A DNA stretch of 64,000 nt. Source: Bacillales bacterium (GTDB lineage Bacteria > Bacillota > Bacilli > Bacillales > DASSOY01). The stretch lies in contig DASSOY010000048.1 in the NCBI GenBank assembly GCA_035700025.1, positions 1-64,000 on the forward strand, read 5' to 3'. Under the pieces are notes generated by a model, which saw nothing but the letters and a program-made list of their open reading frames with translations, had not been told where the DNA came from and did not search any database. Below, piece after piece: positions 1 through 64,000 of this stretch (position 1 is the stretch's first letter; each line of letters begins with the position of its first letter). The translations under genes and the position numbers were made by a program.

Positions 1-3
1 CCT

Positions 4-24
4 TAAGGATCGTATCCTTATTTT
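4..24 (+). terminator. Possible terminator of an upstream gene
   Basis: A 7-bp stem TAAGGAT/ATCCTTA with a 3-nt loop is followed by ATTTT. It would end a gene lying before the window. The loop is very tight and the T-run short, so this is tentative. Confidence 0.35.
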
Positions 25-88
25 GGTCTCGGCGTGAAATATTATGTATCATACATGTTGGAAGCGAAAGGCTGCAGGAGGTGCCGAG

Positions 89-847
89 ATGAAAATCGAA
101 TCGAACAAAAACGCGAAAGTGAAACGATGGAAGAAGCTGCATACGAAAAAAGGGCGAAAAGAAACCGGCCGATTCATGCTTGAAGGTTGGCATTTAATCG
201 AGGAAGCTTTGGCAGCATCGGTGTCGATTGTCGAATTGATTGTTGCCGAAGGCGTGAAACTTCCCGATCATGAAAACATACGGGATCTTCCGCAATACGA
301 GGTTCCTCGGTCAATAATGAATGTGATCACGGAAACGGAGACGCCGCAAGGCATTGCTGCGGTATGCGAGCCAATTGTGGTTGATGCGGAAAACGTTCCG
401 TTAAAAGGCGGATTTTTATTCGTTGATGCTGTGCAAGATCCGGGAAATGTCGGTACGCTCATTCGTACAGCTGACGCTGCAGGATTGACAGCGGTCGTAC
501 TCGGTGAAGGGTGTGCCGATTTATATAACGGAAAAGTGATTCGTGCCACGCAAGGTTCCTTGTTTCATTTGCCGGTGTTTGGCGGAGATTTGCGCGAGTG
601 GACGAGCCGGTTTCAAGCGGCTGGCATTCCTGTGTATGGTTCGGCGCTGACAAATGCCGTGAGCTTTGTCGAAGTTGCTCAAACCGCTGATTTTGCACTT
701 ATCGTCGGCAATGAAGGGAGCGGTGTGAATCCGAAATTGCTGGAAGCCGCTGATCAAAATTTGTATGTGCCGATCACGGGAAAAGCTGAGTCGTTAAACG
801 TATCTGTGGCGGCAGCGATTTTAATGTACCGACTGAAGCACGGTTAG
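89..847 (+). CDS. ysgA: TrmH/SpoU-family RNA 2'-O-ribose methyltransferase (YsgA-like)
   Basis: Predicted S-adenosylmethionine-dependent 2'-O-methyltransferase acting on rRNA or tRNA in the cytoplasm. The start is ATG 89, preceded by GCAGGAGGTG; an upstream in-frame ATG has no such site. An N-terminal basic segment of about 100 residues, the substrate-binding part, is followed by the SPOUT domain. Its three motifs are visible: DAVQDPGNVGTLIRTADAAG near residues 112-131, VGNEGSGV near 204-211, and PITGKAESLNVSVAAAI near 228-244, which forms the trefoil-knot SAM site. The length of 252 residues is normal for the family. It precedes pheST, as ysgA does in B. subtilis. The exact target nucleotide cannot be read from sequence. 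Confidence 0.9.
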   Translation: MKIESNKNAKVKRWKKLHTKKGRKETGRFMLEGWHLIEEALAASVSIVELIVAEGVKLPDHENIRDLPQYEVPRSIMNVITETETPQGIAAVCEPIVVDAENVPLKGGFLFVDAVQDPGNVGTLIRTADAAGLTAVVLGEGCADLYNGKVIRATQGSLFHLPVFGGDLREWTSRFQAAGIPVYGSALTNAVSFVEVAQTADFALIVGNEGSGVNPKLLEAADQNLYVPITGKAESLNVSVAAAILMYRLKHG

Positions 848-852
848 CACAG

Positions 853-881
853 TTGCACGAAACAATTTTTTTCCTTATAAT
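853..881 (+). promoter_or_regulatory. Sigma-A promoter of the pheST leader
   Basis: -35 TTGCAC (853-858), 17-bp spacer, perfect -10 TATAAT (876-881). Transcription would start near 888, at the 5' end of the T-box leader. Confidence 0.8.
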
Positions 882-887
882 GAAACG

Positions 888-1158
888 CAACTGAACATCA
901 TGAAACACTGTGAAGGAAAATAGTAAGCTGCCGCTCGCCGGATCAGGGAGAAACGCCGACGACTGAAAGCGTTTTGCGGAAGATGCAGCTGAATTCGCTC
1001 CGGAGTGGAGCCCGGGAGCCGGTCGTTGAAATCGGTGAAAGGGTGTACGGGTAATCCGTTAAATGAAATGAAGTGATCGGCTCGCGATTGAGCCGGTAAT
1101 TTGGGTGGTACCGCGAATCCTCGTCCCTTTATAAGGGGCGGGGTTTTATTTTTTTCTT
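888..1158 (+). promoter_or_regulatory. T-box leader (Phe) of pheST
   Basis: This tRNA-sensing leader controls phenylalanyl-tRNA synthetase. The AGTA motif of Stem I is followed by a stem AGCTGC/GCAGCT and then the specifier loop GAATTC, giving specifier TTC at 994-996 (Phe). The T-box proper, GGGTGGTACCGCG, lies at 1103-1115. A long terminator stem CCTCGTCCCTT/AAGGGGCGGGG (1119-1143) runs into a T-tract. Uncharged tRNA-Phe would pair with the specifier and the T-box bulge, favour the antiterminator and switch the operon on. The specifier agrees with the downstream gene. Confidence 0.93.
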
Positions 1159-1175
1159 CGATTGGAGGATTTGAC

Positions 1176-2213
1176 ATGCAGGAACGATTGCAGGAATTAC
1201 AAGAGCAAGCCTTGGCGGAAATTGAATCCGCGGCAGGATTGCGTGAGTTGGAACAAATACGCGTGACGTATTTAGGGAAAAAAGGACCGATAACTGAGAT
1301 TCTTCGCGGCATGGGGAAATTGCCGAAGGAAGAACGGCCGAAGGTCGGGCAAATGGCGAACGTCGTACGCGAAGCGATCAGCGAGCGGCTCGAAGCGAAG
1401 CAGCAAAAGCTTGAGGAAGCTGAAGTGGAACGCCGTTTGGCTGAAGAAACGATTGACGTAACGCTGCCGGGACGGCCGGTCGGCCGCGGTAATGCTCATC
1501 CGTTGACGGCGGTCATTGAAGAAATTGAAGATTTGTTTCTCGGCATGGGCTTTCAAATTGCCGAAGGACCGCAGGTCGAAACCGATCATTATAACTTCGA
1601 GGCGCTGAACATCCCGAAAAACCATCCGGCGCGCGACATGCAGGACACTTTTTATTTAACGGAAGATTTACTGCTGAGAACGCATACGTCGCCGGTGCAG
1701 GCGAGAACGATGGAAGCACATCAAGGCAAAGGTCCGGTGAAAGTTATTTGTCCGGGCAAGACGTATCGCCGCGATACAGACGATGCGACACATTCGCATC
1801 AGTTCATGCAAATTGAAGGGCTCGTTGTCGATGAAAACATTCGTTTGAGCGATTTGAAAGGCGTCTTGACCATTTTTGCGAAAAAATTGTTTGGGGATGA
1901 ACGTGAGATTCGGCTGCGCGCCAACTTCTTTCCGTTCACTGAGCCGTCGGTCGAAATGGACATCTCGTGCTTTAACTGTAAAGGGGAAAAATCTTGCCGC
2001 GTTTGCAAAGGTTCCGGTTGGATCGAAATCTTGGGCGCAGGCATGGTGCATCCGAACGTCTTACGTGCTTCTGGCTTTGATCCAGAAAAGTATACCGGAT
2101 TTGCATTCGGCATGGGTCCCGAACGGATTGCGATGCTGAAATACGGCGTTGAGGATATCCGTCACTTTTACAGCAGTGATGTTCGTTTCTTGAAACAGTT
2201 TCAAAGAGTGTAG
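1176..2213 (+). CDS. pheS: Phenylalanine--tRNA ligase alpha subunit
   Basis: Catalytic subunit of the (alpha-beta)2 enzyme that charges tRNA-Phe in the cytoplasm. The start is ATG 1176 with TTGGAGG upstream, which gives 345 residues, the normal length. An N-terminal coiled-coil that binds tRNA (about residues 1-90) precedes the class II synthetase core. Visible are the motif 2 region with [11 protein letters not shown], the Phe-pocket segment [15 protein letters not shown], and motif 3 [13 protein letters not shown] near the C-terminus. It is followed 13 bp later by pheT. The operon is controlled by the T-box in front of it. Confidence 0.97.
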
Positions 2214-2226
2214 GGGGTAATCAGTC

Positions 2227-4653
2227 ATGCGTGTTTCTTATAAATGGTTGAATGAATATGTGAATACAGACGGCTATGATGCTGATGTGTTGGCCGATAA
2301 AATTACGAATGCCGGGATCGAAGTCGATGCCGTTCATGATTTGAATGACGGTGTGACCGGTGTTGTCGTCGGCCATGTAAAAGTTTGCGAGCCGCATCCA
2401 AATGCCGACAAGCTCAATCTATGCCAGGTGGATGTTGGTGAAGAAGAACCGCTGCAAATTGTGTGCGGTGCGCCGAACGTAGCTGCTGGACAGAAGGTGC
2501 CTGTGGCGGTGCCGGGAGCGGTTTTGCCTGGAAATTTTAAAATTAAACGGACGAAGCTGCGCGGAGAATCTTCAAACGGTATGATTTGCTCGCTGCAAGA
2601 GCTTGGCGTAGACGAAAAACTCGTGCCTCGCGAAGTGAGCGACGGCATTTATGTGTTCGAGGAAGATGCGAAAGTCGGCGAAGATGCGCTCGGGTATTTG
2701 AACTTAGACGACCGTGTGCTTGAATTCGACTTGACACCGAACCGTGCCGATGCTTTGAATATGCTCGGCGCCGCTTACGAGACGGCTGCCATTTTGGATC
2801 GCAAAGTGCGCTGGCCGGAAGTCACGCTTCAGGAAACGGCGGAACAAGCATCAGATTATGTTTCGATTGCGATAGATGATGAAAAAGACAATCCATACTA
2901 CGGCGCACGCATCATTAAAAATGTGAAGATTGGACCGTCGCCGCAATGGCTGCAAAACCGTTTGATTGCTGCAGGCATTCGTCCGATCAGCAACGTCGTC
3001 GACATTACGAACTTTGTGCTGCTCGAATACGGCCAACCGCTTCATGCGTTCGACTACGACCGTTTTGGTTCGAAGCAAGTGCTGACGCGGCGCGCGCGTG
3101 AAGGCGAAGAGATCGTGACGCTCGATGGAGCGAAGCGCAAGCTTTCGGCGGAGCATCTTGTCATTACGAACGGTGAAGAGCCGATGGCGGTTGCCGGCGT
3201 AATGGGCGGCGAGAAGTCGGAAGTTCGCGGCGATACAACGACGATTTTGCTTGAGGCCGCATACTTTGCGCCGGCGCGGATCCGGAAGGCGGCGAGTGAC
3301 CTCGATATTCACAGCGAAGCGAGCCGCCGCTATGAACGCGGCGTCGACCCGAACCGGGTCGCGGCCGCTGCGGATCGCGCGGCACAGCTGATGGCGGAGA
3401 TTGTCGGAGGTGAAGTGCTCGCCGGTGTGCCGGAAGCGGGCACGCGCGAGGTGGCGCCGAAGCGGGTGAGCGTTGCGACGGAGAAAGTGAATCGTGTGCT
3501 CGGCACGGACATTTCGGAAGACGAAATGGTTGCGATTTTCGGACGTCTGCAATTTCCGGTCGAATTGGCAGACGGACAATTGCATGTGACAGTGCCGACG
3601 CGGCGCATGGACGTGATGATCCAAGAGGATTTGATAGAGGAGATCGGCCGTATCCACGGCTACGAGCACTTGCCGACGACGCTGCCGTTCGGACCGACGA
3701 CGCCTGGCCGGTTGACGGAGCGGCAAAGCAAGCGCCGGCAAATCCGCCGCTTCCTGGAAGGTGCCGGATTAAATGAGGCGATTACGTATTCGCTGACGAC
3801 CGCGGATAAAGCGATGTTGTTTGCAGAAGAGTCCGTTGAGTCCCATCCAGTGACATTGCCGCTGCCGATGAGCGAAGAACATTCGACGCTGCGCTTGAGC
3901 CTCGTGCCGCAGCTGTTGGATGCGGTGAATTTTAACTTGAACCGCCGCATCTCCGACGTTGCTTTGTTTGAGATTGGACCGGTATTCCAGTCGGAAGAAG
4001 AAAAGCTGACGAAACAGCCGGAAGAGATCGAAAAATTGGCAGGCGTATTCACGGGTACGTGGTTTGAACAGCCGTGGCAAAAAGAGAAAAAGCCGGTCGA
4101 CTTCTTTGTCGCCAAAGGCGTGATCGAAGGCTTATTCCAAGAACTCGGATATGGTGCGCGCGTGAAGTTTGTGCAAACGCAAAAAGACGGACTCCATCCG
4201 GGAAGAACGGCAGCGATCGTGCTTGATCATCGCCCGGTCGGTTACATCGGTCAAATTCACCCGACTTACGAGAAGCTGTTCGATATTGGCGAAACATATG
4301 TCTTCGAACTAAATCTCGATGCATTGTTCCAATCGACACCGGCACCGGTCGCATATCGTCCGTTGCCGCGTTATCCATCCGTCACACGCGATATTGCGCT
4401 TGTTGTTGACGAAGAAGTCGCCGCAGGCAACATTGAAACGGTGATTCGCACGGCGGGTGGGTCACTCTTGCAAGAAGTGTCGCTCTTTGACGTTTACGAC
4501 GGCGAGCACATGGAAGCCGGCAAGAAATCCCTCGCTTATTCGCTCACTTATTTCGATCCGGAAAGGACATTGACGGACGAAGAAGTGATGAAAGCTCATG
4601 AAGCCGTTTTGAATCAAGTAAAAGAAGTGTTCGGAGCAGAACTGAGAAGCTAA
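2227..4653 (+). CDS. pheT: Phenylalanine--tRNA ligase beta subunit
   Basis: Large structural and editing subunit of PheRS, with 808 residues (typical about 800). Domain order can be followed: an OB-fold tRNA-binding domain (about residues 40-150, with PHPNADKLNLCQVDVG), the B3/B4 editing module, the B5 domain, a catalytic-like domain, and a C-terminal ferredoxin-fold anticodon-binding domain (about 715-808, starting near PRYPSVTRDIALVVD). B3/B4 removes mischarged Tyr. It is the last gene of the pheST operon and ends at a strong terminator. Confidence 0.97.
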   Translation: MRVSYKWLNEYVNTDGYDADVLADKITNAGIEVDAVHDLNDGVTGVVVGHVKVCEPHPNADKLNLCQVDVGEEEPLQIVCGAPNVAAGQKVPVAVPGAVLPGNFKIKRTKLRGESSNGMICSLQELGVDEKLVPREVSDGIYVFEEDAKVGEDALGYLNLDDRVLEFDLTPNRADALNMLGAAYETAAILDRKVRWPEVTLQETAEQASDYVSIAIDDEKDNPYYGARIIKNVKIGPSPQWLQNRLIAAGIRPISNVVDITNFVLLEYGQPLHAFDYDRFGSKQVLTRRAREGEEIVTLDGAKRKLSAEHLVITNGEEPMAVAGVMGGEKSEVRGDTTTILLEAAYFAPARIRKAASDLDIHSEASRRYERGVDPNRVAAAADRAAQLMAEIVGGEVLAGVPEAGTREVAPKRVSVATEKVNRVLGTDISEDEMVAIFGRLQFPVELADGQLHVTVPTRRMDVMIQEDLIEEIGRIHGYEHLPTTLPFGPTTPGRLTERQSKRRQIRRFLEGAGLNEAITYSLTTADKAMLFAEESVESHPVTLPLPMSEEHSTLRLSLVPQLLDAVNFNLNRRISDVALFEIGPVFQSEEEKLTKQPEEIEKLAGVFTGTWFEQPWQKEKKPVDFFVAKGVIEGLFQELGYGARVKFVQTQKDGLHPGRTAAIVLDHRPVGYIGQIHPTYEKLFDIGETYVFELNLDALFQSTPAPVAYRPLPRYPSVTRDIALVVDEEVAAGNIETVIRTAGGSLLQEVSLFDVYDGEHMEAGKKSLAYSLTYFDPERTLTDEEVMKAHEAVLNQVKEVFGAELRS

Positions 4654-4657
4654 CGGA

Positions 4658-4687
4658 AATCAGCCCCAACGCGGGCTGATTTTTTTA
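4658..4687 (+). terminator. Terminator of pheST
   Basis: Stem AATCAGCCC/GGGCTGATT with a short loop, followed by a run of T at 4680-4686. Confidence 0.9.
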
Positions 4688-4716
4688 TTGCTTTATTGTT
4701 TTAACTGTTATATATT
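4688..4716 (+). promoter_or_regulatory. Promoter of the GntR operon
   Basis: -35 TTGCTT (4688-4693), 17-bp spacer, -10 TATATT (4711-4716). The -10 lies inside the operator palindrome. Confidence 0.65.
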
Positions 4717-4726
4717 ATTTATAACA
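4706..4726. promoter_or_regulatory. Perfect palindromic operator for the GntR regulator
   Basis: A 21-bp perfect inverted repeat has arms TGTTATA (4706-4712) and TATAACA (4720-4726) around a 7-bp centre. It covers the -10 region of the promoter just ahead of the gntR gene, the position expected for an autorepressor site. Inference: the GntR dimer encoded next to it binds here. Confidence 0.7.
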
Positions 4727-4747
4727 AACGAAAAAGAAGGGTTTCCT

Positions 4748-5140
4748 ATGATCATTGAGCTTGATTTGGAGTCGGAAACGCCGATTTATTTGCAGTTGAA
4801 GCAACAAATCATTGAAGGCATCGCGCTCGGGGAGCTGGAGCCGGGAGAGCCGCTTCCTTCGGTACGCGCGTTGGCATCTGACTTAGGCATCAACATGCAC
4901 ACGGTGAACAAGGCGTATCAGCTGCTAAAGCAAGACGGTTACATTCTCATTCACCGGCAAAAGGGCGTCGTCATTCATCCGGATGGCATGCCGGAAGCGG
5001 ACGAGACTTTCAATGCACATATAAAAAATGGATTGAAGCCGTTGATCACCGAATCGATGTGCCGGCACATGGATGAGAAAGATTTTTTGCAAATGTGCCA
5101 AGCGGTTTTTGAAGAACTGAGGGGAAAGGGGCAAGCGTAA
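4748..5140 (+). CDS. Short GntR-family transcriptional regulator (YtrA/YhcF type)
   Basis: DNA-binding repressor of 130 residues starting at ATG 4748. Residues about 10-75 form a GntR winged helix: TPIYLQLKQQIIEGI, then GEPLPSVRALASDLGINMHT and a wing ending near KGVVIH. The remaining tail of about 50 residues is too short for a FadR or UTRA ligand domain and fits the YtrA subfamily. These usually control neighbouring membrane-protein or ABC genes and themselves. Its stop overlaps the start of the next gene (TAATG), so they are co-expressed. A perfect palindrome covers its promoter. The inducing signal is unknown. Confidence 0.88.
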   Translation: MIIELDLESETPIYLQLKQQIIEGIALGELEPGEPLPSVRALASDLGINMHTVNKAYQLLKQDGYILIHRQKGVVIHPDGMPEADETFNAHIKNGLKPLITESMCRHMDEKDFLQMCQAVFEELRGKGQA

Positions 5141-6213
5141 TGATCTTTTCAATTTTTCTATTCATCCCAATCATGCTGCTCATGGCTGCGATGCCTTATT
5201 TAACGCGGAAAACAGAGAGTTTTGGCGTTGGCATTCCTTCGGATGTGTATGACAGCGAAGCTTTGCAAAGGATGAGAAAGCGTTACGGCTGGCAAACGCT
5301 CGCACTCGGCATTGTTTTCATCATCATCGCATCATTTTCAACAAAGTCTGCTTTTTACATTGTTTATCCGATCACGTTGTGCGCTTTTATCGTCGGATCT
5401 TTTCTTATTTATCTCGCTTACCATCGAAAAATGAAGGCATTGAAGACGGAAAGCCGTTGGACCGAGCAGATGAAAGCTGTCGTTGCCGTAGACACGCGGT
5501 TTCGTCATCAAAAAATGACCGTTTCCCACGCATGGTTTTTCATTCCGTTCGCGATTGCTGTCATCACTTTCGTGTTGACGTTTATTTTTTACGATCAGTT
5601 TCCAGCGAAGTTCCCGATGCATTATGATTTTGACGGAACAGTGACGACTTGGGCGGATAAATCGTATCGGACGTTGCTGTTGTTTCCTCTTTTGCAATTG
5701 TTCATGACGGGCCTGTTTTTGTTTATCAATGTCATCATTGCGAAAAGCAAGCAGTCGCTCGATCCAACCGATCCGAAAGCGTCCGCTTATCAAAACATTA
5801 CTTTCCGCTATCGCTGGTCGATGTATTCGTTTCTATCCGGCACGATGATCGTCTTGCTGTTCGCGTTTGCGCAACTGTCTTTTGCAATCTCGATGCCTTC
5901 CGCGATCGTCATGAGTGTGCCATTTGTTGTCGTTACGTTCATCGTTTGCGGGGCGTTTGTGCTTTCTTTTACGACCGGGCAAGGCGGGAGCCGAGTTCAT
6001 TCGACTCCAGAGGAAAAGTCAGGCAAGATGCAACGCGATGAAGATCGTTATTGGAAGCTCGGACAATTTTATTTCAACCCGAACGACCCGGCCATTTTTG
6101 TCGAAAAAAGATTCGGCATCGGTTGGACAGTCAATTTTGCACATCCTGCTGGCTGGGGTTTTCTTGCGGCTATCATCGTCGTCATTGTTTTGCTGCAAAT
6201 TTTTGTGAGTTAG
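5140..6213 (+). CDS. DUF1648/DUF5808 multi-pass membrane protein
   Basis: Integral membrane protein of 357 residues with no assigned biochemical activity. About eight hydrophobic segments can be seen, near residues 1-20, 50-70, 73-93, 130-150, 177-200, 227-247, 252-275 and 337-356. Residues 150-170 carry the DUF1648 signature KFPMHYDFDGTVTTWADKS. A C-terminal block (YWKLGQFYFNPNDPAIFVEK and GIGWTVNFAHP, about 298-335) matches my memory of DUF5808. DUF1648 also occurs in SdpI-type immunity proteins, but nothing here proves such a role. It is translationally coupled to the GntR regulator. Confidence 0.8.
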   Translation: MIFSIFLFIPIMLLMAAMPYLTRKTESFGVGIPSDVYDSEALQRMRKRYGWQTLALGIVFIIIASFSTKSAFYIVYPITLCAFIVGSFLIYLAYHRKMKALKTESRWTEQMKAVVAVDTRFRHQKMTVSHAWFFIPFAIAVITFVLTFIFYDQFPAKFPMHYDFDGTVTTWADKSYRTLLLFPLLQLFMTGLFLFINVIIAKSKQSLDPTDPKASAYQNITFRYRWSMYSFLSGTMIVLLFAFAQLSFAISMPSAIVMSVPFVVVTFIVCGAFVLSFTTGQGGSRVHSTPEEKSGKMQRDEDRYWKLGQFYFNPNDPAIFVEKRFGIGWTVNFAHPAGWGFLAAIIVVIVLLQIFVS

Positions 6214-6226
6214 GGGGAGTGCTCCG

Positions 6227-6997
6227 TTGGTCAGTCCTTTAACGATTGTTTTTCTCATTTTAACAGGTATCGTATCGCTCGCTTTGCCGATCGTGGTTCT
6301 CATCTATGTGCGGCAAAAATGGGGCGTATCGTGGAGGGCGATGATCGTCGGTGTACTCGTGTTCATCGTTTTTTCGCAAGTGCTTGAGAAAGCGTTGCAT
6401 GTTTATGTGCTGATGATCAACGACACGACGGCTGAATGGCTGAAAAATCCTTACTGGTATGCGTTGTACGGCGGTTTGGCGGCTGCGCTTTTTGAGGAGT
6501 TCGGTCGGCTCGTCGGATTTCGATATTTTTTAAAAAATCAACGCACTTTCACGGATGGACTTTCGTATGGAATCGGCCATGGAGGCATTGAGGCATGGCT
6601 CGTCGGTGCTTTGGCGACCGTACAATTCACCGCTTTCGCGATTCTTATCAATACCGGCGGTTTTGCGCCGCTCGTTGCCTCCGCAGGACCTGGCGCCTCA
6701 CAGCTGCTTGCCGTCAAGGATCAATTGCTTCATACGTCACCGTTTACCGCTTTGCTTGGTGCATTCGAAAGAATTTTCGCGTTCACGCTGCAGCTCGCGC
6801 TCTCGTTGCTCGTTTTGAAAGCGGTGCGCACGCGGCGAAAAGTTTATTTTGCGGCAGCTGTCCTCATTCATGCGGCCGTCGATTTCATTGCCGCACTCGG
6901 CCAAAAGCTTTCCTTCAGCCTTTGGCTGATCGAAGGTTTTTTGTTCATCGTCGCCGTTGTCGCTGCGCTGTGGATCAACTCCGAAAAAACAAGCTGA
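6227..6997 (+). CDS. YhfC-family intramembrane metalloprotease-like protein
   Basis: Polytopic membrane protein of 256 residues from TTG 6227, after TAGGGGGAG. About seven hydrophobic spans are visible. Two conserved patches could bind metal: AALFEEFGRLVGFRYFLK (about residues 86-103) and SYGIGHGGIEAWLVGAL (about 113-129), together an EE...H pattern as in YhfC and, more distantly, CPBP-type membrane proteases. Protease activity is inferred from family resemblance only. It ends the GntR operon, 13 bp after the DUF1648 gene, and is followed by a terminator, so the three genes form one unit. Confidence 0.72.
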   Translation: MVSPLTIVFLILTGIVSLALPIVVLIYVRQKWGVSWRAMIVGVLVFIVFSQVLEKALHVYVLMINDTTAEWLKNPYWYALYGGLAAALFEEFGRLVGFRYFLKNQRTFTDGLSYGIGHGGIEAWLVGALATVQFTAFAILINTGGFAPLVASAGPGASQLLAVKDQLLHTSPFTALLGAFERIFAFTLQLALSLLVLKAVRTRRKVYFAAAVLIHAAVDFIAALGQKLSFSLWLIEGFLFIVAVVAALWINSEKTS

Positions 6998-7002
6998 CAA
7001 CT

Positions 7003-7041
7003 AAGAGGTTGTCCCCAAAGCCATATAGGACAACCTCTTTT
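7003..7041 (+). terminator. Terminator of the GntR operon
   Basis: 12-bp stem AAGAGGTTGTCC/GGACAACCTCTT with a 13-nt loop, ending in TTTT. Confidence 0.88.
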
Positions 7042-7080
7042 GATCGTTAACAAATAACATTAATTTCCATTTATTTTTTC

Positions 7081-7107
7081 TAACGAACATTTAATCAGCT
7101 TAGCGCC
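7081..7107 (+). repeat. Intergenic repeat copy A
   Basis: A 27-bp unit starts TAACGAACAT and ends GCTTAGCGCC. It is closely matched by a copy of the same length and orientation at 8503, and by two inverted copies at 8557 and 8611. Before the IS insertion, copies A and B lay about 60 bp apart. Confidence 0.7.
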
Positions 7108-7117
7108 GCTTTTCACA

Positions 7118-7125
7118 TCGATTTT
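7118..7125. repeat. IS target-site duplication, left copy
   Basis: TCGATTTT directly abuts the left end of the IS and is repeated exactly at 8490-8497, abutting the right end. Confidence 0.85.
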
Positions 7126-8489
7126 GATAGAGTCCATATAATTGTGTAAAAAGACAAGACGGGTCATTCCCATTCCCATGTTACAATGTTTTCGACCAAG
7201 AAAATACGAACAGGAGGAATGGATAATGACCCAACTCAATCTTACCGTAAGCCTTGAAGATTTAAAAGACCAGGTAGCCAACTCCGAATTAGATGCTGTC
7301 ATGAAATCATCTCTCGTTCTCGTTCTTAATGAATGCATGAAGAAAGAGCGAGATGAGTACTTGAATGCAAAGGCGTATGAAAGAACAGATCGTCGCTTCG
7401 ATTACCGGAACGGCTACTATGAGCGTGATTATCTGATCTCCATGGGCAAGATTAAGTTATCTGTGCCACGCACGCGAAATGGCGAATTTTCTCCTTCTGT
7501 GTTTGAACGATATAAACGTGCGGATCAGGCCATCGTCCTTTCGATGATGGAAATGGTCGTCAACGGCGTTTCAACACGGAAAATCACTAGAGTCATAGAA
7601 CAACTATGTGGGGAAAACGTATCAAAATCCTTTGTATCAAACGTCACGAAGAAACTTGATCCGATCGTGAATGAATGGGCGAATCGACCGCTAAACCTCA
7701 TGTACTATCAATATATTTACACGGATGCGATGTACATAAAAGTCCGAGAACATCAACGCGTAGTTTCAAAGGCGGTTTACGTAGCGATAGGCGTCAATGC
7801 TAAACACAAACGGGAGATTATTGGTCTGAATGTCAATCACGGTGAATCGAAAGAAGGGTGGACACAGTTTTTTGATAAGTTAAAGTCCAGAGGGCTTCAA
7901 TCCCCAAAAATGATCATTTCAGATGCTCATAAAGGCTTGAAAAAGGCGATTCATGAATCGTTTGTCGGAGCCAGTTGGCAACGCTGCACCTTTCACTTCA
8001 AACATAATATTGTGAACCAGATGCCGAAGAAAAATACAGAAGAAGCCAGAAATGCGCTGAAACGAATATTTGAGGCACCGAACATGGAGACGGCTCGAGC
8101 ATTAAAGGATGAATTCATCGAAACGTATGAAGATCAAAAAGGATTCCAAAAGGCGATTGAAATTCTAGATGAGGGATTTGAGGACGCGATACAATTCATG
8201 AACGAGCCGATCAGTTATCATGTTCAGTTACGTACGACGAATAATCTGGAGAGATTGAATGCTGAAATTCGGAGAAGGGAAAAAGTGATTCGGATTTTTC
8301 CAAATACGCAATCCGCTTTCCGTCTCATTGGGGCTGTGTTGATGGAATATGAAAAAGAGATGGATAAGGGGAATCGAAAATTTTTACAGAGAAGGAATCA
8401 AGCTTGATTCCTTCTCTGTAATCCACCTTACCCAATAAATAGGTCGAATTCATTGTAATAGGATTTTACACAAAACTGTGGACTTGACT
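7126..8489 (+). mobile_element. IS256-family insertion sequence, complete
   Basis: The 1364-bp element has one transposase gene. Terminal inverted repeats are at 7126-7151 and 8464-8489, with 18 of 26 positions matching. The shared core is GTCCA, then TTGTGTAAAA, which resembles the ends of IS256 itself. Flanking 8-bp direct repeats TCGATTTT fit the 8-9 bp duplications of the family. Both ends, the duplication and the reading frame are intact, so the insertion looks recent and possibly still active. Confidence 0.93.
7226..8407 (+). CDS. IS256-family transposase
   Basis: Mutator-type DDE transposase of 393 residues that cuts and joins the IS ends. The start ATG 7226 follows CAGGAGGAATGG. The N-terminal DNA-binding part contains AYERTDRRFDYRNGYYERD. 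The catalytic core shows the first Asp in YTDAMYIKV, the second in MIISDAHKG with the family pattern ASWQRCTFHFKHN after it, and the Glu in TTNNLERLNAEIRRREKVIR. Length and all catalytic residues are normal, with no frameshift. The gene lies within terminal inverted repeats. Confidence 0.96.
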   Translation: MTQLNLTVSLEDLKDQVANSELDAVMKSSLVLVLNECMKKERDEYLNAKAYERTDRRFDYRNGYYERDYLISMGKIKLSVPRTRNGEFSPSVFERYKRADQAIVLSMMEMVVNGVSTRKITRVIEQLCGENVSKSFVSNVTKKLDPIVNEWANRPLNLMYYQYIYTDAMYIKVREHQRVVSKAVYVAIGVNAKHKREIIGLNVNHGESKEGWTQFFDKLKSRGLQSPKMIISDAHKGLKKAIHESFVGASWQRCTFHFKHNIVNQMPKKNTEEARNALKRIFEAPNMETARALKDEFIETYEDQKGFQKAIEILDEGFEDAIQFMNEPISYHVQLRTTNNLERLNAEIRRREKVIRIFPNTQSAFRLIGAVLMEYEKEMDKGNRKFLQRRNQA

Positions 8490-8497
8490 TCGATTTT
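8490..8497. repeat. IS target-site duplication, right copy
   Basis: TCGATTTT, identical to 7118-7125. Confidence 0.85.
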
Positions 8498-8502
8498 TGT
8501 TC

Positions 8503-8634
8503 TAACGAACATTTTCGGCGCTTAGCGCCGTTTTCGCCGTATTTTGGATCGGTTTGGGCGTCTAAGGATCTTTTATGTTCGTTACATTTGGCAGATGCAC
8601 ATTTTTCCCCTCTAAGGGTCTTTCATGTTCGTAA
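8503..8634. repeat. Intergenic repeat copies B, C and D
   Basis: Copy B (8503-8529, plus) is TAACGAACAT...GCTTAGCGCC. Copies C (8557-8584) and D (8611-8634) are on the minus strand, reading TAACGAACAT...CCTTAGACGCC and TTACGAACAT...CCCTTAGA. With copy A left of the IS, the ancestral order was A> B> <C <D, so the transcript could fold into long B-C or A-D stems. No gene is visible here. Confidence 0.7.
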
Positions 8635-8652
8635 GAATGATTAATGTCTTAA

Positions 8653-8700
8653 GGCTGACTCGTTCGGTCGTTTTTAACAATCTTTTGAGTCAGCTTCTTT
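8653..8700 (+). terminator. Terminator-like hairpin downstream of the IS/repeat region
   Basis: Stem GCTGACTC (8654-8661) / GAGTCAGC (8687-8694) with a 25-nt loop, then TTCTTTTTC. It sits between the repeats and the 3' end of rnhC, and the T-rich side favours the plus strand. Confidence 0.45.
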
Positions 8701-8705
8701 TTCAT

Positions 8706-9644
8706 TCACTGACGCGTTAACTCAAAAGCTTTTTGGGTATTCGCAAAATGCAGCTTGGCGACGTCACGAAGCACATCTTTGCCTTGCTCCCGGATGAGCT
8801 GCGCTGCCGCAGCATCGACCTGTGCGCCGGCGCCTTTCGGCAACCCCATGCCGACTTTTTCGCTTAACGCATCCATTTCTTTCACGAATGCTTGGCGCGC
8901 GATGATCGAGGCGGCTGCCACCGAAAGGTGAAGCCCCTCCGCTTTCGTCTGGAACCAAACACGATCGTTGATGATCTCCGGCTGTCCTTTTAAATAATTG
9001 TAGTAAACGCCGGGTTTTGCAAACTGGTCGATCAGGATGCCGTCATACGGCGTCCCTTCTTCTTTTAACTGATGAATGACGTGGCGGATCGCATGATTAT
9101 GAAGCATCGCTTTCATTTTTCCTTGGTTCATGCCGCCTTCAAACAATTCATTGTATTTTCGGTTCGCCAGCGTCAGCTGCTTATAAGTAATAAGCGGCTT
9201 GATCGTCTCCGCTAGTGCGTCAATTTGCAAATCGGAAAGTTGCTTCGAATCTTTCAATCCGACGCTTTGCAACTCTTTCAGCTGATCACTTGCAATGAAT
9301 GCGGCTGTCACGGTCATCGGTCCGAAATAATCTCCGGTCCCCACTTCGTCCGAGCCAATCACGGAAAGTGTCGCTAAATTTTTCGGCGGCAGCCATCTCG
9401 TATCTCCAGCAGTCGGTGCCTTCTTTTTTGCAGCGGTACTTTCTCCTTGCCAACGTGCAGCTTCCGTTTCACACGTTTTTCCTTGAAACAACACTTTTCC
9501 AGATAAATAGGCGGTGACGGCGCACCCGGGCGGTTTGGCGAAAAATAAGCTTGCTCCCGGTTTTTTTGACTGTATGTAAGGCCCGTAATGAGCTTTCATG
9601 CGTTCCAACGTCTGTTTCGAACATTTTAATACCGTTTGTCTCAC
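8706..9644 (-). CDS. rnhC: Ribonuclease HIII
   Basis: Endonuclease that cuts the RNA strand of RNA-DNA hybrids, such as R-loops and primers. It has 312 residues from GTG 9644. AAAGGAGGAGAACGA stands directly before this GTG, so the longer ATG start at 9671 is unlikely. An N-terminal TBP-like substrate-binding domain (about residues 1-80, FFAKPPGCAVTAYLSGKVLF) precedes the RNase H fold. The active-site motif IGSDEVGTGDYFGPMTV is present, as is the later LHLSVAAASIIAR segment. It is transcribed opposite to cvpA, as in B. subtilis. Confidence 0.95.
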   Translation of the reverse strand: MRQTVLKCSKQTLERMKAHYGPYIQSKKPGASLFFAKPPGCAVTAYLSGKVLFQGKTCETEAARWQGESTAAKKKAPTAGDTRWLPPKNLATLSVIGSDEVGTGDYFGPMTVTAAFIASDQLKELQSVGLKDSKQLSDLQIDALAETIKPLITYKQLTLANRKYNELFEGGMNQGKMKAMLHNHAIRHVIHQLKEEGTPYDGILIDQFAKPGVYYNYLKGQPEIINDRVWFQTKAEGLHLSVAAASIIARQAFVKEMDALSEKVGMGLPKGAGAQVDAAAAQLIREQGKDVLRDVAKLHFANTQKAFELTRQ

Positions 9645-9850
9645 TCGTTCTCCTCCTTTATGCGCCTTCATTATAACGGAGAATCTCCGGCTTGGCGACC
9701 TGCATCGGACAAATAAAAATGCGAGATTCCCACGGGGGATGTTTTTTTGTTAAAATGAATGTGCGTATGCCGTCGAAATTTTTGCGAGGGCTCGTGAAAC
9801 GACAATATCAATACGTGTTCATAAAAAAAGGAAAGTCGAGGAATGTGCAG

Positions 9851-10393
9851 ATGCTGACGTTGATTATTTTGGTTGTCTTGATTGCCGGGTTTTTCATCGG
9901 TCTCCGGCGCGGTCTCATTTATGAAATCATCCATTTGACCGGTTTTGTTGCCGCCTTTATTGTCGCTTATCTCTATTTTGACGATATTGCTTCGCGGCTG
10001 CGGCTGTGGATTCCGTATCCCGGTTCCGGAGCCGGAGAGGGCGTCGCTTTTTTTTCGGACGCTTTGAATTTGGAAGAAGCGTATTATCGGGGGATCGCTT
10101 TTGCGATGTTGTTTTTCGGGACGAAGATCATTCTACATATTCTCGGAACGATGCTTGATTTTCTCGCCGAACTGCCGCTGCTGCGGACGGTGAATCGCTG
10201 GCTTGGCGGCGCTTTCGGCTTCGTCGAAGTATACTTGCTCGTATTTTTGCTTCTGTCCTTTGCCGCGTTAGTCCCGCTCGATTTTATCCAAAACGCGGTC
10301 GGTCAGTCCGGGCTGGCGCAAACAATTGTCCAACATACACCGATATTCTCGGCGCAAATCAAGGAGCTCTGGATGTCCCCGGGCGGGGTTTAA
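9851..10393 (+). CDS. CvpA family membrane protein (YshB-like)
   Basis: Membrane protein of 180 residues starting at ATG 9851, 7 nt after GAGGAA. The GTG 6 nt earlier is too close to that site. Four hydrophobic segments can be seen (near 1-18, 24-44, 76-100 and 120-142), with the family pattern GLRRGLIYEIIHLTGFVAAF in the N-terminus. CvpA proteins are linked to colicin V production and biofilm traits in enterobacteria, but their role in Bacillus is unclear. It precedes polX and mutS2. In B. subtilis zapA lies between rnhC and this gene; it is not present here. Confidence 0.85.
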   Translation: MLTLIILVVLIAGFFIGLRRGLIYEIIHLTGFVAAFIVAYLYFDDIASRLRLWIPYPGSGAGEGVAFFSDALNLEEAYYRGIAFAMLFFGTKIILHILGTMLDFLAELPLLRTVNRWLGGAFGFVEVYLLVFLLLSFAALVPLDFIQNAVGQSGLAQTIVQHTPIFSAQIKELWMSPGGV

Positions 10394-10433
10394 GGACATG
10401 CGAACCCAAGTATGACGAAGGCAGGTGGTTGCC

Positions 10434-12164
10434 GTGAATAAGAAAGACATCGTGAAAGCGCTCGAAACGATCGCCGTTTATCTTGAGATTCAAGGTGAAA
10501 ATTCATTTAAAGTGAGTGCTTACCGAAGAGCTGCACAAGCGCTTGAAAGCGATGAACGGAGTCTCGCAGCCATCGGCGACGTATCCCGGCTGAAAGGAAT
10601 CGGCAGCGGCACCGCTGCGGTGATCGACGAACTGAAGGAAACCGGCCGGTCTTCGCTGCTCGAGCAATTGACGGAAGCCATCCCGAACGGGTTGCTTCCG
10701 TTGTTGCATCTTCCCGGACTTGGCGGGAAAAAGATTGCGAGGCTGTATGGGGAGCTCGGCGTGACAGATCTCACGTCGTTGGAGAAAGTTTGCCGGGAAG
10801 GCCAAGTGCGCGGGCTTTCCGGTTTCGGGAAGAAATCGGAAGAAAAACTATTGGCGGCGATCGAGGAGGTCGGGAAGCGGCCGGACCGATTGCCGGTGGC
10901 GTACATGCTGCGGGCAGCGGAGGAAATCGAGCGGCAATTGCGGGAGATTCCGTCGGTGCAACGATTTTCACGGGCCGGAAGTCTCCGTCGGCTGAGTGAA
11001 ACGGTGAAAGATTTGGATTTTGTGGTGGCGACCGAAGATCCGCAAGCTTGTCGAGCGGCGATTTTGGCGCTTGCAGGCATATCGGAAATCGTCAATCAAG
11101 GCAACACGAAATTAACCGTTGCATTTGCGTTCGATTACGAGGTGCAAGCCGATTTCCGTCTCGTTGAACCCGATGCATATGCGACGGCTCTGCATCATTT
11201 TACTGGTTCGAAGGAACATAATGTGAAGATGCGTCAGCTGGCGAAAGCGCGCGGGGAGAAAATCAGCGAATACGGGATCGAAACCATTGAAACAGGAGAA
11301 GTGTCAACGTTTACTGACGAAGCCGCGTTCTTTGCCCATTTCGGGTTGAAGGAGATTCCGCCCGAATTACGCGTCGGCGGCGAAGAAATCAACAAGTTTG
11401 AGACGGACGTACGATTGATTTCCGAGTCTGATGTTCGGGCTGATCTTCACATGCATACGACATGGAGCGACGGGGCTTACACGATCGAAGAGATGGCCGA
11501 GGCCGCGCGGCAGCTCGGTTACGAATACATTGCGATAACGGATCATTCGAAATCGCTCGTCGTCGCTAAAGGGTTGGATGAAGAAAAACTGGCGCGGCAG
11601 CGGGAAGAAATTTGCCGGTTAAATGAGAAATATGATGATTTTACGCTATTTTCCGGCACGGAGATGGATATTTTACCGAACGGGCGTCTCGATTTTGAAG
11701 ACGAAGTGTTGGCGAAACTCGATTTCGTCATCGCCTCGATTCATTCTTCGTTTTCGCAAAGCCGTAAGCAAATTATGGAACGCTTGAAAACCGCGATTTA
11801 CAATCCGCATGTTGATTTGGTTGCCCACCCGACCGGACGGCTCATCGGGCGCCGGAAAGGGTATGACGTCGATGTGGCGCAGTTGATCGAATGGGCGCGA
11901 GAGACGGACACGGCCCTTGAATTGAATGCGAACCCGAACCGTTTCGACTTGGCGGCGAATTGGCTGCGGCTGGCTCAAGAAGCCGGTGTGAGGCTTTCAG
12001 TCAATACAGACGCCCATTACAAAGAAAACCTGACTTACATGAAGGTCGGCATTTCCTTTGCGAAAAAAGGCTGGATTCGGCCGGAGACCGTCATCAATAC
12101 GTATACAAAGCAGCAATTCCTCGCTTTTTTGAATCGAAATCGAGGGGAACCTCGTAGTAGTTGA
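10434..12164 (+). CDS. polX: DNA polymerase X / 3'-5' exonuclease
   Basis: Base-excision-repair polymerase of 576 residues. The start GTG 10434 follows GCAGGTGG and gives the family beginning MNKKDIVKALETIAVYLE; a GTG 9 nt upstream is possible. The N-terminal helix-hairpin-helix lyase-like region contains LKGIGSGTAAVIDEL and LPGLGGKKIARLYGELG. The nucleotidyl-transfer palm has RAGSLRRLSETVKDLDFVVA, with the DxD metal pair. The C-terminal PHP domain (about 335-570) starts ADLHMHTTWSDG and carries the histidines of the Mn-dependent exonuclease. It lies upstream of mutS2 as in B. subtilis. Confidence 0.95.
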   Translation: MNKKDIVKALETIAVYLEIQGENSFKVSAYRRAAQALESDERSLAAIGDVSRLKGIGSGTAAVIDELKETGRSSLLEQLTEAIPNGLLPLLHLPGLGGKKIARLYGELGVTDLTSLEKVCREGQVRGLSGFGKKSEEKLLAAIEEVGKRPDRLPVAYMLRAAEEIERQLREIPSVQRFSRAGSLRRLSETVKDLDFVVATEDPQACRAAILALAGISEIVNQGNTKLTVAFAFDYEVQADFRLVEPDAYATALHHFTGSKEHNVKMRQLAKARGEKISEYGIETIETGEVSTFTDEAAFFAHFGLKEIPPELRVGGEEINKFETDVRLISESDVRADLHMHTTWSDGAYTIEEMAEAARQLGYEYIAITDHSKSLVVAKGLDEEKLARQREEICRLNEKYDDFTLFSGTEMDILPNGRLDFEDEVLAKLDFVIASIHSSFSQSRKQIMERLKTAIYNPHVDLVAHPTGRLIGRRKGYDVDVAQLIEWARETDTALELNANPNRFDLAANWLRLAQEAGVRLSVNTDAHYKENLTYMKVGISFAKKGWIRPETVINTYTKQQFLAFLNRNRGEPRSS

Positions 12165-12208
12165 TTAAACCGTTACAGCGGATACCGTTCAGTCAGGAGT
12201 GTTTAATT

Positions 12209-14572
12209 GTGGAACGGGCGATGAGAGTACTTGAATTCAATAAAATGATTGACCGGTTGAAGCGTCACGCGGCGTCTTCGCTCGGTCTCGAAAAAATTGA
12301 ACAACTCAAGCCTTCAACCGATTTCGAACAGGTGAAACAGTGGCTCGATGAGACGGACGAAGGGGCAAAAGTGCTCCGATTGAAAGGAAGTGTGCCGTTC
12401 GGAGGCATTCACGATATCCGGGCGTCGTTGAAACGATCGCTCATCGGCGGGCATTTAAATGCCGCCGAATTGCTGGATATTGCCGAAACGATCTACGGAG
12501 GGCGGCGCTTGAAAGCGTTTATCGAAAAAATGGTCGAGGATGACGTCAAATTGCCTCTTTTGCACGGCATCGTTTCGCAATTTAATCCGGCCGGAGAGCT
12601 CGAACAGTCGATCAAAGCATGCATCGATGAATTCGGAGAGATTGTCGATTCGGCAAGCTCCGCTTTGCAACGGGTTCGCCGCGAAATTCGGAGCAGCGAA
12701 GGAAAAGTGCGCGAGAAACTGGAACAGCTCACGCGTTCCAGCAATACTCGAAAAATGCTCTCGGACGCGGTGATCACCATTCGCAACGACCGTTACGTCA
12801 TTCCGGTGAAGCAAGAATACCGCGGCAGCTTCGGCGGCATGGTGCACGACCAGTCTTCTTCCGGCGCGACGCTTTTCATTGAGCCGGCTTCGGTCGTGGA
12901 AATCAACAACCGCTTGCAAGAAGCGAAAATGAAAGAAGCACGGGAAATTGAAAAAATTCTCGGGGAGTTGAGCGCTGAAACGGCTCAATATGCGGACGAT
13001 TTGCTCGCCAATGTTGAACGGCTGCAGCATCTGGAATTTATTTTTGCAAAGGCGCATTATTCACGGGAATTGCGAGCCTCGAAACCGAAAATGAACTTGG
13101 ACGGCATCATCTCGTTCACGAAAGCGCGGCACCCGCTCATTGCTGAGGACGAAGTTGTACCGATCGACATAATGCTCGGAGGCGACTACACGTCGCTGAT
13201 TATTACCGGACCGAACACGGGCGGCAAAACGGTAACGTTGAAAACCGTCGGTTTGCTTACGTTAATGGCGCAATCCGGGCTCCACATTCCGGCGGAAGAC
13301 GGCTCATCGGCCGCATTGTTCCAGTCTGTGTTTGCCGACATCGGCGATGAGCAATCGATCGAGCAAAACTTAAGCACGTTTTCGTCGCATATGACGAACA
13401 TTGTCGATATTTTGAAAAACATCGATCGTCACAGTCTCGTGTTGTTTGACGAGCTTGGCGCAGGGACCGATCCGCAAGAGGGCGCGGCACTGGCGATCTC
13501 CATTTTGGATCATGTTCACGCTATCGGCGCCAAGGTTATTGCAACGACGCACTATAGTGAGCTCAAGGCTTATGCGTATGAACGAGAAGGCGTACTGAAC
13601 GCAAGTGTCGAATTTGATGTCGAGACGTTGAGACCGACGTACCGGTTGCTGATTGGCGTTCCGGGCCGAAGCAACGCATTCGAAATTTCGCGAAGGCTCG
13701 GCATGAGAGAAAGCATGATCGATGACGCAAAGCGGCAAATCGCGAGTGATTCGAACAAGGTCGACCGGATGATCGCGTCGCTCGAAGAGAATAAGAAACA
13801 AGCGGAACAGGACCGAGCGGCGGCGCAAAGCTTGTTGCGGGAAACAGAACAATTGCAGCAAGAGTTGCAGAGGAAGATTGCGGCGCTGGAGAATGAGAAG
13901 CGGAAAGTGCTCGAGGATGCCGAACGGCGCGCGAAGGAAGCGGTGTCAGAAGCGAAAGTTCGCGCGGAGGCGATTATCGAGGAGCTGCGCGAAGCGGCGA
14001 AGCGGGAAGGCGGCGCCGTGAAGGAGCACGAATGGATCGCAGCGCGGAAGCGGCTCGAGGAGGCGGCGCCGCAGTTGAGCGGGGAGCGGCCGGCTCGGCC
14101 GGCCGAGCGCGGAGGCGAGGCGCAACGGAAATTTGCCGCAGGTGATGAAGTGAAGGTGATCAGCCTAGGGCAGAAAGGGCATATCGTCGAGCAATTGGAC
14201 GATGATGAATACCTTGTGCAGCTCGGGATCTTGAAGATGAATGTAAATGCGGATGATTTGCGGAAGGTGAAGGCGGAGAAGCCAAAGTACAGCGAGGCCG
14301 TGACGACGGTGCGGAGCAGCGATTCACACGTGAAAACGGAGCTGGATTTGCGCGGGAAACGGTATGAGGAAGCGATGCACGAAGTGGAGAAGTATTTGGA
14401 CGATGCGCTGCTTGCCGGCTACCATCAAGTGTCCATCATACACGGCAAAGGGACGGGCGCATTGCGAAAAGGCGTGACGAAGTGGCTGCAAAACCATCCG
14501 AACGTGAAAAGTACGAGGATGGGGGCCGCGGGGGAAGGTGGAAGCGGGGTCACCGTCGCGCAATTAAAATAA
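12209..14572 (+). CDS. mutS2: Endonuclease MutS2
   Basis: MutS-like ATPase of 787 residues from GTG 12209, 8 nt after AGGAGT. In Firmicutes MutS2 acts on recombination intermediates and, per recent work, on collided ribosomes. The core helical-lever domain is followed by the ATPase with Walker A TGPNTGGKTVTLKTVG near residues 332-347 and Walker B LVLFDELGAGTDPQEG. A long charged coiled-coil spans about 510-625. A C-terminal Smr nuclease domain spans about 708-787, with LDLRG and HGKGTGALRKGV. The MutS mismatch-binding domain is absent, as expected. The segment around 14040-14110 is unusually rich in Gly, Ala and Arg. Confidence 0.95.
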   Translation: MERAMRVLEFNKMIDRLKRHAASSLGLEKIEQLKPSTDFEQVKQWLDETDEGAKVLRLKGSVPFGGIHDIRASLKRSLIGGHLNAAELLDIAETIYGGRRLKAFIEKMVEDDVKLPLLHGIVSQFNPAGELEQSIKACIDEFGEIVDSASSALQRVRREIRSSEGKVREKLEQLTRSSNTRKMLSDAVITIRNDRYVIPVKQEYRGSFGGMVHDQSSSGATLFIEPASVVEINNRLQEAKMKEAREIEKILGELSAETAQYADDLLANVERLQHLEFIFAKAHYSRELRASKPKMNLDGIISFTKARHPLIAEDEVVPIDIMLGGDYTSLIITGPNTGGKTVTLKTVGLLTLMAQSGLHIPAEDGSSAALFQSVFADIGDEQSIEQNLSTFSSHMTNIVDILKNIDRHSLVLFDELGAGTDPQEGAALAISILDHVHAIGAKVIATTHYSELKAYAYEREGVLNASVEFDVETLRPTYRLLIGVPGRSNAFEISRRLGMRESMIDDAKRQIASDSNKVDRMIASLEENKKQAEQDRAAAQSLLRETEQLQQELQRKIAALENEKRKVLEDAERRAKEAVSEAKVRAEAIIEELREAAKREGGAVKEHEWIAARKRLEEAAPQLSGERPARPAERGGEAQRKFAAGDEVKVISLGQKGHIVEQLDDDEYLVQLGILKMNVNADDLRKVKAEKPKYSEAVTTVRSSDSHVKTELDLRGKRYEEAMHEVEKYLDDALLAGYHQVSIIHGKGTGALRKGVTKWLQNHPNVKSTRMGAAGEGGSGVTVAQLK

Positions 14573-14586
14573 CGGAGGTCGAGGCG

Positions 14587-14994
14587 ATGGATCATTTCTG
14601 GGAGAATCCTTACATTCGTGATGCGGCCGACTACAGCGTAGTGATTTTATGCCTGGTCGTTTTTCTCGCGATTTTCGAGCTGTTGACCCGTTATCGCAAT
14701 TGGTACGAAATCAAACGAGGCAACTTGTCTGTTGCAATGGCTACGGGCGGAAAAATTTTTGGGATCGCCAACATTTTTCGGTTTTCGATTTTGAACAATG
14801 ACGACGTGTTGACGATGGTAGGCTGGGGCGCGTTTGGTTTTGCCTTGTTGTTGATCGGCTATTTCATATTTGAGTTTCTTACCCCGACGTTTCGAATCGA
14901 CGATGAGATCGCAGCCGACAACCGGGCAGTCGGTTTTACGGCGATGATGATTTCGATCGGCCTTTCCTACGTCATCGGCACGGGGATCGGCTAG
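14587..14994 (+). CDS. yshE: DUF350 family membrane protein (YshE)
   Basis: Small integral membrane protein of 135 residues with about four transmembrane segments (near 17-40, 55-65 weak, 78-98 and 114-133) and the acidic loop FRIDDEIAADNRAVGF typical of DUF350. Function unknown. It starts 14 bp after mutS2 behind GGAGGTCGAGGCG, which implies the same transcript. The gene pair mutS2-yshE is conserved in B. subtilis. Confidence 0.82.
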   Translation: MDHFWENPYIRDAADYSVVILCLVVFLAIFELLTRYRNWYEIKRGNLSVAMATGGKIFGIANIFRFSILNNDDVLTMVGWGAFGFALLLIGYFIFEFLTPTFRIDDEIAADNRAVGFTAMMISIGLSYVIGTGIG

Positions 14995-15005
14995 GAGGAC
15001 AACAC

Positions 15006-15086
15006 GTGAAAACGTTAGCGAAACTTTTAATTGTCTGCTGTGTCTTGTTTTTTGCGGCGGGGATCGTCTACTTGACATTTTTTTAA
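15006..15086 (+). CDS. Putative 26-residue membrane peptide
   Basis: A short frame starts at GTG 15006 with a full AGGAGGA site 7 nt upstream, right after the yshE stop. The peptide (MKTLAKLLIVCCVLFFAAGI, then VYLTFF) is one hydrophobic helix behind two lysines and reads as a single-span membrane peptide. I do not recognise it. The strong ribosome site in the correct place is the main evidence; its short length leaves room for chance. Confidence 0.5.
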   Translation: MKTLAKLLIVCCVLFFAAGIVYLTFF

Positions 15087-15104
15087 TAATGGACAGGATA
15101 AATC

Positions 15105-15113
15105 TGTTATAAT
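15105..15113 (+). promoter_or_regulatory. Extended -10 promoter of lcfA
   Basis: TGTTATAAT is an extended -10 (TG-n-TATAAT) with no good -35 at 17 bp. It lies about 125 bp before the lcfA start. No FadR palindrome is visible at this promoter. Confidence 0.55.
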
Positions 15114-15237
15114 CAAACTAAATAGGCATTTGTAAGCGGAAACAAGTCCCATTCTGTTGCAGAATCGTCTGGAGCCGTCAAGTTGGATTACGTGACTGGG
15201 CGTCCTTTTCAAGGACGAACGTTAAGGAGGCATTGCA

Positions 15238-16956
15238 ATGGCAAATGGTGATCGAAAGCCGTGGTTGAAACTGTATCCCGAAGAAATTCCGGCCCGCCTC
15301 GATTATGAAGAACGTCCATTGTTTCATTTTCTGCAACAAGCAGCGATCAAGCATCCCGACAAGACGGCGGTGGATTTCCTCGGAAAAGAACTGAGTTACG
15401 CCGAGTTGTACGAAAGTGCGGTGAAAGTCGCCCATTTCTTTCATTCGCTCGGCATTCAAAAAGGCGAACGGGTTTCCGTCATGCTGCCGAATTGTCCACA
15501 AGGTGTCATCAGCTATTATGGAGTTCTGTTGGCAGGCGGCATTGTCGTGCAAACGAATCCGTTGTACACCGAACGCGAATTGCACCATCAACTTGCCGAT
15601 TCAGAAGCGAGGTTTATCATTTGTCTTGATTTGGTCTATCCGAAAGTCTTGAAAGTGATGTCGTCACTGAAACTTGAACATGTCATCGTCACCGGCATAC
15701 AAGATTTTCTTCCTTTTCCGAAAAACGTGCTGTATCCGCTCGTGCAAAGAAAACAAAAGAAAAGTTTGCTCGTCGACGTAAATTATCGTCATCCGTTCGT
15801 CCATTCTTTCCCTTCCATTCTTGAACATACGGAAGCGATCCAACCGGAAATCGACGTCGACCCGAAAGAAGACCTTGCTTTGCTGCAATATACGGGAGGA
15901 ACGACGGGGCCGGCGAAAGGTGTTATGTTGACGCATTACAATCTTGTCGCCAATACGATGCAATGCCGGGCGTGGATGTACAAAATGAAATACGGGGAAG
16001 AACGGGTGCTTGGAATTTTACCATTTTTTCACGTTTACGGCATGACGACAGTAATGAATTTGTCGGTCATGTACGCTGCGGAAATGATTATTTTGCCAAG
16101 GTTCGATGTGAAACAAACGTTGAAAACGATCGAGAAAAAACATCCGACATTGTTTCCCGGTGCACCGACGATGTATATCGGACTGTTGCATCATCCTGAC
16201 ATCGAAAAGTATGATTTGTCTTCCATTAACGCTTGCATCAGCGGCTCTGCTCCGCTTCCGGCCGAGGTGCAAAAACAGTTTCAAGAGAAAACGAACGGTA
16301 GGCTTGTCGAAGGCTACGGGTTGTCGGAAGCTTCTCCCGTGACGCATGCGAATTTGATTTGGAACGATCGGAAAACCGGGAGCATCGGGTTGCCGTTTCC
16401 TGACACGGATGCCGCCTGTCTATCGTTGGAGACCGGTGAGATCGCCGGCGTCAACGAAGTCGGTGAACTGATGGTGAAAGGCCCCCAAGTGATGAAAGGG
16501 TATTGGAGGCGTCCGGATGAGACGGCGGCCGTCTTTAAAGACGAATGGTTGTTGACCGGGGATGTCGGGTACATGGACGAGGATGGGTATTTTTATATCA
16601 TCGACAGGAAAAAGGACATGATCATCGCAGGAGGGTTCAATATTTATCCTCGTGAGGTTGAGGAAGTTCTATACGAGCACGAGGCGGTTCAGGAGGTCGT
16701 CGTTGTCGGAGTTCCGGACGCTTATCGTGGGGAAACGGTTAAGGCTTACGTGGTGCTGAAGAAAGGGAAAACATGCGGGGAAAAAGAGTTGGATGACCAT
16801 TGCCGCCAATCGCTTGCTGCTTTCAAAGTGCCGCACCTGTATGAATTTCGCGACGAGCTGCCGAAGACGACTGTCGGAAAGATATTGCGACGGACGTTGT
16901 TGGAGGAAGAGAAGAAAAAAGCGCAGGCTGCCGCAGGGGAATCGCAATCGAATTAA
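15238..16956 (+). CDS. lcfA: Long-chain fatty-acid--CoA ligase
   Basis: Activates long-chain fatty acids with ATP and CoA, the entry step of beta-oxidation. The protein has 572 residues. ANL-superfamily signatures are clear: the P-loop-like LLQYTGGTTGPAKGVMLTH (about residues 216-234), the adenine site VEGYGLSEASPVTH, and the hinge DEWLLTGDVGYMDEDGY followed by RKKDMIIAGGFNIYPREVEE. The C-terminal catalytic lysine region is KTTVGKILRR. The start ATG 15238 follows TTAAGGAGGC. It heads the lcfA-fadR-etfBA group known from B. subtilis. Confidence 0.96.
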   Translation: MANGDRKPWLKLYPEEIPARLDYEERPLFHFLQQAAIKHPDKTAVDFLGKELSYAELYESAVKVAHFFHSLGIQKGERVSVMLPNCPQGVISYYGVLLAGGIVVQTNPLYTERELHHQLADSEARFIICLDLVYPKVLKVMSSLKLEHVIVTGIQDFLPFPKNVLYPLVQRKQKKSLLVDVNYRHPFVHSFPSILEHTEAIQPEIDVDPKEDLALLQYTGGTTGPAKGVMLTHYNLVANTMQCRAWMYKMKYGEERVLGILPFFHVYGMTTVMNLSVMYAAEMIILPRFDVKQTLKTIEKKHPTLFPGAPTMYIGLLHHPDIEKYDLSSINACISGSAPLPAEVQKQFQEKTNGRLVEGYGLSEASPVTHANLIWNDRKTGSIGLPFPDTDAACLSLETGEIAGVNEVGELMVKGPQVMKGYWRRPDETAAVFKDEWLLTGDVGYMDEDGYFYIIDRKKDMIIAGGFNIYPREVEEVLYEHEAVQEVVVVGVPDAYRGETVKAYVVLKKGKTCGEKELDDHCRQSLAAFKVPHLYEFRDELPKTTVGKILRRTLLEEEKKKAQAAAGESQSN

Positions 16957-16994
16957 TGCCGTCAATGGTCGACGTAACCGGTTGGCGATTTTCG

Positions 16995-17049
16995 TTGACA
17001 TGAAAAAAGAAATTTCGATATGATAACAATGAATGAACGATCATTCATT
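16995..17049 (+). promoter_or_regulatory. fadR promoter with FadR operator
   Basis: -35 TTGACA (16995-17000), 18-bp spacer, -10 TATGAT (17019-17024). A perfect palindrome with arms AATGAATGA and TCATTCATT around ACGA spans 17028-17049, over the expected start of transcription. It fits my recollection of the B. subtilis FadR box (TGAATGA...TCATTCA). Inference: FadR represses its own gene and etfBA, with release by long-chain acyl-CoA. Confidence 0.82.
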
Positions 17050-17063
17050 GATGGGAGTCTGAC

Positions 17064-17657
17064 ATGACGAAACGAAATCAACCGAAATATGGGAAAATCA
17101 TCGACGCCGCAGTGGTAGTCATCGCTGAGCACGGATTTGAACGTGCGCAAATCTCGAAAATTGCCAAGCAAGCCGGGGTCGCGGACGGCACGATCTACTT
17201 ATATTTTAAAAACAAGGAAGATTTGCTGCTTTCCTTGTTCCGTGAAAAAATGGGGCAATTCATTGAAAGCATTGAAAATGAAATCGCCGGCAAAACGCGA
17301 GTCCGGGATCGATTGTTTACGCTGATTGACATGCATTTTCGGCAATTGGCCGCGGACTATTCGCTTGCGATTGTCACGCAGCTTGAATTGCGCCAGTCGA
17401 ATAAAGGTTTGCGAGCCAAAATAGGGGAAGTTCTCAAGAGGTATTTGAAGCTTATTGATGATATACTGGTGGAGGGGATGGACCAGGGCGTGTTCGATGC
17501 CGATTTGGATGTGCGTCTGGCGAGACAGATGATTTTTGGAACTTTGGATGAAACCGTTACCAATTGGGTATTGAACGAAGGAAAGTACGATCTGGCGGCT
17601 CTTTCTGCCGATGTGAATCGGCTGTTGATTCGCGGGTTGAGCGGCGGCAATTGCTGA
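17064..17657 (+). CDS. fadR: TetR-family fatty-acid regulator FadR (YsiA)
   Basis: Repressor of beta-oxidation genes, 197 residues. The TetR helix-turn-helix is at about residues 8-55: KIIDAAVVVIAEHGFERAQI, then AGVADGTIYLYFKNKEDLL. The C-terminal helical domain should bind long-chain acyl-CoA, which lifts repression in B. subtilis. Position between lcfA and etfBA and the palindromic operator at its own promoter support the assignment. In B. subtilis fadB (enoyl-CoA hydratase) follows; here etfB comes next. Confidence 0.92.
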   Translation: MTKRNQPKYGKIIDAAVVVIAEHGFERAQISKIAKQAGVADGTIYLYFKNKEDLLLSLFREKMGQFIESIENEIAGKTRVRDRLFTLIDMHFRQLAADYSLAIVTQLELRQSNKGLRAKIGEVLKRYLKLIDDILVEGMDQGVFDADLDVRLARQMIFGTLDETVTNWVLNEGKYDLAALSADVNRLLIRGLSGGNC

Positions 17658-17721
17658 ACGGCCGGCGAGGACGCAAGCACGAACACGAAACTCGTTATCA
17701 TTCTTTGGAGGTGGGCATGCA

Positions 17722-18495
17722 GTGAACTTATTCGTCATTATGAAAAGAACCTTCGATACGGAGGAGAAAATCGTCATCGCGGACGGTCGAATCCAGGATG
17801 AAGATGCCGAATTCATCATCAATCCATACGATGAGTACGCGATTGAGGAAGCGATTCAACTTCGAGACGAACATGGAGGAGAAGTGACCGTCGTAACGGT
17901 AGGCAGCGAGGACGCTGAGAAAGAATTGCGAACGGCGCTGGCGATGGGCTGTGACAAAGCGGTGTTGATCGACATCGAGGAAGATGTCGACCGACGTGAT
18001 CAATATACGACTTCGCAAGTGTTGGCTAAGTTTTTCGAAGACAAAGACTACGATTTGATCTTGGGAGGGAATGTCGCCGTTGACAACGGCACAGGCCAAG
18101 TCGGTCCGAGGCTAGCAGAATTGTTGGATATTTCTCACGTGGCGACGATTACCGACATCCAGGTCGACGGCGAAACAGTATCGATTGTCCGCGACGCCGA
18201 AGGCGACGAAGAGAAAATCGAAACCCATTTGCCGTTGCTCGTGACAACACAGCAAGGGTTGAACGATCCGCGTTATCCGTCTTTGCCGGGCATCATGAAG
18301 GCGAAGAAAAAGCCGTTGGCGACGATTGAATTGGACGATCTCGATCTCGAAGAAGAAGACGTAGAAGCGAAAACGGAAACGATCGAACGTTTCTTGCCTC
18401 CGAAAAAAGAAGCCGGCCGGATTTTGGAAGGCGAGTTGGACGATCAAGTTAAGGAACTCGTCCGCTTGCTGAAATCCGAAGCCAAGGTCATTTGA
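17722..18495 (+). CDS. etfB: Electron transfer flavoprotein beta subunit
   Basis: Small ETF subunit of 257 residues that binds AMP and, with EtfA, carries electrons from acyl-CoA dehydrogenases to the quinone pool. The start GTG 17722 follows TTTGGAGGTG. Family features include the N-terminal VNLFVIMKRTFDTE, the AMP-site segment GGNVAVDNGTGQVGPRLAE (about 118-136), and the recognition-loop region GLNDPRYPSLPGIMKAKKKP (about 178-197). It lies upstream of etfA, probably in one transcript with fadR. Confidence 0.95.
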   Translation: MNLFVIMKRTFDTEEKIVIADGRIQDEDAEFIINPYDEYAIEEAIQLRDEHGGEVTVVTVGSEDAEKELRTALAMGCDKAVLIDIEEDVDRRDQYTTSQVLAKFFEDKDYDLILGGNVAVDNGTGQVGPRLAELLDISHVATITDIQVDGETVSIVRDAEGDEEKIETHLPLLVTTQQGLNDPRYPSLPGIMKAKKKPLATIELDDLDLEEEDVEAKTETIERFLPPKKEAGRILEGELDDQVKELVRLLKSEAKVI

Positions 18496-18597
18496 GTGCG
18501 GCGTAAACAGCCGTAACGGAAATGGCTTTCCCGTATCGACACGGAGGAGAACAGATACCCATGAACATATGTTTATGGAATGAGGAGGAGAATACCA

Positions 18598-19575
18598 ATG
18601 GCTGGGAAAACACTCATATTGGCTGAAGCGCGTGAAGGCGAGTTGCGTAACGTTTCTTTCGAAGCGATCGCGGCGGCAGGCCAAATCGCCGACGGCGGCG
18701 AGGTCATTGCGGTGCTTTGCGGAAAACATTCGAAGGAAACCGGCGAACTCCTGATTCAACGGGGCGCAAACAAAGTGCTGCTTTTGGAAAACGATCAATT
18801 GGAAAACTATACAGCGGTTGCCTATAAACAGGCGCTGTTGCAAGTCATCGAAGCGGAAAATCCCGATGCGGTTGTGTTCGGCCATACGGCAATCGGCAAA
18901 GATCTTGCCGCTCGCCTGGCTGCCCGGCTCAACAGCGGTCTCATATCTGATGTGACGGAAATCGAAGGAAGCGGAGACGAAGCGGTTTTTGTTCGTCCGA
19001 TTTATTCGGGCAAGGCGTTTGAGAAGAAGAAGATTTCCGAAGGCAAGCGGTTCGTTACGATCCGTCCGAACAACATTGCTGCATTGGAGAAAGACGACAG
19101 CTTGACAGGCGAAGTTTCGACGTTCGACGTTGAGATTAAAGATTTGCAAACGGTCGTTAAAGAGATCGTTCGGAAATCAAGCGGGGACGGCGTCGATTTG
19201 GCGGAGGCGAAAATCGTCGTTTCCGGCGGCCGCGGCGTGAAAAGCGCCGAAGGGTTTGAACCGCTGAAAGAGCTTGCCGAGGTTCTCGGCGGCGCTGTCG
19301 GCGCCTCACGCGGCGCTGCGGATGCCGGTTATTGCGAGTATGCGTTGCAAATCGGCCAAACCGGAAAGGTGATCACACCTGATTTGTACATTGCTTGCGG
19401 CATATCCGGAGCGATCCAACACTTGGCGGGAATGTCCAACTCGAAAGTGATTGTCGCAATTAACAAAGATCCGGAAGCGAACATTTTCAATGTCGCCGAT
19501 TACGGAATTGTCGGCGATTTGTTCGAGGTCGTTCCGAAGCTGACAGAAGAGCTGAAGGCAGTGGTCAACGGCTGA
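18598..19575 (+). CDS. etfA: Electron transfer flavoprotein alpha subunit
   Basis: FAD-binding ETF subunit of 325 residues starting at ATG 18598 behind GAGGAGGAG. The C-terminal FAD domain shows VSGGRGVKSAEGFEPLKELA (about 204-223), GAVGASRGAADAGY, QIGQTGKVITPDLYIACGIS and the signature SKVIVAINKDPEANIFNVAD (about 288-307). It forms a heterodimer with EtfB. The 102-bp gap after etfB holds nothing I can support beyond its ribosome site. Confidence 0.96.
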   Translation: MAGKTLILAEAREGELRNVSFEAIAAAGQIADGGEVIAVLCGKHSKETGELLIQRGANKVLLLENDQLENYTAVAYKQALLQVIEAENPDAVVFGHTAIGKDLAARLAARLNSGLISDVTEIEGSGDEAVFVRPIYSGKAFEKKKISEGKRFVTIRPNNIAALEKDDSLTGEVSTFDVEIKDLQTVVKEIVRKSSGDGVDLAEAKIVVSGGRGVKSAEGFEPLKELAEVLGGAVGASRGAADAGYCEYALQIGQTGKVITPDLYIACGISGAIQHLAGMSNSKVIVAINKDPEANIFNVADYGIVGDLFEVVPKLTEELKAVVNG

Positions 19576-19677
19576 TCAGCGATCGTTTGAATGAGCATAC
19601 GGATGGCTTTTTCATAATCGTTCGTGATATACTTCCCGTAAATTGGTTATCATTAAGTATGCAGGGAGGTAAAGGGA

Positions 19678-19992
19678 ATGGCCATTGTAAAAGCTACCGA
19701 TCAAAATTTCACGGAAGAAACAAGCCAAGGTCTCGTGCTTGCCGATTTTTGGGCAGAATGGTGCGGACCTTGTAAAATGATCGCTCCGGTGCTCGAGGAA
19801 ATCGATGCCGAACTGAGCGACCAAGTGAAAATTGTTAAACTGGACGTGGATGAAAATCAGGAAACGGCCGGGAACTTCGGCGTCATGAGCATCCCGACCT
19901 TGATTCTGTTCAAAGACGGCGAAGTCGTCGACAAAGTCGTCGGTTATCAGCCGAAAGAAGCGCTCGTTGAAGTGATCAATAAACATCAATGA
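19678..19992 (+). CDS. trxA: Thioredoxin
   Basis: Cytoplasmic dithiol reductant, 104 residues, the usual size. The active site WCGPC is at residues 28-32 within [18 protein letters not shown]. The cis-proline motif [13 protein letters not shown] is at about residues 71-83. The start ATG 19678 follows GGGAGGTAAAGG. A possible promoter has -10 TATACT at 19628-19633. It keeps the B. subtilis position between etfA and uvrC and ends at its own terminator. Confidence 0.97.
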
Positions 19993-20006
19993 CGTTTGCG
20001 AAAAAA

Positions 20007-20029
20007 GCGGCCCTTGCGGGTCGTTTTTT
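20007..20029 (+). terminator. Terminator of trxA
   Basis: Stem GCGGCCC/GGGTCGT around a small loop, followed by TTTTTT at 20024-20029. Confidence 0.82.
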
Positions 20030-20061
20030 GTTTGCGTTATCGGGGGAGGCGCTTTCCCCTC

Positions 20062-20091
20062 TTAACGGTATTTTTTATGGTACGATAGAAT
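20062..20091 (+). promoter_or_regulatory. Possible uvrC promoter
   Basis: TTAACG (20062-20067), 18-bp spacer, TAGAAT (20086-20091). The -35 match is modest. Confidence 0.4.
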
Positions 20092-20116
20092 CAGCAAGTT
20101 CAGAGGATGAAGAGCG

Positions 20117-21904
20117 ATGAGCAAACTGAAGGAGAAATTGGCGGTATTGCCGGACCAACCCGGTTGCTATTTAATGAAAAACGATCGCGGCAAAATCATT
20201 TATATCGGCAAAGCATCGGTTTTGAAAAACCGCGTGCGTTCCTACTTCAGCGGAAGCCATGATCCGAAAACGGAAAGGCTCGTCAGCGAAATCGCCGATT
20301 TTGAATACATTGTGACCTCTTCGGAAATCGAAGCGCTCATTTTGGAAATGAATTTGATCAAGAAACACGATCCGAAGTACAACGTAATGATGCGGGACGA
20401 TAAAAGCTATCCGTTCTTGAAGATCACAAAAGAACGACACCCGCGGCTGATCATTACCCGGAAAGTCAACCGCAAGACGGGCAAATACTTCGGCCCTTAT
20501 CCGAACGTCGGTGCGGCAAATGAAACAAAGAAACTGCTTGACCGTCTCTACCCGCTAAGGAAATGCCGAACGCTCCCTGATCGTGTTTGCTTGTACTATC
20601 ACATCGGTCAATGTTTGGCTCCATGTGTGTACGACATAAGCGAAGAAAAAAACGCCGAGATGGTGGAAGGCATTGAAAAATTTCTCAACGGCGGGTATCG
20701 CGAGACGAAACGCGACTTGCAGAAAAAAATGAAAAAAGCGGCGGAAGAACTGAATTTCGAGCATGCAAAAGAACTTCGTGACCAAATTCGTCACATCGAA
20801 ACGGTCATGGAAAAGCAAAAAATGACCTTGAACGACTATGCCAACCGTGATGTGTTCGGCTACGCATATGATAAAGGCTGGATGTGCGTACAAGTGTTTT
20901 TCATGCGCCAAGGGAAACTCATTGAGAGGGATGCGTCGTTGTTTCCTATCTACGGCGATCCGGAATCGTCTTTCTTAACGTTTCTCGGGCAATTTTATTT
21001 GCAAAATCAACACATGAAGCCGAAAGAGATCATGATACCGAAAACGATTGACGAAGAAGCCGCGGTTCAATTGCTTGATGTTCCCGTTCACCGCCCGATT
21101 CGCGGAAAGAAGAAAGATTTAGTGGAACTCGCCAACAAAAATGCGGCGATTGCGCTGAAAGAAAAGTTCGCATTGATCGAGCGGGACGAGAGAAGGACGA
21201 TCCACGCAGTCGAAAATCTCGGAAAACAATTGGGCATTGACACACCGCATACGATTGAAGCGTTCGACAATTCTAACATTCAAGGGACGAACCCGGTTTC
21301 GGCGATGGTTGTATTTGAAGACGGAAAGCCGCTGAAGAGCGCTTACCGAAAATATAAAATTCGCACCGTTGACGGACCGGATGATTACGATTCGATGAGG
21401 GAAGTCATTCGCAGACGCTATGCACGGCTCGTGAAAGAAGGCGGTTCGCTGCCGGATTTGATTATGATCGACGGGGGCAAAGGACAACTGGCCGCTGCCG
21501 GGGACGTGCTTGAAAACGAACTCGGCTTGCTCATTCCAGTTTGCGGACTCGCGAAGGACGACCGTCATAAAAGTTCGCAATTGTTAATGGGCGATCCGCC
21601 GCAGGTGATTCCGCTGAAACGGAACAGTCAGGAATTTTATTTGCTGCAACGAATTCAAGACGAAGTGCATCGGTTTGCGGTTTCGTTTCACCGGCAAGTG
21701 CGCGGGAAATCGATGATTCAATCTTCGTTAGATGGGATTCCGGGCGTAGGGGAGAAAAGAAAACGAAAATTGCTCCGCCATTTCGGATCGGTCAAAAAGA
21801 TTAAAGAAGCTACGCTTGAACAATTGTGCGGTGCCGACATGCCGCAATCCGTCGCGGAGAATATCATTCGCCATTTTCAAGATTTGGAGGGCGATGTGAA
21901 ATAG
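20117..21904 (+). CDS. uvrC: Excinuclease ABC subunit C
   Basis: Makes the two incisions flanking bulky DNA lesions in nucleotide-excision repair, together with UvrAB. It has 595 residues, the normal length. The N-terminal GIY-YIG nuclease (about 14-95) contains [23 protein letters not shown] domain that binds UvrB is at about 200-236. The RNase H-like nuclease domain has [20 protein letters not shown] and [12 protein letters not shown]-terminal tandem helix-hairpin-helix motifs include [19 protein letters not shown]. The start ATG 20117 follows GAGGATGAAGAGCG. Confidence 0.97.
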
Positions 21905-21912
21905 TTGTTTTT

Positions 21913-21941
21913 TTGATCGTGATTTGATAGACTGCAATAAT
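21913..21941 (+). promoter_or_regulatory. Promoter of the lysC leader
   Basis: -35 TTGATC (21913-21918), 17-bp spacer, -10 AATAAT (21936-21941), about 35 bp before the riboswitch aptamer. Confidence 0.5.
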
Positions 21942-21977
21942 ATAAATCGGTTTTGCCAATTGAATACTTCATAAAGA

Positions 21978-22203
21978 TAGAGGTGCGAAAACCATCAGTA
22001 CCGGCTGGAGAACATTCGGGTTCTTTGAAAGCACGGGAAAGGGGAATTCGCCGAAGCAGGGGGATGCCGAGGGGTTCCAATGCTGGACTTGCGCCGAACA
22101 GGTGTAAGGCTGTCACACATGGCGTGTGGAGGACTATCACCGGTATTTTGGTTTCGTTTGTTTGATCAGCGGTGAGGTCCTCACGGCTGATTTTGTTTTT
22201 TTG
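21978..22203 (+). promoter_or_regulatory. Lysine riboswitch (L box) of lysC
   Basis: The aptamer carries the conserved blocks AGAGGTGCG at the 5' end, AATTCGCCGAAGC, GCGCCGAACAGG, and GGCTGTCAC...GGCGTGTGGAGGACTATC at the 3' end (to 22139). The expression platform is a strong terminator: ATCAGC-GGTGAGG pairs with CCTCAC-GGCTGAT (22165-22191), then a T-run with one G. Lysine binding should terminate transcription and shut off aspartokinase synthesis. Confidence 0.95.
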
Positions 22204-22239
22204 GGAGAAGCGACAATCTTGCAGAGAGGAATGGAAAAT

Positions 22240-23478
22240 GTGTCTTTGATCGTACAGAAATTCGGAGGAACGTCCGTCGGGACGGTTGAGCGGATCCGGA
22301 ATGCCGCGAAACGGATCATTCATACGGTGGACGAAGGCCATCAAGTCGTTGTCACCGTTTCGGCAATGGGAAAAACGACGGATGAACTAGCGGCCTTGTC
22401 CGCACAAATTCATGCAACGCCTTCAAAACGAGAAACCGATATGTTGTTGTCCGCTGGGGAACAAATTTCGATGTCGCTCTTGTCTATGGCTTTAAATGCG
22501 CAAGGGTACGAAGCCGTTTCGTTGACAGGATGGCAAGCCGGAATCATAACCGAACCGGTTCATGGCAATGCTAGAATCGTAAACATTAACACCGATCGCA
22601 TGCATTCGCTGCTGGAAGAAAAAAAGATTATTATCGTCGCCGGTTTTCAAGGCATTACCGAGCAACAAGAAGTAACGACGCTCGGACGCGGGGGTTCAGA
22701 TACGACGGCGGTAGCGCTTGCTGCGGCACTGCATGCCGACAAGTGCGAAATTTACACCGATGTTGACGGTGTCTATACTTGTGATCCTCGCTATGTGAAG
22801 GATGCTCGAAAGATCGATACGATTTCCTATGATGAAATGTTAGAGCTGGCAACATTAGGTGCGACCGTCCTTCATCCACGCGCCGTAGAATTTGCGAAAA
22901 ACCATCGGGTCCATTTGGAAGTTCGTTCGAGTTTGATCGATTGCAGCGGTACGAAAATTGAGGGGGATGTACAATTGGAAAACGAAATGGTCGTCAGAGG
23001 GCTCGCTTTTGAAACGAATGTAACGAAAATTACGCTGTCGCAATTGCCGAATCGAATGGATACTTTGTCGAATGTATTTTCCACGCTTGCTTCGAGCGGT
23101 ATCAACGTGGACATCATTATCCAAAACGTCAATGATGAGTCGACCACGAATTTGTCTTTTTCCGTGGATCAAGCCGACCTTGACGAGACGTTGGCCATTC
23201 TTCGGAAACATCGGACACGCTTGCAATATGAAAAGGTTTCGTGTGAAAAAGATCTCGCCAAAGTATCCATCGTCGGTTCCGGAATGATTTCCAATCCGGG
23301 TGTAGCGGCGAAAATGTTCCATGCATTGACGGAACGAAATGTATTGATCAAAATGGTGAGCACGTCCGAAATTAAAGTTTCCACCGTCATTGCCAAAACT
23401 GAACTCGAGACGGCGTTGGCGGCTTTGCACAGCACCTTTCGCCTTCACGAAGAAAAAAAAGTTCTGCAACCGAGTTAA
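22240..23478 (+). CDS. lysC: Lysine-sensitive aspartokinase II
   Basis: Phosphorylates aspartate, the first step to lysine and diaminopimelate. Chosen start: GTG 22240, 9 nt after AGAGAGGA, which gives 412 residues beginning MSLIVQKFGGTSVG; the ATG at 22231 touches the ribosome site. The kinase domain has KFGGTSVG, GRGGSDTTAVALAAAL and CEIYTDVDGVYTCDPR. Two ACT domains at the C-terminus (about 260-412; FSVDQADLDE and VSIVGSGMISNPGVAAKMFH) bind lysine. In B. subtilis an internal start makes the beta subunit; I did not resolve one here. Expression is controlled by the lysine riboswitch. Confidence 0.95.
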   Translation: MSLIVQKFGGTSVGTVERIRNAAKRIIHTVDEGHQVVVTVSAMGKTTDELAALSAQIHATPSKRETDMLLSAGEQISMSLLSMALNAQGYEAVSLTGWQAGIITEPVHGNARIVNINTDRMHSLLEEKKIIIVAGFQGITEQQEVTTLGRGGSDTTAVALAAALHADKCEIYTDVDGVYTCDPRYVKDARKIDTISYDEMLELATLGATVLHPRAVEFAKNHRVHLEVRSSLIDCSGTKIEGDVQLENEMVVRGLAFETNVTKITLSQLPNRMDTLSNVFSTLASSGINVDIIIQNVNDESTTNLSFSVDQADLDETLAILRKHRTRLQYEKVSCEKDLAKVSIVGSGMISNPGVAAKMFHALTERNVLIKMVSTSEIKVSTVIAKTELETALAALHSTFRLHEEKKVLQPS

Positions 23479-23945
23479 CGAGTGCGGGAACGCCTGCGTG
23501 ACCGAGTCTCTTCGTGTACCGTGTCATTTACTGTATCTTTCAAGTCCCATTCAACCAAAATATGAAGGACGCCGCTTTTGCAGCTGGCATGGGCATCGGC
23601 CACCCGGTTTTTCATTCGCTCGTATTGCTGAGCCAGAAAACCGGCCTCCAGGGTGAAAGCGGCTTCGTTTTTCGCTTGTTTCGACAACAGCGGAGAGCGA
23701 ACGGCAAACATGATTTTGTTCTTTTTTTCTCGTTCAATCGCGAGGTTTCCCCAACCCGCGTCGTGAAAAAAACGACTCAGTTCTTCAATGGATTCGACGG
23801 GGTGTTTTCTCGCCAAATTTTTACCTGCCCAATACAGAATCGAAGCTTGCTCCTTTCCGAGCAATTCGGGGATCAATTCGTTGCGAAGCAATTCATAACC
23901 AAATCCCGCGGATCGTTCCATTGGTTGATCGTTGATCATTTTCAT
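23475..23945 (-). CDS. yslB: DUF2507 protein YslB
   Basis: Conserved Firmicute protein of unknown function, 156 residues from ATG 23945 behind GGGGAGAG. It is soluble and charged. The family pattern FGYELLRNELIPELLGKEQA near residues 15-34 and ILYWAGKNLARKHPV near 36-50 are readable. The C-terminus is basic (RSRRRSRTR). It lies between lysC and sdhC as in B. subtilis. Its stop codon overlaps the lysC stop: the two convergent genes share TTAA at 23475-23478, with no terminator between them. Confidence 0.85.
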   Translation of the reverse strand: MKMINDQPMERSAGFGYELLRNELIPELLGKEQASILYWAGKNLARKHPVESIEELSRFFHDAGWGNLAIEREKKNKIMFAVRSPLLSKQAKNEAAFTLEAGFLAQQYERMKNRVADAHASCKSGVLHILVEWDLKDTVNDTVHEETRSRRRSRTR

Positions 23946-23975
23946 GGTGTCTCTCCCCAGTTTCTTGTTTCTTTC

Positions 23976-23981
23976 ATTATA
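23976..23981 (-). promoter_or_regulatory. Probable -10 of the yslB promoter
   Basis: TATAAT on the minus strand, about 30 bp before the yslB start. No good -35 at 17 bp. Confidence 0.42.
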
Positions 23982-24062
23982 ACGGAAAGGGTGCGTGTCA
24001 TCCATACTGTGATTGGTTTTATTGAATCGGGGGACGGGAACTTCTCATACAGGCGCGGTTTC

Positions 24063-24091
24063 TTGACGGTCGGAAATCGTGGGAGTACAAT
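24063..24091 (+). promoter_or_regulatory. Promoter of sdhCAB
   Basis: -35 TTGACG (24063-24068), exactly 17-bp spacer, -10 TACAAT (24086-24091). Transcription would start near 24098. Confidence 0.8.
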
Positions 24092-24142
24092 TAATTTGTT
24101 ACAGTATGCACCTACTCAATATGCAGAAAAGGAGGCCTTCTC

Positions 24143-24775
24143 ATGGCAGCGAGTCAGAGCTACATAAACAGGAGATTGCATTCACTATTAGGGGTTGTGC
24201 CAATCGGCCTGTTTCTTATCATTCATTTCGTCGTAAACCATTATGCAGTCGACGGAGCTCCTGCATTCAATAAGGCCGCAGGCTTTATGGAAAACTTGCC
24301 GTTCCTTGTTTACCTCGAATGGATTTTCATTTATTTGCCGCTGTTGTTTCATGGCATTTATGGACTCTACATCGCGTTCCAGACGAGCAGCAATGTCGGA
24401 TCGAACAGCTTCTTCAGAAATTGGATGTATTTGTTCCAACGGATTTCTGGAGTCTTTCTCGTTATTTTCATCGGGTGGCATGTATGGCAAACACGGATTC
24501 AAATGGCGATGGGCGAACCGTTGAACTTTCAAATGATGGCGGATATTTTGAGCAATCCTTTCTTTTTCTGGTTTTACATCATAGGCGTGATTTCCGCGGT
24601 CTTTCATTTTTCCAACGGTCTTTGGTCGTTTTGTGTAACATGGGGATTAACGATTACGCCGCGTTCGCAATTGATCGTTACTTACGTCACGCTTGCCATT
24701 TTTATTATTTTGTCCGTAATCGGCATCCGTGCGGTGTTGGCATTTACAAATCCACAATACGCAATGTTGTTTTAA
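24143..24775 (+). CDS. sdhC: Succinate dehydrogenase cytochrome b558 subunit
   Basis: Membrane anchor of complex II that carries two b hemes and passes electrons to menaquinone. It has 210 residues with five transmembrane segments (about 14-34, 55-78, 93-113, 132-152 and 174-200). Probable heme-ligand histidines lie in HFVVNHY, LFHGIYGLY, IGWHVW and FHFSNGLW. This single-polypeptide anchor is the type found in Bacillus. The start ATG 24143 follows AAAAGGAGGCC. It heads sdhCAB. Confidence 0.94.
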   Translation: MAASQSYINRRLHSLLGVVPIGLFLIIHFVVNHYAVDGAPAFNKAAGFMENLPFLVYLEWIFIYLPLLFHGIYGLYIAFQTSSNVGSNSFFRNWMYLFQRISGVFLVIFIGWHVWQTRIQMAMGEPLNFQMMADILSNPFFFWFYIIGVISAVFHFSNGLWSFCVTWGLTITPRSQLIVTYVTLAIFIILSVIGIRAVLAFTNPQYAMLF

Positions 24776-24788
24776 GGAGTGAGTTTTC

Positions 24789-26540
24789 ATGAGTGACAAA
24801 AACATCATCATCGTCGGAGGCGGCCTCGCGGGATTAATGGCAGCCATTAAAGCAGCGGAATCCGGCGTTCACGTCAATCTGTTCTCGCTTGTGCCCGTAA
24901 AACGCTCTCACTCCGTGTGTGCGCAGGGTGGAATGAACGGTGCCGTCAATACGAAAGGGGAAGGCGACTCCCCGTGGGAACATTTCGATGACACCGTTTA
25001 CGGAGGAGACTTTCTGGCGAACCAACCGCCGGTCAAAGCGATGTGTGAAGCGGCACCGAGCATTATTCACTTGATGGACCGGATGGGTGTCATGTTTAAC
25101 CGGACATCCGAAGGCCTTCTCGATTTCCGTCGTTTCGGAGGAATGAAGGCGCATCGAACGGCCTATGCCGGCGCAACGACCGGGCAGCAATTATTGTATG
25201 CGCTCGACGAGCAAGTCAGGCGCGCCGAAGTGAACGGATTGGTTACAAAGTATGAACATTGGGAGTTTCTTTCGGCGATTCTCGACGACGAAAACACTTG
25301 CCGCGGCATTGTGGCGCAAGATCTTCGTTCTATGGAGATCAAGCATTTCAAAGCGGATGCTGTCATTTTGGCGACAGGCGGCCCCGGTATCATTTTCGGC
25401 CGGTCGACGAACTCGATGATCAATACGGGAACGGCGGCTTCGGCAGTGTATCAACAAGGGGCTTATTACGCGAACGGCGAATTCATTCAAATTCATCCAA
25501 CCGCCATTCCCGGCGACGACAAACTTCGTTTGATGAGCGAATCGGCGCGCGGCGAAGGCGGGCGAATCTGGACTTATAAAGACGGGAAACCTTGGTATTT
25601 CCTTGAAGAGATGTATCCCGCATACGGCAACCTTGTACCGAGAGATATTGCCACACGGGCCATCTTTGACGTGTGCGTCAACCAAAAACTCGGCATTAAC
25701 GGTGAGAGAATGGTTTATCTCGATCTTTCGCACAAAGATCCGAAAGAACTGGACGTGAAACTAGGCGGAATTATCGAGATTTACGAGAAATTCACCGGCG
25801 ACGATCCACGCAAAGTACCGATGAAAATCTTCCCGGCGGTTCATTACTCGATGGGCGGATTATGGGTCGACTACAATCAGATGACGAACATCGAAGGTTT
25901 GTTTGCTTGCGGTGAATGCGATTATTCGCAGCACGGCGCCAATCGGTTAGGTGCGAACTCCTTGCTTTCCTCAATTTACGGAGGCATGGTAGCTGGTCCG
26001 AACGCTGTGGAGTATGTCGAAAACCTTGATAAGGCAACCGAAGATTTGTCTTCCACACTGTTCGAACAAGCGGCCAAGAAAGAACAAGAGAAATTCGACC
26101 ACATCATGTCAATGGACGGCGACGAAAATCCGTACAAGCTTCACGAAGAACTTGGCAATGTGATGACTGAGAATGTTACCGTTGTTCGCGAGAACGACAA
26201 GTTGAAACAGACGGATTTGAAAATTCAAGAACTGATGGAACGTTATCAACGAATCAATGTCGGAGATTCTTCAAAATGGGCCAACCAGAGCGCTTCCTTC
26301 ACAAGGCACCTCTGGAACATGCTGCAGCTTTCAAGGGTCATCACTTTAGGTGCACTGGCTCGGGATGAGAGCCGCGGCGCACATTACAAGCCGGAATTCC
26401 CGGATCGTAACGACGAAGATTGGCTCAAAACGACGAAAGCAAAGTTCAATCCGGAAAACAACGGACCGGATCTCGACTATGAGGAAGTCGACGTTTCGTT
26501 GATTCCGCCGCGTAAACGCGACTATTCGAAAGACAAATAA
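24789..26540 (+). CDS. sdhA: Succinate dehydrogenase flavoprotein subunit
   Basis: Oxidises succinate to fumarate at a covalently bound FAD on the cytoplasmic face of the membrane. It has 583 residues. The N-terminal dinucleotide fold is IIIVGGGLAGLMAAIKAAES. The FAD-linking His is in KRSHSVCAQGGMNGAVN (about 38-54). Substrate-site elements include EFIQIHPTAIPGD, SESARGEGGR and HYSMGGLWVDYNQMT; GANRLGANSLLSSIYGG closes the FAD domain. It follows sdhC by 13 bp behind TAAGGAGTGAG. Confidence 0.97.
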   Translation: MSDKNIIIVGGGLAGLMAAIKAAESGVHVNLFSLVPVKRSHSVCAQGGMNGAVNTKGEGDSPWEHFDDTVYGGDFLANQPPVKAMCEAAPSIIHLMDRMGVMFNRTSEGLLDFRRFGGMKAHRTAYAGATTGQQLLYALDEQVRRAEVNGLVTKYEHWEFLSAILDDENTCRGIVAQDLRSMEIKHFKADAVILATGGPGIIFGRSTNSMINTGTAASAVYQQGAYYANGEFIQIHPTAIPGDDKLRLMSESARGEGGRIWTYKDGKPWYFLEEMYPAYGNLVPRDIATRAIFDVCVNQKLGINGERMVYLDLSHKDPKELDVKLGGIIEIYEKFTGDDPRKVPMKIFPAVHYSMGGLWVDYNQMTNIEGLFACGECDYSQHGANRLGANSLLSSIYGGMVAGPNAVEYVENLDKATEDLSSTLFEQAAKKEQEKFDHIMSMDGDENPYKLHEELGNVMTENVTVVRENDKLKQTDLKIQELMERYQRINVGDSSKWANQSASFTRHLWNMLQLSRVITLGALARDESRGAHYKPEFPDRNDEDWLKTTKAKFNPENNGPDLDYEEVDVSLIPPRKRDYSKDK

Positions 26541-26554
26541 GGGGGGCAGTGACA

Positions 26555-27322
26555 ATGAGCGACACTAACGCCAACAAGAAAACCGTCAGATTGATCATTA
26601 CGCGCCAAGACGGACCGGAAGCCGCACCTTATGAAGAACAATTCGACGTCTCTTATTCGGAAAACATGAATGTCATTTCCGCCTTGATGGATATTCGTCG
26701 CAACCCCGTCAATGCAAAAGGGGAAACGACGTCACCTGTGCAGTGGGAAATGAACTGTTTGGAAGAAGTATGCGGAGCCTGTTCGATGCTGATCAACGGC
26801 AAGCCGCGGCAGGCGTGTACCGCGCTGATTGATCAGTTGGAGCAGCCGATTCGCTTGGCTCCGATGTCTACTTTCCCCGTGATCAGGGATTTGGCCATCG
26901 ACCGGAGCCGCATGTTCGATGCCTTGAAGAAGGTAAAGGCATGGATTCCAATCGACGGCACGTACGATCTCGGTCCGGGACCGCGCATGCCTGAGAAAAA
27001 ACGACAATGGGCGTATGAATTGTCGAAATGCATGACTTGCGGCGTTTGTTTGGAAGCCTGTCCGAACGTGAATAATAAAACGGATTTCATGGGTCCGTTC
27101 GTGTTCTCGCAAGTGGAATTGAAAAATGCGCATCCGACGGGTGAAATGAATGCTGATGAACGTTTGGATAGTTTTATGGACGAAGGCGGACTTCAAGGAT
27201 GCGGAAATTCGCAAAACTGCGTGCAGGTTTGCCCGAAAGGGATACCGTTGACGACGTCGATCGCTGCGATCAACCGAAAAGCGACGGTCCAATCGTTCAA
27301 GAACTTTTTCGGAAGCCGATAA
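26555..27322 (+). CDS. sdhB: Succinate dehydrogenase iron-sulfur subunit
   Basis: Carries three Fe-S clusters from FAD to the heme anchor. It has 255 residues from ATG 26555, 8 nt after GGGGGG; a GTG 6 nt earlier is less well spaced. The [2Fe-2S] ligands are in NCLEEVCGACSMLINGK and the following Cys of RQAC. The [4Fe-4S] ligands are in CMTCGVCLEACPNVN, and the [3Fe-4S] and remaining ligands in CGNSQNCVQVCPKG. Last gene of sdhCAB, followed by two hairpins. Confidence 0.96.
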   Translation: MSDTNANKKTVRLIITRQDGPEAAPYEEQFDVSYSENMNVISALMDIRRNPVNAKGETTSPVQWEMNCLEEVCGACSMLINGKPRQACTALIDQLEQPIRLAPMSTFPVIRDLAIDRSRMFDALKKVKAWIPIDGTYDLGPGPRMPEKKRQWAYELSKCMTCGVCLEACPNVNNKTDFMGPFVFSQVELKNAHPTGEMNADERLDSFMDEGGLQGCGNSQNCVQVCPKGIPLTTSIAAINRKATVQSFKNFFGSR

Positions 27323-27332
27323 TGCGTAATAT

Positions 27333-27366
27333 GGTCGGGCACCGCCATGGGCCCGGCCGATTTTGA
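27333..27366 (+). terminator. First terminator after sdhB
   Basis: Stem GGTCGGGC (27333-27340) / GCCCGGCC (27351-27358), then GATTTTG. The T-run is weak. Confidence 0.6.
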
Positions 27367-27370
27367 TGAT

Positions 27371-27408
27371 GCAAAAGCCGGCTCCTGTAACAGGAAGCCG
27401 GCTTTTGC
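27371..27408. terminator. Bidirectional terminator between sdhB and gerE
   Basis: A perfect 13-bp stem GCAAAAGCCGGCT/AGCCGGCTTTTGC continues inward as CCTG/CAGG. T-runs on both strands allow it to stop sdhCAB from one side and gerE from the other. Confidence 0.85.
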
Positions 27409-27632
27409 TATAATTCCAATTCCCCGAGTCGAAGAAGTTCCACGACTGCTTGGGAACGCCCTTTGACTCCAAGCTTTTGCATCGTATTGGAGATGTGGTT
27501 GCGTACCGTTTTTTCACTGATGAAAAGTTCTTTGGCGATTTCTTTCGTAGTTTTATCTTGGACGAGTAGTTCGAATACTTCTCTCTCTCTTTTTGTTAGC
27601 AAGGGCTTCGGCCGATAGTGGTTCTCTTTCAA
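27408..27632 (-). CDS. gerE: Spore coat/germination transcriptional regulator GerE
   Basis: Small LuxR-type DNA-binding protein that tunes late mother-cell genes, including coat genes, during sporulation. It has 74 residues, almost entirely the helix-turn-helix: LLTKREREVFELLVQDKTTK, then LFISEKTVRNHISNTMQKLG. It is near identical to B. subtilis GerE as I recall it. Two TTG codons are adjacent; the second (27632) is chosen because it lies 8 nt after AAGGAGG and matches the known length. A sigma-K-like promoter lies upstream. Confidence 0.96.
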   Translation of the reverse strand: MKENHYRPKPLLTKREREVFELLVQDKTTKEIAKELFISEKTVRNHISNTMQKLGVKGRSQAVVELLRLGELEL

Positions 27633-27693
27633 CAATTCCCCCTCCTTGCTCGGACTAAAGAGCTGCCGGTGGAAGGAAGATATTTAGTCAACA

Positions 27694-27702
27694 TATTGTA
27701 TG
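27694..27702 (-). promoter_or_regulatory. Sigma-K-like -10 of gerE
   Basis: CATACAATA on the minus strand fits the sigma-K -10 consensus CATAnnnTA exactly, with an AC-containing -35 region about 14 bp upstream. It lies about 62 bp before the gerE start. gerE belongs to the sigma-K regulon in B. subtilis. Confidence 0.6.
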
Positions 27703-27887
27703 ACCCCTTGCAAGCTGTCGTGACTTTGACGACGCGGAATTGTCAATTTTCCGCACTCGCCGGACCGGCACTCAATTGTACTTGATTTAGTATAGATTTC
27801 CGGAGCGAAAATGTGCCGACGAAACATTTGCTTGAGTTTTTCGAGAAAGAAAGGCACAATAAATAAAAATGAAAAGGAGGGGAACCA

Positions 27888-28322
27888 TTGCTTGATCAAA
27901 CGACGAAAGTCGCGGAGATCGAGAAATCCTTGCGCATGATTGCGGGCATCATCAAGCAAAAAGGACGGGTGATTTTAAAAGAAGTTGACATCACACCGCC
28001 GCAATTTGTCGCCTTGCAATGGCTGCACGAAGAAGGGGATATGACGGTTGGCGTGCTGTCGACGAAAATGTACTTGGCTTGCAGCACGACAACGGACCTC
28101 GTCGACCGCATGGAAAACTCCGGTCTTTGCAAACGGCTAAAAGATCCGAACGACCGCCGAATCGTGCGCATACATTTATTAGATAAAGGGACCGACTTAA
28201 TCCGAAAAGTGATAAGAAAACGACAAAAATACTTAGAAACGGTATTTGCAAATTTCTCGAAGGAAGAAATCGATCAATTGGAACAAAGTTTATTGCGCTT
28301 ATATGAAGAGATGAATGGATAA
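27888..28322 (+). CDS. MarR-family transcriptional regulator (YsmB-like)
   Basis: Winged-helix regulator of 144 residues from TTG 27888, with AAAAGGAGGGG 7 nt upstream. The MarR core spans about residues 35-105: ITPPQFVALQWLHEEGDMTV, LSTKMYLACSTTTDLVDRME and the wing DPNDRRIVRIHLLDKG. Ligand and targets are unknown. It stands between gerE (divergent) and racE (15 bp downstream), the same order as in B. subtilis, so it is probably co-transcribed with racE. Confidence 0.88.
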   Translation: MLDQTTKVAEIEKSLRMIAGIIKQKGRVILKEVDITPPQFVALQWLHEEGDMTVGVLSTKMYLACSTTTDLVDRMENSGLCKRLKDPNDRRIVRIHLLDKGTDLIRKVIRKRQKYLETVFANFSKEEIDQLEQSLLRLYEEMNG

Positions 28323-28336
28323 AATGAGGGGATTCT

Positions 28337-29161
28337 TTGGATAAACCAATCGGTGTCATGGATTCAGGAGTGGGTGGATTGACGGTGGTGCGCGAACTGA
28401 ACCGTCAACTGCCGAAAGAAGAAATTGTTTATTTCGGTGATACGTTAAGATGTCCTTACGGTTCTCGTTCACCGGAGGAAGTAAAAGACTACACATGGGA
28501 AATGACGAAATTCTTGCAAAATCTTCACGTGAAAATGCTCGTGATTGCATGCAATACCGCGACTGCTTTTGTGTTGGAAGAAATCAAAACCGAGCTCGAC
28601 ATTCCGGTGGTCGGTGTCATTCATCCGGGAGCCCGTTCGGCTATAAAAGTGACAAAGAACAACCGAGTCGGCGTCATAGGTACGGAAGGGACGATCAACA
28701 GCGGCGCCTATTTCGATGCTTTGAAGAACATCAATCCGGACATCGTCGTCGAAAGTGTCGCCTGTCCCTTGTTTGTTCCCATGGTTGAAAACGGCTCGTT
28801 GTCCGGACTCGAGACAGAAAAGACCATCCGTTCGTCCCTTTCCGGATTTTCTAATTTCGATATGGATACGTTAATCTTGGGGTGCACTCATTATCCTTTA
28901 TTACGCGAAGCGATTCAACAGGTCGTCGGTCCCGAGGTGCAACTTATTTGTTCCGGCATTGAGACCGCAAGGGAAGTCAGCACCGTTTTGCATCATAGCA
29001 GCCTGTTGTTTACGGGTGAAAGAGAGCCCGCTCATCGGCTCTTTACATCAGGAAGACCGGCATTGTTTGCCCGAATGGCGAAGCAATGGCTTGACGTTCC
29101 TTTTCAAATCGAACCGGCCGTCTTAAGTCAATCGATGGTGACCCACGTACACGGCGACTAG
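28337..29161 (+). CDS. racE: Glutamate racemase
   Basis: Makes D-glutamate for peptidoglycan. It has 274 residues from TTG 28337 behind TGAGGGGA. The substrate motif IGVMDSGVGGLTVVREL is at the N-terminus. The two catalytic cysteines lie in VIACNTATAFVLEE (about residue 74) and LILGCTHYPLL (about residue 185). A conserved VYFGDTLRCPYGSRS segment follows the first strand. A terminator begins immediately at the stop codon. Confidence 0.96.
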   Translation: MDKPIGVMDSGVGGLTVVRELNRQLPKEEIVYFGDTLRCPYGSRSPEEVKDYTWEMTKFLQNLHVKMLVIACNTATAFVLEEIKTELDIPVVGVIHPGARSAIKVTKNNRVGVIGTEGTINSGAYFDALKNINPDIVVESVACPLFVPMVENGSLSGLETEKTIRSSLSGFSNFDMDTLILGCTHYPLLREAIQQVVGPEVQLICSGIETAREVSTVLHHSSLLFTGEREPAHRLFTSGRPALFARMAKQWLDVPFQIEPAVLSQSMVTHVHGD

Positions 29162-29193
29162 AACAACCTGCAGTTTTGGTTGTTCTTTTTTTA
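29161..29193 (+). terminator. Terminator of racE
   Basis: Stem GAACAACC (29161-29168) / GGTTGTTC (29178-29185), followed by T7. The stem starts at the last base of the racE stop codon. Confidence 0.92.
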
Positions 29194-29276
29194 TCAGATG
29201 AATTTCTCTCTCCCTGGTCTAATCGGATGCGGGGCTCGTATAAATAATAGTACATACTTGCAGGGAGGGAGCGACA

Positions 29277-30368
29277 GTGAGCATGAACTGGAAAACATCC
29301 GGAGCGGCGTTGATCATAGGAGTTCCGCTGATTTTGTCGGGTTGCGGGTTCGGGGGCACGTCTCAAACGGGGCAATCGAACGATGGGGGGCAGGACGTCA
29401 ACTATGTAAGTCCCGGCGAGTCGCTGAAAATGGAAGGCGATGATGCTGAAGATCATCAAACTACGAACGAAACGAAACAACAGAAAACCGCAACCGCAAA
29501 ACGGACGTTGTTTCTTCTAGATTCACATGGATTGGTCGTACCGCAAACGATCGCGTTGCCAATACCTGAAGGAAAGGAAGTGTTAACACAAGCTTTGCAA
29601 GGCCTTGTCAAAGGCGGACCGCTCGCCGGTCAATTGCCGAAAGGGTTCCATGCGTTGCTGCCGGAAGGGACGCAAATCAAAGGTGTAAGCTTAAAGGACG
29701 GTACGGCGACGATCAATTTTTCCGAGTCGTTTGCCAACTATGAACCGAAAATGGAAAAAGAAATTTTGCAGGCGGTCACATGGACGGCGACGCAATTCGA
29801 TAATGTCAAAAGGGTAAAACTACAGATCGAAGGGGTCGAACAGTCGGCGATGCCGGTCAATAACACGCCTATCGGAGAGAACGGAGTCAGCCGCGCAGAC
29901 GGCATCAACGAACAAATCGGGGAAGTCGGGGATGTCATCGGCACGAGTGCGGCGACGGTTTATTTTCCTGCACAGGCAGGAAATGATTATTATTACGTGC
30001 CAGTCACGACAAGAGTGCATGCGGAAAACGGGAAAATTGCAGCGGTGATTGAGCGGCTCATGAAAGGGGCTCCGGAAGCAAACGGTTTGTTGGATGTTTT
30101 CGGCAGCGGCGTCAAGTTGAAAGGGAAACCTGCCGTCGAAGATGGAATTGTGACTTTAAATTTCAATGAGGCGATTTATTCGAGCAAGGAATCGCGTGCG
30201 ATTTCCGAAGAAGCATTAAATGCGCTCGTCTTATCGTTGACTTCTCAGGAAGGCATTAAGAAAGTCGCCATTATGGTAAATGGAAAGGAATCCTTGAAGA
30301 GTCCGAAGGGCGAAATCCTTTCCGAACCGGTGTCGAGGCCGGCGAATGTCAATACGGTCGGCTTATAG
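29277..30368 (+). CDS. gerM: Germination/sporulation lipoprotein GerM
   Basis: Exported protein of 363 residues needed for sporulation and germination in B. subtilis. The lipoprotein signal peptide (about residues 1-22) ends in the lipobox LILSGCG. After a low-complexity polar linker (GGTSQTGQSNDGGQ) there are two GerMN domains (about 75-200 and 225-350). They share the same pattern: PIPEGKEVLTQALQGLVKGG and INFSESFAN in the first, VTTRVHAENGKIAAVIERLM and LNFNEAIYSS in the second. The start is GTG 29277, with ATG 29283 as an alternative, behind AGGGAGGG. It has its own terminator. Confidence 0.92.
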   Translation: MSMNWKTSGAALIIGVPLILSGCGFGGTSQTGQSNDGGQDVNYVSPGESLKMEGDDAEDHQTTNETKQQKTATAKRTLFLLDSHGLVVPQTIALPIPEGKEVLTQALQGLVKGGPLAGQLPKGFHALLPEGTQIKGVSLKDGTATINFSESFANYEPKMEKEILQAVTWTATQFDNVKRVKLQIEGVEQSAMPVNNTPIGENGVSRADGINEQIGEVGDVIGTSAATVYFPAQAGNDYYYVPVTTRVHAENGKIAAVIERLMKGAPEANGLLDVFGSGVKLKGKPAVEDGIVTLNFNEAIYSSKESRAISEEALNALVLSLTSQEGIKKVAIMVNGKESLKSPKGEILSEPVSRPANVNTVGL

Positions 30369-30403
30369 GAGGAATAGTCTCAGCAAATTATGTTAGTATA
30401 GGA

Positions 30404-30435
30404 AGAGGCGGCTTTTGACCTGCCGTCTCTTTTTT
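30404..30435 (+). terminator. Terminator of gerM
   Basis: Stem AGAGGCGGC/GCCGTCTCT (one G-T pair) followed by T6. Confidence 0.85.
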
Positions 30436-30470
30436 CATAAATTTTCACACGATCAAGGGGGAACAAGGGA

Positions 30471-31220
30471 ATGAGAAAAGATGGTCGAGAGAATGATCAA
30501 CTGCGGTCGATACATATTGAAACGGAATTCGTGAAACATCCGGAAGGTTCCGTGTTAATCACCGTTGGCGATACGAAGGTCATTTGTTCGGCGACGATCG
30601 AAGACCGTGTTCCGCCGTTTATGCGTAACAAAGGGAAAGGTTGGATTACGGCGGAATATTCCATGCTCCCGCGGGCAACGGAACAAAGGAACATTCGCGA
30701 ATCGAGCAAAGGGAAAGTGTCCGGACGGACGATGGAAATCCAAAGGTTGATCGGTCGCGCACTCCGTTCCGTGATCCGTCTCGACGAGATCGGCGAACGC
30801 ACGATTTGGGTGGATTGCGACGTGATTCAAGCAGATGGCGGGACGAGAACCGCTTCGATTACCGGAGCATTTGTCGCTGTCGTCTTGGCCTTCAAAAAAG
30901 CCTTGGAGAGAAAAATGATTCAAAAGATGCCGGTCAAAGATTTCCTGGCAGCAACTTCGGTTGGCATCGATACGGAAAACGGGGCGATGCTTGATCTTTG
31001 TTATGAAGAAGATTCGACGGCTGAGGTTGATATGAACGTAGTCATGACCGGAAGCGGACAATTCGTGGAATTGCAAGGAACGGGTGAAGAATCTACATTT
31101 TCTCCCGACGAACTGCAAGCGCTTCTTGGTCTTGCGGAAAAAGGAATCCAAGAACTCGTGCGTTACCAGCAGCAAATTTTGGGAGACATTACGAAAGACG
31201 TGATGCAACGCCAATCGTAA
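30471..31220 (+). CDS. rph: Ribonuclease PH
   Basis: Phosphorolytic 3'-5' exoribonuclease that trims tRNA 3' ends. It has 249 residues. The first PH domain carries the conserved [20 protein letters not shown] and [37 protein letters not shown] holds the phosphate/active site; [20 protein letters not shown] is in the second half. The start ATG 30471 follows CAAGGGGGAACAAGGG. It is followed by the ITPase gene, as in B. subtilis. Confidence 0.97.
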
Positions 31221-31251
31221 AAAATTTGCTGGACAAGGGATGAGTATAAAC

Positions 31252-31851
31252 ATGAAACAAGTACTTGTGGCGACAAAAAACGCGGGAAAAGTGAAGGAGT
31301 TTCAACAGCTCTTTCAAAGCTTAGGCGTGAAAGTACGTTCTTTGCTTGATGATCATGACGCGGCAGACGTTGAAGAAACGGGGACCACATTTGCAGAAAA
31401 CGCGATTTTGAAGGCGGAAACGATTAGCCGGAAAATGAGCGTCCCCGTCATTGCTGATGACTCGGGTCTCGTGATCGATGCCCTGAACGGCCGGCCAGGT
31501 GTTTATTCGGCTCGTTATGCAGGCAAGGAGAAAAATGATCGCGCCAATATCGATAAAGTGATGGCCGAGCTTGACGGAGTTCCGTTGGAAAAACGCACAG
31601 CGCGATTTGTTTGCGTGCTGGCGCTGGCCATTCCCGGCGAACGAACGAAAACGTACCACGGTACGTGTGAAGGATTGATTTCTTTAACGCGATCAGGACA
31701 GAACGGCTTCGGTTACGATCCGATTTTTTACGTACCGTCGAAAGGGAAAACGATGGCGGAAATGTCGAAAAAAGAAAAAAACGCAATCAGCCATAGAAGC
31801 GAAGCACTCAATCAACTCCTGGAACATTGGCGGGACTCGGCGATCTTGTGA
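31252..31851 (+). CDS. XTP/dITP diphosphatase (RdgB/HAM1 family, YsnA)
   Basis: House-cleaning enzyme that hydrolyses XTP, ITP and dITP to monophosphates so that deaminated purines do not enter nucleic acids. It has 199 residues from ATG 31252, with AAGGGATGAG upstream. Conserved blocks are [13 protein letters not shown] (about 5-17), [44 protein letters not shown] and the C-terminal [14 protein letters not shown]. In B. subtilis the phosphodiesterase ysnB follows; here an RNA cluster does. Confidence 0.95.
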
Positions 31852-31877
31852 CGGTCCCGCCCGATTCCTTAACGCAG

Positions 31878-31906
31878 TTGACTTTTTCAGCGGAATGAGG
31901 TATATT
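31878..31906 (+). promoter_or_regulatory. Promoter of the tRNA cluster
   Basis: -35 TTGACT (31878-31883), 17-bp spacer, -10 TATATT (31901-31906), about 24 bp before tRNA-Gly. Confidence 0.8.
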
Positions 31907-31929
31907 AATAAGCGTCGCGGAAAAAAATT

Positions 31930-32003
31930 GCGGGTGTAGTTTAGTGGTAAAACAAGAGCCTTCCAAGCTCTGGTCGTGGGTTCGATTCCCATCACCCGCT
32001 CCA
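31930..32003 (+). tRNA. tRNA-Gly (anticodon TCC)
   Basis: The cloverleaf is complete: acceptor GCGGGTG/CACCCGC, anticodon stem AGAGC/GCTCT with loop CTTCCAA (anticodon TCC, reads GGA), T-loop TTCGATT and an encoded CCA end. Length 74 nt including CCA. Confidence 0.96.
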
Positions 32004-32053
32004 TTATTTTTTTTTTGTAAAGATGTCAGTTGAGGAGTCAATCGTATTTTCAT

Positions 32054-32107
32054 GTCCCAGCAGCTCAGCTGGATAGAGCACGTGGTTCAGCTTCATCCGA
32101 ACACACG
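32054..32107 (+). pseudogene. Truncated tRNA-Arg 5' half (pseudo-tRNA) with hairpin
   Basis: 32054-32080 repeats the first 27 nt of the tRNA-Arg at 32201 with one difference (acceptor strand, D-arm). After that the sequence diverges: instead of an anticodon arm there is a hairpin CGTGGTTC/GAAC-A-CACG (8 bp with one bulged A, loop AGCTTCATCC). No T-arm or acceptor 3' strand is found in the next 90 nt. I call it a broken copy; a role as a structured RNA cannot be excluded. Confidence 0.65.
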
Positions 32108-32200
32108 ACAAGCGTACCGATGGAGACACAGCATTGAATTGCCTGCCGAGATCGGGACGACGGAGGAATCGATCCAGCGTTAAATCAATATTTTTTTTAT

Positions 32201-32589
32201 GTCCCAGTAGCTCAGCTGGATAGAGCAACGGCCTTCAATTAGGAGCCTTTACAGGGAAACGAAAACCTGTAAAGTGGACGACACTGTATCGGTGGAACCT
32301 TAACAGACTTAAGCTGATGGCAACACCGAGGAAACTTGCGATCTTCTTCGTCGTAAGGAGAAGATTTAGGGGGTTTGAAGGCTCATCTTGAGGGTAAAAG
32401 CCCCGAAGAAGAATCAGATGCACTTGTTGTTACGTTTTGCATTTGATTATCGTGAGGTTCCGTAGAGACTATACGTGTCGCACCTGAAATGGTGAAGATA
32501 TAGTCCAGACCACAAACAACACGGTTGGTGGCGAAAGTCATAGTGGTAAGCTAAGCCGTCGGTCGGGAGTTCGAATCTCTCCTGGGACG
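32201..32589 (+). tRNA. tRNA-Arg (anticodon TCT) interrupted by a group I intron
   Basis: Exon 1 is 32201-32235 and exon 2 is 32551-32589, joining to a 74-nt tRNA. Acceptor GTCCCAG/CTGGGAC, discriminator G, D-arm GCTC...GAGC, anticodon stem ACGGC/GCCGT with loop CTTCTAA (anticodon TCT, reads AGA), T-arm GGGAG-TTCGAAT-CTCTC. No CCA is encoded. Without removal of the 315-nt insert no anticodon arm can form. The insert lies between anticodon bases 34 and 35. Confidence 0.9.
32236..32550 (+). ncRNA. Group I self-splicing intron in tRNA-Arg(UCU)
   Basis: The 315-nt intron has no open reading frame for an endonuclease. Exon 1 ends in T and the intron ends in G, as group I chemistry needs. P1: the exon end CCTT pairs with the guide GGAG (T at the splice site opposite G). 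P2: CTTTACAGG/CCTGTAAAG, a perfect 9 bp. P3: CGACAC (32279-32284) / GTGTCG (32475-32480). P7: GACTATA (32467-32473) / TATAGTC (32499-32505). P8: CACC/GGTG. P9: CCACAAAC/GTTGGTGG with one mismatch. The R element CGTAGAGACTATACG and the S element AAGATATAGTCC match the group I core. P4-P6 I could not settle; the subgroup is open. Confidence 0.92.
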
Positions 32590-32638
32590 TCATAGGAAAA
32601 CAGCCCAAATCTTGATTCAACAAGGTTTAGGCAGATAA

Positions 32639-32682
32639 GGGATGCTGACACAGATTAAAATACTGTGGGAGCATCCCTTTTT
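32639..32682 (+). terminator. Terminator of the tRNA cluster
   Basis: Stem GGGATGCT/AGCATCCC with inner stem CACAG/CTGTG, then T5. A weaker hairpin AAATCTTG/CAAGGTTT at 32607-32628 precedes it. Confidence 0.88.
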
Positions 32683-32746
32683 CGGCATTAGAATGAATGT
32701 ATGGGTTTTAGTCGGTTTTTACCCCGTTGGGGAGTGGAAAGGATCG

Positions 32747-32776
32747 CCTTCTCGTGCTAACGCGAGAAGGTTTTTT
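32747..32776 (+). terminator. Orphan terminator between the tRNA cluster and ilvE
   Basis: Stem CCTTCTCG/CGAGAAGG with an 8-nt loop, then T6. No gene ends here. The 64 nt between the two terminators also contain a small hairpin CCCC-gttg-GGGG, so an unannotated short RNA is possible. Otherwise the 32683-33024 stretch holds only the cre-like site and promoter listed next. Confidence 0.8.
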
Positions 32777-32837
32777 GCATGGAAATCGATGCTATTCCTA
32801 TCGTTCCGAGGGGAAATGGACGTTATCGGCTTCAGAA

Positions 32838-32851
32838 TGAAAGCGCTTAAT
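32838..32851 (+). promoter_or_regulatory. cre-like site (CcpA) upstream of ilvE
   Basis: TGAAAGCGCTTAAT matches the cre pattern around the palindromic AAGCGCTT core, though the 3' CA is missing. It is centred about 140 bp before the inferred transcription start. In B. subtilis CcpA activates the ilv-leu operon from an upstream cre. Confidence 0.5.
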
Positions 32852-32951
32852 AAATATTTACAAATTCGGGGGGTTCTTGCCGGAATACGATTGTAAGCGG
32901 ATTCAATAAAATCCAATAATCTAAACAGTCAAACATTTTTTAAAATAAGGG

Positions 32952-32980
32952 TTGATTCTTGCCGAAAAGGCGAGTATGAT
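32952..32980 (+). promoter_or_regulatory. Promoter of ilvE
   Basis: -35 TTGATT (32952-32957), 17-bp spacer, -10 TATGAT (32975-32980). Confidence 0.75.
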
Positions 32981-33024
32981 AATCCACAATATCAATTATT
33001 TTCACGGCGAAAGGAGTGAAGGCG

Positions 33025-33924
33025 ATGAGCGAACAATGGATTTTTTTGGACGGGGAATTTGTCCGTAAAGCAGATGCGAAAGTTTCTGTTTATGATCACG
33101 GCTTTTTATATGGAGACGGGGTGTTTGAAGGCATTCGCGTGTACGGCGGAAACATCTTTCGTTTGAAGCAGCATCTAAAGCGGCTTTACAATTCCGCAAA
33201 GGCGATCATGCTGCAAATTCCGTATACAGTTGAGGAATTGACCGATATTATTGCGAAAACCGTTCAAAAAAACGAGTTTGCCGATGCATATATTCGGCTC
33301 GTCGTCTCTCGCGGCGTTGGCGACCTCGGTCTTGATCCATACAAATGCAAGAAACCGAGCGTCATCGTTATTGTCGAACAGCTTGCCATCTATCCGAAAC
33401 AGTTGTATCAATCAGGCTTAGAGATCGTTTCGGTCGGCAGCCGCCGGAATGCACCGGACGTTTTAAGTCCTAAATTGAAATCATTGAACTATTTAAACAA
33501 CATTTTGGTAAAAATTGAAGCGCATCTCGCCGGAGTTAGTGAAGCATTGATGATGAACAATCAAGGTTACGTTGCCGAGTGCTCCGCCGATAATATCTTC
33601 ATCGTGAAGGATGAAAAAATATTAACGCCTCCGGGGTACATCGGCGCATTGGAAGGCATCACGAGAGAAGCGATTATCGAAATCGCCGGCGATCTCGGAT
33701 ACGAAGTGAAAGAGGAGCCGTTCACGAGACATGACGTGTACGTCGCTGACGAAGTCTTTTTGACCGGAACGGCTGCCGAAGTGATTGCGGTCGTGAAAGT
33801 CGACGGACGGCAAATCGGGGACGGGACGCCGGGGGAAACAACGCAGACGTTGCTCGAAGCGTTCCGCCGACAAGTAAGAATCGACGGATTGAAGGTATTG
33901 ACGGAACAAGAACAAGTCAGTTGA
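33025..33924 (+). CDS. ilvE: Branched-chain amino-acid aminotransferase (class IV PLP)
   Basis: Interconverts Leu, Ile and Val with their 2-keto acids, using PLP. It has 299 residues from ATG 33025, 8 nt after AAGGAG. Fold type IV features: VYDHGFLYGDGVFEGIRVYG (about 22-41), LSPKLKSLNYLNNILVKIEA with the PLP lysine, AECSADNIFIVKDE and EVFLTGTAAEVIAVVKVDGR. The size of about 300 fits the E. coli-like IlvE rather than the longer (about 360) YbgE/YwaA enzymes I recall from B. subtilis. It lies just upstream of the T-box and ilvBNC-leuABCD, so the whole pathway is together. Confidence 0.94.
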   Translation: MSEQWIFLDGEFVRKADAKVSVYDHGFLYGDGVFEGIRVYGGNIFRLKQHLKRLYNSAKAIMLQIPYTVEELTDIIAKTVQKNEFADAYIRLVVSRGVGDLGLDPYKCKKPSVIVIVEQLAIYPKQLYQSGLEIVSVGSRRNAPDVLSPKLKSLNYLNNILVKIEAHLAGVSEALMMNNQGYVAECSADNIFIVKDEKILTPPGYIGALEGITREAIIEIAGDLGYEVKEEPFTRHDVYVADEVFLTGTAAEVIAVVKVDGRQIGDGTPGETTQTLLEAFRRQVRIDGLKVLTEQEQVS

Positions 33925-33944
33925 TTCTCTGTAAATAAATAATC

Positions 33945-34250
33945 TTAGAAAACGATGACGGGGCAAAAGCAGCAGAAGCGAGTATCTTCAGAGAGCCGGC
34001 GGGTGCTGGAAGCCGGTGGTACTGTCTGTTCGCGACATCCCCCCTGAGTGTTTCCCTGAAAAATGAAGGCGTGACTAGGGGAAGCCGAGTGTTTGTTCAA
34101 TCGTTCGAACACTTGTTATAAAAACGAAACGGCAAAAATGTCGTTTCCGAGGCGCCATTTGCAAGAATGGTGCAAATAAGGGTGGTACCGTGAAATTGGA
34201 CCTTTCACCCCTTAAGACGGGAGTCTTATGCGGGTGGAAGGTTTTTTTGT
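33945..34250 (+). promoter_or_regulatory. T-box leader of ilvBNC-leuABCD
   Basis: The T-box AAGGGTGGTACCG is at 34178-34190, followed by a terminator CCTTTCACCC/GGGTGGAAGG (34201-34241) with inner stem AAGAC/GTCTT and T7. Stem I begins around GAGTATC (AGTA 33981-33984), with an apical part GAGAGCCGGC...GCCGGT. The specifier is not certain: ATC (Ile) at 34037-34039 sits in a likely place, whereas the B. subtilis ilv-leu T-box reads Leu. The leader lies between ilvE and ilvB, so it affects only genes after ilvE. Confidence 0.9.
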
Positions 34251-34309
34251 TGAGAGAGACAGAGGAAGACCCACATCAATTCTAGGATAGGGAGTAAGGA
34301 GGTTCCAAC

Positions 34310-36025
34310 GTGAATGTCGAATTAAAGAGGGAACGCACCGAAAAAGCGAAGATCATGAGCGGCGCCGACATGCTTGTGGAGGCGTTGAAACAGGAGAAGA
34401 TCGAAATGCTTTTCGGGTATCCCGGAGGAGCGGTATTGCCAATTTACGACGCGTTGTATGACAGCGGAATTCGCCATGTGCTCGCGCGTCATGAACAAGG
34501 AGCTGCTCATGCGGCGGAAGGTTACGCGAGGGTTTCGGGAAAGCCGGGCGTGGTGATTGCCACTTCGGGACCGGGAGCAACGAATGTCGTTACTGCGTTG
34601 GCGGATGCGATGATGGATTCGCTGCCCGTGGTCGTGTTTACGGGACAAGTAGCCTCGAATGTGATCGGCACGGATGCTTTCCAGGAATCCGACATCATGG
34701 GCATTACGATGCCGATTACGAAGCATAATTACCAAATTCGAAATACCGAGGACATACCGAAGGTCGTAAGGGAAGCATTCCACATCGCAACGACGGGACG
34801 TCCGGGACCGGTGCTCGTCGATATTCCGAAAGACATTGCTGCCGGCAAAGGAACGTATGAACGGCCGCAAAGCGTGCGTTTGCCCGGGTATGTTCCGAAT
34901 GTGACGCCGAATCAATTGCAAATTCAAAAATTGGCGGAAGCGTTAAGTCACGCGAAGAAACCGGTCGTTCTCGCAGGCGCAGGCGTCTTGCATGCAAAGG
35001 CCCATGAACAGCTTCGGGAATTTGCAACGAGTAACGGCCTGCCTGTCGTTCATACGTTGCTCGGTCTCGGCGGTTTCCCGGGCGACCATGAACAGTTTCT
35101 CGGCATGGGCGGCATGCACGGCACTTACGCAGCGAACATGGCTTTATACGAATGCGACTTGCTTATTAATGTCGGTGCACGGTTCGATGACCGATTAACT
35201 GGAAACTTGAATCATTTCGCACCGAAGGCGAAAGTCGCACATATCGACATCGATCCGGCCGAAATCGGCAAAAATGTGCCGACGGAAATTCCCGTCGTCT
35301 GCGATGCTAAATTAGCACTTGACGCATTGAATGAAACGACACGTGAAGTACCGGACATTGCGGAGTGGATGGACCAATTAAAAAAATACAAAGAAGAATA
35401 TCCGCTCTGGTACGAGAGACAAGGAACGACGCTGAAGCCGCAAGCGCTCATTGAAATCATCCACAGGCGAACGAACGGGGAGGCGATCGTCGTCACCGAC
35501 GTTGGCCAGCATCAAATGTGGGCGGCGCAATATTACGCATTTGGCGAGCCGAACCGGTGGGTGACGTCTGGAGGGCTCGGAACGATGGGATTCGGTTTGC
35601 CGGCGGCGATCGGCGCCCAGCTGGCCCGTCCGGACCTTCCAGTCGTTGCCGTACTCGGTGACGGTGGAGTGCAAATGACGATCCAAGAGCTAGGCTTGTT
35701 GCAAGAAACGCAAATGCCGGTAAAAGTTTTCATCTTTAACAACGGGGCGCTTGGCATGGTGCGGCAATGGCAATCCATTTTTTACAACAAACGTCATTCC
35801 GAATCGCTTCTTCCCGTTCAGCCGGATTTCGAAAAACTCGCGCAGGCCTACGGGATCAAAGGGTTGAGTGCTTCAACGCCTTATGAGGCGGAAATAGCCG
35901 TACAAGAAGCTTTGAAAACGGACGGACCGGTGCTCGTCAATTTCCAAATTCCGCAGGAGGAGAACGTCTATCCGATGATTGCGCCAGGGAAAGGATTGCA
36001 TGAGATGACGGGGGTGAAACCGTGA
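34310..36025 (+). CDS. ilvB: Acetolactate synthase large subunit
   Basis: ThDP-dependent enzyme that condenses two pyruvates, or pyruvate and 2-ketobutyrate, in the first step of Val/Leu/Ile synthesis. It has 571 residues from GTG 34310 behind AAGGAGGTTCCAAC. The ThDP-activating Glu is in [20 protein letters not shown] and [15 protein letters not shown]. The FAD-binding middle domain is followed by the ThDP motif [18 protein letters not shown]...[12 protein letters not shown]. Its TGA overlaps the GTG of ilvN (GTGA), so the two subunits are coupled. Confidence 0.97.
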
Positions 36026-36543
36026 AACGGATCGTAACCGCGAAGGTTAACAATCAGGCCGGTGTTCTTAACCGGGTAACCGGGTTATTTTCGAAGCGGC
36101 ATTTCAATATCGAAAGCATTACCGTCGGACATACAGAGACGCCAGGCCTATCGAAGATGACGTTTGTCGTTCATGTGGACTCGAAAAGAGACATCGAACA
36201 GTTGTTGAAACAGTTGAATAAACAAATCGACGTTTTGAAAGTTTCCGATATTACCGATCAACAAGTGGTTGCGCGTGAACTCGCGCTCATTCAAGTCGTT
36301 TCACCGGTTTCGACGAGAAGCGAACTCGTCGGATTGATCGAACCGTTTCGAGCGAGCCTCATCGACGTCAGCCGGGAAAGTGTGACGGTACAAGTGACAG
36401 GCGATCACGAAAAAGTGGAAGCGTTGATCGATCTGCTTCGTCCATACGGGATCAAGGAGTTGGCGCGGACCGGGATAACGGCGTTCCCGCGGGCGTCGCA
36501 AAAGTCGGTAACGGATATGAAGCCGTTTTCCATCATCAAATAA
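36022..36543 (+). CDS. ilvN: Acetolactate synthase small (regulatory) subunit
   Basis: Regulatory partner of IlvB that confers valine feedback, 173 residues. The N-terminal ACT domain contains [20 protein letters not shown] and [20 protein letters not shown] (about residues 10-50). The C-terminal part, RELALIQVV...[20 protein letters not shown], is the family's second domain. It starts inside the ilvB stop. Also named ilvH in B. subtilis. Confidence 0.96.
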
Positions 36544-39112
<2,569 letters not shown>

Positions 39113-39197
39113 GACGAACGTGAAGGATTGTCGGGCCGTGTAAAAAAGACAAAGACGGGATAAGTGGAGATCATGAGAAACCAGGAGGATGAAGCGC

Positions 39198-40310
39198 ATG
39201 ATGAAAAGAATCGCTGTATTGCCGGGGGACGGGATTGGTCAAGAAGTGACGAAAAGTGCGGTGCACGTTTTGAAAGCCGTCGGCCGCGAGTTTGGACATG
39301 ATTTTCATTTTTCGTATGCGCCTGTCGGAGGAGCCGCCATTGACAAGGAAAACGATCCGCTTCCGGAAGCGACGTTACGGCTTTGCCGGTCGAGCGACGC
39401 GATTTTGTTCGGTTCTGTCGGCGGTCCGAAATGGGATGGCGTGCCGCGCGAACAACGGCCGGAAAAAGGGTTGCTCACTTTGCGAAAGACGCTCGGGTTG
39501 TATGCAAATTTGCGTCCGGTGAAAGTGTTTTCCGGATTGGCCGGTCAATCTTCCTTGAAACCGGAAGTCGTCAGCGGGGTAGATTTCGTCATTGTTCGCG
39601 AATTGACCGGCGGGTTGTACTTTGGAAAACCGAGCGAACGCCGGCGAAACGGAAACGACGAAGAAGTCGTCGATACGCTTCATTATCATCGCAAAGAAAT
39701 CGAACGGATCCTCGAAAAAGCGTTTGAAACGGCTGCGCAAAGAAAAGGAAAAGTGACGTCGGTCGACAAGGCCAATGTGTTGGAATCGAGTCGGATGTGG
39801 CGCGAAGTTGCCGAAGAAACGGCAAAGCGTCATCCGGAAGTTACGCTCGAGCACATGCTCGTCGACCGTGCGGCGATGGAACTCATTCACAATCCGAAGT
39901 CGTTTGATGTCATCGTAACGGAAAACATGTTTGGGGACATTTTAAGCGATGAAGCCTCAATGTTGACGGGTTCGCTTGGGCTGCTTCCTTCGGCTAGTTT
40001 GAGCGAAAACGGACCGGGATTGTTCGAACCGGTACACGGTTCCGCCCCTGAAATTGCCGGTCAAAACGTCGCGAATCCGATGGCCTCGATCTTGTCGGCG
40101 GCGATGATGCTGCGCTATTCGTTCGGTTTTGAAAAAGAAGCGCAGGCGGTCGAAAAAGCGATTACGGACGTCATCGACAGCGGACATCGCACCTCAGATC
40201 TTGCGGTTCGCGGAGGTCGAACGCTCGGAACGAAACAAATGACGGAAGCCATTACGTCGGTTTTGGAGGAAGATACGACGACGGCAGGAATCATGTCTGC
40301 TTATGCGTAA
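39198..40310 (+). CDS. leuB: 3-isopropylmalate dehydrogenase
   Basis: NAD-dependent oxidative decarboxylation of 3-isopropylmalate. Start chosen at ATG 39198, 9 nt after AGGAGG; ATG 39189 touches the ribosome site and ATG 39201 is also possible. It gives 370 residues. Conserved features: [20 protein letters not shown], the substrate-arginine loop [46 protein letters not shown] and the NAD loop [17 protein letters not shown]. Confidence 0.96.
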
Positions 40311-40324
40311 CAGGGGGTGGAGAG

Positions 40325-41746
40325 ATGGCAGCCAAGACAATTTTTCAAAAAATATGGGACGGACACATTGTTGCCGCTGAAGAAGGAAAACCGGCCTTGT
40401 TGTATATCGATTTGCATCTTGTTCACGAAGTCACTTCCCCGCAAGCTTTTGAAGGCTTGCGGCTTGCCGGCCGCCGGGTGCGGCGTCCCGATTTGACGTT
40501 TGCCACGATGGATCACAACATTCCAACGGTGGATCGTTTCAACATTCGTGATGAAATTGCCAAAAAACAAGTCGATACGTTGCAAGAAAACTGCGAACAA
40601 TTCGGCATTCCGCTCGCCGATTTACGAAGTCCGGAACAAGGGATCGTTCACATTATCGGTCCGGAACTCGGGTTAACGCAACCGGGCAAAACGATTGTGT
40701 GCGGGGACAGTCATACGTCGACCCACGGTGCCTTCGGCGCTTTCGCGTTCGGCATCGGAACGAGCGAAGTCGAGCATGTGTTAGCAACGCAAACGCTTTG
40801 GCAACAGAAACCGAAAACGTTGCAAGTGAAAATCAACGGCAAGCTCGGCGCTGGAGTCACTGCCAAAGATGTGATTCTTGCTTTGATCGCAGAATACGGG
40901 ATCAATGTCGGCAACGGTTCCGTCATCGAATTTACCGGGGACGTGATTCGGGCGATGTCGATGGAAGAGCGCATGACGATTTGCAACATGTCGATTGAGG
41001 CCGGGGCGCGCGCCGGTTTGATTAGTCCGGACGAAACGACGTTTGAGTATATGCGCGGGAAAAAATATGTGCCGCAAGGCGCGGAATTTGAAAAAGCTGT
41101 GGAGAAGTGGCGGGCGCTTGCGACCGATCCCGGCGCGGAATACGACCGGACGGTGGAATTGGATGGAGCGATGATTGAGCCGCGGGTGACGTGGGGGACG
41201 AATCCTTCGATGGGCGTTTCAGTGAACGCTTGCGTTCCCGATCCACGGGATTTTCGCGATGACAACGAACGAAAAATGGCGGAACACGCGCTGGATTATA
41301 TGGGTTTGCAAGCGAACACGAAAATTACCGACATCGAAATTCAACATGTGTTTATCGGATCGTGCACGAATGCGCGCATCAGCGATTTGCGAGCCGCCGC
41401 ATCGATCATCAAAGGCAGGAAAGTAGCTCCGAACGTTCGAGCGATGGTCGTTCCGGGTTCGCAATCGGTCAAAAAACAGGCTGAAGCGGAAGGATTGGAT
41501 GAGGTATTTCGCGAAGCCGGTTTCGAATGGCGTGATGCGGGATGCAGCATGTGTCTCGGCATGAATCCGGACATCGTGCCTGAAGGGGAACGATGCGCGT
41601 CAACGTCGAATCGGAATTTTGAAGGCAGGCAAGGAAAAGGGGCGAGGACGCATCTCGTCAGCCCTGCAATGGCCGCGGCGGCCGCGGTTGCCGGAAGGTT
41701 TGCGGATGTGCGGCAATTTACCATTGCCGAAAGGAGCGGAGCCTAA
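40325..41746 (+). CDS. leuC: 3-isopropylmalate dehydratase large subunit
   Basis: Aconitase-family subunit with a [4Fe-4S] cluster that isomerises 2- to 3-isopropylmalate. It has 473 residues. Cluster ligands are in [15 protein letters not shown] and [13 protein letters not shown]; the active-site texts [11 protein letters not shown] and [20 protein letters not shown] are present. It starts 14 bp after leuB behind AGGGGGTGGAGAG. The leuD ATG overlaps its final base. Confidence 0.97.
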
Positions 41747-42312
41747 TGCGGAAATTTGCAACATTCACGGGGAAAACGGCCGTATTGGACCGTACAAACA
41801 TCGACACTGACCAAATCATTCCCAAACAATTTTTGAAACGGGTCGAAAGAACGGGGTTCGGGCAATTTTTATTTTATGATTGGCGGTTTCATCGTGACGG
41901 TTCGAAAAACCTTTCCTTTGAGCTGAACCGACCGGAAACGGAACACGCGGAAATTTTACTTGCCGGGGAAAACTTCGGTTGCGGTTCCTCGCGCGAGCAT
42001 GCGCCGTGGGCGTTAGCGGATTACGGTTTTAAAGTCATTATCGCCCCGAGTTTTGCGGACATTTTTTACAACAATTGTTTAAAAAACGGATTGCTTCCTA
42101 TTGTAATGCCGCACGATAAGGTGAAACGGCTCATGAGTGAAAGTACGTTGAAGGTCGATTTGCACAATCAAACGATTTTCGACGCGGGCGGGAACGCATA
42201 CGCATTTGACGTTGACCATTACTGGAAAGACATGCTGCTCAAAGGCAAAGACGAGATCGATATAACGCTTTCCTATGAAAAAGCGATTGCTGCTTACGAA
42301 CATTCGCGGTAA
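41746..42312 (+). CDS. leuD: 3-isopropylmalate dehydratase small subunit
   Basis: Swivelling-domain partner of LeuC, 188 residues, slightly shorter than the usual 195-200. The substrate motif GENFGCGSSREHAPWAL is at about residues 72-88, and SFADIFYNNCLKNGLLPI follows. Its ATG shares the last base of the leuC stop (TAATG), so it is translationally coupled. Last gene of the ilv-leu operon. Confidence 0.96.
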   Translation: MRKFATFTGKTAVLDRTNIDTDQIIPKQFLKRVERTGFGQFLFYDWRFHRDGSKNLSFELNRPETEHAEILLAGENFGCGSSREHAPWALADYGFKVIIAPSFADIFYNNCLKNGLLPIVMPHDKVKRLMSESTLKVDLHNQTIFDAGGNAYAFDVDHYWKDMLLKGKDEIDITLSYEKAIAAYEHSR

Positions 42313-42320
42313 AATGATTT

Positions 42321-42356
42321 TGAAGCTTTGACTGAGCAAGAGGGTCAAAGCTTTTT
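42321..42356 (+). terminator. Terminator of the ilv-leu operon
   Basis: 10-bp stem AAGCTTTGAC/GTCAAAGCTT, then T4-5. Confidence 0.9.
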
Positions 42357-42424
42357 CGTTGCTTGTCCGGGTGGGGAGAACCTGTTAAACTTATGGGGAT
42401 TCAGTAGGAGACGGAGCGATTGCC

Positions 42425-43375
42425 TTGGATAACGATAAAACAATTATTCCTATGCCTGGTCTTTACGAAAACTACATTGAACAAGGCACGAGAGCTGTGG
42501 AGGAGCAAGAATACGAGGCTGCTGAACAATGCTTCAAAACGGCTCTCTTAGTGGAACCGGACGGCATCCGCGCCCGGTTCGGTTACATTTTGAGCCTGTA
42601 TCAAAACGGCAAACTCGCGGAAGCGAAAAGTCGCTGCGAATCGTTCATTTGCGATGAAATCGGGGACATCGATGATTATTTTGATGCCTTGCACGTCTAT
42701 GCCTCGATTTTGAGAGATCTCGGCGAGACCGATCAGGCAGCGGCTATTTTGAAAATGACCTTGCAAAACCAAGACATGCCGAGCGTGGAAACGGCGGAGA
42801 AATTTCGCCAATGGCTGCGGTTGTTTTTGGAGAATGCGAAACAAGGAACAACGGCTGGTGAATCAGATCGTGAAACCGTACCCGGCGAAGACGGTTTTTT
42901 AGACGAAGAGAAATGGTCGGATGCGAAACAACTTTTGACGGATCCGGATTGCGACCCTTACGTAAAGAGTCTCTTGTTGAAAGACTTGAAGGCAGACGGT
43001 TTAAAGAAGGAAGTTTCGGTACACAAGTTGGGCCAAACCTTAACCGTAGATCTCGGGACATTGCCTGATAATGAAGACGACGATTTGTATCAAAGCGTCC
43101 GAAGTCGTCTGGAACAGCTGCTTGAGTCCGAAAACCCTACTTTGTACGAGATGGCGTTGCAACTTTGGGACCATTTCACGATGACCTTGTATCCGATCGC
43201 GTTATCACCGAGGCGGCCGGAATTGTGGGCCGCGGCCGTCTACGTATATGTGCATGAAATTAACGGCATGCAGCAAGATGCGAACTCGGTTGCAGTGTTG
43301 CATGAGGTTTCCGCTTCTGAATTGGCAAAGACGGTCGAATACATCGATACGGTGGAAACGTCGACCTCGTTTTAG
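42425..43375 (+). CDS. ysoA: TPR-repeat protein (YsoA-like)
   Basis: Soluble tetratricopeptide protein of 316 residues from TTG 42425. Two to three TPR-like helix pairs are seen in the first 130 residues (YIEQGTRAVEEQEYEAAEQC, then GIRARFGYILSLYQNGKLAE, and ASILRDLGETDQAAAIL). An acidic middle follows. No catalytic motif is visible. Function unknown; TPR proteins usually hold partner proteins. It precedes tig exactly as ysoA does in B. subtilis. Confidence 0.8.
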   Translation: MDNDKTIIPMPGLYENYIEQGTRAVEEQEYEAAEQCFKTALLVEPDGIRARFGYILSLYQNGKLAEAKSRCESFICDEIGDIDDYFDALHVYASILRDLGETDQAAAILKMTLQNQDMPSVETAEKFRQWLRLFLENAKQGTTAGESDRETVPGEDGFLDEEKWSDAKQLLTDPDCDPYVKSLLLKDLKADGLKKEVSVHKLGQTLTVDLGTLPDNEDDDLYQSVRSRLEQLLESENPTLYEMALQLWDHFTMTLYPIALSPRRPELWAAAVYVYVHEINGMQQDANSVAVLHEVSASELAKTVEYIDTVETSTSF

Positions 43376-43411
43376 CTCTTGTGCCAATGCTTGCCGCCGT
43401 TTGTGTTATTG

Positions 43412-43439
43412 TTGAAAACAGGGCGTCCTATGTTATAAT
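43412..43439 (+). promoter_or_regulatory. Promoter of tig
   Basis: -35 TTGAAA (43412-43417), 16-bp spacer, perfect -10 TATAAT (43434-43439), about 58 bp before the tig start. Confidence 0.75.
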
Positions 43440-43497
43440 GAGATGGTTGTAAACGAACGGACATCGATTGAATAATTGGTTGGAGGGAAAGGATTTT

Positions 43498-44841
43498 ATG
43501 ACTGCGAAATGGGAAAAAACGGACAAAAATGTCGGTCAATTGACGGTAGAGGTTGATGCCGAGAAAGTTAATCATGCGCTGGATGAAGCGTTTAAAAAAG
43601 TCGTCAAACAAGTAAACGTACCCGGATTTCGTAAAGGAAAAGTACCGCGATTCATTTTCGAACAACGTTTCGGTGTTGAATCGCTTTATCAAGATGCGCT
43701 TGATCTTTTGCTTCCGAAAGCTTACACGGAAGCGGTCGACGAAACGGAAATCGAACCGGTGGCTCAGCCGGAGGTCGACATTGAGCAAATCGAGAAAGGC
43801 AAGCCGCTTGTCTTTAAGGCGACCGTAACGGTTAAGCCGGAAGTGAAGCTCGGCGAATACAAAGGGTTTGAAGTCGAGGAACAAGAGACGGAAGTGACCG
43901 AGGAAGAGATCGAGAGCGAAGTGAAACAGCTTCAGGAACGTTTCGCTGAACTCGTCGTGAAGGAAGAAGGCGAGATCGAAAACGGCGATACGGCGGTCAT
44001 CGATTTTGAAGGATTCGTCGACGGGGAAGCTTTCGAAGGCGGAAAAGCGGAAAATCACTCGTTGGAAATCGGCTCAGGTTCGTTCATCCCGGGATTCGAG
44101 GAGCAGTTGATCGGGCTCAAAGCGGGAGACGAGAAGGATATCAACGTTACGTTTCCGGAAGATTACGAGGCTGAGGACTTGAAAGGCAAAGAAGCCGTTT
44201 TCAAAGTGAAGGTTCATGAAGTGAAACAAAAGCAGCTTCCGGAGCTTGACGATGAGTTCGCCAAAGATGCGGACGAAGAAGTGGAAACGCTCGAAGCATT
44301 GAAGGAAAAGATCGGCAACCGCTTGAAAGAACAAAAGGAACAACAAGCGGAAAATTACAAGCGTGACACGGTTGTGGAAAAGGCGAGTGAAAACGCCGAA
44401 ATCGAATTGCCCGAAGCGATGATCGATAACGAGTTGGATCGGATGCTGCAGGAGTTCGAACAAAGGTTGCAAATGCAAGGGGTGTCCCTTGACATGTACT
44501 TCCAGTTTTCCGGAACTGACAAAGACGGACTTCGCGAACAGATGAAAGACGACGCCGTGAAACGTTTGCGCGCCAACTTGACGCTTGAAGCGATCGCGAA
44601 AGCGGAAGACGTGCAGGTGAGTGATGAAGACGTCGAGAAGGAACTGGAAAAAATGGCCGAGCAATATAAACAATCGGTCGATCAAATCAAAGCGCTGCTT
44701 GCCGCGCAAGGAAGCGGCACAGAGGCGATCAAGGAAGACTTGAAGCTTCGCAATACGGTGGAATTCCTTGTCGAGCAAAGCAAAACGGTAAAGAAAGACG
44801 AAGCTTCTTCCGATAAAAAAGAGGAAGCGGAAAAACAATAA
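43498..44841 (+). CDS. tig: Trigger factor
   Basis: Ribosome-bound chaperone and peptidyl-prolyl isomerase that meets nascent chains, 447 residues from ATG 43498 behind TGGAGGGAAAGG. The N-terminal ribosome-docking signature [19 protein letters not shown] is at about residues 41-59. The FKBP-type domain (about 160-245) contains [19 protein letters not shown] and [17 protein letters not shown]. The C-terminal chaperone arms are very acidic and helical. A charged tail ends the protein. It lies upstream of clpX, the common bacterial order. Confidence 0.96.
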
Positions 44842-44858
44842 GCGGCGGATTTTTGCGG

Positions 44859-44890
44859 GGCACGATTTTTTGCGATCGTGCCTCCTGCCT
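44859..44890 (+). terminator. Hairpin after tig
   Basis: Stem GGCACGAT (44860-44867 region) / ATCGTGCC with a T-rich loop. The tail is C/T-rich rather than pure T, so termination may be partial. Confidence 0.5.
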
Positions 44891-45108
44891 TATTTATCGA
44901 TCAGGATGAATCGGTTGTTTGAAAAGAACCCTTTTGAGGAAGAATAATCATTAGGATTTGGATTATACATATAGTATGCCGTCATGCAGCTTGTGGATCG
45001 CCGGAAAGGTTATTGTTTTCGTTTCCGTCGTTGTTTATGGTACAATGCGTACATAATCGGATCACATGTTGACCACTGTCTTGGTGATCATAAGTAAGGG
45101 GTGATTTC

Positions 45109-46380
45109 ATGTTTAAATTCAACGAAGAAAAAGGACAATTAAAGTGTTCGTTTTGTGGAAAAACACAAGATCAAGTTCGCAAACTGGTCGCTGGACCGGG
45201 TGTATATATTTGTGACGAATGCATCGAACTGTGTACGGAAATCGTTGAGGAAGAGCTCGGATCGGAACAGGACGTGGAATTCAAGGAAGTTCCGAAACCC
45301 CAGGAGATCCGTGAAATTCTCAACGATTACGTCATCGGCCAGGACCAAGCCAAGAAAAATTTGTCGGTGGCGGTGTACAATCACTACAAACGCATCAACT
45401 CCGTTAACAATCATGACGACGTGGAACTCGCGAAAAGCAACATTGTGATGCTTGGACCGACGGGAAGCGGAAAGACGCTGCTCGCCCAGACGCTGGCACG
45501 CATTTTAAATGTGCCGTTCGCCATTGCGGACGCGACATCACTGACGGAAGCCGGCTATGTCGGGGAAGATGTCGAAAACATCTTGCTCAAGCTCATTCAA
45601 GCTGCCGATTACGACGTCGAGAAAGCCGAAAAAGGCATCATTTACATCGATGAAATCGATAAAATTGCCCGTAAATCGGAAAATCCGTCGATTACGAGGG
45701 ATGTATCCGGCGAAGGGGTTCAACAAGCCTTGTTGAAAATTCTTGAAGGAACGACGGCGAGCGTGCCGCCGCAAGGCGGAAGGAAGCATCCGCATCAAGA
45801 GTTTATCCAAATCGACACGACGAACGTGCTGTTTATTTGCGGCGGTGCCTTTGACGGCATCGAGCAAATCATAAAGCGCCGTCTCGGCAAGAAAGTGATC
45901 GGTTTTGGTTCCGACGCGAAATCACCGGAACTCGACCAGTCCGAGTACTTGGAAAAAGTGCTTCCGGAAGACTTGCTTCACTACGGCTTGATTCCGGAAT
46001 TCATCGGCCGCCTGCCGGTCACCGCAAGTCTTTCGCCGCTCGACGAAGATGCGCTCGTGGAAATCTTGACGAAGCCGAAAAATGCGCTCGTGAAGCAATA
46101 CAAAAAATTGCTGGAACTCGACCATGTCGAACTCGAATTTACGGACGACGCGCTGCGAGAAATCGCAAAATTGGCGATCAAGCGCAAGACGGGAGCGCGC
46201 GGATTGCGTTCGATTATCGAAGGAATCATGTTGGACGTTATGTTCGAACTGCCTTCAAAAAACGACATCGTGAAGTGCACGATTACAAAAGAGACGGTCA
46301 CGGACAACATGTCGCCGACTTTGATCATGGAAGACGGAACGATCGTCGAAGAGAAGAAAGAGCCGAAAGAAAGCGCCTGA
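45109..46380 (+). CDS. clpX: ATP-dependent Clp protease ATP-binding subunit ClpX
   Basis: AAA+ unfoldase that feeds substrates to ClpP. It has 423 residues. The N-terminal zinc-binding domain has CSFCGK (Cys 13 and 16) and CDECIELC (Cys 35 and 38). Walker [17 protein letters not shown] is near residues 115-130, and Walker B is [13 protein letters not shown]. The pore loop GYVGEDVE, sensor-1 region and C-terminal [15 protein letters not shown] are present. In B. subtilis clpX stands apart from clpP; the same is seen here. A probable -10 TACAAT is at 45041-45046. Confidence 0.97.
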
Positions 46381-46409
46381 GAACGAATAGCAAACGAAGA
46401 GCCGGTTGA

Positions 46410-46444
46410 AAAACCAGCCGAATGAAATGTTCGGTTGGTTTTTT
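46410..46444 (+). terminator. Terminator of clpX
   Basis: Stem AACCAGCCGAA/TTCGGTTGGTT with a 7-nt loop, then T6. Confidence 0.9.
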
Positions 46445-46518
46445 GTATACGAACGAGCAAAGGCACGATCGGCCAGTGACGAAGGCTTCGGATCAGCGAA
46501 GATTTCTTCGCCGATCCT

Positions 46519-46548
46519 GTTTATCGCAACTCTCACCGGGAGATAATA
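46519..46548 (+). promoter_or_regulatory. Sigma-F/sigma-G-like promoter of lonB
   Basis: The -10 GGAGATAATA (46539-46548) fits the sigma-F pattern GGnnAnAnTR exactly. The -35 GTTTA (46519-46523) differs from GYATA at one base, with a 15-bp spacer. lonB is expressed in the forespore under sigma-F in B. subtilis, which agrees. Confidence 0.55.
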
Positions 46549-46588
46549 TGCATGGTGCAAAACATTTCCGGGAGGTTGATGAACAACG

Positions 46589-48268
46589 ATGAGTTGGACT
46601 TCGATTGCTTTAATCATACAGCTGTTTTTCGGTGTCGTGATCGGTCTTTATTTTTGGAACTTGTTAAAAAACCAGCGTACGCAAAAGGTTTCGATCGATA
46701 AAGAATCGCGCAAAGAAATGGAACAATTGCGCAGGATGAGAAGCATTTCCTTATCTGAACCGCTTGCCGAAAAAGTGAGACCGGCTTCCTTCCGCGAAAT
46801 CGTCGGTCAAGAAGACGGCATTCGCTCGTTGAAAGCCGCTTTATGCGGTCCGAATCCGCAGCATCTCTTAATTTACGGTCCGCCGGGGGTAGGAAAAACG
46901 GCTGCCGCCCGGCTCGTATTGGAAGAGGCAAAGAAAAATCCGCAATCGCCCTTCAAGAGAAACGCTGTCTTTGTTGAACTGGACGCCACGACAGCGAGAT
47001 TCGACGAACGCGGGATTGCCGATCCATTGATTGGCTCCGTGCACGATCCGATTTATCAAGGCGCCGGCGCAATGGGACAAGCTGGTATTCCGCAGCCGAA
47101 GCAAGGGGCCGTTTCCCATGCACACGGCGGTGTCCTTTTTATCGATGAAATAGGCGAGCTGCATCCGATTCAAATGAATAAACTGTTAAAGGTGCTCGAG
47201 GATCGCAAAGTTTTTCTTGAAAGCGCCTATTACAGCGAGGAAAACACGCAAATCCCGAATCATATTCACGACATTTTCAAAAACGGGCTTCCGGCGGATT
47301 TCCGCATGATCGGTGCCACTACTCGGCAGCCGCAGGAGATTCCGCCTGCGATTCGCTCACGGTGTCTCGAAGTATTCTTTCGCGAAATTCGCCCAGACGA
47401 AATTCGAAGCATTGCCGAACGTGCCGCCAAAAAAGTAAATTTCACCGTTTCGGACGCGGGAATTGACTTGTTGGCGAAATATGCGCAAAATGGCAGAGAG
47501 GCGGTTAATTTGATTCAAATCGCGGCGGGACTCGCGATCGCGGATCAAAAGAAAGAAATCAGCTTATCCGATATTGAATGGGTGCTGCATTCGAGTCAAA
47601 GTTCTCCACGACCGCAGAAACGTATTCACGGACACCCGGAAATCGGCGTCGTCAACGGGTTAGCGGTATACGGTCCGAACACGGGCGCGTTGTTGGAGAT
47701 TGAAGTGACGGCCATTCGCGTACAGCGAAAAGGAACGCTTAACATTACCGGAATTGTGGAAGAGGAAAATATCGGGAATCAAAGCAAGTCGGTCAGACGA
47801 AAAAGTCTCGCGAAAGGTTCCGCAGAAAATGTGTTGACGGTTTTAAGGACTCTCGGTTTGCCGACCCATCACTATGACATTCACATTAATTTCCCCGGCG
47901 GTATTCCGGTGGACGGGCCGTCGGCTGGTACGGCAATGGCAACAGCCGTCTACTCGGCAATCAAGAAACGTCCGGTTGATCACGTTGTGGCGATGACCGG
48001 AGAAATCAGCGTGCGCGGCATGGTGAAACCGGTTGGAGGTGTCGTCGCGAAAGTAGAAGCGGCGAGGCAAGCAGGCGCCGAGCGCGTGTTGATTCCCCGT
48101 GAAAACAATCAATCAATTTTACATGAAATTGAAGGGATTGAAGTCGTTCCCGTTGATACGTTTGAGCAAGTATTACATTTTGCGCTCAATTCCACGGATG
48201 AGAAAGAACAGAAAGAACTTTCATCAACGCCAGGGGTGGTGTTTCCGTCATCTACCCGTTCGTTATAG
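46589..48268 (+). CDS. lonB: ATP-dependent protease LonB (membrane-anchored, sporulation type)
   Basis: Forespore Lon-family protease, 559 residues, about 220 shorter than LonA because the Lon N-domain is missing. A single transmembrane segment at about residues 4-24 (IALIIQLFFGVVIGLYFW) anchors it. The AAA+ module has [20 protein letters not shown] and VLFIDEIGELHPIQ. The C-terminal Lon protease has GIPVDGPSAGTAMATA with the catalytic Ser near residue 445 and a Lys in the following GGVVAKVEAARQAGAERV. The start ATG 46589 follows CGGGAGGTTG. It is upstream of lonA as in B. subtilis. Confidence 0.95.
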   Translation: MSWTSIALIIQLFFGVVIGLYFWNLLKNQRTQKVSIDKESRKEMEQLRRMRSISLSEPLAEKVRPASFREIVGQEDGIRSLKAALCGPNPQHLLIYGPPGVGKTAAARLVLEEAKKNPQSPFKRNAVFVELDATTARFDERGIADPLIGSVHDPIYQGAGAMGQAGIPQPKQGAVSHAHGGVLFIDEIGELHPIQMNKLLKVLEDRKVFLESAYYSEENTQIPNHIHDIFKNGLPADFRMIGATTRQPQEIPPAIRSRCLEVFFREIRPDEIRSIAERAAKKVNFTVSDAGIDLLAKYAQNGREAVNLIQIAAGLAIADQKKEISLSDIEWVLHSSQSSPRPQKRIHGHPEIGVVNGLAVYGPNTGALLEIEVTAIRVQRKGTLNITGIVEEENIGNQSKSVRRKSLAKGSAENVLTVLRTLGLPTHHYDIHINFPGGIPVDGPSAGTAMATAVYSAIKKRPVDHVVAMTGEISVRGMVKPVGGVVAKVEAARQAGAERVLIPRENNQSILHEIEGIEVVPVDTFEQVLHFALNSTDEKEQKELSSTPGVVFPSSTRSL

Positions 48269-48298
48269 AGGTTGATCAATTATTTGGAGGTGTACCCG

Positions 48299-50632
48299 AT
48301 GGCAAATGATAAAAATTCAATCATTCCCCTCCTGCCTCTTCGCGGCTTGCTCGTGTATCCTTCCATGGTCGTTCATCTAGACGTCGGCCGCGAAAAGTCC
48401 ATTAAAGCTCTCGAACAAGTGATGATGAACGATCAACTCATTTTTTTGTCGACGCAGTTAGAAGTGGCTGTCGAAGATCCTTCTCCCGAAGATTTGTACG
48501 AAGTGGGTACGATCGTTAAAGTGAATCAAATGTTGAAATTGCCGAACGGCACGATTCGCATTCTTGTTGAAGGGGAGAGACGCGCGAAGATCAAGCAGTT
48601 TACGCAGGAAAATGAATATCTTGAAGTCGCGTACGAAGAATTGCAAGAACATCGAGACCCGGGACTCGAGGAGCAAGCACTCGTGCGTTCCGTTTTGCAC
48701 CTGTTTGAGCAGTATACCTCAATGTCGAAGAAAATTTCCGCAGAAACGTACGCTTCCGTGGCCGATGCCGAAGACCCCGGCTATTTGGCGGACATCGTTG
48801 CTTCTCATTTGCCATTAAAAATTAGGCAAAAACAACGGATTTTGGAAACACTCGATATTAAGGAACGTCTTCATAAAATTATTGAAATTTTGAACAATGA
48901 AAAAGAAGTGTTAGGTCTCGAAAAGAAAATCGGGCAACGCGTCAAACATTCCATGGAAAAGACACAAAAAGAATATTATTTGCGTGAACAAATGAAGGCG
49001 ATTCAAAAAGAACTCGGGGAAAAAGAAGGAAAGAACGGCGAAATCGCAGAGTTTAAAGAAAAAATTGAAGAAGCGTCGATGCCGGAAAATATCGAGGAGG
49101 CGGCGCTGAAAGAGCTTGACCGCTACGAAAAGGTTCCCGCAAGTTCGGCGGAGAGTTCGGTGATCCGCAATTACATCGAATGGTTGATCCAGCTTCCGTG
49201 GAAGGATGAAACGGACGACAATCTTAACATTCGAAATGCGGAAAGAATATTGAACGAAGATCATTACGCGCTCGAGAAAGTGAAAGAGCGGGTATTGGAA
49301 TATTTGGCGGTGCAACAACTTACCCGTTCGATGAAAGGACCGATCCTCTGTCTTGTCGGCCCGCCGGGCGTCGGAAAAACGTCGCTCGCCCGTTCAGTGG
49401 CTAGAGCGTTGAACCGGAAATTCGTCCGCATTTCATTAGGCGGCGTCCGGGACGAAGCGGAAATCCGCGGGCACCGACGCACTTATGTTGGCGCCATGCC
49501 GGGAAGAATCATTCAAGGAATGAAAAAGGCGAAAACGATCAACCCGGTGTTTTTGCTTGACGAAATCGACAAGATGGCAAGCGATTTCCGCGGCGATCCT
49601 TCATCCGCTTTGCTGGAAGTGCTCGATCCCGAACAAAACCATACGTTCAGCGATCATTTCATTGAAGAACCGTACGATTTATCGAAGGTAATGTTTATCA
49701 CAACCGCCAATTACGTCGCGGGGATCCCGCAGCCGCTGTTGGACCGAATGGAAATGATTTATATCGCCGGTTATACGGAACTGGAAAAGCTCCACATTGC
49801 CGAACGGCATTTGTGGCCGAAACAATTGAAAGAACACGGATTAAGCAAAGATAAAGTACAAATTCGAGAGGGAGCGGTCCGAAAAGTGATCCGCCAGTAT
49901 ACGCGCGAAGCAGGCGTACGCACGTTGGAGCGTCAGTTGGCGGCCGTTTGCCGGAAAGCGGCGAAAATTCTCGTTTCCGGAGACAAGAAGCGTGTGATCG
50001 TTACGGAAAACACGATTGAAGAGCTTCTCGGCAAAGCGCGTTTTCGTTACGGCAAAGCCGAAGAAGAAGACCAAATCGGCGCGGCAACAGGGCTTGCGTA
50101 TACGACAGCAGGCGGAGACACGTTATCGATCGAAGTTTCGCTTTATCCGGGTAAGGGAAGGCTGACGTTGACCGGCCAACTCGGCGATGTCATGAAGGAA
50201 TCGGCACAAGCGGCTTTTAGTTATATCCGGTCGCGCGCGAAAGAATTCGACATCGATCCTGATTTTCATGAAAAAAATGATATTCACATTCACGTACCAG
50301 CCGGAGCAACGCCGAAGGATGGGCCGTCGGCGGGGATAACAATCGCAACGGCATTAGTTTCGGCCTTGACAGGGATGGCCGTGAAAAGGGAAATCGGCAT
50401 GACGGGCGAAATCACGCTTCGCGGCAGAGTGCTGCCTATCGGCGGGTTGAAAGAAAAGACGTTGAGCGCTCACCGCGCAGGTTTGAAAACGATCGTGTTT
50501 CCGAAAGACAACGTAAAAGATTTGGATGACATCCCTGAGAGCGTTCGTAAAGAAATCGACATGGTTCCGGTGACGCATATGGACGAAGTGTTGAAACATG
50601 CGCTAGTGGAGGATGTGACAACCGTTCGTTAA
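48299..50632 (+). CDS. lonA: ATP-dependent protease La (LonA)
   Basis: Soluble hexameric protease that degrades misfolded and regulatory proteins. It has 777 residues from ATG 48299, about 7 nt after TTGGAGGTG. The LAN substrate domain spans about 1-200 ([20 protein letters not shown]), followed by a coiled-coil. The AAA+ module has [20 protein letters not shown] and [10 protein letters not shown]. The protease domain carries [19 protein letters not shown] (Ser near 677) and the catalytic Lys in [14 protein letters not shown]. The short gap from lonB has no terminator, so read-through is likely. Confidence 0.97.
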
Positions 50633-50705
50633 GCAGACTGTCGCCGTTTTTTTGCGGCATGCAAATGCGGTTGAAATACGTTTCGAAGATTGCGGAGGAG
50701 AAACG

Positions 50706-51287
50706 ATGAAAGTTCACTCGGTAGAATTGTTAATCAGCGCCGTTCACCCGAAGCAGTATCCCTCGGGCGGGCGGCCTGAAATTGCATTGGCGGGACGCTC
50801 CAATGTGGGAAAATCCTCGCTCATCAACAAGATTCTCAATCGAAAGAGCATCGCAAGAATCTCTCAAAAACCCGGCAAAACCCAAACGCTGAATTTTTAC
50901 AAGGTCAATGATTCTTTTATTTTCGTCGACGTTCCCGGTTACGGCTATGCAAAGGTTTCGAAAAAGCAGAAAGAAACGTGGGGACCGATGATTGAAACGT
51001 ACATGACGAAGCGGCCGTATTTGAAAGCTGTTATTTTAATCGTAGACGCGAGAAGACCGCCGACGAACGACGATCAAATGATGTATGACTGGTTAAAGCA
51101 TTTTGGAATCCCGGTGATCGTAGCGGCGACGAAAGCGGACAAAATAAAAAAATCGCAGTACAGCAAGGCGCTGCAAGCTGTAAAAACAACGCTCGACATG
51201 GAGGAATCGGACCGCTTGATCTTGTTTTCGGCACAATCGGGAACAGGAAAAGACGATCTTTGGAAGGCAATTTTGTCCTATGTGTAA
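50706..51287 (+). CDS. ysxC: Ribosome-biogenesis GTP-binding protein YsxC (EngB)
   Basis: Essential GTPase for maturation of the 50S ribosomal subunit, 193 residues from ATG 50706 behind GCGGAGGAGAAACG. GTPase motifs in order: G1 [15 protein letters not shown] (about 26-40), G2 around [12 protein letters not shown]3 [11 protein letters not shown]4 [10 protein letters not shown] and G5 [10 protein letters not shown]. It directly follows lonA. In B. subtilis ysxD and hemA come next, while here about 8 kb of other genes intervene. Confidence 0.96.
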
Positions 51288-51444
51288 GTGAACACCGAGC
51301 AATTTTAAGGAAAGACTAGTCATTCCGCCTTATTTACATAATAATCAAAGCATATGCCTAATTATGCAGACATAGCATGTTTGTCCTCTTATTTGAATAT
51401 TGTTACTGTAAAGAAGTTGAACAAATCGGAAAGGGGTCAATAAC

Positions 51445-52260
51445 ATGATCTTGAAGAAATCCTTCATGCTGTTGCTCATGATGACGGTGCTCGTTGCTCT
51501 AGCTGCATGCGGTTCCAGTCAGTCAAACGGCGGCGGTTCGGGCGATGGTGAAAATGCCTCCGAATTTAAGCTCGTTGAACCCGGAAAGTTTACATTTGCG
51601 GCTTCCGGCGAATTTAAGCCGTTCAGTTTCATGAAAGACGGCAAAATGGTCGGTTACGACATTGCTGTAGGTCAGGCCATAGCAGAAAAACTCGGCCTTG
51701 AACCGAATCAGCAAAAGGTGAAATTTTCCGGAATTGTCTCCGGCGTCCAACATCATCGTTACGATGCGGCTGTAGCCAGCCACACGATTACTCCGGAGCG
51801 CAAAGAACATGTCAATTTCTCGCAACCGTATTATTATTCGGGTCCGCAAATCTTCACGCGCCCTGGCAGCGAAATCGAAACAGCCGAAGATTTGAAAGAC
51901 AAAGAAATATGCGTTTCCCGCGGGTCGACCTATGTAAAAATCGCGAAAAAATATACGGATAACATTTCTCTCGTCGATAGTGACGTCGTTGCTTTGCAAG
52001 GGTTGGCTAAAGGTCATTATGACGTGGTTATCACTGATGCGATCACTGGTCAAAAAGCGATCAACAGCGGCGTCAAAATTGAAGGGAAACAAGTGCTTGG
52101 CCAAAGCAAGCAAGCGGTAGCGGTTCCGAAAGACCGTCCGAAATTGTTGGAAGCGATCAACGAAGCGTTGACCGAATTGAAGGAAAGCGGAGAACTCAAA
52201 GAGATCAGCATGCAGTGGATTCATAAAGATATCACGAAACCGCTCAACGAAAATCAATAA
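51445..52260 (+). CDS. Amino-acid ABC transporter, substrate-binding lipoprotein
   Basis: Extracytoplasmic binding protein anchored by lipid, 271 residues. The signal peptide MILKKSFMLLLMMTVLVALA ends at the lipobox LAAC (Cys near 22), followed by a Ser/Gly/Asn linker. The SBP_bac_3 fold shows FTFAASGEFKPFSFMKDGKM, VGYDIAVGQAIAEKLGL, SHTITPERKEHVNFSQPYY and the hinge region SRGSTYVKIAKKYT. This family binds polar amino acids, but sequence alone does not tell which one. First gene of a three-gene transporter operon. Confidence 0.9.
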   Translation: MILKKSFMLLLMMTVLVALAACGSSQSNGGGSGDGENASEFKLVEPGKFTFAASGEFKPFSFMKDGKMVGYDIAVGQAIAEKLGLEPNQQKVKFSGIVSGVQHHRYDAAVASHTITPERKEHVNFSQPYYYSGPQIFTRPGSEIETAEDLKDKEICVSRGSTYVKIAKKYTDNISLVDSDVVALQGLAKGHYDVVITDAITGQKAINSGVKIEGKQVLGQSKQAVAVPKDRPKLLEAINEALTELKESGELKEISMQWIHKDITKPLNENQ

Positions 52261-52270
52261 TGTTCGGAAT

Positions 52271-52289
52271 GTGCGCGGATTCCGCGCAC
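52271..52289 (+). promoter_or_regulatory. Intercistronic stem-loop between binding protein and permease genes
   Basis: A perfect GTGCGCGG/CCGCGCAC stem with a 3-nt loop starts 10 nt after the binding-protein stop. There is no T-run, so it looks like an mRNA-stabilising element and not a terminator. Such hairpins often raise binding-protein levels over those of the permease. Confidence 0.65.
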
Positions 52290-52316
52290 ATTCTTAACCT
52301 TCAAGGAGGGATTTGC

Positions 52317-52970
52317 TTGGCGGGATTTTTCCATGCTTTTTTCGAAAGTTTTGATTTGTTTCTCAACGGATTAAGGATCACACTTGAAATAACGGTAAGT
52401 TCCATCTTTTTCGCCTTGATTATCGGGCTCTTGTTTGCCCTTTTTAAAATATCCGGAATCTCTATTTTAAAAGGCATTGCTGACATTTATGTTTGGCTTG
52501 TTAGAGGAACGCCGCTCATCGTGCAGATTTTCGTCATTTATTATGGACTTGTTGATATCATTATGGTTCCACAGTTTTGGGCGGGAACCGCTGCGCTTTC
52601 TTTTCATATTGGCGCTTACATTACGGAAATCGTCAGAGGCACGATTCAATCGATTGATAAGGGGCAAACTGAAGCCGGACGCTCGCTAGGGATGACCAAA
52701 ATGCAAACGATGAAAAGAATCGTATTGCCGCAAGCGTTTCGCAGGGCTGTCCCGCCGCTCGGCAATCAATTCATCATCGCCTTGAAAGACTCTTCTCTCG
52801 TTTCGTTTATCGGCATGCAGGAATTGTTTGGCGTGGCGAATACGCAAGGGTCGAATCATTACGCTTTTTTGACGTACTATACGATCGTGGCGATTTATTA
52901 TTTGTTCATCGTTTTGATTCTTACTCTATGCGTGAACTTATTAGAGAAACGCTTATCCGAAAGCGAATAG
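52317..52970 (+). CDS. Amino-acid ABC transporter permease
   Basis: HisM/GlnP-type inner-membrane permease of 217 residues. Start chosen at TTG 52317, 6 nt after AAGGAGGG; a longer frame from 52260 would run through the intercistronic hairpin. About five transmembrane segments are seen. The coupling-helix EAA motif for contact with the ATPase is [20 protein letters not shown]. The early segment [20 protein letters not shown] is typical of the family. Ten bp before the ATPase gene. Confidence 0.93.
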
Positions 52971-52980
52971 GAGGTTCGGT

Positions 52981-53721
52981 ATGTCTGAAGGCAAAGTGAT
53001 GATCGAAGTCGAGCAGTTAAACAAGTCGTTCGGGGATCTCCACGTGTTGAAAGACATCGATATGACGGTGAAAGAAAGCGACGTCGTCGTACTGATCGGC
53101 GCGAGCGGTTCAGGAAAAAGCACGCTGCTCCGCTGTCTCAATTTTCTCGAAATGAAGGATAGCGGTAACATTCTTATCGAAGGGGAAAAGATAGAGGCCC
53201 ATACGCACAATTTGAACGAAGTCCGCCAACGTGTCGGCATGGTGTTTCAGCATTTCAACTTGTTTCCGCACAAAACGGTGCTCGGCAACGTAATCGAAGC
53301 TCCGACGCAAGTTAAGAAAGTGCCGAAAGAACAAGCGATCAAGGAAGGTAAAAAGCTCTTGGACAAAGTTGGACTCGGCGATAAATATGACGTTTATCCT
53401 TCGAAATTATCCGGCGGGCAGAAACAGCGCGTTGCGATCGCCCGTGCGTTAGCAATGAAACCGGACATCATGCTGTTCGACGAACCGACGTCTGCGCTTG
53501 ATCCGGAGCTTGTCGGAGAGGTGCTGGCGACCATGAAGCAGCTCGCGAACGAAGGCATGACGATGGTCGTCGTCACTCACGAAATGGGGTTTGCCCGTGA
53601 AGTCGGCGATTGGCTCGTTTACATGCATGACGGTCGTATCGTTGAACGCGGCGATCCGAAAAAAGTGTTTGAACATCCGCAGGAAGAAAGAACGAAAGAG
53701 TTTTTAAGCACGATCTTGTAA
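52981..53721 (+). CDS. Amino-acid ABC transporter ATP-binding protein
   Basis: GlnQ/HisP-type ATPase of 246 residues that powers uptake through the permease. Walker A is [15 protein letters not shown] (about 40-54). The Q-loop is [17 protein letters not shown], the signature [19 protein letters not shown], Walker [15 protein letters not shown] and the H-loop [13 protein letters not shown]. The start ATG 52981 follows ATAGGAGGTTCGGT. The operon closes with a terminator. Confidence 0.95.
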
Positions 53722-53727
53722 AACAAG

Positions 53728-53766
53728 AAGGACAATGCTCCGCGGCTGCCGGGCATTGTCCTTTTT
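53728..53766. terminator. Bidirectional terminator between ABC operon and transporter gene
   Basis: Stem AAGGACAATGC/GCATTGTCCTT with a 14-nt loop. A T-run lies at 53762-53766 on plus and an A/T-rich arm serves the minus strand gene that ends at 53771. Confidence 0.88.
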
Positions 53767-53770
53767 GCGA

Positions 53771-55084
53771 TTAAACAAAATAGACGACGTAAATGTAAAG
53801 GCTTGACAAGATCAAGGAAAGAAACGTGAGCGGCGCGCCAATTTTTAAAAAGTCGAGGTAAGTGAATCCTTGCCCTTCTTTTGTTGCCATGCCGGCGACG
53901 ATGACGTTCGCCGAAGCGCCGATAAGTGTCCCGTTTCCGCCGAGGCAAGCCCCGAGTGCGAGCGACCACCATAAAACGTTGGCTTTCTCTTGATGGCCGT
54001 CCAAACCAAGACCGGCGATCATGTCTTGAATTAACGGAATCATGGTTGCCACATATGGAATGTTGTCAATCGTAGCAGACGCGACTCCCGAGACCCAAAG
54101 AATGAGCATTGAGGCGACCGTCAAGTCTCCGCCGGTAATTTCCAAAGCACCGGAAGCGAGATATTCAATCACACCGACGTCGACGAGTCCTCCGACAAGC
54201 GTAAATAACCCGACGAAGAAAAAGATCGTTCCCCATTCGACATCGTGAAACACTTCCTCGAAATCTTCGTCCTTAACCCCGATCAACATGAGCAGCGTCG
54301 CCCCGCTCATCGCGATAACCGGGGCTTCGACGTGAATGATCGAATGCAGCACGAAGCCGAGAATCGTCAATCCGAGGACGACCATGCTTTTTTTCATTAA
54401 TCTTTCATTTTTGATAAAGGCTTTTTCGTCCAATTCCATTAATTCTTCCCGTTTAGACGTCTCGACGACCATTTGTTTTCGATAAATGAAATACAAAACG
54501 AATGCGGAAACGAATCCGATGACAACGACAATCGGGGCTAAATTCACAAGAAACGCGTTGAAAGAAAGTCCGGTCGCCGCGCCGATCATAATGTTCGGCG
54601 GGTCGCCAATCAATGTCGCCGTTCCGCCGATGTTGGAAAACAATATTTCCGAAATGAGAAACGGAACGGGGTTGACCCCGAGAATTCGCGTAATCGAAAA
54701 CGTGATCGGAACGATGAGCAGAACCGTCGTCACGTTATCCAAAAAGGCGGAGCCGACGCCAGTTAAAGCGCATAGAATAAGCAAAATTTTCATCGGTTCG
54801 CCTTTCACTTTTTTCGCTGCCCAAACCGCTGCATATTGGAAAACGCCGGTTTTGTTCGTGATTCCGACAAGGATCATCATGCCGACGAGCAAAACGATCG
54901 TGCCCCATTCAATATGTTCCGTAAACGCGGCATGCATCTCGACGATTCCGAAAATGACGATGAGCCCTGCTCCGGCAAGTGCTACGACGGTGCGGTTCAG
55001 CTTCTCGGAAATGATGAACACATAAGCAAGGACAAAGACGGCGACGGCAATAATGATTTGCATGGTTGAAGCTTCGGTTTCCAT
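53771..55084 (-). CDS. ArsB/NhaD-superfamily ion transporter
   Basis: Integral membrane permease of 437 residues from ATG 55084 behind GGGGGAAAGCC. About eleven transmembrane segments form two similar halves, as in the ion-transporter superfamily. The hallmark texts are NVTTVLLIVPITFSITR and IGGTATLIGDPPNIMIGAAT in the first half, and IDNIPYVATMIPL and GGNGTLIGASANVIVAGMA in the second. Members move arsenite, Na+/H+ or dicarboxylates, and I cannot assign the substrate. It is transcribed opposite to its neighbours and has an attenuator-like hairpin in its leader. Confidence 0.85.
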   Translation of the reverse strand: METEASTMQIIIAVAVFVLAYVFIISEKLNRTVVALAGAGLIVIFGIVEMHAAFTEHIEWGTIVLLVGMMILVGITNKTGVFQYAAVWAAKKVKGEPMKILLILCALTGVGSAFLDNVTTVLLIVPITFSITRILGVNPVPFLISEILFSNIGGTATLIGDPPNIMIGAATGLSFNAFLVNLAPIVVVIGFVSAFVLYFIYRKQMVVETSKREELMELDEKAFIKNERLMKKSMVVLGLTILGFVLHSIIHVEAPVIAMSGATLLMLIGVKDEDFEEVFHDVEWGTIFFFVGLFTLVGGLVDVGVIEYLASGALEITGGDLTVASMLILWVSGVASATIDNIPYVATMIPLIQDMIAGLGLDGHQEKANVLWWSLALGACLGGNGTLIGASANVIVAGMATKEGQGFTYLDFLKIGAPLTFLSLILSSLYIYVVYFV

Positions 55085-55110
55085 GGCTTTCCCCCTTGTA
55101 AATTCTTCCA

Positions 55111-55149
55111 TAAAAACAAAAGAGGAGCCCGTCGGTGACAGGCTCCTCC
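55111..55149 (-). terminator. Attenuator-like hairpin in the transporter leader
   Basis: On the minus strand GAGGAGCC pairs with GGGCTCCTC, followed by TTTTGTTTTT, all within the leader of about 95 nt and roughly 30 nt before the transporter start. As a terminator it would stop transcription before the gene unless relieved. Confidence 0.7.
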
Positions 55150-55185
55150 AATAAAACAAACAATCTTTTTTATTCGGTTGCTCTT

Positions 55186-55214
55186 ACTATAAACGATTTT
55201 TCTGTTGGGATCAA
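55186..55214 (-). promoter_or_regulatory. Promoter of the ArsB/NhaD-type transporter
   Basis: On minus: -35 TTGATC (55214-55209), 17-bp spacer, -10 TATAGT (55191-55186). Transcription would start near 55179, about 95 nt before the coding start. Confidence 0.65.
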
Positions 55215-55289
55215 GCAGAACCTTTTTGTCAAAATTGATTACGAGATCGGCTTGCTTTTTTTCTTCGTATCTTGTAAACTAGCATCAAA

Positions 55290-55337
55290 ACTCATGATAT
55301 AGTATGTGATCTCTTGATCGGATACTATATATGGTAT
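55290..55337 (+). promoter_or_regulatory. Tandem NrdR boxes upstream of nrdAB
   Basis: Two 16-bp sites, ACTCATGATATAGTAT (55290-55305, matches in inverse orientation) and ATACTATATATGGTAT (55322-55337), each match 12-13 of 16 positions of the NrdR box pattern acaCwAtATaTwGtgt. Their centres are 32 bp apart, about three helical turns, the arrangement typical of NrdR control. The promoter should lie here too; TTGTAA with GATATA is one candidate. Confidence 0.65.
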
Positions 55338-55344
55338 ATCGTGT

Positions 55345-55642
55345 CACGTTTCAGGTGTCATTTGGAGACTTAATAGGGAATCCGGTGAAATGCCGGAGCT
55401 GTCCCCGCAACTGTAAATGCCGACGAAATGAGAACATCCACTGGAAAGAGAAGAGCTGTCCAGAGCTCTTCGCCGGGAAGGACTCAGAGTAGGAAGAAGC
55501 ATGAGCCAGTAGACCTGCCGAAACGTGCATGTTTCCAATCTTCGGGGACTGAGATTGAGAGACGGCACATCCTGCTTCGCCATCCAAGGCTTGTCTTTTT
55601 GTGCCGTTTTTCACCTCATCCCGCAAAAGGATGAGTTTTTTT
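55345..55642 (+). promoter_or_regulatory. Cobalamin (B12) riboswitch of nrdAB
   Basis: Closing stem CACGTTTC (55345-55352) / GAAACGTG (55520-55527). Conserved blocks: AGGTG, TTAATAGGGAATCCGGTG, CCCGCAACTGTAA, GCCGGGAAGGA and the B12 box GAGCCAGTAGACCTGCC (55503-55519). The expression platform includes ACGGCAC/GTGCCGT (55562-55607) and a terminator CTCATCC/GGATGAG with T7 (55615-55642). Bound cobalamin should turn off the reductase genes. This riboswitch and the NrdR boxes fill the 55160-55664 gap apart from the divergent promoter. Confidence 0.95.
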
Positions 55643-55664
55643 CATTTTATAAGGAGGTTTGTGA

Positions 55665-57863
55665 ATGTCTATTGCATTGGAAAGCGAAGCATTGAACATG
55701 TGGATGGCCGAAGCGTGTGCCGGACTGAGGAAATGTGATCCGGAAAAATTGCAATACAGGTTTGAAAAGCAAGTTCACGATCGAATGGAAGCGGATGAAA
55801 AAAGGGATTTGTTGATTCGCACAGCCTGTGAAATGACGACCGCAGAAGAGCCGGACTGGCAATATGCGGCTGCTCGTCTCCATTTGAAACGCCTGTATGC
55901 GGTCGCAGCAGCTCATCGCGGCAATGAAGGCGGCTATGGTTCTTTGTACGCATTGATGGAACAGTTGACTGCAAAAGGGTGGTACGGAACTTATCTGTTG
56001 GAGGCGTACACGCGCGAGGAAGTCGAAACTTTGGAAGCTTACATGAAACCAGAACGGGATCAATTGTTTCATTATGCCGGTGTCAAAACGTTGTCCGATC
56101 GTTACTTGATCAAGGGATTGAACGGGGAAGTGCTTGAACTGCCGCAAGAATTATTCATGGGTGTTGCCATGCACTTGGCCATGCGCGAGAAGGACAAATT
56201 AGGATGGGCAAAACAGTTTTATGATGTGTTGTCGAGACTTGAGGTAACGGTGGCTACGCCGACGCTCAATACCGCCCGAAAACCCGAACCGCAATTGTCG
56301 AGCTGCTTTATCGATACTGTGGAAGACGATTTATGGAACCTTTACAACGTCAATCAAAGTTTCGCACAGGTGTCGAAGCGCGGAGGCGGACAAGGGATTT
56401 ACATAGGCAAAGTAAGAAGCCGCGGATCCGATATTAACGGGTTTAAAGGAGTCGCAGGAGGTGTTGTCCCGTGGATCAAAAACTACAACAACACGGCGCT
56501 GGCGGTCGACCAGCTCGGCGTTCGGCGGGGAGCGGCGGCGATTTATCTCGACGTCTGGCACGCGGACATTTTCGACTTCCTTAATTTGAAAACAAATAAC
56601 GGTGACGACCGAATGAAGGCGCACGACATTTTTCCGGGTGTTTGCGTTCCCGATTTGTTCATGAGGACTGTAAAGGAGCGCGGGAAATGGTATTTGTTTG
56701 ATCCGCACGAAGTACGGAAGCGTATGGGCTTTCGCTTGGAGGACTTTTACGGCAAGGCGTTTGAGGAGAACTATACCGCATGTGTCCGCCACCCTGCATT
56801 ACGGAAAAAGGAAGTCGAAGCGATCGACATTATGAAACGATTGCTGGCCAGCTGTTTTGAAACCGGGACGCCGTTTTTGTTTTTCCGCGATCATGTGAAT
56901 CACGCTAACCCGAACAAACATCGCGGGATGATTTACAGCTCGAACCTTTGCACGGAAATATGTCAAAACATGAGTGCGACGACACTCGAAGAGACCGATC
57001 ATAAAGGTGATCGGATCACGATGACAATGAAAAGCGGTGATTTCGTCGTATGCAATCTTTCGTCGATCAATCTCGGGAGCGTTCGGACGAAAGAGGATAT
57101 CGAGCGCGTCGTTACTTGCCAAATCCGAATGATGGACAACGTCATCGATTTGAATACGTATCCGGTGAAACAGGCGGAAATTACAAATCAAAACTATCGC
57201 GCGCTCGGACTCGGTACTTCCGGTTATCATCAAATGTTGGCGCAATCGGGAATCGCCTGGGAGTCCGAAAACCATTTACGAAAAGCGGACGAGTGGTTTG
57301 AATGGATCAATTATTGCGCGGTAAAAGCGTCCGCCGAACTCGCGGAGGAAAAAGGGGCTTACCCGTTGTTCCGCGGCAGCGAATGGGAAACCGGGGAATA
57401 TTTTGAACGGCGCGGCTACAAAGATGAAAAATGGCAAGCATTGCGGAAAAAAATCAAAGCGACCGGAATACGTAACGCCTATTTGTTGGCGGTTGCGCCG
57501 ACGAGTTCGACGTCGTTGATCGCAGGCACAACCGCCGGGATTGATCCGGTCTTCCGGAAATTTTATATCGAAGAGAAGAAAAACGCGCTCATCCCGCAGA
57601 CAGCACCGGGATTGAACGAGAAAACGACGTGGTATTACAAGGAAGCGCATTTGATCGACCAGCATTGGAGTATTCGCGCGGCAGGTGTCAGACAGCGCCA
57701 CATTGACCAGTCGCAGTCGTTCAATTTGTACATTACACCGCAAATTACGGCTAAGGAAATGCTCGGGCTCATTGTTTCGGCATGGGAAAACGGCTTGAAA
57801 ACCGTTTACTACGTGAGGAACCAAAGTCTCGAAGTGGACGAGTGCACGAGTTGTTCATCATAA
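55665..57863 (+). CDS. nrdA: Class I ribonucleoside-diphosphate reductase, large subunit
   Basis: Catalytic alpha subunit that makes deoxyribonucleotides, 732 residues. Active-site cysteines are visible: SSCFID (about 209), the thiyl-radical Cys in SSNLCTEICQNM (about 427), its partner in VCNLSSINLG, and the C-terminal redox pair ECTSCSS. The loop GGGQGIYIGKVRSRGSDING and GIDPVFRKFYIEEKK also fit the family. The N-terminus shows no clear ATP-cone, so overall allosteric control by dATP may be reduced. The start ATG 55665 follows ATAAGGAGGTTTG. Controlled by B12 riboswitch and NrdR sites. Confidence 0.94.
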   Translation: MSIALESEALNMWMAEACAGLRKCDPEKLQYRFEKQVHDRMEADEKRDLLIRTACEMTTAEEPDWQYAAARLHLKRLYAVAAAHRGNEGGYGSLYALMEQLTAKGWYGTYLLEAYTREEVETLEAYMKPERDQLFHYAGVKTLSDRYLIKGLNGEVLELPQELFMGVAMHLAMREKDKLGWAKQFYDVLSRLEVTVATPTLNTARKPEPQLSSCFIDTVEDDLWNLYNVNQSFAQVSKRGGGQGIYIGKVRSRGSDINGFKGVAGGVVPWIKNYNNTALAVDQLGVRRGAAAIYLDVWHADIFDFLNLKTNNGDDRMKAHDIFPGVCVPDLFMRTVKERGKWYLFDPHEVRKRMGFRLEDFYGKAFEENYTACVRHPALRKKEVEAIDIMKRLLASCFETGTPFLFFRDHVNHANPNKHRGMIYSSNLCTEICQNMSATTLEETDHKGDRITMTMKSGDFVVCNLSSINLGSVRTKEDIERVVTCQIRMMDNVIDLNTYPVKQAEITNQNYRALGLGTSGYHQMLAQSGIAWESENHLRKADEWFEWINYCAVKASAELAEEKGAYPLFRGSEWETGEYFERRGYKDEKWQALRKKIKATGIRNAYLLAVAPTSSTSLIAGTTAGIDPVFRKFYIEEKKNALIPQTAPGLNEKTTWYYKEAHLIDQHWSIRAAGVRQRHIDQSQSFNLYITPQITAKEMLGLIVSAWENGLKTVYYVRNQSLEVDECTSCSS

Positions 57864-57885
57864 TTGACGAAACGGAGGATAAACG

Positions 57886-58923
57886 ATGCAACGGGTGAAA
57901 AACAAACTATTTAACGAACACGGAGACCGTGATTGGGGAAAACGAAGAATCATTGGCGGCAACACAACGCATCTTATTGAATTGAACAATGTGAAATACG
58001 ACTGGGCGTACAAGTTGTACCGCGGAATGATGAATAATTTTTGGATCCCGGAAGAAATTCCGCTCGCTCAGGATGCCAAAGATTATTCGGAATTAACCGA
58101 TGCGGAAAGGGAAAGTTACGACAAAATCATCAGTTTTCTCATCTTTCTCGATTCGCTGTTGACGACGAACCTGCCGAATATTAATGATTACATTACCGCA
58201 CCCGAAGTGAATATGGTCTTGACGGTTCATACGTTCCAGGAGGCGGTTCACTCGCAAAGCTACGGCTACATTCTCGAGAGTGTTTGCGATGCGCAAACGC
58301 GCGACAAGATTTACAACGAATGGCGGGAGGATCAGCAGTTATTGCGGCGCAACCGCTATATAACCGATCAATTCGAGCGCTTCATCGATGAACCGAACGA
58401 CGAAAATTTCCTGCGGACGGTGATGGCCAATTATATCCTTGAGGGCATTTATTTTTATTCCGGTTTTTCGTTTTTCTATTCGCTTGCAAGAAGAGGGAAG
58501 ATGAGCGGAACGGCCACGGAAATCAAATACATCCAACGCGATGAATTTACTCACCTCGCCTTGTTTCAAAACATCTTTCACGAATTGCGAAGAGAAAATC
58601 CGTCGTTGTTTACCGCCGGGATGGTCGAAGAATTGCGAGAGATGATGAGGAAAGGCGTGGAACATGAGATTGCTTGGGGGAATTATATTGTCGGGAATCG
58701 GATCAGCGGGTTAAGCAAAGGAATGATCGATGCCTACATCAAATATCTCTCTAACCAACGGTTGAAGCGGCTGAATTTGGACGTATTGTTTCCGGAAATT
58801 CGTGAACACCCGCTTCCTTGGGTGGAAGGGTTCGGAAACTTGAATGAGACGAAAACCGACTTTTTCGAACAAAAGGTGACGAATTACTCGAAGGCGTCCA
58901 ATTTAAATTGGGATGAATTGTAA
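57886..58923 (+). CDS. nrdB: Class I ribonucleoside-diphosphate reductase, small subunit
   Basis: Ferritin-like beta subunit that holds the diiron or dimanganese centre and tyrosyl radical, 345 residues. Metal ligands: Asp in LIFLDSLLTTNLP, Glu and His in TFQEAVHSQSYGYI, Glu in ANYILEGIYFYSGF, and Glu and His in IQRDEFTHLALF. The radical Tyr is four residues after the first His (HSQSY), so the canonical site is complete. It follows the large subunit by 22 bp behind CGGAGGATAAACG and ends near a terminator. Could be called nrdF; the subclass is not settled. Confidence 0.94.
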   Translation: MQRVKNKLFNEHGDRDWGKRRIIGGNTTHLIELNNVKYDWAYKLYRGMMNNFWIPEEIPLAQDAKDYSELTDAERESYDKIISFLIFLDSLLTTNLPNINDYITAPEVNMVLTVHTFQEAVHSQSYGYILESVCDAQTRDKIYNEWREDQQLLRRNRYITDQFERFIDEPNDENFLRTVMANYILEGIYFYSGFSFFYSLARRGKMSGTATEIKYIQRDEFTHLALFQNIFHELRRENPSLFTAGMVEELREMMRKGVEHEIAWGNYIVGNRISGLSKGMIDAYIKYLSNQRLKRLNLDVLFPEIREHPLPWVEGFGNLNETKTDFFEQKVTNYSKASNLNWDEL

Positions 58924-58930
58924 GGAAAAC

Positions 58931-58958
58931 GGGCCGGCAACGCCGGTCCTCTATTTTA
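58931..58958 (+). terminator. Terminator of nrdAB
   Basis: Stem GGGCCGGC (58931-58938) / GCCGGTCC (58942-58949) followed by TCTATTTTA. Confidence 0.6.
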
Positions 58959-59207
58959 TCGTTTTCGCCATGCCCGCCTTTCGGCATATGAAACGCATTT
59001 TCGGCAGACCGGAACTTTCTTCCCGGCATCGCTGAAATAATAACGGGCGTTTTTTGCCGGTTTCCTGCAAATTTCGCATTTTTCGAGGCCGAACCATTTT
59101 TTTATCGCTGGGAACAAACCTTTCACCTTCCTGTACGAATTGTTGTACGAGTTGCCAAGATTGAAACGGGTGTCGTTTTTTGATACTTTAAGAGAGGACT
59201 TCGGCAC
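58956..59207 (-). CDS. Small zinc-ribbon-like protein of unknown function
   Basis: I do not recognise this gene. The 83-residue frame from GTG 59207 has a weak ribosome site. A shorter start at TTG 59117 has AGGAAGGTG 6 nt upstream and would give 53 residues holding the conserved-looking part. Two Cys pairs, EKCEICRKPAKNARYY and VPVCRKCVSYAERRAW, are spaced as in a zinc ribbon, and the protein is very basic, so nucleic-acid or ribosome binding is possible. It is antisense-oriented between nrdB and hemA. Confidence 0.6.
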   Translation of the reverse strand: MPKSSLKVSKNDTRFNLGNSYNNSYRKVKGLFPAIKKWFGLEKCEICRKPAKNARYYFSDAGKKVPVCRKCVSYAERRAWRKR

Positions 59208-59256
59208 AAAGATTCAAATTCCCATCACAATTTATACATAGCGTTTGAACGTGCCG

Positions 59257-59265
59257 TGTTATAAT
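59257..59265 (+). promoter_or_regulatory. Extended -10 promoter of hemA, possible PerR half-site
   Basis: TGTTATAAT is an extended -10 about 36 bp before the hemA start. The overlapping TTATAATAAGATTAG (59259-59273) has one perfect half of the PerR box TTATAATnATTATAA; the other half is poor. hemA is PerR-controlled in B. subtilis, so this is only suggestive. Confidence 0.6.
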
Positions 59266-59300
59266 AAGATTAGCATACGTACGGTTTTGGAGTGACATAC

Positions 59301-60668
59301 ATGCATATTTTAGTGGTCGGACTCAACCATCATACGGCACCGGTCGACATCCGGGAAAAATTCGCGTTCACCGAAGACAGCTTTGAGCAAGCGTTAAAGC
59401 AGTTGCGCGCCCAAAAGAGCATTCTCGAAGCGGTTGTCTTGTCGACGTGCAATCGTACGGAGATTTATGTCGTCGCTGATCAATCCCATACCGGACGTTA
59501 TTATACGAAAGCTTTTCTGGCCGAATGGTTCGGAACCGATCGTGAAGTTTTCGCGCCGTATTTGGACATCCGCGAAGATGAACACGCCGTTGAGCATTTA
59601 TTCAGGGTCTCTTGCGGGCTCGATTCGATGATTCTCGGCGAAACGCAGATTCTCGGACAAGTTCGTGAAGCTTTCTTTGCCGCACAACAGGCAAACACTA
59701 CTGGGACATTGTTCAACCATGTTTTTAAACAAGCGTTGACGATCGCGAAGAAAGCACAAACGGAGACCAATATTAACGAGAATGCCGTATCCGTCAGCTA
59801 CGCGGCGGTCGAATTGGCGAAGCAAATTTTCGGCAGCTTGGAAAGGAAGAACGTACTCATCGTCGGCGCGGGGAAAATGAGCGAATTGACGGCGAAACAT
59901 TTGCATGCATGCGGGGTTTCCCACGTGACGGTTGCCAATCGCACGCATGCCCGTGCCGAACAGTTGGCGGACAAATTTTCCGGGAAGCCGATCGCCATGG
60001 AGGAAATCGGTCGATCTCTCGTGAAGGCGGACATCTTGATCAGTTCGACGGGTTCCGACGGGGTCGTCATAACGAAAGAGCGCGTCGCTGCGGCGGTGAA
60101 GAAGCGAAGGGGACGTCCGCTGTTCATGGTCGATATTGCTGTGCCGCGCGATATCGATCCGGCTTTGCATGAAATGGACGGTGTTTTCTTGTACGACATC
60201 GACGATTTGAATGAAATCGTGCAAACGAACCTTGCGGAGCGGAAAAAAGAAGCCGAGAAAATCGAGTTGATGATTGAGCGAGAATTGGCCGCATATCGCG
60301 ACTGGCTGAATACGCTCGGCGTCGTTCCGATCATCACCGCTTTGCGGCAAAAAGCACTTGCGATTCAGGCGGAAACGATGGAAAGCATCGAGCGGAAACT
60401 GCCGGATCTTGACGAGCGTGAAAAAAAAGTGCTTCGAAAGCATACGAAAAGCATCGTCAACCAGTTGCTTCGTGATCCGATCACGGGCATAAAGGATTTG
60501 GCCGGAGAGCCAAACAGTGAACACGCTTTGCAATGGTTTACGAAACTGTTTGCGATCGAGGAAGAAGTGAAGGCGGAAATGGAAAAACAGGCGGCCACAC
60601 AGCGCGCGGTGTCGACGCACGCTCCTTCGCCTTCCGTATCCGTTCAGGATGCGCCGGCACGCTCGTAA
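59301..60668 (+). CDS. hemA: Glutamyl-tRNA reductase
   Basis: Reduces glutamyl-tRNA to glutamate-1-semialdehyde with NADPH, the first step of heme synthesis in this C5 pathway. It has 455 residues from ATG 59301, 8 nt after GGAG; a GTG 9 nt earlier is less likely. N-terminal catalytic domain: [20 protein letters not shown] and [16 protein letters not shown] with the nucleophile Cys. The NADPH domain has [17 protein letters not shown], and a C-terminal dimerisation helix follows. Heads the hemAXCDB operon. Confidence 0.96.
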
Positions 60669-60683
60669 GAGGGTGGTGATACC

Positions 60684-61511
60684 TTGAATTACACGGGATG
60701 GCTCTATGAATATACGGTCATTCTTTACGCGCTGGCCGTTTTAGGATATTTCATAGATTTTTTGCAAAACAACCGGAAGGTAAACCGAACTGCCTTCTGG
60801 TTGCTTTCTATTGTATGGATTTTGCAAACGGTTTATTTCGTGGAAGAATTGCTGAGGATCGGGGAGTTTCCGATATTGACGCCGTCGAAAGGCTTGTTTT
60901 TTTACGCCTGGGTGTTGGTGACATTGTCGCTCGTCGTCAATCGTTTGTTCCGCGTCGACGTATTCGTTTTTTTCGTCAATGTCATCGGCTTTATGATCAT
61001 GGCCGTTTATTTGTTCGCGCCATCGCCGCGCGTATCCGATGTGTTGACGAGTCATTTAATGTCCGGACTGCTTGTCATTCATGTCACGATCGCTTTTCTC
61101 GCTTACGGGGCGTTCACGCTGTCCTTTATTTTTTCGGCGATGTATTTCATCGAGCATCACATGTTGAAACGGAAAAAGTGGAACAAAAGGATGATTCGCT
61201 TCGGCAGTCTCTCTCAATTGGAACGGTGGTCGTTTCTTTGCAACATGGTCGGCGTTCCATTATTGTTGATCAGCCTTATTCTCGGCATGATTTGGGCCAG
61301 TCTCAGACTGCGGCATTTTTTCTGGTTCGATCCGAAAGTCATTTTATCTTTCGTAGTATTTCTCGCCTACAGCGCTTTTTTGTATCAAAAGGTGGCCAAA
61401 GGCAAGCACGGCAAAACGCTCGTTTACTGGAATACGGCGGCTTTTCTCGTTATACTCATCAACTATTTTCTGTCGGAAACATTAACGCATTTTCATTTAT
61501 GGTCACAATGA
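60684..61511 (+). CDS. hemX: HemX membrane protein (CcsA-like)
   Basis: Integral membrane protein of 275 residues from TTG 60684 behind GAGGGTGGTGA. Eight hydrophobic segments are visible. In B. subtilis HemX lowers the level of HemA post-translationally. It belongs to the cytochrome c assembly (CcsA/CcmC) superfamily. His residues in [16 protein letters not shown] and [10 protein letters not shown] could contact heme. It stands between hemA and hemC, as expected. Confidence 0.9.
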
Positions 61512-61539
61512 CGAGTTCAATAAATTAGGGGGTCTTCTC

Positions 61540-62469
61540 ATGCGGACGATTACGGTCGGTTCGAGAAAAAGCAATTTGGCGCTCGTCCAAAGCCGTTGGG
61601 TTATCGAGCAATTAGCTGAAATCACTGATCGCTTCACGTTCGAAGTGAAAAAAATCAGCACGAAAGGGGATCGTATTCTCGACGTTACGCTTTCGAAAAT
61701 TGGTGGCAAAGGGTTATTCGTTAAGGAAATTGAAAGAGCTTTATATGAACGCGAGATTGACATGGCGGTGCACAGCATGAAAGACATGCCTTCGGAAATG
61801 CCGGACGGGCTCGTGATCGCCTGCATCCCGGCGAGGGTGGATCCTCGCGACGTTCTCATTACCCGCGGAAATCAAAAATTGTCGGAATTGCCCTCAGGAG
61901 CGGTCGTTGGCACGAGCAGTTTGCGCCGCGGCGCGCAAGTGCTTGCCCATCGCCCCGATTTGCAAGTGGAACCGGTGCGCGGCAACATCGATACGCGTAT
62001 AAGAAAATTGAAAGACGGTCAGTTCGACGCGATTGTTCTCGCTGCTGCCGGGCTCGTCCGGATGGGATGGACGGATGACATTGTCACAGAGTTTCTCGAG
62101 CCATCCATCTGCCTTCCTGCGGTCGGGCAAGGGGCGCTCGCGATCGAATGCCGCGAAGATGACCATGAGCTTTTGGCTCTACTCGGCGAAATCAACGATG
62201 AAGCTACGTTTCGGACAGTATCGGCCGAGCGGGCGTTTTTGCGCACGCTGGACGGCAGCTGCCAAACGCCGATTGCTGCATTTGCCGAAGAGCAAGACAA
62301 CAACCGGGTAAAGTTGACCGGGCTCGTTTCCAGCATCGATGGAAAAACGCGGTTTCGCGGAGAGAAGATTGGCGTCGATCCGGAGGAAATCGGAGTCTCA
62401 TTAGCGGAGGAACTGCTGGCGCAAGGAGCGAGAGACGTGCTGGCCGAAGTGAAAGAGGAGCTTGACTAA
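61540..62469 (+). CDS. hemC: Porphobilinogen deaminase (hydroxymethylbilane synthase)
   Basis: Links four porphobilinogens into hydroxymethylbilane. It has 309 residues. The N-terminal texts [20 protein letters not shown] and [20 protein letters not shown], plus HSMKDMP with the catalytic Asp, are clear. The cofactor-attachment Cys is in [16 protein letters not shown] (about residue 242). The start ATG 61540 follows TAGGGGGTCTTC. Two bp before hemD. Confidence 0.96.
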
Positions 62470-62471
62470 AG

Positions 62472-63248
62472 ATGAAGCGGCCATTGGAGGGGAAGCGGAT
62501 TCTCGTAACACGGGCGAAAGAGCAGGCCGAATCGTTGTCGGCACTCATTAAAGAACGTGGCGGGAAGCCGGTCGAACTTCCGCTCATCGCCGTCCGGAAA
62601 GCAACTGTTGCCGGAGACATCTTCAAGCAATTGCTGGCGTTCCAGTGGATCGTGTTTACAAGCGCGAACGGCGTTCGCTTCTTTTTCGAGCATTTGCGGG
62701 AACGGCATGTCCAGCTGCCGGAGGAAGTGAACGTGGCCGTAGTCGGGGAGAAGACGCGTGAAGTGTTGTCGGATTACGGTCGTGAAGCGGATTACGTACC
62801 GGACAATTTCGTTGCCGAAAGCTTGGCGGAGCGGCTGAAACCAGAAATCCAGGCTGGCGCGCGCGTGTTGCTGCCGCGCGGCAATTTGGCGCGCGATGTG
62901 CTGTTGGACAAGTTGAAGTCGTTTGGCGCGCAGGTGACGGCGCTTACCGTTTACGAAACCGTTCCGGAAACTGCGGGCCGCGAAACGTTGATTCGTTTGC
63001 TCCAAGAAAGAGCGATCGATGTCGTGACGTTCACGAGTTCGTCGACCGTGAATCATTTTTTCATGTTGATCGAGGAAGTGTTCGACTCCCTGCAACTGAA
63101 AGATTTCGCTTTCGCATGCATCGGCCCGGTAACGGCCCAAACGTTGCGAAAACATGGGATTGCCGCTGACATTTTGCCTGAGCGTTATCACATACGCGCG
63201 TTAGTGGAATCCATTGAAGATCACTATTTGAAGGAGGGTTTCCGATGA
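62472..63248 (+). CDS. hemD: Uroporphyrinogen-III synthase
   Basis: Cyclises hydroxymethylbilane with inversion of ring D. It has 258 residues, of the poorly conserved two-lobed HemD fold. Recognisable are the beginning [77 protein letters not shown] and [15 protein letters not shown]. Its start is just after the hemC stop and its stop overlaps the hemB start (ATGA), so translation is coupled. Confidence 0.93.
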
Positions 63249-64000
63249 AACCATTTGCGCGTCACCGCCGTCTGCGCAGGAACGAGAACATGCGCCGTCT
63301 TGTATCGGAATCAAGGCTGACGAAGGACGACATGATTTATCCGATTTTCGTCGCCGATGGCAATGATATAAAACGGCCGGTACCCTCGATGCCGGGCGTG
63401 TTTCAATGGTCGCTCGACCGGCTCGACGAAGAATTGACTGCCGTAAGCGAAGCGGGCCTTTCGGCTGTACTTTTGTTCGGCGTGCCTGAAAAGAAAGATG
63501 CTGTCGGATCGGAGGCGTACTCAGATCAAGGCATCGTCCAAAGGGCGACGGTGTATATCAAGGAACATTACCCGCAGCTGCTCGTGGTTGCCGATACGTG
63601 CCTCTGTGAATTTACCGACCATGGGCATTGCGGCATGATTGAAAACGGCGAGATCGTGAATGACGAAAGTCTCGAAGTGCTGGCGAAATCGGCCGTATCA
63701 CAGGCAAAAGCGGGTGCGGACATTATCGCGCCTTCCAACATGATGGACGGATTTGTCACGGCTATCCGTGAACAATTGGATGAAGCTGGCTTCGAACATA
63801 TTCCGATCATGTCGTATTCGGTCAAATACGCGTCGGCTTTTTACGGGCCGTTTCGTGACGCGGCGGGAAGTGCCCCCGCCTTCGGCGACCGAAAAACGTA
63901 CCAAATGGATCCGGCCAACCGGCTTGAGGCTTTTCGTGAGGCGGCTTCCGATGTTGAACAAGGAGCTGATTTCTTAATGGTGAAACCGGGCTTGCCGTAT
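63245..64000 (+). CDS. hemB: Delta-aminolevulinic acid dehydratase, 5' part
   Basis: Joins two aminolevulinates into porphobilinogen. The frame is open to the end of the window and gives the first 252 of about 325 residues; the rest lies outside. The cysteine-rich zinc site [16 protein letters not shown] is present, as is the Schiff-base lysine region [20 protein letters not shown] with the first active-site Lys; MVKPGLPY, which holds the second, is at the window edge. The start ATG 63245 overlaps the hemD stop, behind AAGGAGGGTTTCCG. Confidence 0.95.

Follow-up and report, generated by a model that had tools for sequence, protein, structure and literature searches.

A group I intron interrupting the only tRNA-Arg(UCU) gene found in a Bacillales genome, and its relatives in Bacilli and phages

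Our reading of the DNA described here, to which we give a probability of roughly 95%, is that a group I intron interrupts the only tRNA-Arg(UCU) gene of the genome after U34, that it splices itself out and belongs to a family that spreads by homing, and that the copy in the window (the whole stretch of 64,000 nucleotides that was analysed) is now immobile. Sequence and covariation together show the fold, the splice-site pairs, the identity of the product and the lack of another UCU gene; from them we infer that the precursor is spliced, that it does so autocatalytically and that AGA could not be decoded otherwise. The gene lies in a tRNA cluster and is divided as follows.

31930-32003, + strand: tRNA-Gly(UCC), the upstream neighbour in the tRNA cluster (ARAGORN)
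32201-32235, + strand: 5' exon of tRNA-Arg(UCU), with acceptor strand, D arm, 5' anticodon stem and C32, U33 and U34
32236-32550, + strand: group I intron of 315 nt, its first base C following ...CUU and its last bases being ...GGUAAG (terminal G)
32551-32589, + strand: 3' exon of tRNA-Arg(UCU), with C35, U36, A37 and A38, 3' anticodon stem, variable loop, T arm, acceptor strand and G73; CCA is not encoded

ARAGORN detected no tRNA in the unspliced sequence (32201-32589) but called a tRNA-Arg with anticodon TCT when 32236-32550 was taken out, which bears out a preliminary description of this DNA, according to which a perfect cloverleaf forms only if 315 nt are removed; the T before the 5' site and the G at the 3' end of the intron that it reported are likewise present in the window sequence. 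The identity of the host tRNA, also claimed there, holds beyond the window, as in silico splicing at the same site gave tRNA-Arg(TCT) in 66 of 66 distinct family genes, none of which ARAGORN called as tRNA-Arg when unspliced (two were miscalled as tRNA-Ser(gct)), and a terminal G stands at the 3' site in all family genes.

The gene is invisible to common pipelines because ARAGORN returns a blank and the Rfam score is below threshold. At the gathering threshold, Rfam found no intron in the window; the match to the Rfam model Intron_gpI by which the preliminary description had proposed to check its claim was obtained at a sub-threshold level only (16.0 bits, E 0.19; gathering cut-off 50). Other tested members of the family scored 19.5-26.7 bits, all below 50, whereas the same model gave 67-89 bits to other group I introns of the same genomes. 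The low score is thus a weakness of the model for the tRNA-Arg(UCU) intron family and not counter-evidence, and the group I assignment rests on covariation and core motifs rather than on a library match. tRNAscan-SE 2.0, according to its own paper, is not designed to find such insertions (PMC8450103). In four loci (L254, L255, L256 and L260) ARAGORN placed a tRNA-Ser(gct) within the 3' end of the intron-bearing tRNA-Arg gene; this call is a false annotation, and may be a common one.

An explicit group I model, together with the cloverleaf, was counted on an alignment of 45 family genes. Standard pairs filled 98.3% of pair cells for a fold running from P1 to P9.1, and both sides had changed in 28 of 84 pairs (13.4 +/- 1.9 in shuffles); neither value was matched by any of 500 shuffles, and slid controls had only 34-43% of cells paired. 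The window intron has each of the helices P1, P2, P3, P4, P5, P6, P7, P8, P9.0, P9 and P9.1.

32233-32245, + strand: P1, 5' exon CUU and the following C (32233-32236) with the guide GGAG (32242-32245)
32247-32274, + strand: P2 hairpin of 9 bp, with compensatory changes in 6 pairs
32279-32480, + strand: P3 (32279-32284 with 32475-32480), with 3 compensatory pairs, enclosing P4, P5 and P6
32289-32294 with 32324-32329, + strand: P4, inside P3
32298-32320, + strand: P5, inside P3
32333-32337 with 32455-32459, + strand: P6, inside P3
32465-32471 with 32501-32506, + strand: P7, with bulged A32466 and the pair G32467-C32505 at the guanosine-binding position
32481-32494, + strand: P8, between the strands of P7
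32509-32513 with 32543-32547, + strand: P9.0; compensatory changes are many in P9.0, P9 and P9.1
32517-32527, + strand: P9
32529-32540, + strand: P9.1, with a GAAA loop

The S element, AAGATATAGTCC, was located at 32495-32506. This element and the P2, P3, P7, P8 and P9 pairings of the preliminary description were all recovered, within a complete core that upholds its identification of a group I intron. Over the 45 genes, compensatory changes were seen in P2, P3, P5, P6, P9.0, P9 and P9.1, and the anticodon stems of the exons covary across the intron (GGC/GCC, AGC/GCT, GCC/GGC). P7, P8 and the S element are invariant, save that a few genes differ at a single S-element base; in gene numbering, the P7 pair G267-C305 and the bulged A266 are the same in 45 of 45 genes, as is the U.G wobble at the 5' splice site (U35.G43), and the GAAA of P9.1 (positions 333-336) is invariant. 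An unconstrained minimum-free-energy fold of the window gene (z = -4.1 against shuffles) recovered the acceptor, anticodon and T stems, P1, P2, most of P3, P4, P5, P8, P9.0, P9 and P9.1; P7 is missing from it because a pseudoknot is beyond the prediction of that program.

Every base of the seven-base spliced loop CUUCUAA can pair with the guide UUAGGAG of the window, through P1 and P10 combined, and the two helices would therefore set both splice sites. In the mechanism that we propose, the guide would hold the CUU end of the 5' exon, the U.G pair marking the point of cleavage, and a guanosine occupying P7 would cut the 5' site. P9.0 would hold the terminal G, behind which the freed 5' exon would attack while the CUAA of the 3' exon lay on the same guide (P10), to give a product with the loop CUUCUAA and the anticodon UCU. 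An insert in the anticodon loop also recalls the protein-spliced tRNA introns of the archaeal and eukaryotic bulge-helix-bulge kind, which lie in that loop; such an origin is extremely improbable here, because the insert is 315 nt long and has a complete group I core, its guide can pair with either exon and its site is after base 34 (34/35) rather than at 37/38; bacteria, moreover, are not known to possess the splicing endonuclease of bulge-helix-bulge introns.

The anatomy of the intron points to a subgroup. With no more than 3 nt in J7/3 and a short P5, it favours the tRNA-type subgroup IC3 over IA; there is no P7.1/P7.2 and no P5abc extension, and a GAAA (GNRA) loop stands at the P9 end. 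Judged by anatomy alone, IC3 is the most likely subgroup of the window intron. An IA or IStron-type assignment, raised by the S element, was ruled out by the lack of P7.1/P7.2.

The tRNA inventory of the window genome was obtained by an RF00005 search followed by ARAGORN on the loci, and comprised 47 tRNAs and a weak 3' half. The other arginine tRNAs called by ARAGORN were ACG (two), CCG and CCT, with no second TCT tRNA in this inventory of 90 contigs (97.7% complete). The search for other AGA-reading tRNAs that the preliminary description had suggested thus leaves tRNA-Arg(UCU) as the sole reader, and it is improbable that a second UCU gene lies hidden in a gap of the assembly. A pattern for the uninterrupted Arg(UCU) loop matched seven of seven intronless control genomes and had no match in 44 of 45 intron-bearing ones; the single match, in G517, has the 5' flank TTAGT and was taken as chance because this flank is unlike any family tRNA stem. 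AGA makes up 5.2 per thousand codons in 45 long ORFs of the window and is present in 37 of them. As no other UCU tRNA was found, the reading of AGA in intron-bearing genomes should, on these sequence searches, need splicing.

These observations also bear on whether the gene is dead, the insert having inactivated tRNA-Arg(UCU) and AGA being read in some other way. The endonuclease part of the insert has decayed, as that would lead one to expect, but over many genera the stems of the exons and every catalytic helix have been kept through compensatory changes, AGA is common in genes and none of the 45 genomes yielded another UCU tRNA, all of which makes a dead gene highly improbable. That splicing in the cell depends on a host protein, a helper of the tyrosyl-tRNA synthetase or helicase type, is a possibility that we take seriously but consider rather unlikely: there are many group I introns that depend on helpers in vivo (PMC7717549, PMC3984707), yet the anatomy here is complete and the Bartonella tRNA-Arg(CCU) intron BbgpI splices alone in vitro (PMC7717549).

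Beyond the single case of the preliminary description, the intron of the window belongs to a family with a patchy distribution over Bacilli and phages. A sample of the order had it in 17 of 397 genomes and a sample of the class in 31 of 399, always in tRNA-Arg and at the same site wherever the junction was read; a sample of the phylum gave two positives among 398 genomes, the window genome and G039, both of the window's order. The splice-junction pattern matched 57 species, with taxa that include Exiguobacterium, Neobacillus, Lysinibacillus, Domibacillus, Alteribacillus, Shimazuella, Melghirimyces and Thermoactinomyces, and complete genes were read at 54 of the 58 junction-pattern loci. The intron occupies the same place in at least 55 species of Bacilli besides that of the window. 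Support for the intron tree is weak, as 26 of its 61 inner branches fall below 80 and two rows are oddly placed, probably as an effect of trimming, and the tree was not used for any claim of transfer. A plasmid search returned a Bacillus subtilis plasmid whose tRNA-Arg is uninterrupted and, in Tritonibacter, a distantly related tRNA intron. Related introns were seen in a Tritonibacter mobilis plasmid (L191), Gordonia phage Daredevil (L192) and Agrobacterium phage Atu_ph07 (L193); read by eye, these apparently hold the same loop position and would give, once spliced, Thr(UGU), Lys(UUU) and Leu(UAA), respectively.

Introns of the family with a length of ~630 nt carry a frame of 137-138 codons in the P6 loop, ending in J6/7, which matches PDDEXK_5 (PF11645; E 1e-36) and, weakly, the solved chain 2OST (phmmer E 0.15), which is I-Ssp6803I. 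Five relatives have intact PD-(D/E)XK frames (start codon ATG in four and ATA in one), and their pairwise dN/dS of 0.07-0.18 indicates purifying selection. Since the frame of these relatives is intact and so constrained, the family would spread by homing, its endonuclease recognising the uninterrupted tRNA gene. In the window, the corresponding feature is a remnant that the preliminary description overlooked.

32361-32465, + strand: decayed ends of a PD-(D/E)XK homing endonuclease frame in the P6 loop, from alignment to relatives

The intact frame of the relatives stops at the CCGTAG of J6/7 (32460-32465 in the window), and the P6 loop of the window aligns to both ends of the frame with a large deletion between them; the inner alignment score of 74.9 exceeds the maximum of 62.8 in 200 shuffles. 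An intermediate state of frame loss is preserved in L111. We read the window copy as an intron that has probably lost its endonuclease, and because this gene has decayed, the intron would now be inherited as a fixed, immobile element.

Some members of the family are also entangled with islands. An 11-kb island of Bacillus sp. REN10 (L073 644-12430; G039:C1:205643-217429) holds a type I restriction-modification-like system and a resolvase-like gene and is flanked by 66-nt direct repeats that consist of the last 27 nt of the intron and the 3' half of the tRNA, so that the intron end belongs to the att site of the island. An att-like remnant with ~25 nt of the intron 3' end lies near an intronless tRNA-Arg(UCU) in G042 (L074 712-775; G042:C1:2419711-2419774), and the same type of island has apparently passed to an intronless host from one that bears the intron; in G079, the 3' part of a broken second intron and remnants of an endonuclease lie 0.9 kb downstream. 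The REN10 repeats, the G042 remnant and the G079 fragments would all fit an intron that owes its arrival and upkeep mainly to att-site recombination of tRNA-targeting islands or phages, homing playing a minor part. Island copies, however, hold only the 3' part of the intron, and whole introns with intact endonuclease frames exist, for which reasons we consider this route unlikely and retain homing as the main means of spread.

Outside the intron, a partial tRNA copy adjoining the gene had likewise been passed over.

32054-32171, + strand: copy of the 5' half of tRNA-Arg (acceptor and D arm, 27 nt, 32054-32080), followed by a structured element of ~80 nt

The same ~80-nt element follows 5'-half copies of tRNA-Phe, tRNA-Thr and tRNA-Lys in tRNA operons of other Bacillales, where the half-copies, up to several in tandem, stand directly upstream of an intact tRNA of the same kind. 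Its stem is 99% paired, with compensatory changes in seven of nine pairs (0 of 500 shuffles). A model of the half plus the element had strong matches in about one in three of the 199 genomes examined from the order; in the class sample, matches to the model of the element alone were confined to genomes of the order. The element matched no Rfam family and looks like an undescribed RNA or a small tRNA-targeting element.

The splice-junction pattern further matched eleven viral contigs, all eleven with the 5' half of tRNA-Arg(UCU) upstream and the same junction. One of these, L261, equals a Pullulanibacillus gene in junction and intron length and is probably a prophage edge. Another, L262 (IMGVR_UViG_3300035034_000257), has phage topoisomerase, primase and DNA-transfer genes and, at 4400-5050, a tRNA-Arg(UCU) with a 610-nt group I intron that encodes an HNH endonuclease in the P2 region. 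An intron-bearing tRNA-Arg(UCU) is also present in LR756508.1, a 484-kb uncultured phage (L069 1380-2050), with a second intron-bearing tRNA, which would read Lys(UUU), ~0.4 kb away and a HEARO RNA after both (L069 2165-2389). The phage tRNA-Arg(UCU) introns (L254-L260, L262-L264 and LR756508.1) share with the window the host tRNA and the site, after CUU and between the terminal G and CUAA, and differ in length (197-610 nt) and, in one case, by having an HNH endonuclease instead.

The classical bacterial hosts of tRNA group I introns are tRNA-Leu(UAA), tRNA-Ile(CAU), tRNA-Arg(CCU) and tRNA-fMet. The site after base 34 is that of the classical cyanobacterial and plastid tRNA-Leu(UAA) intron, in which the anticodon is cut after U34; the placement between bases 34 and 35 given by the preliminary description therefore stands while the novelty of the site does not, host and taxon being what is unusual. 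The tRNA-Leu(UAA) intron has, besides this site, a short P5 and P6 core and P9.0, P9 and P9.1 with a GAAA loop in common with ours, whereas here the host is tRNA-Arg(UCU) in Bacilli, the guide UUAGGAG fits CUUCUAA, and the P6 loop of many copies holds, or once held, an endonuclease gene. The introns in tRNA-Arg(CCU) of alphaproteobacteria (Agrobacterium; Bartonella, BbgpI) likewise have a tRNA-Arg host and went unannotated until in silico splicing, but theirs is another isoacceptor in another phylum with flanking CCT repeats at the site, and the host here is the sole AGA reader. The tRNA-fMet intron of Synechocystis with I-Ssp6803I also encodes a PD-(D/E)XK homing endonuclease within a tRNA intron (PMC1995217), in another tRNA and another phylum, and there is no more than a distant likeness between the proteins (phmmer E 0.15 to 2OST). 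The group I core is shared also by the group IA2 introns of Bacillus phages, recA and nrdE genes and IStrons, but these have protein-coding hosts and P7.1/P7.2 hairpins (PMC4227781), as against only 3 nt between P7 and P3 here. Classical hosts are named in PMC8450103 and PMC7717549, and a 2007 survey gave four bacterial tRNA hosts (PMC1995217); in the open-licence full-text literature we found no group I intron in tRNA-Arg(UCU) or in any tRNA of Bacilli. What is new is accordingly the host tRNA, the taxon, the type of endonuclease for a tRNA-Arg(UCU) host and the phage versions, and not the mechanism.

The family would add a further bacterial tRNA to the four hosts of the 2007 survey (PMC1995217) and would be the second family of tRNA introns to have a PD-(D/E)XK homing endonuclease. 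It also extends group I introns to tRNA genes of phages, whose introns, according to a 2014 review, were in protein genes only (PMC3984707). More tentatively, a single intron family may circulate at the anticodon of tRNA-Arg(UCU) between chromosomes of Bacilli and phage tRNAs, by way of swapped endonucleases (PD-(D/E)XK in bacteria, HNH in one phage) and of islands for which this tRNA also serves as att site, which would make translation of AGA in the host dependent on a ribozyme and possibly responsive to guanosine; we regard this wider picture as doubtful. Since the gene escapes ARAGORN as well as the Rfam group I model, dozens of sequenced Bacilli, many Exiguobacterium among them, would seem to be without a tRNA for AGA. 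The only AGA-reading tRNA of many species would thus have been hidden, and tRNA genes of bacteria and phages would be linked at one site.
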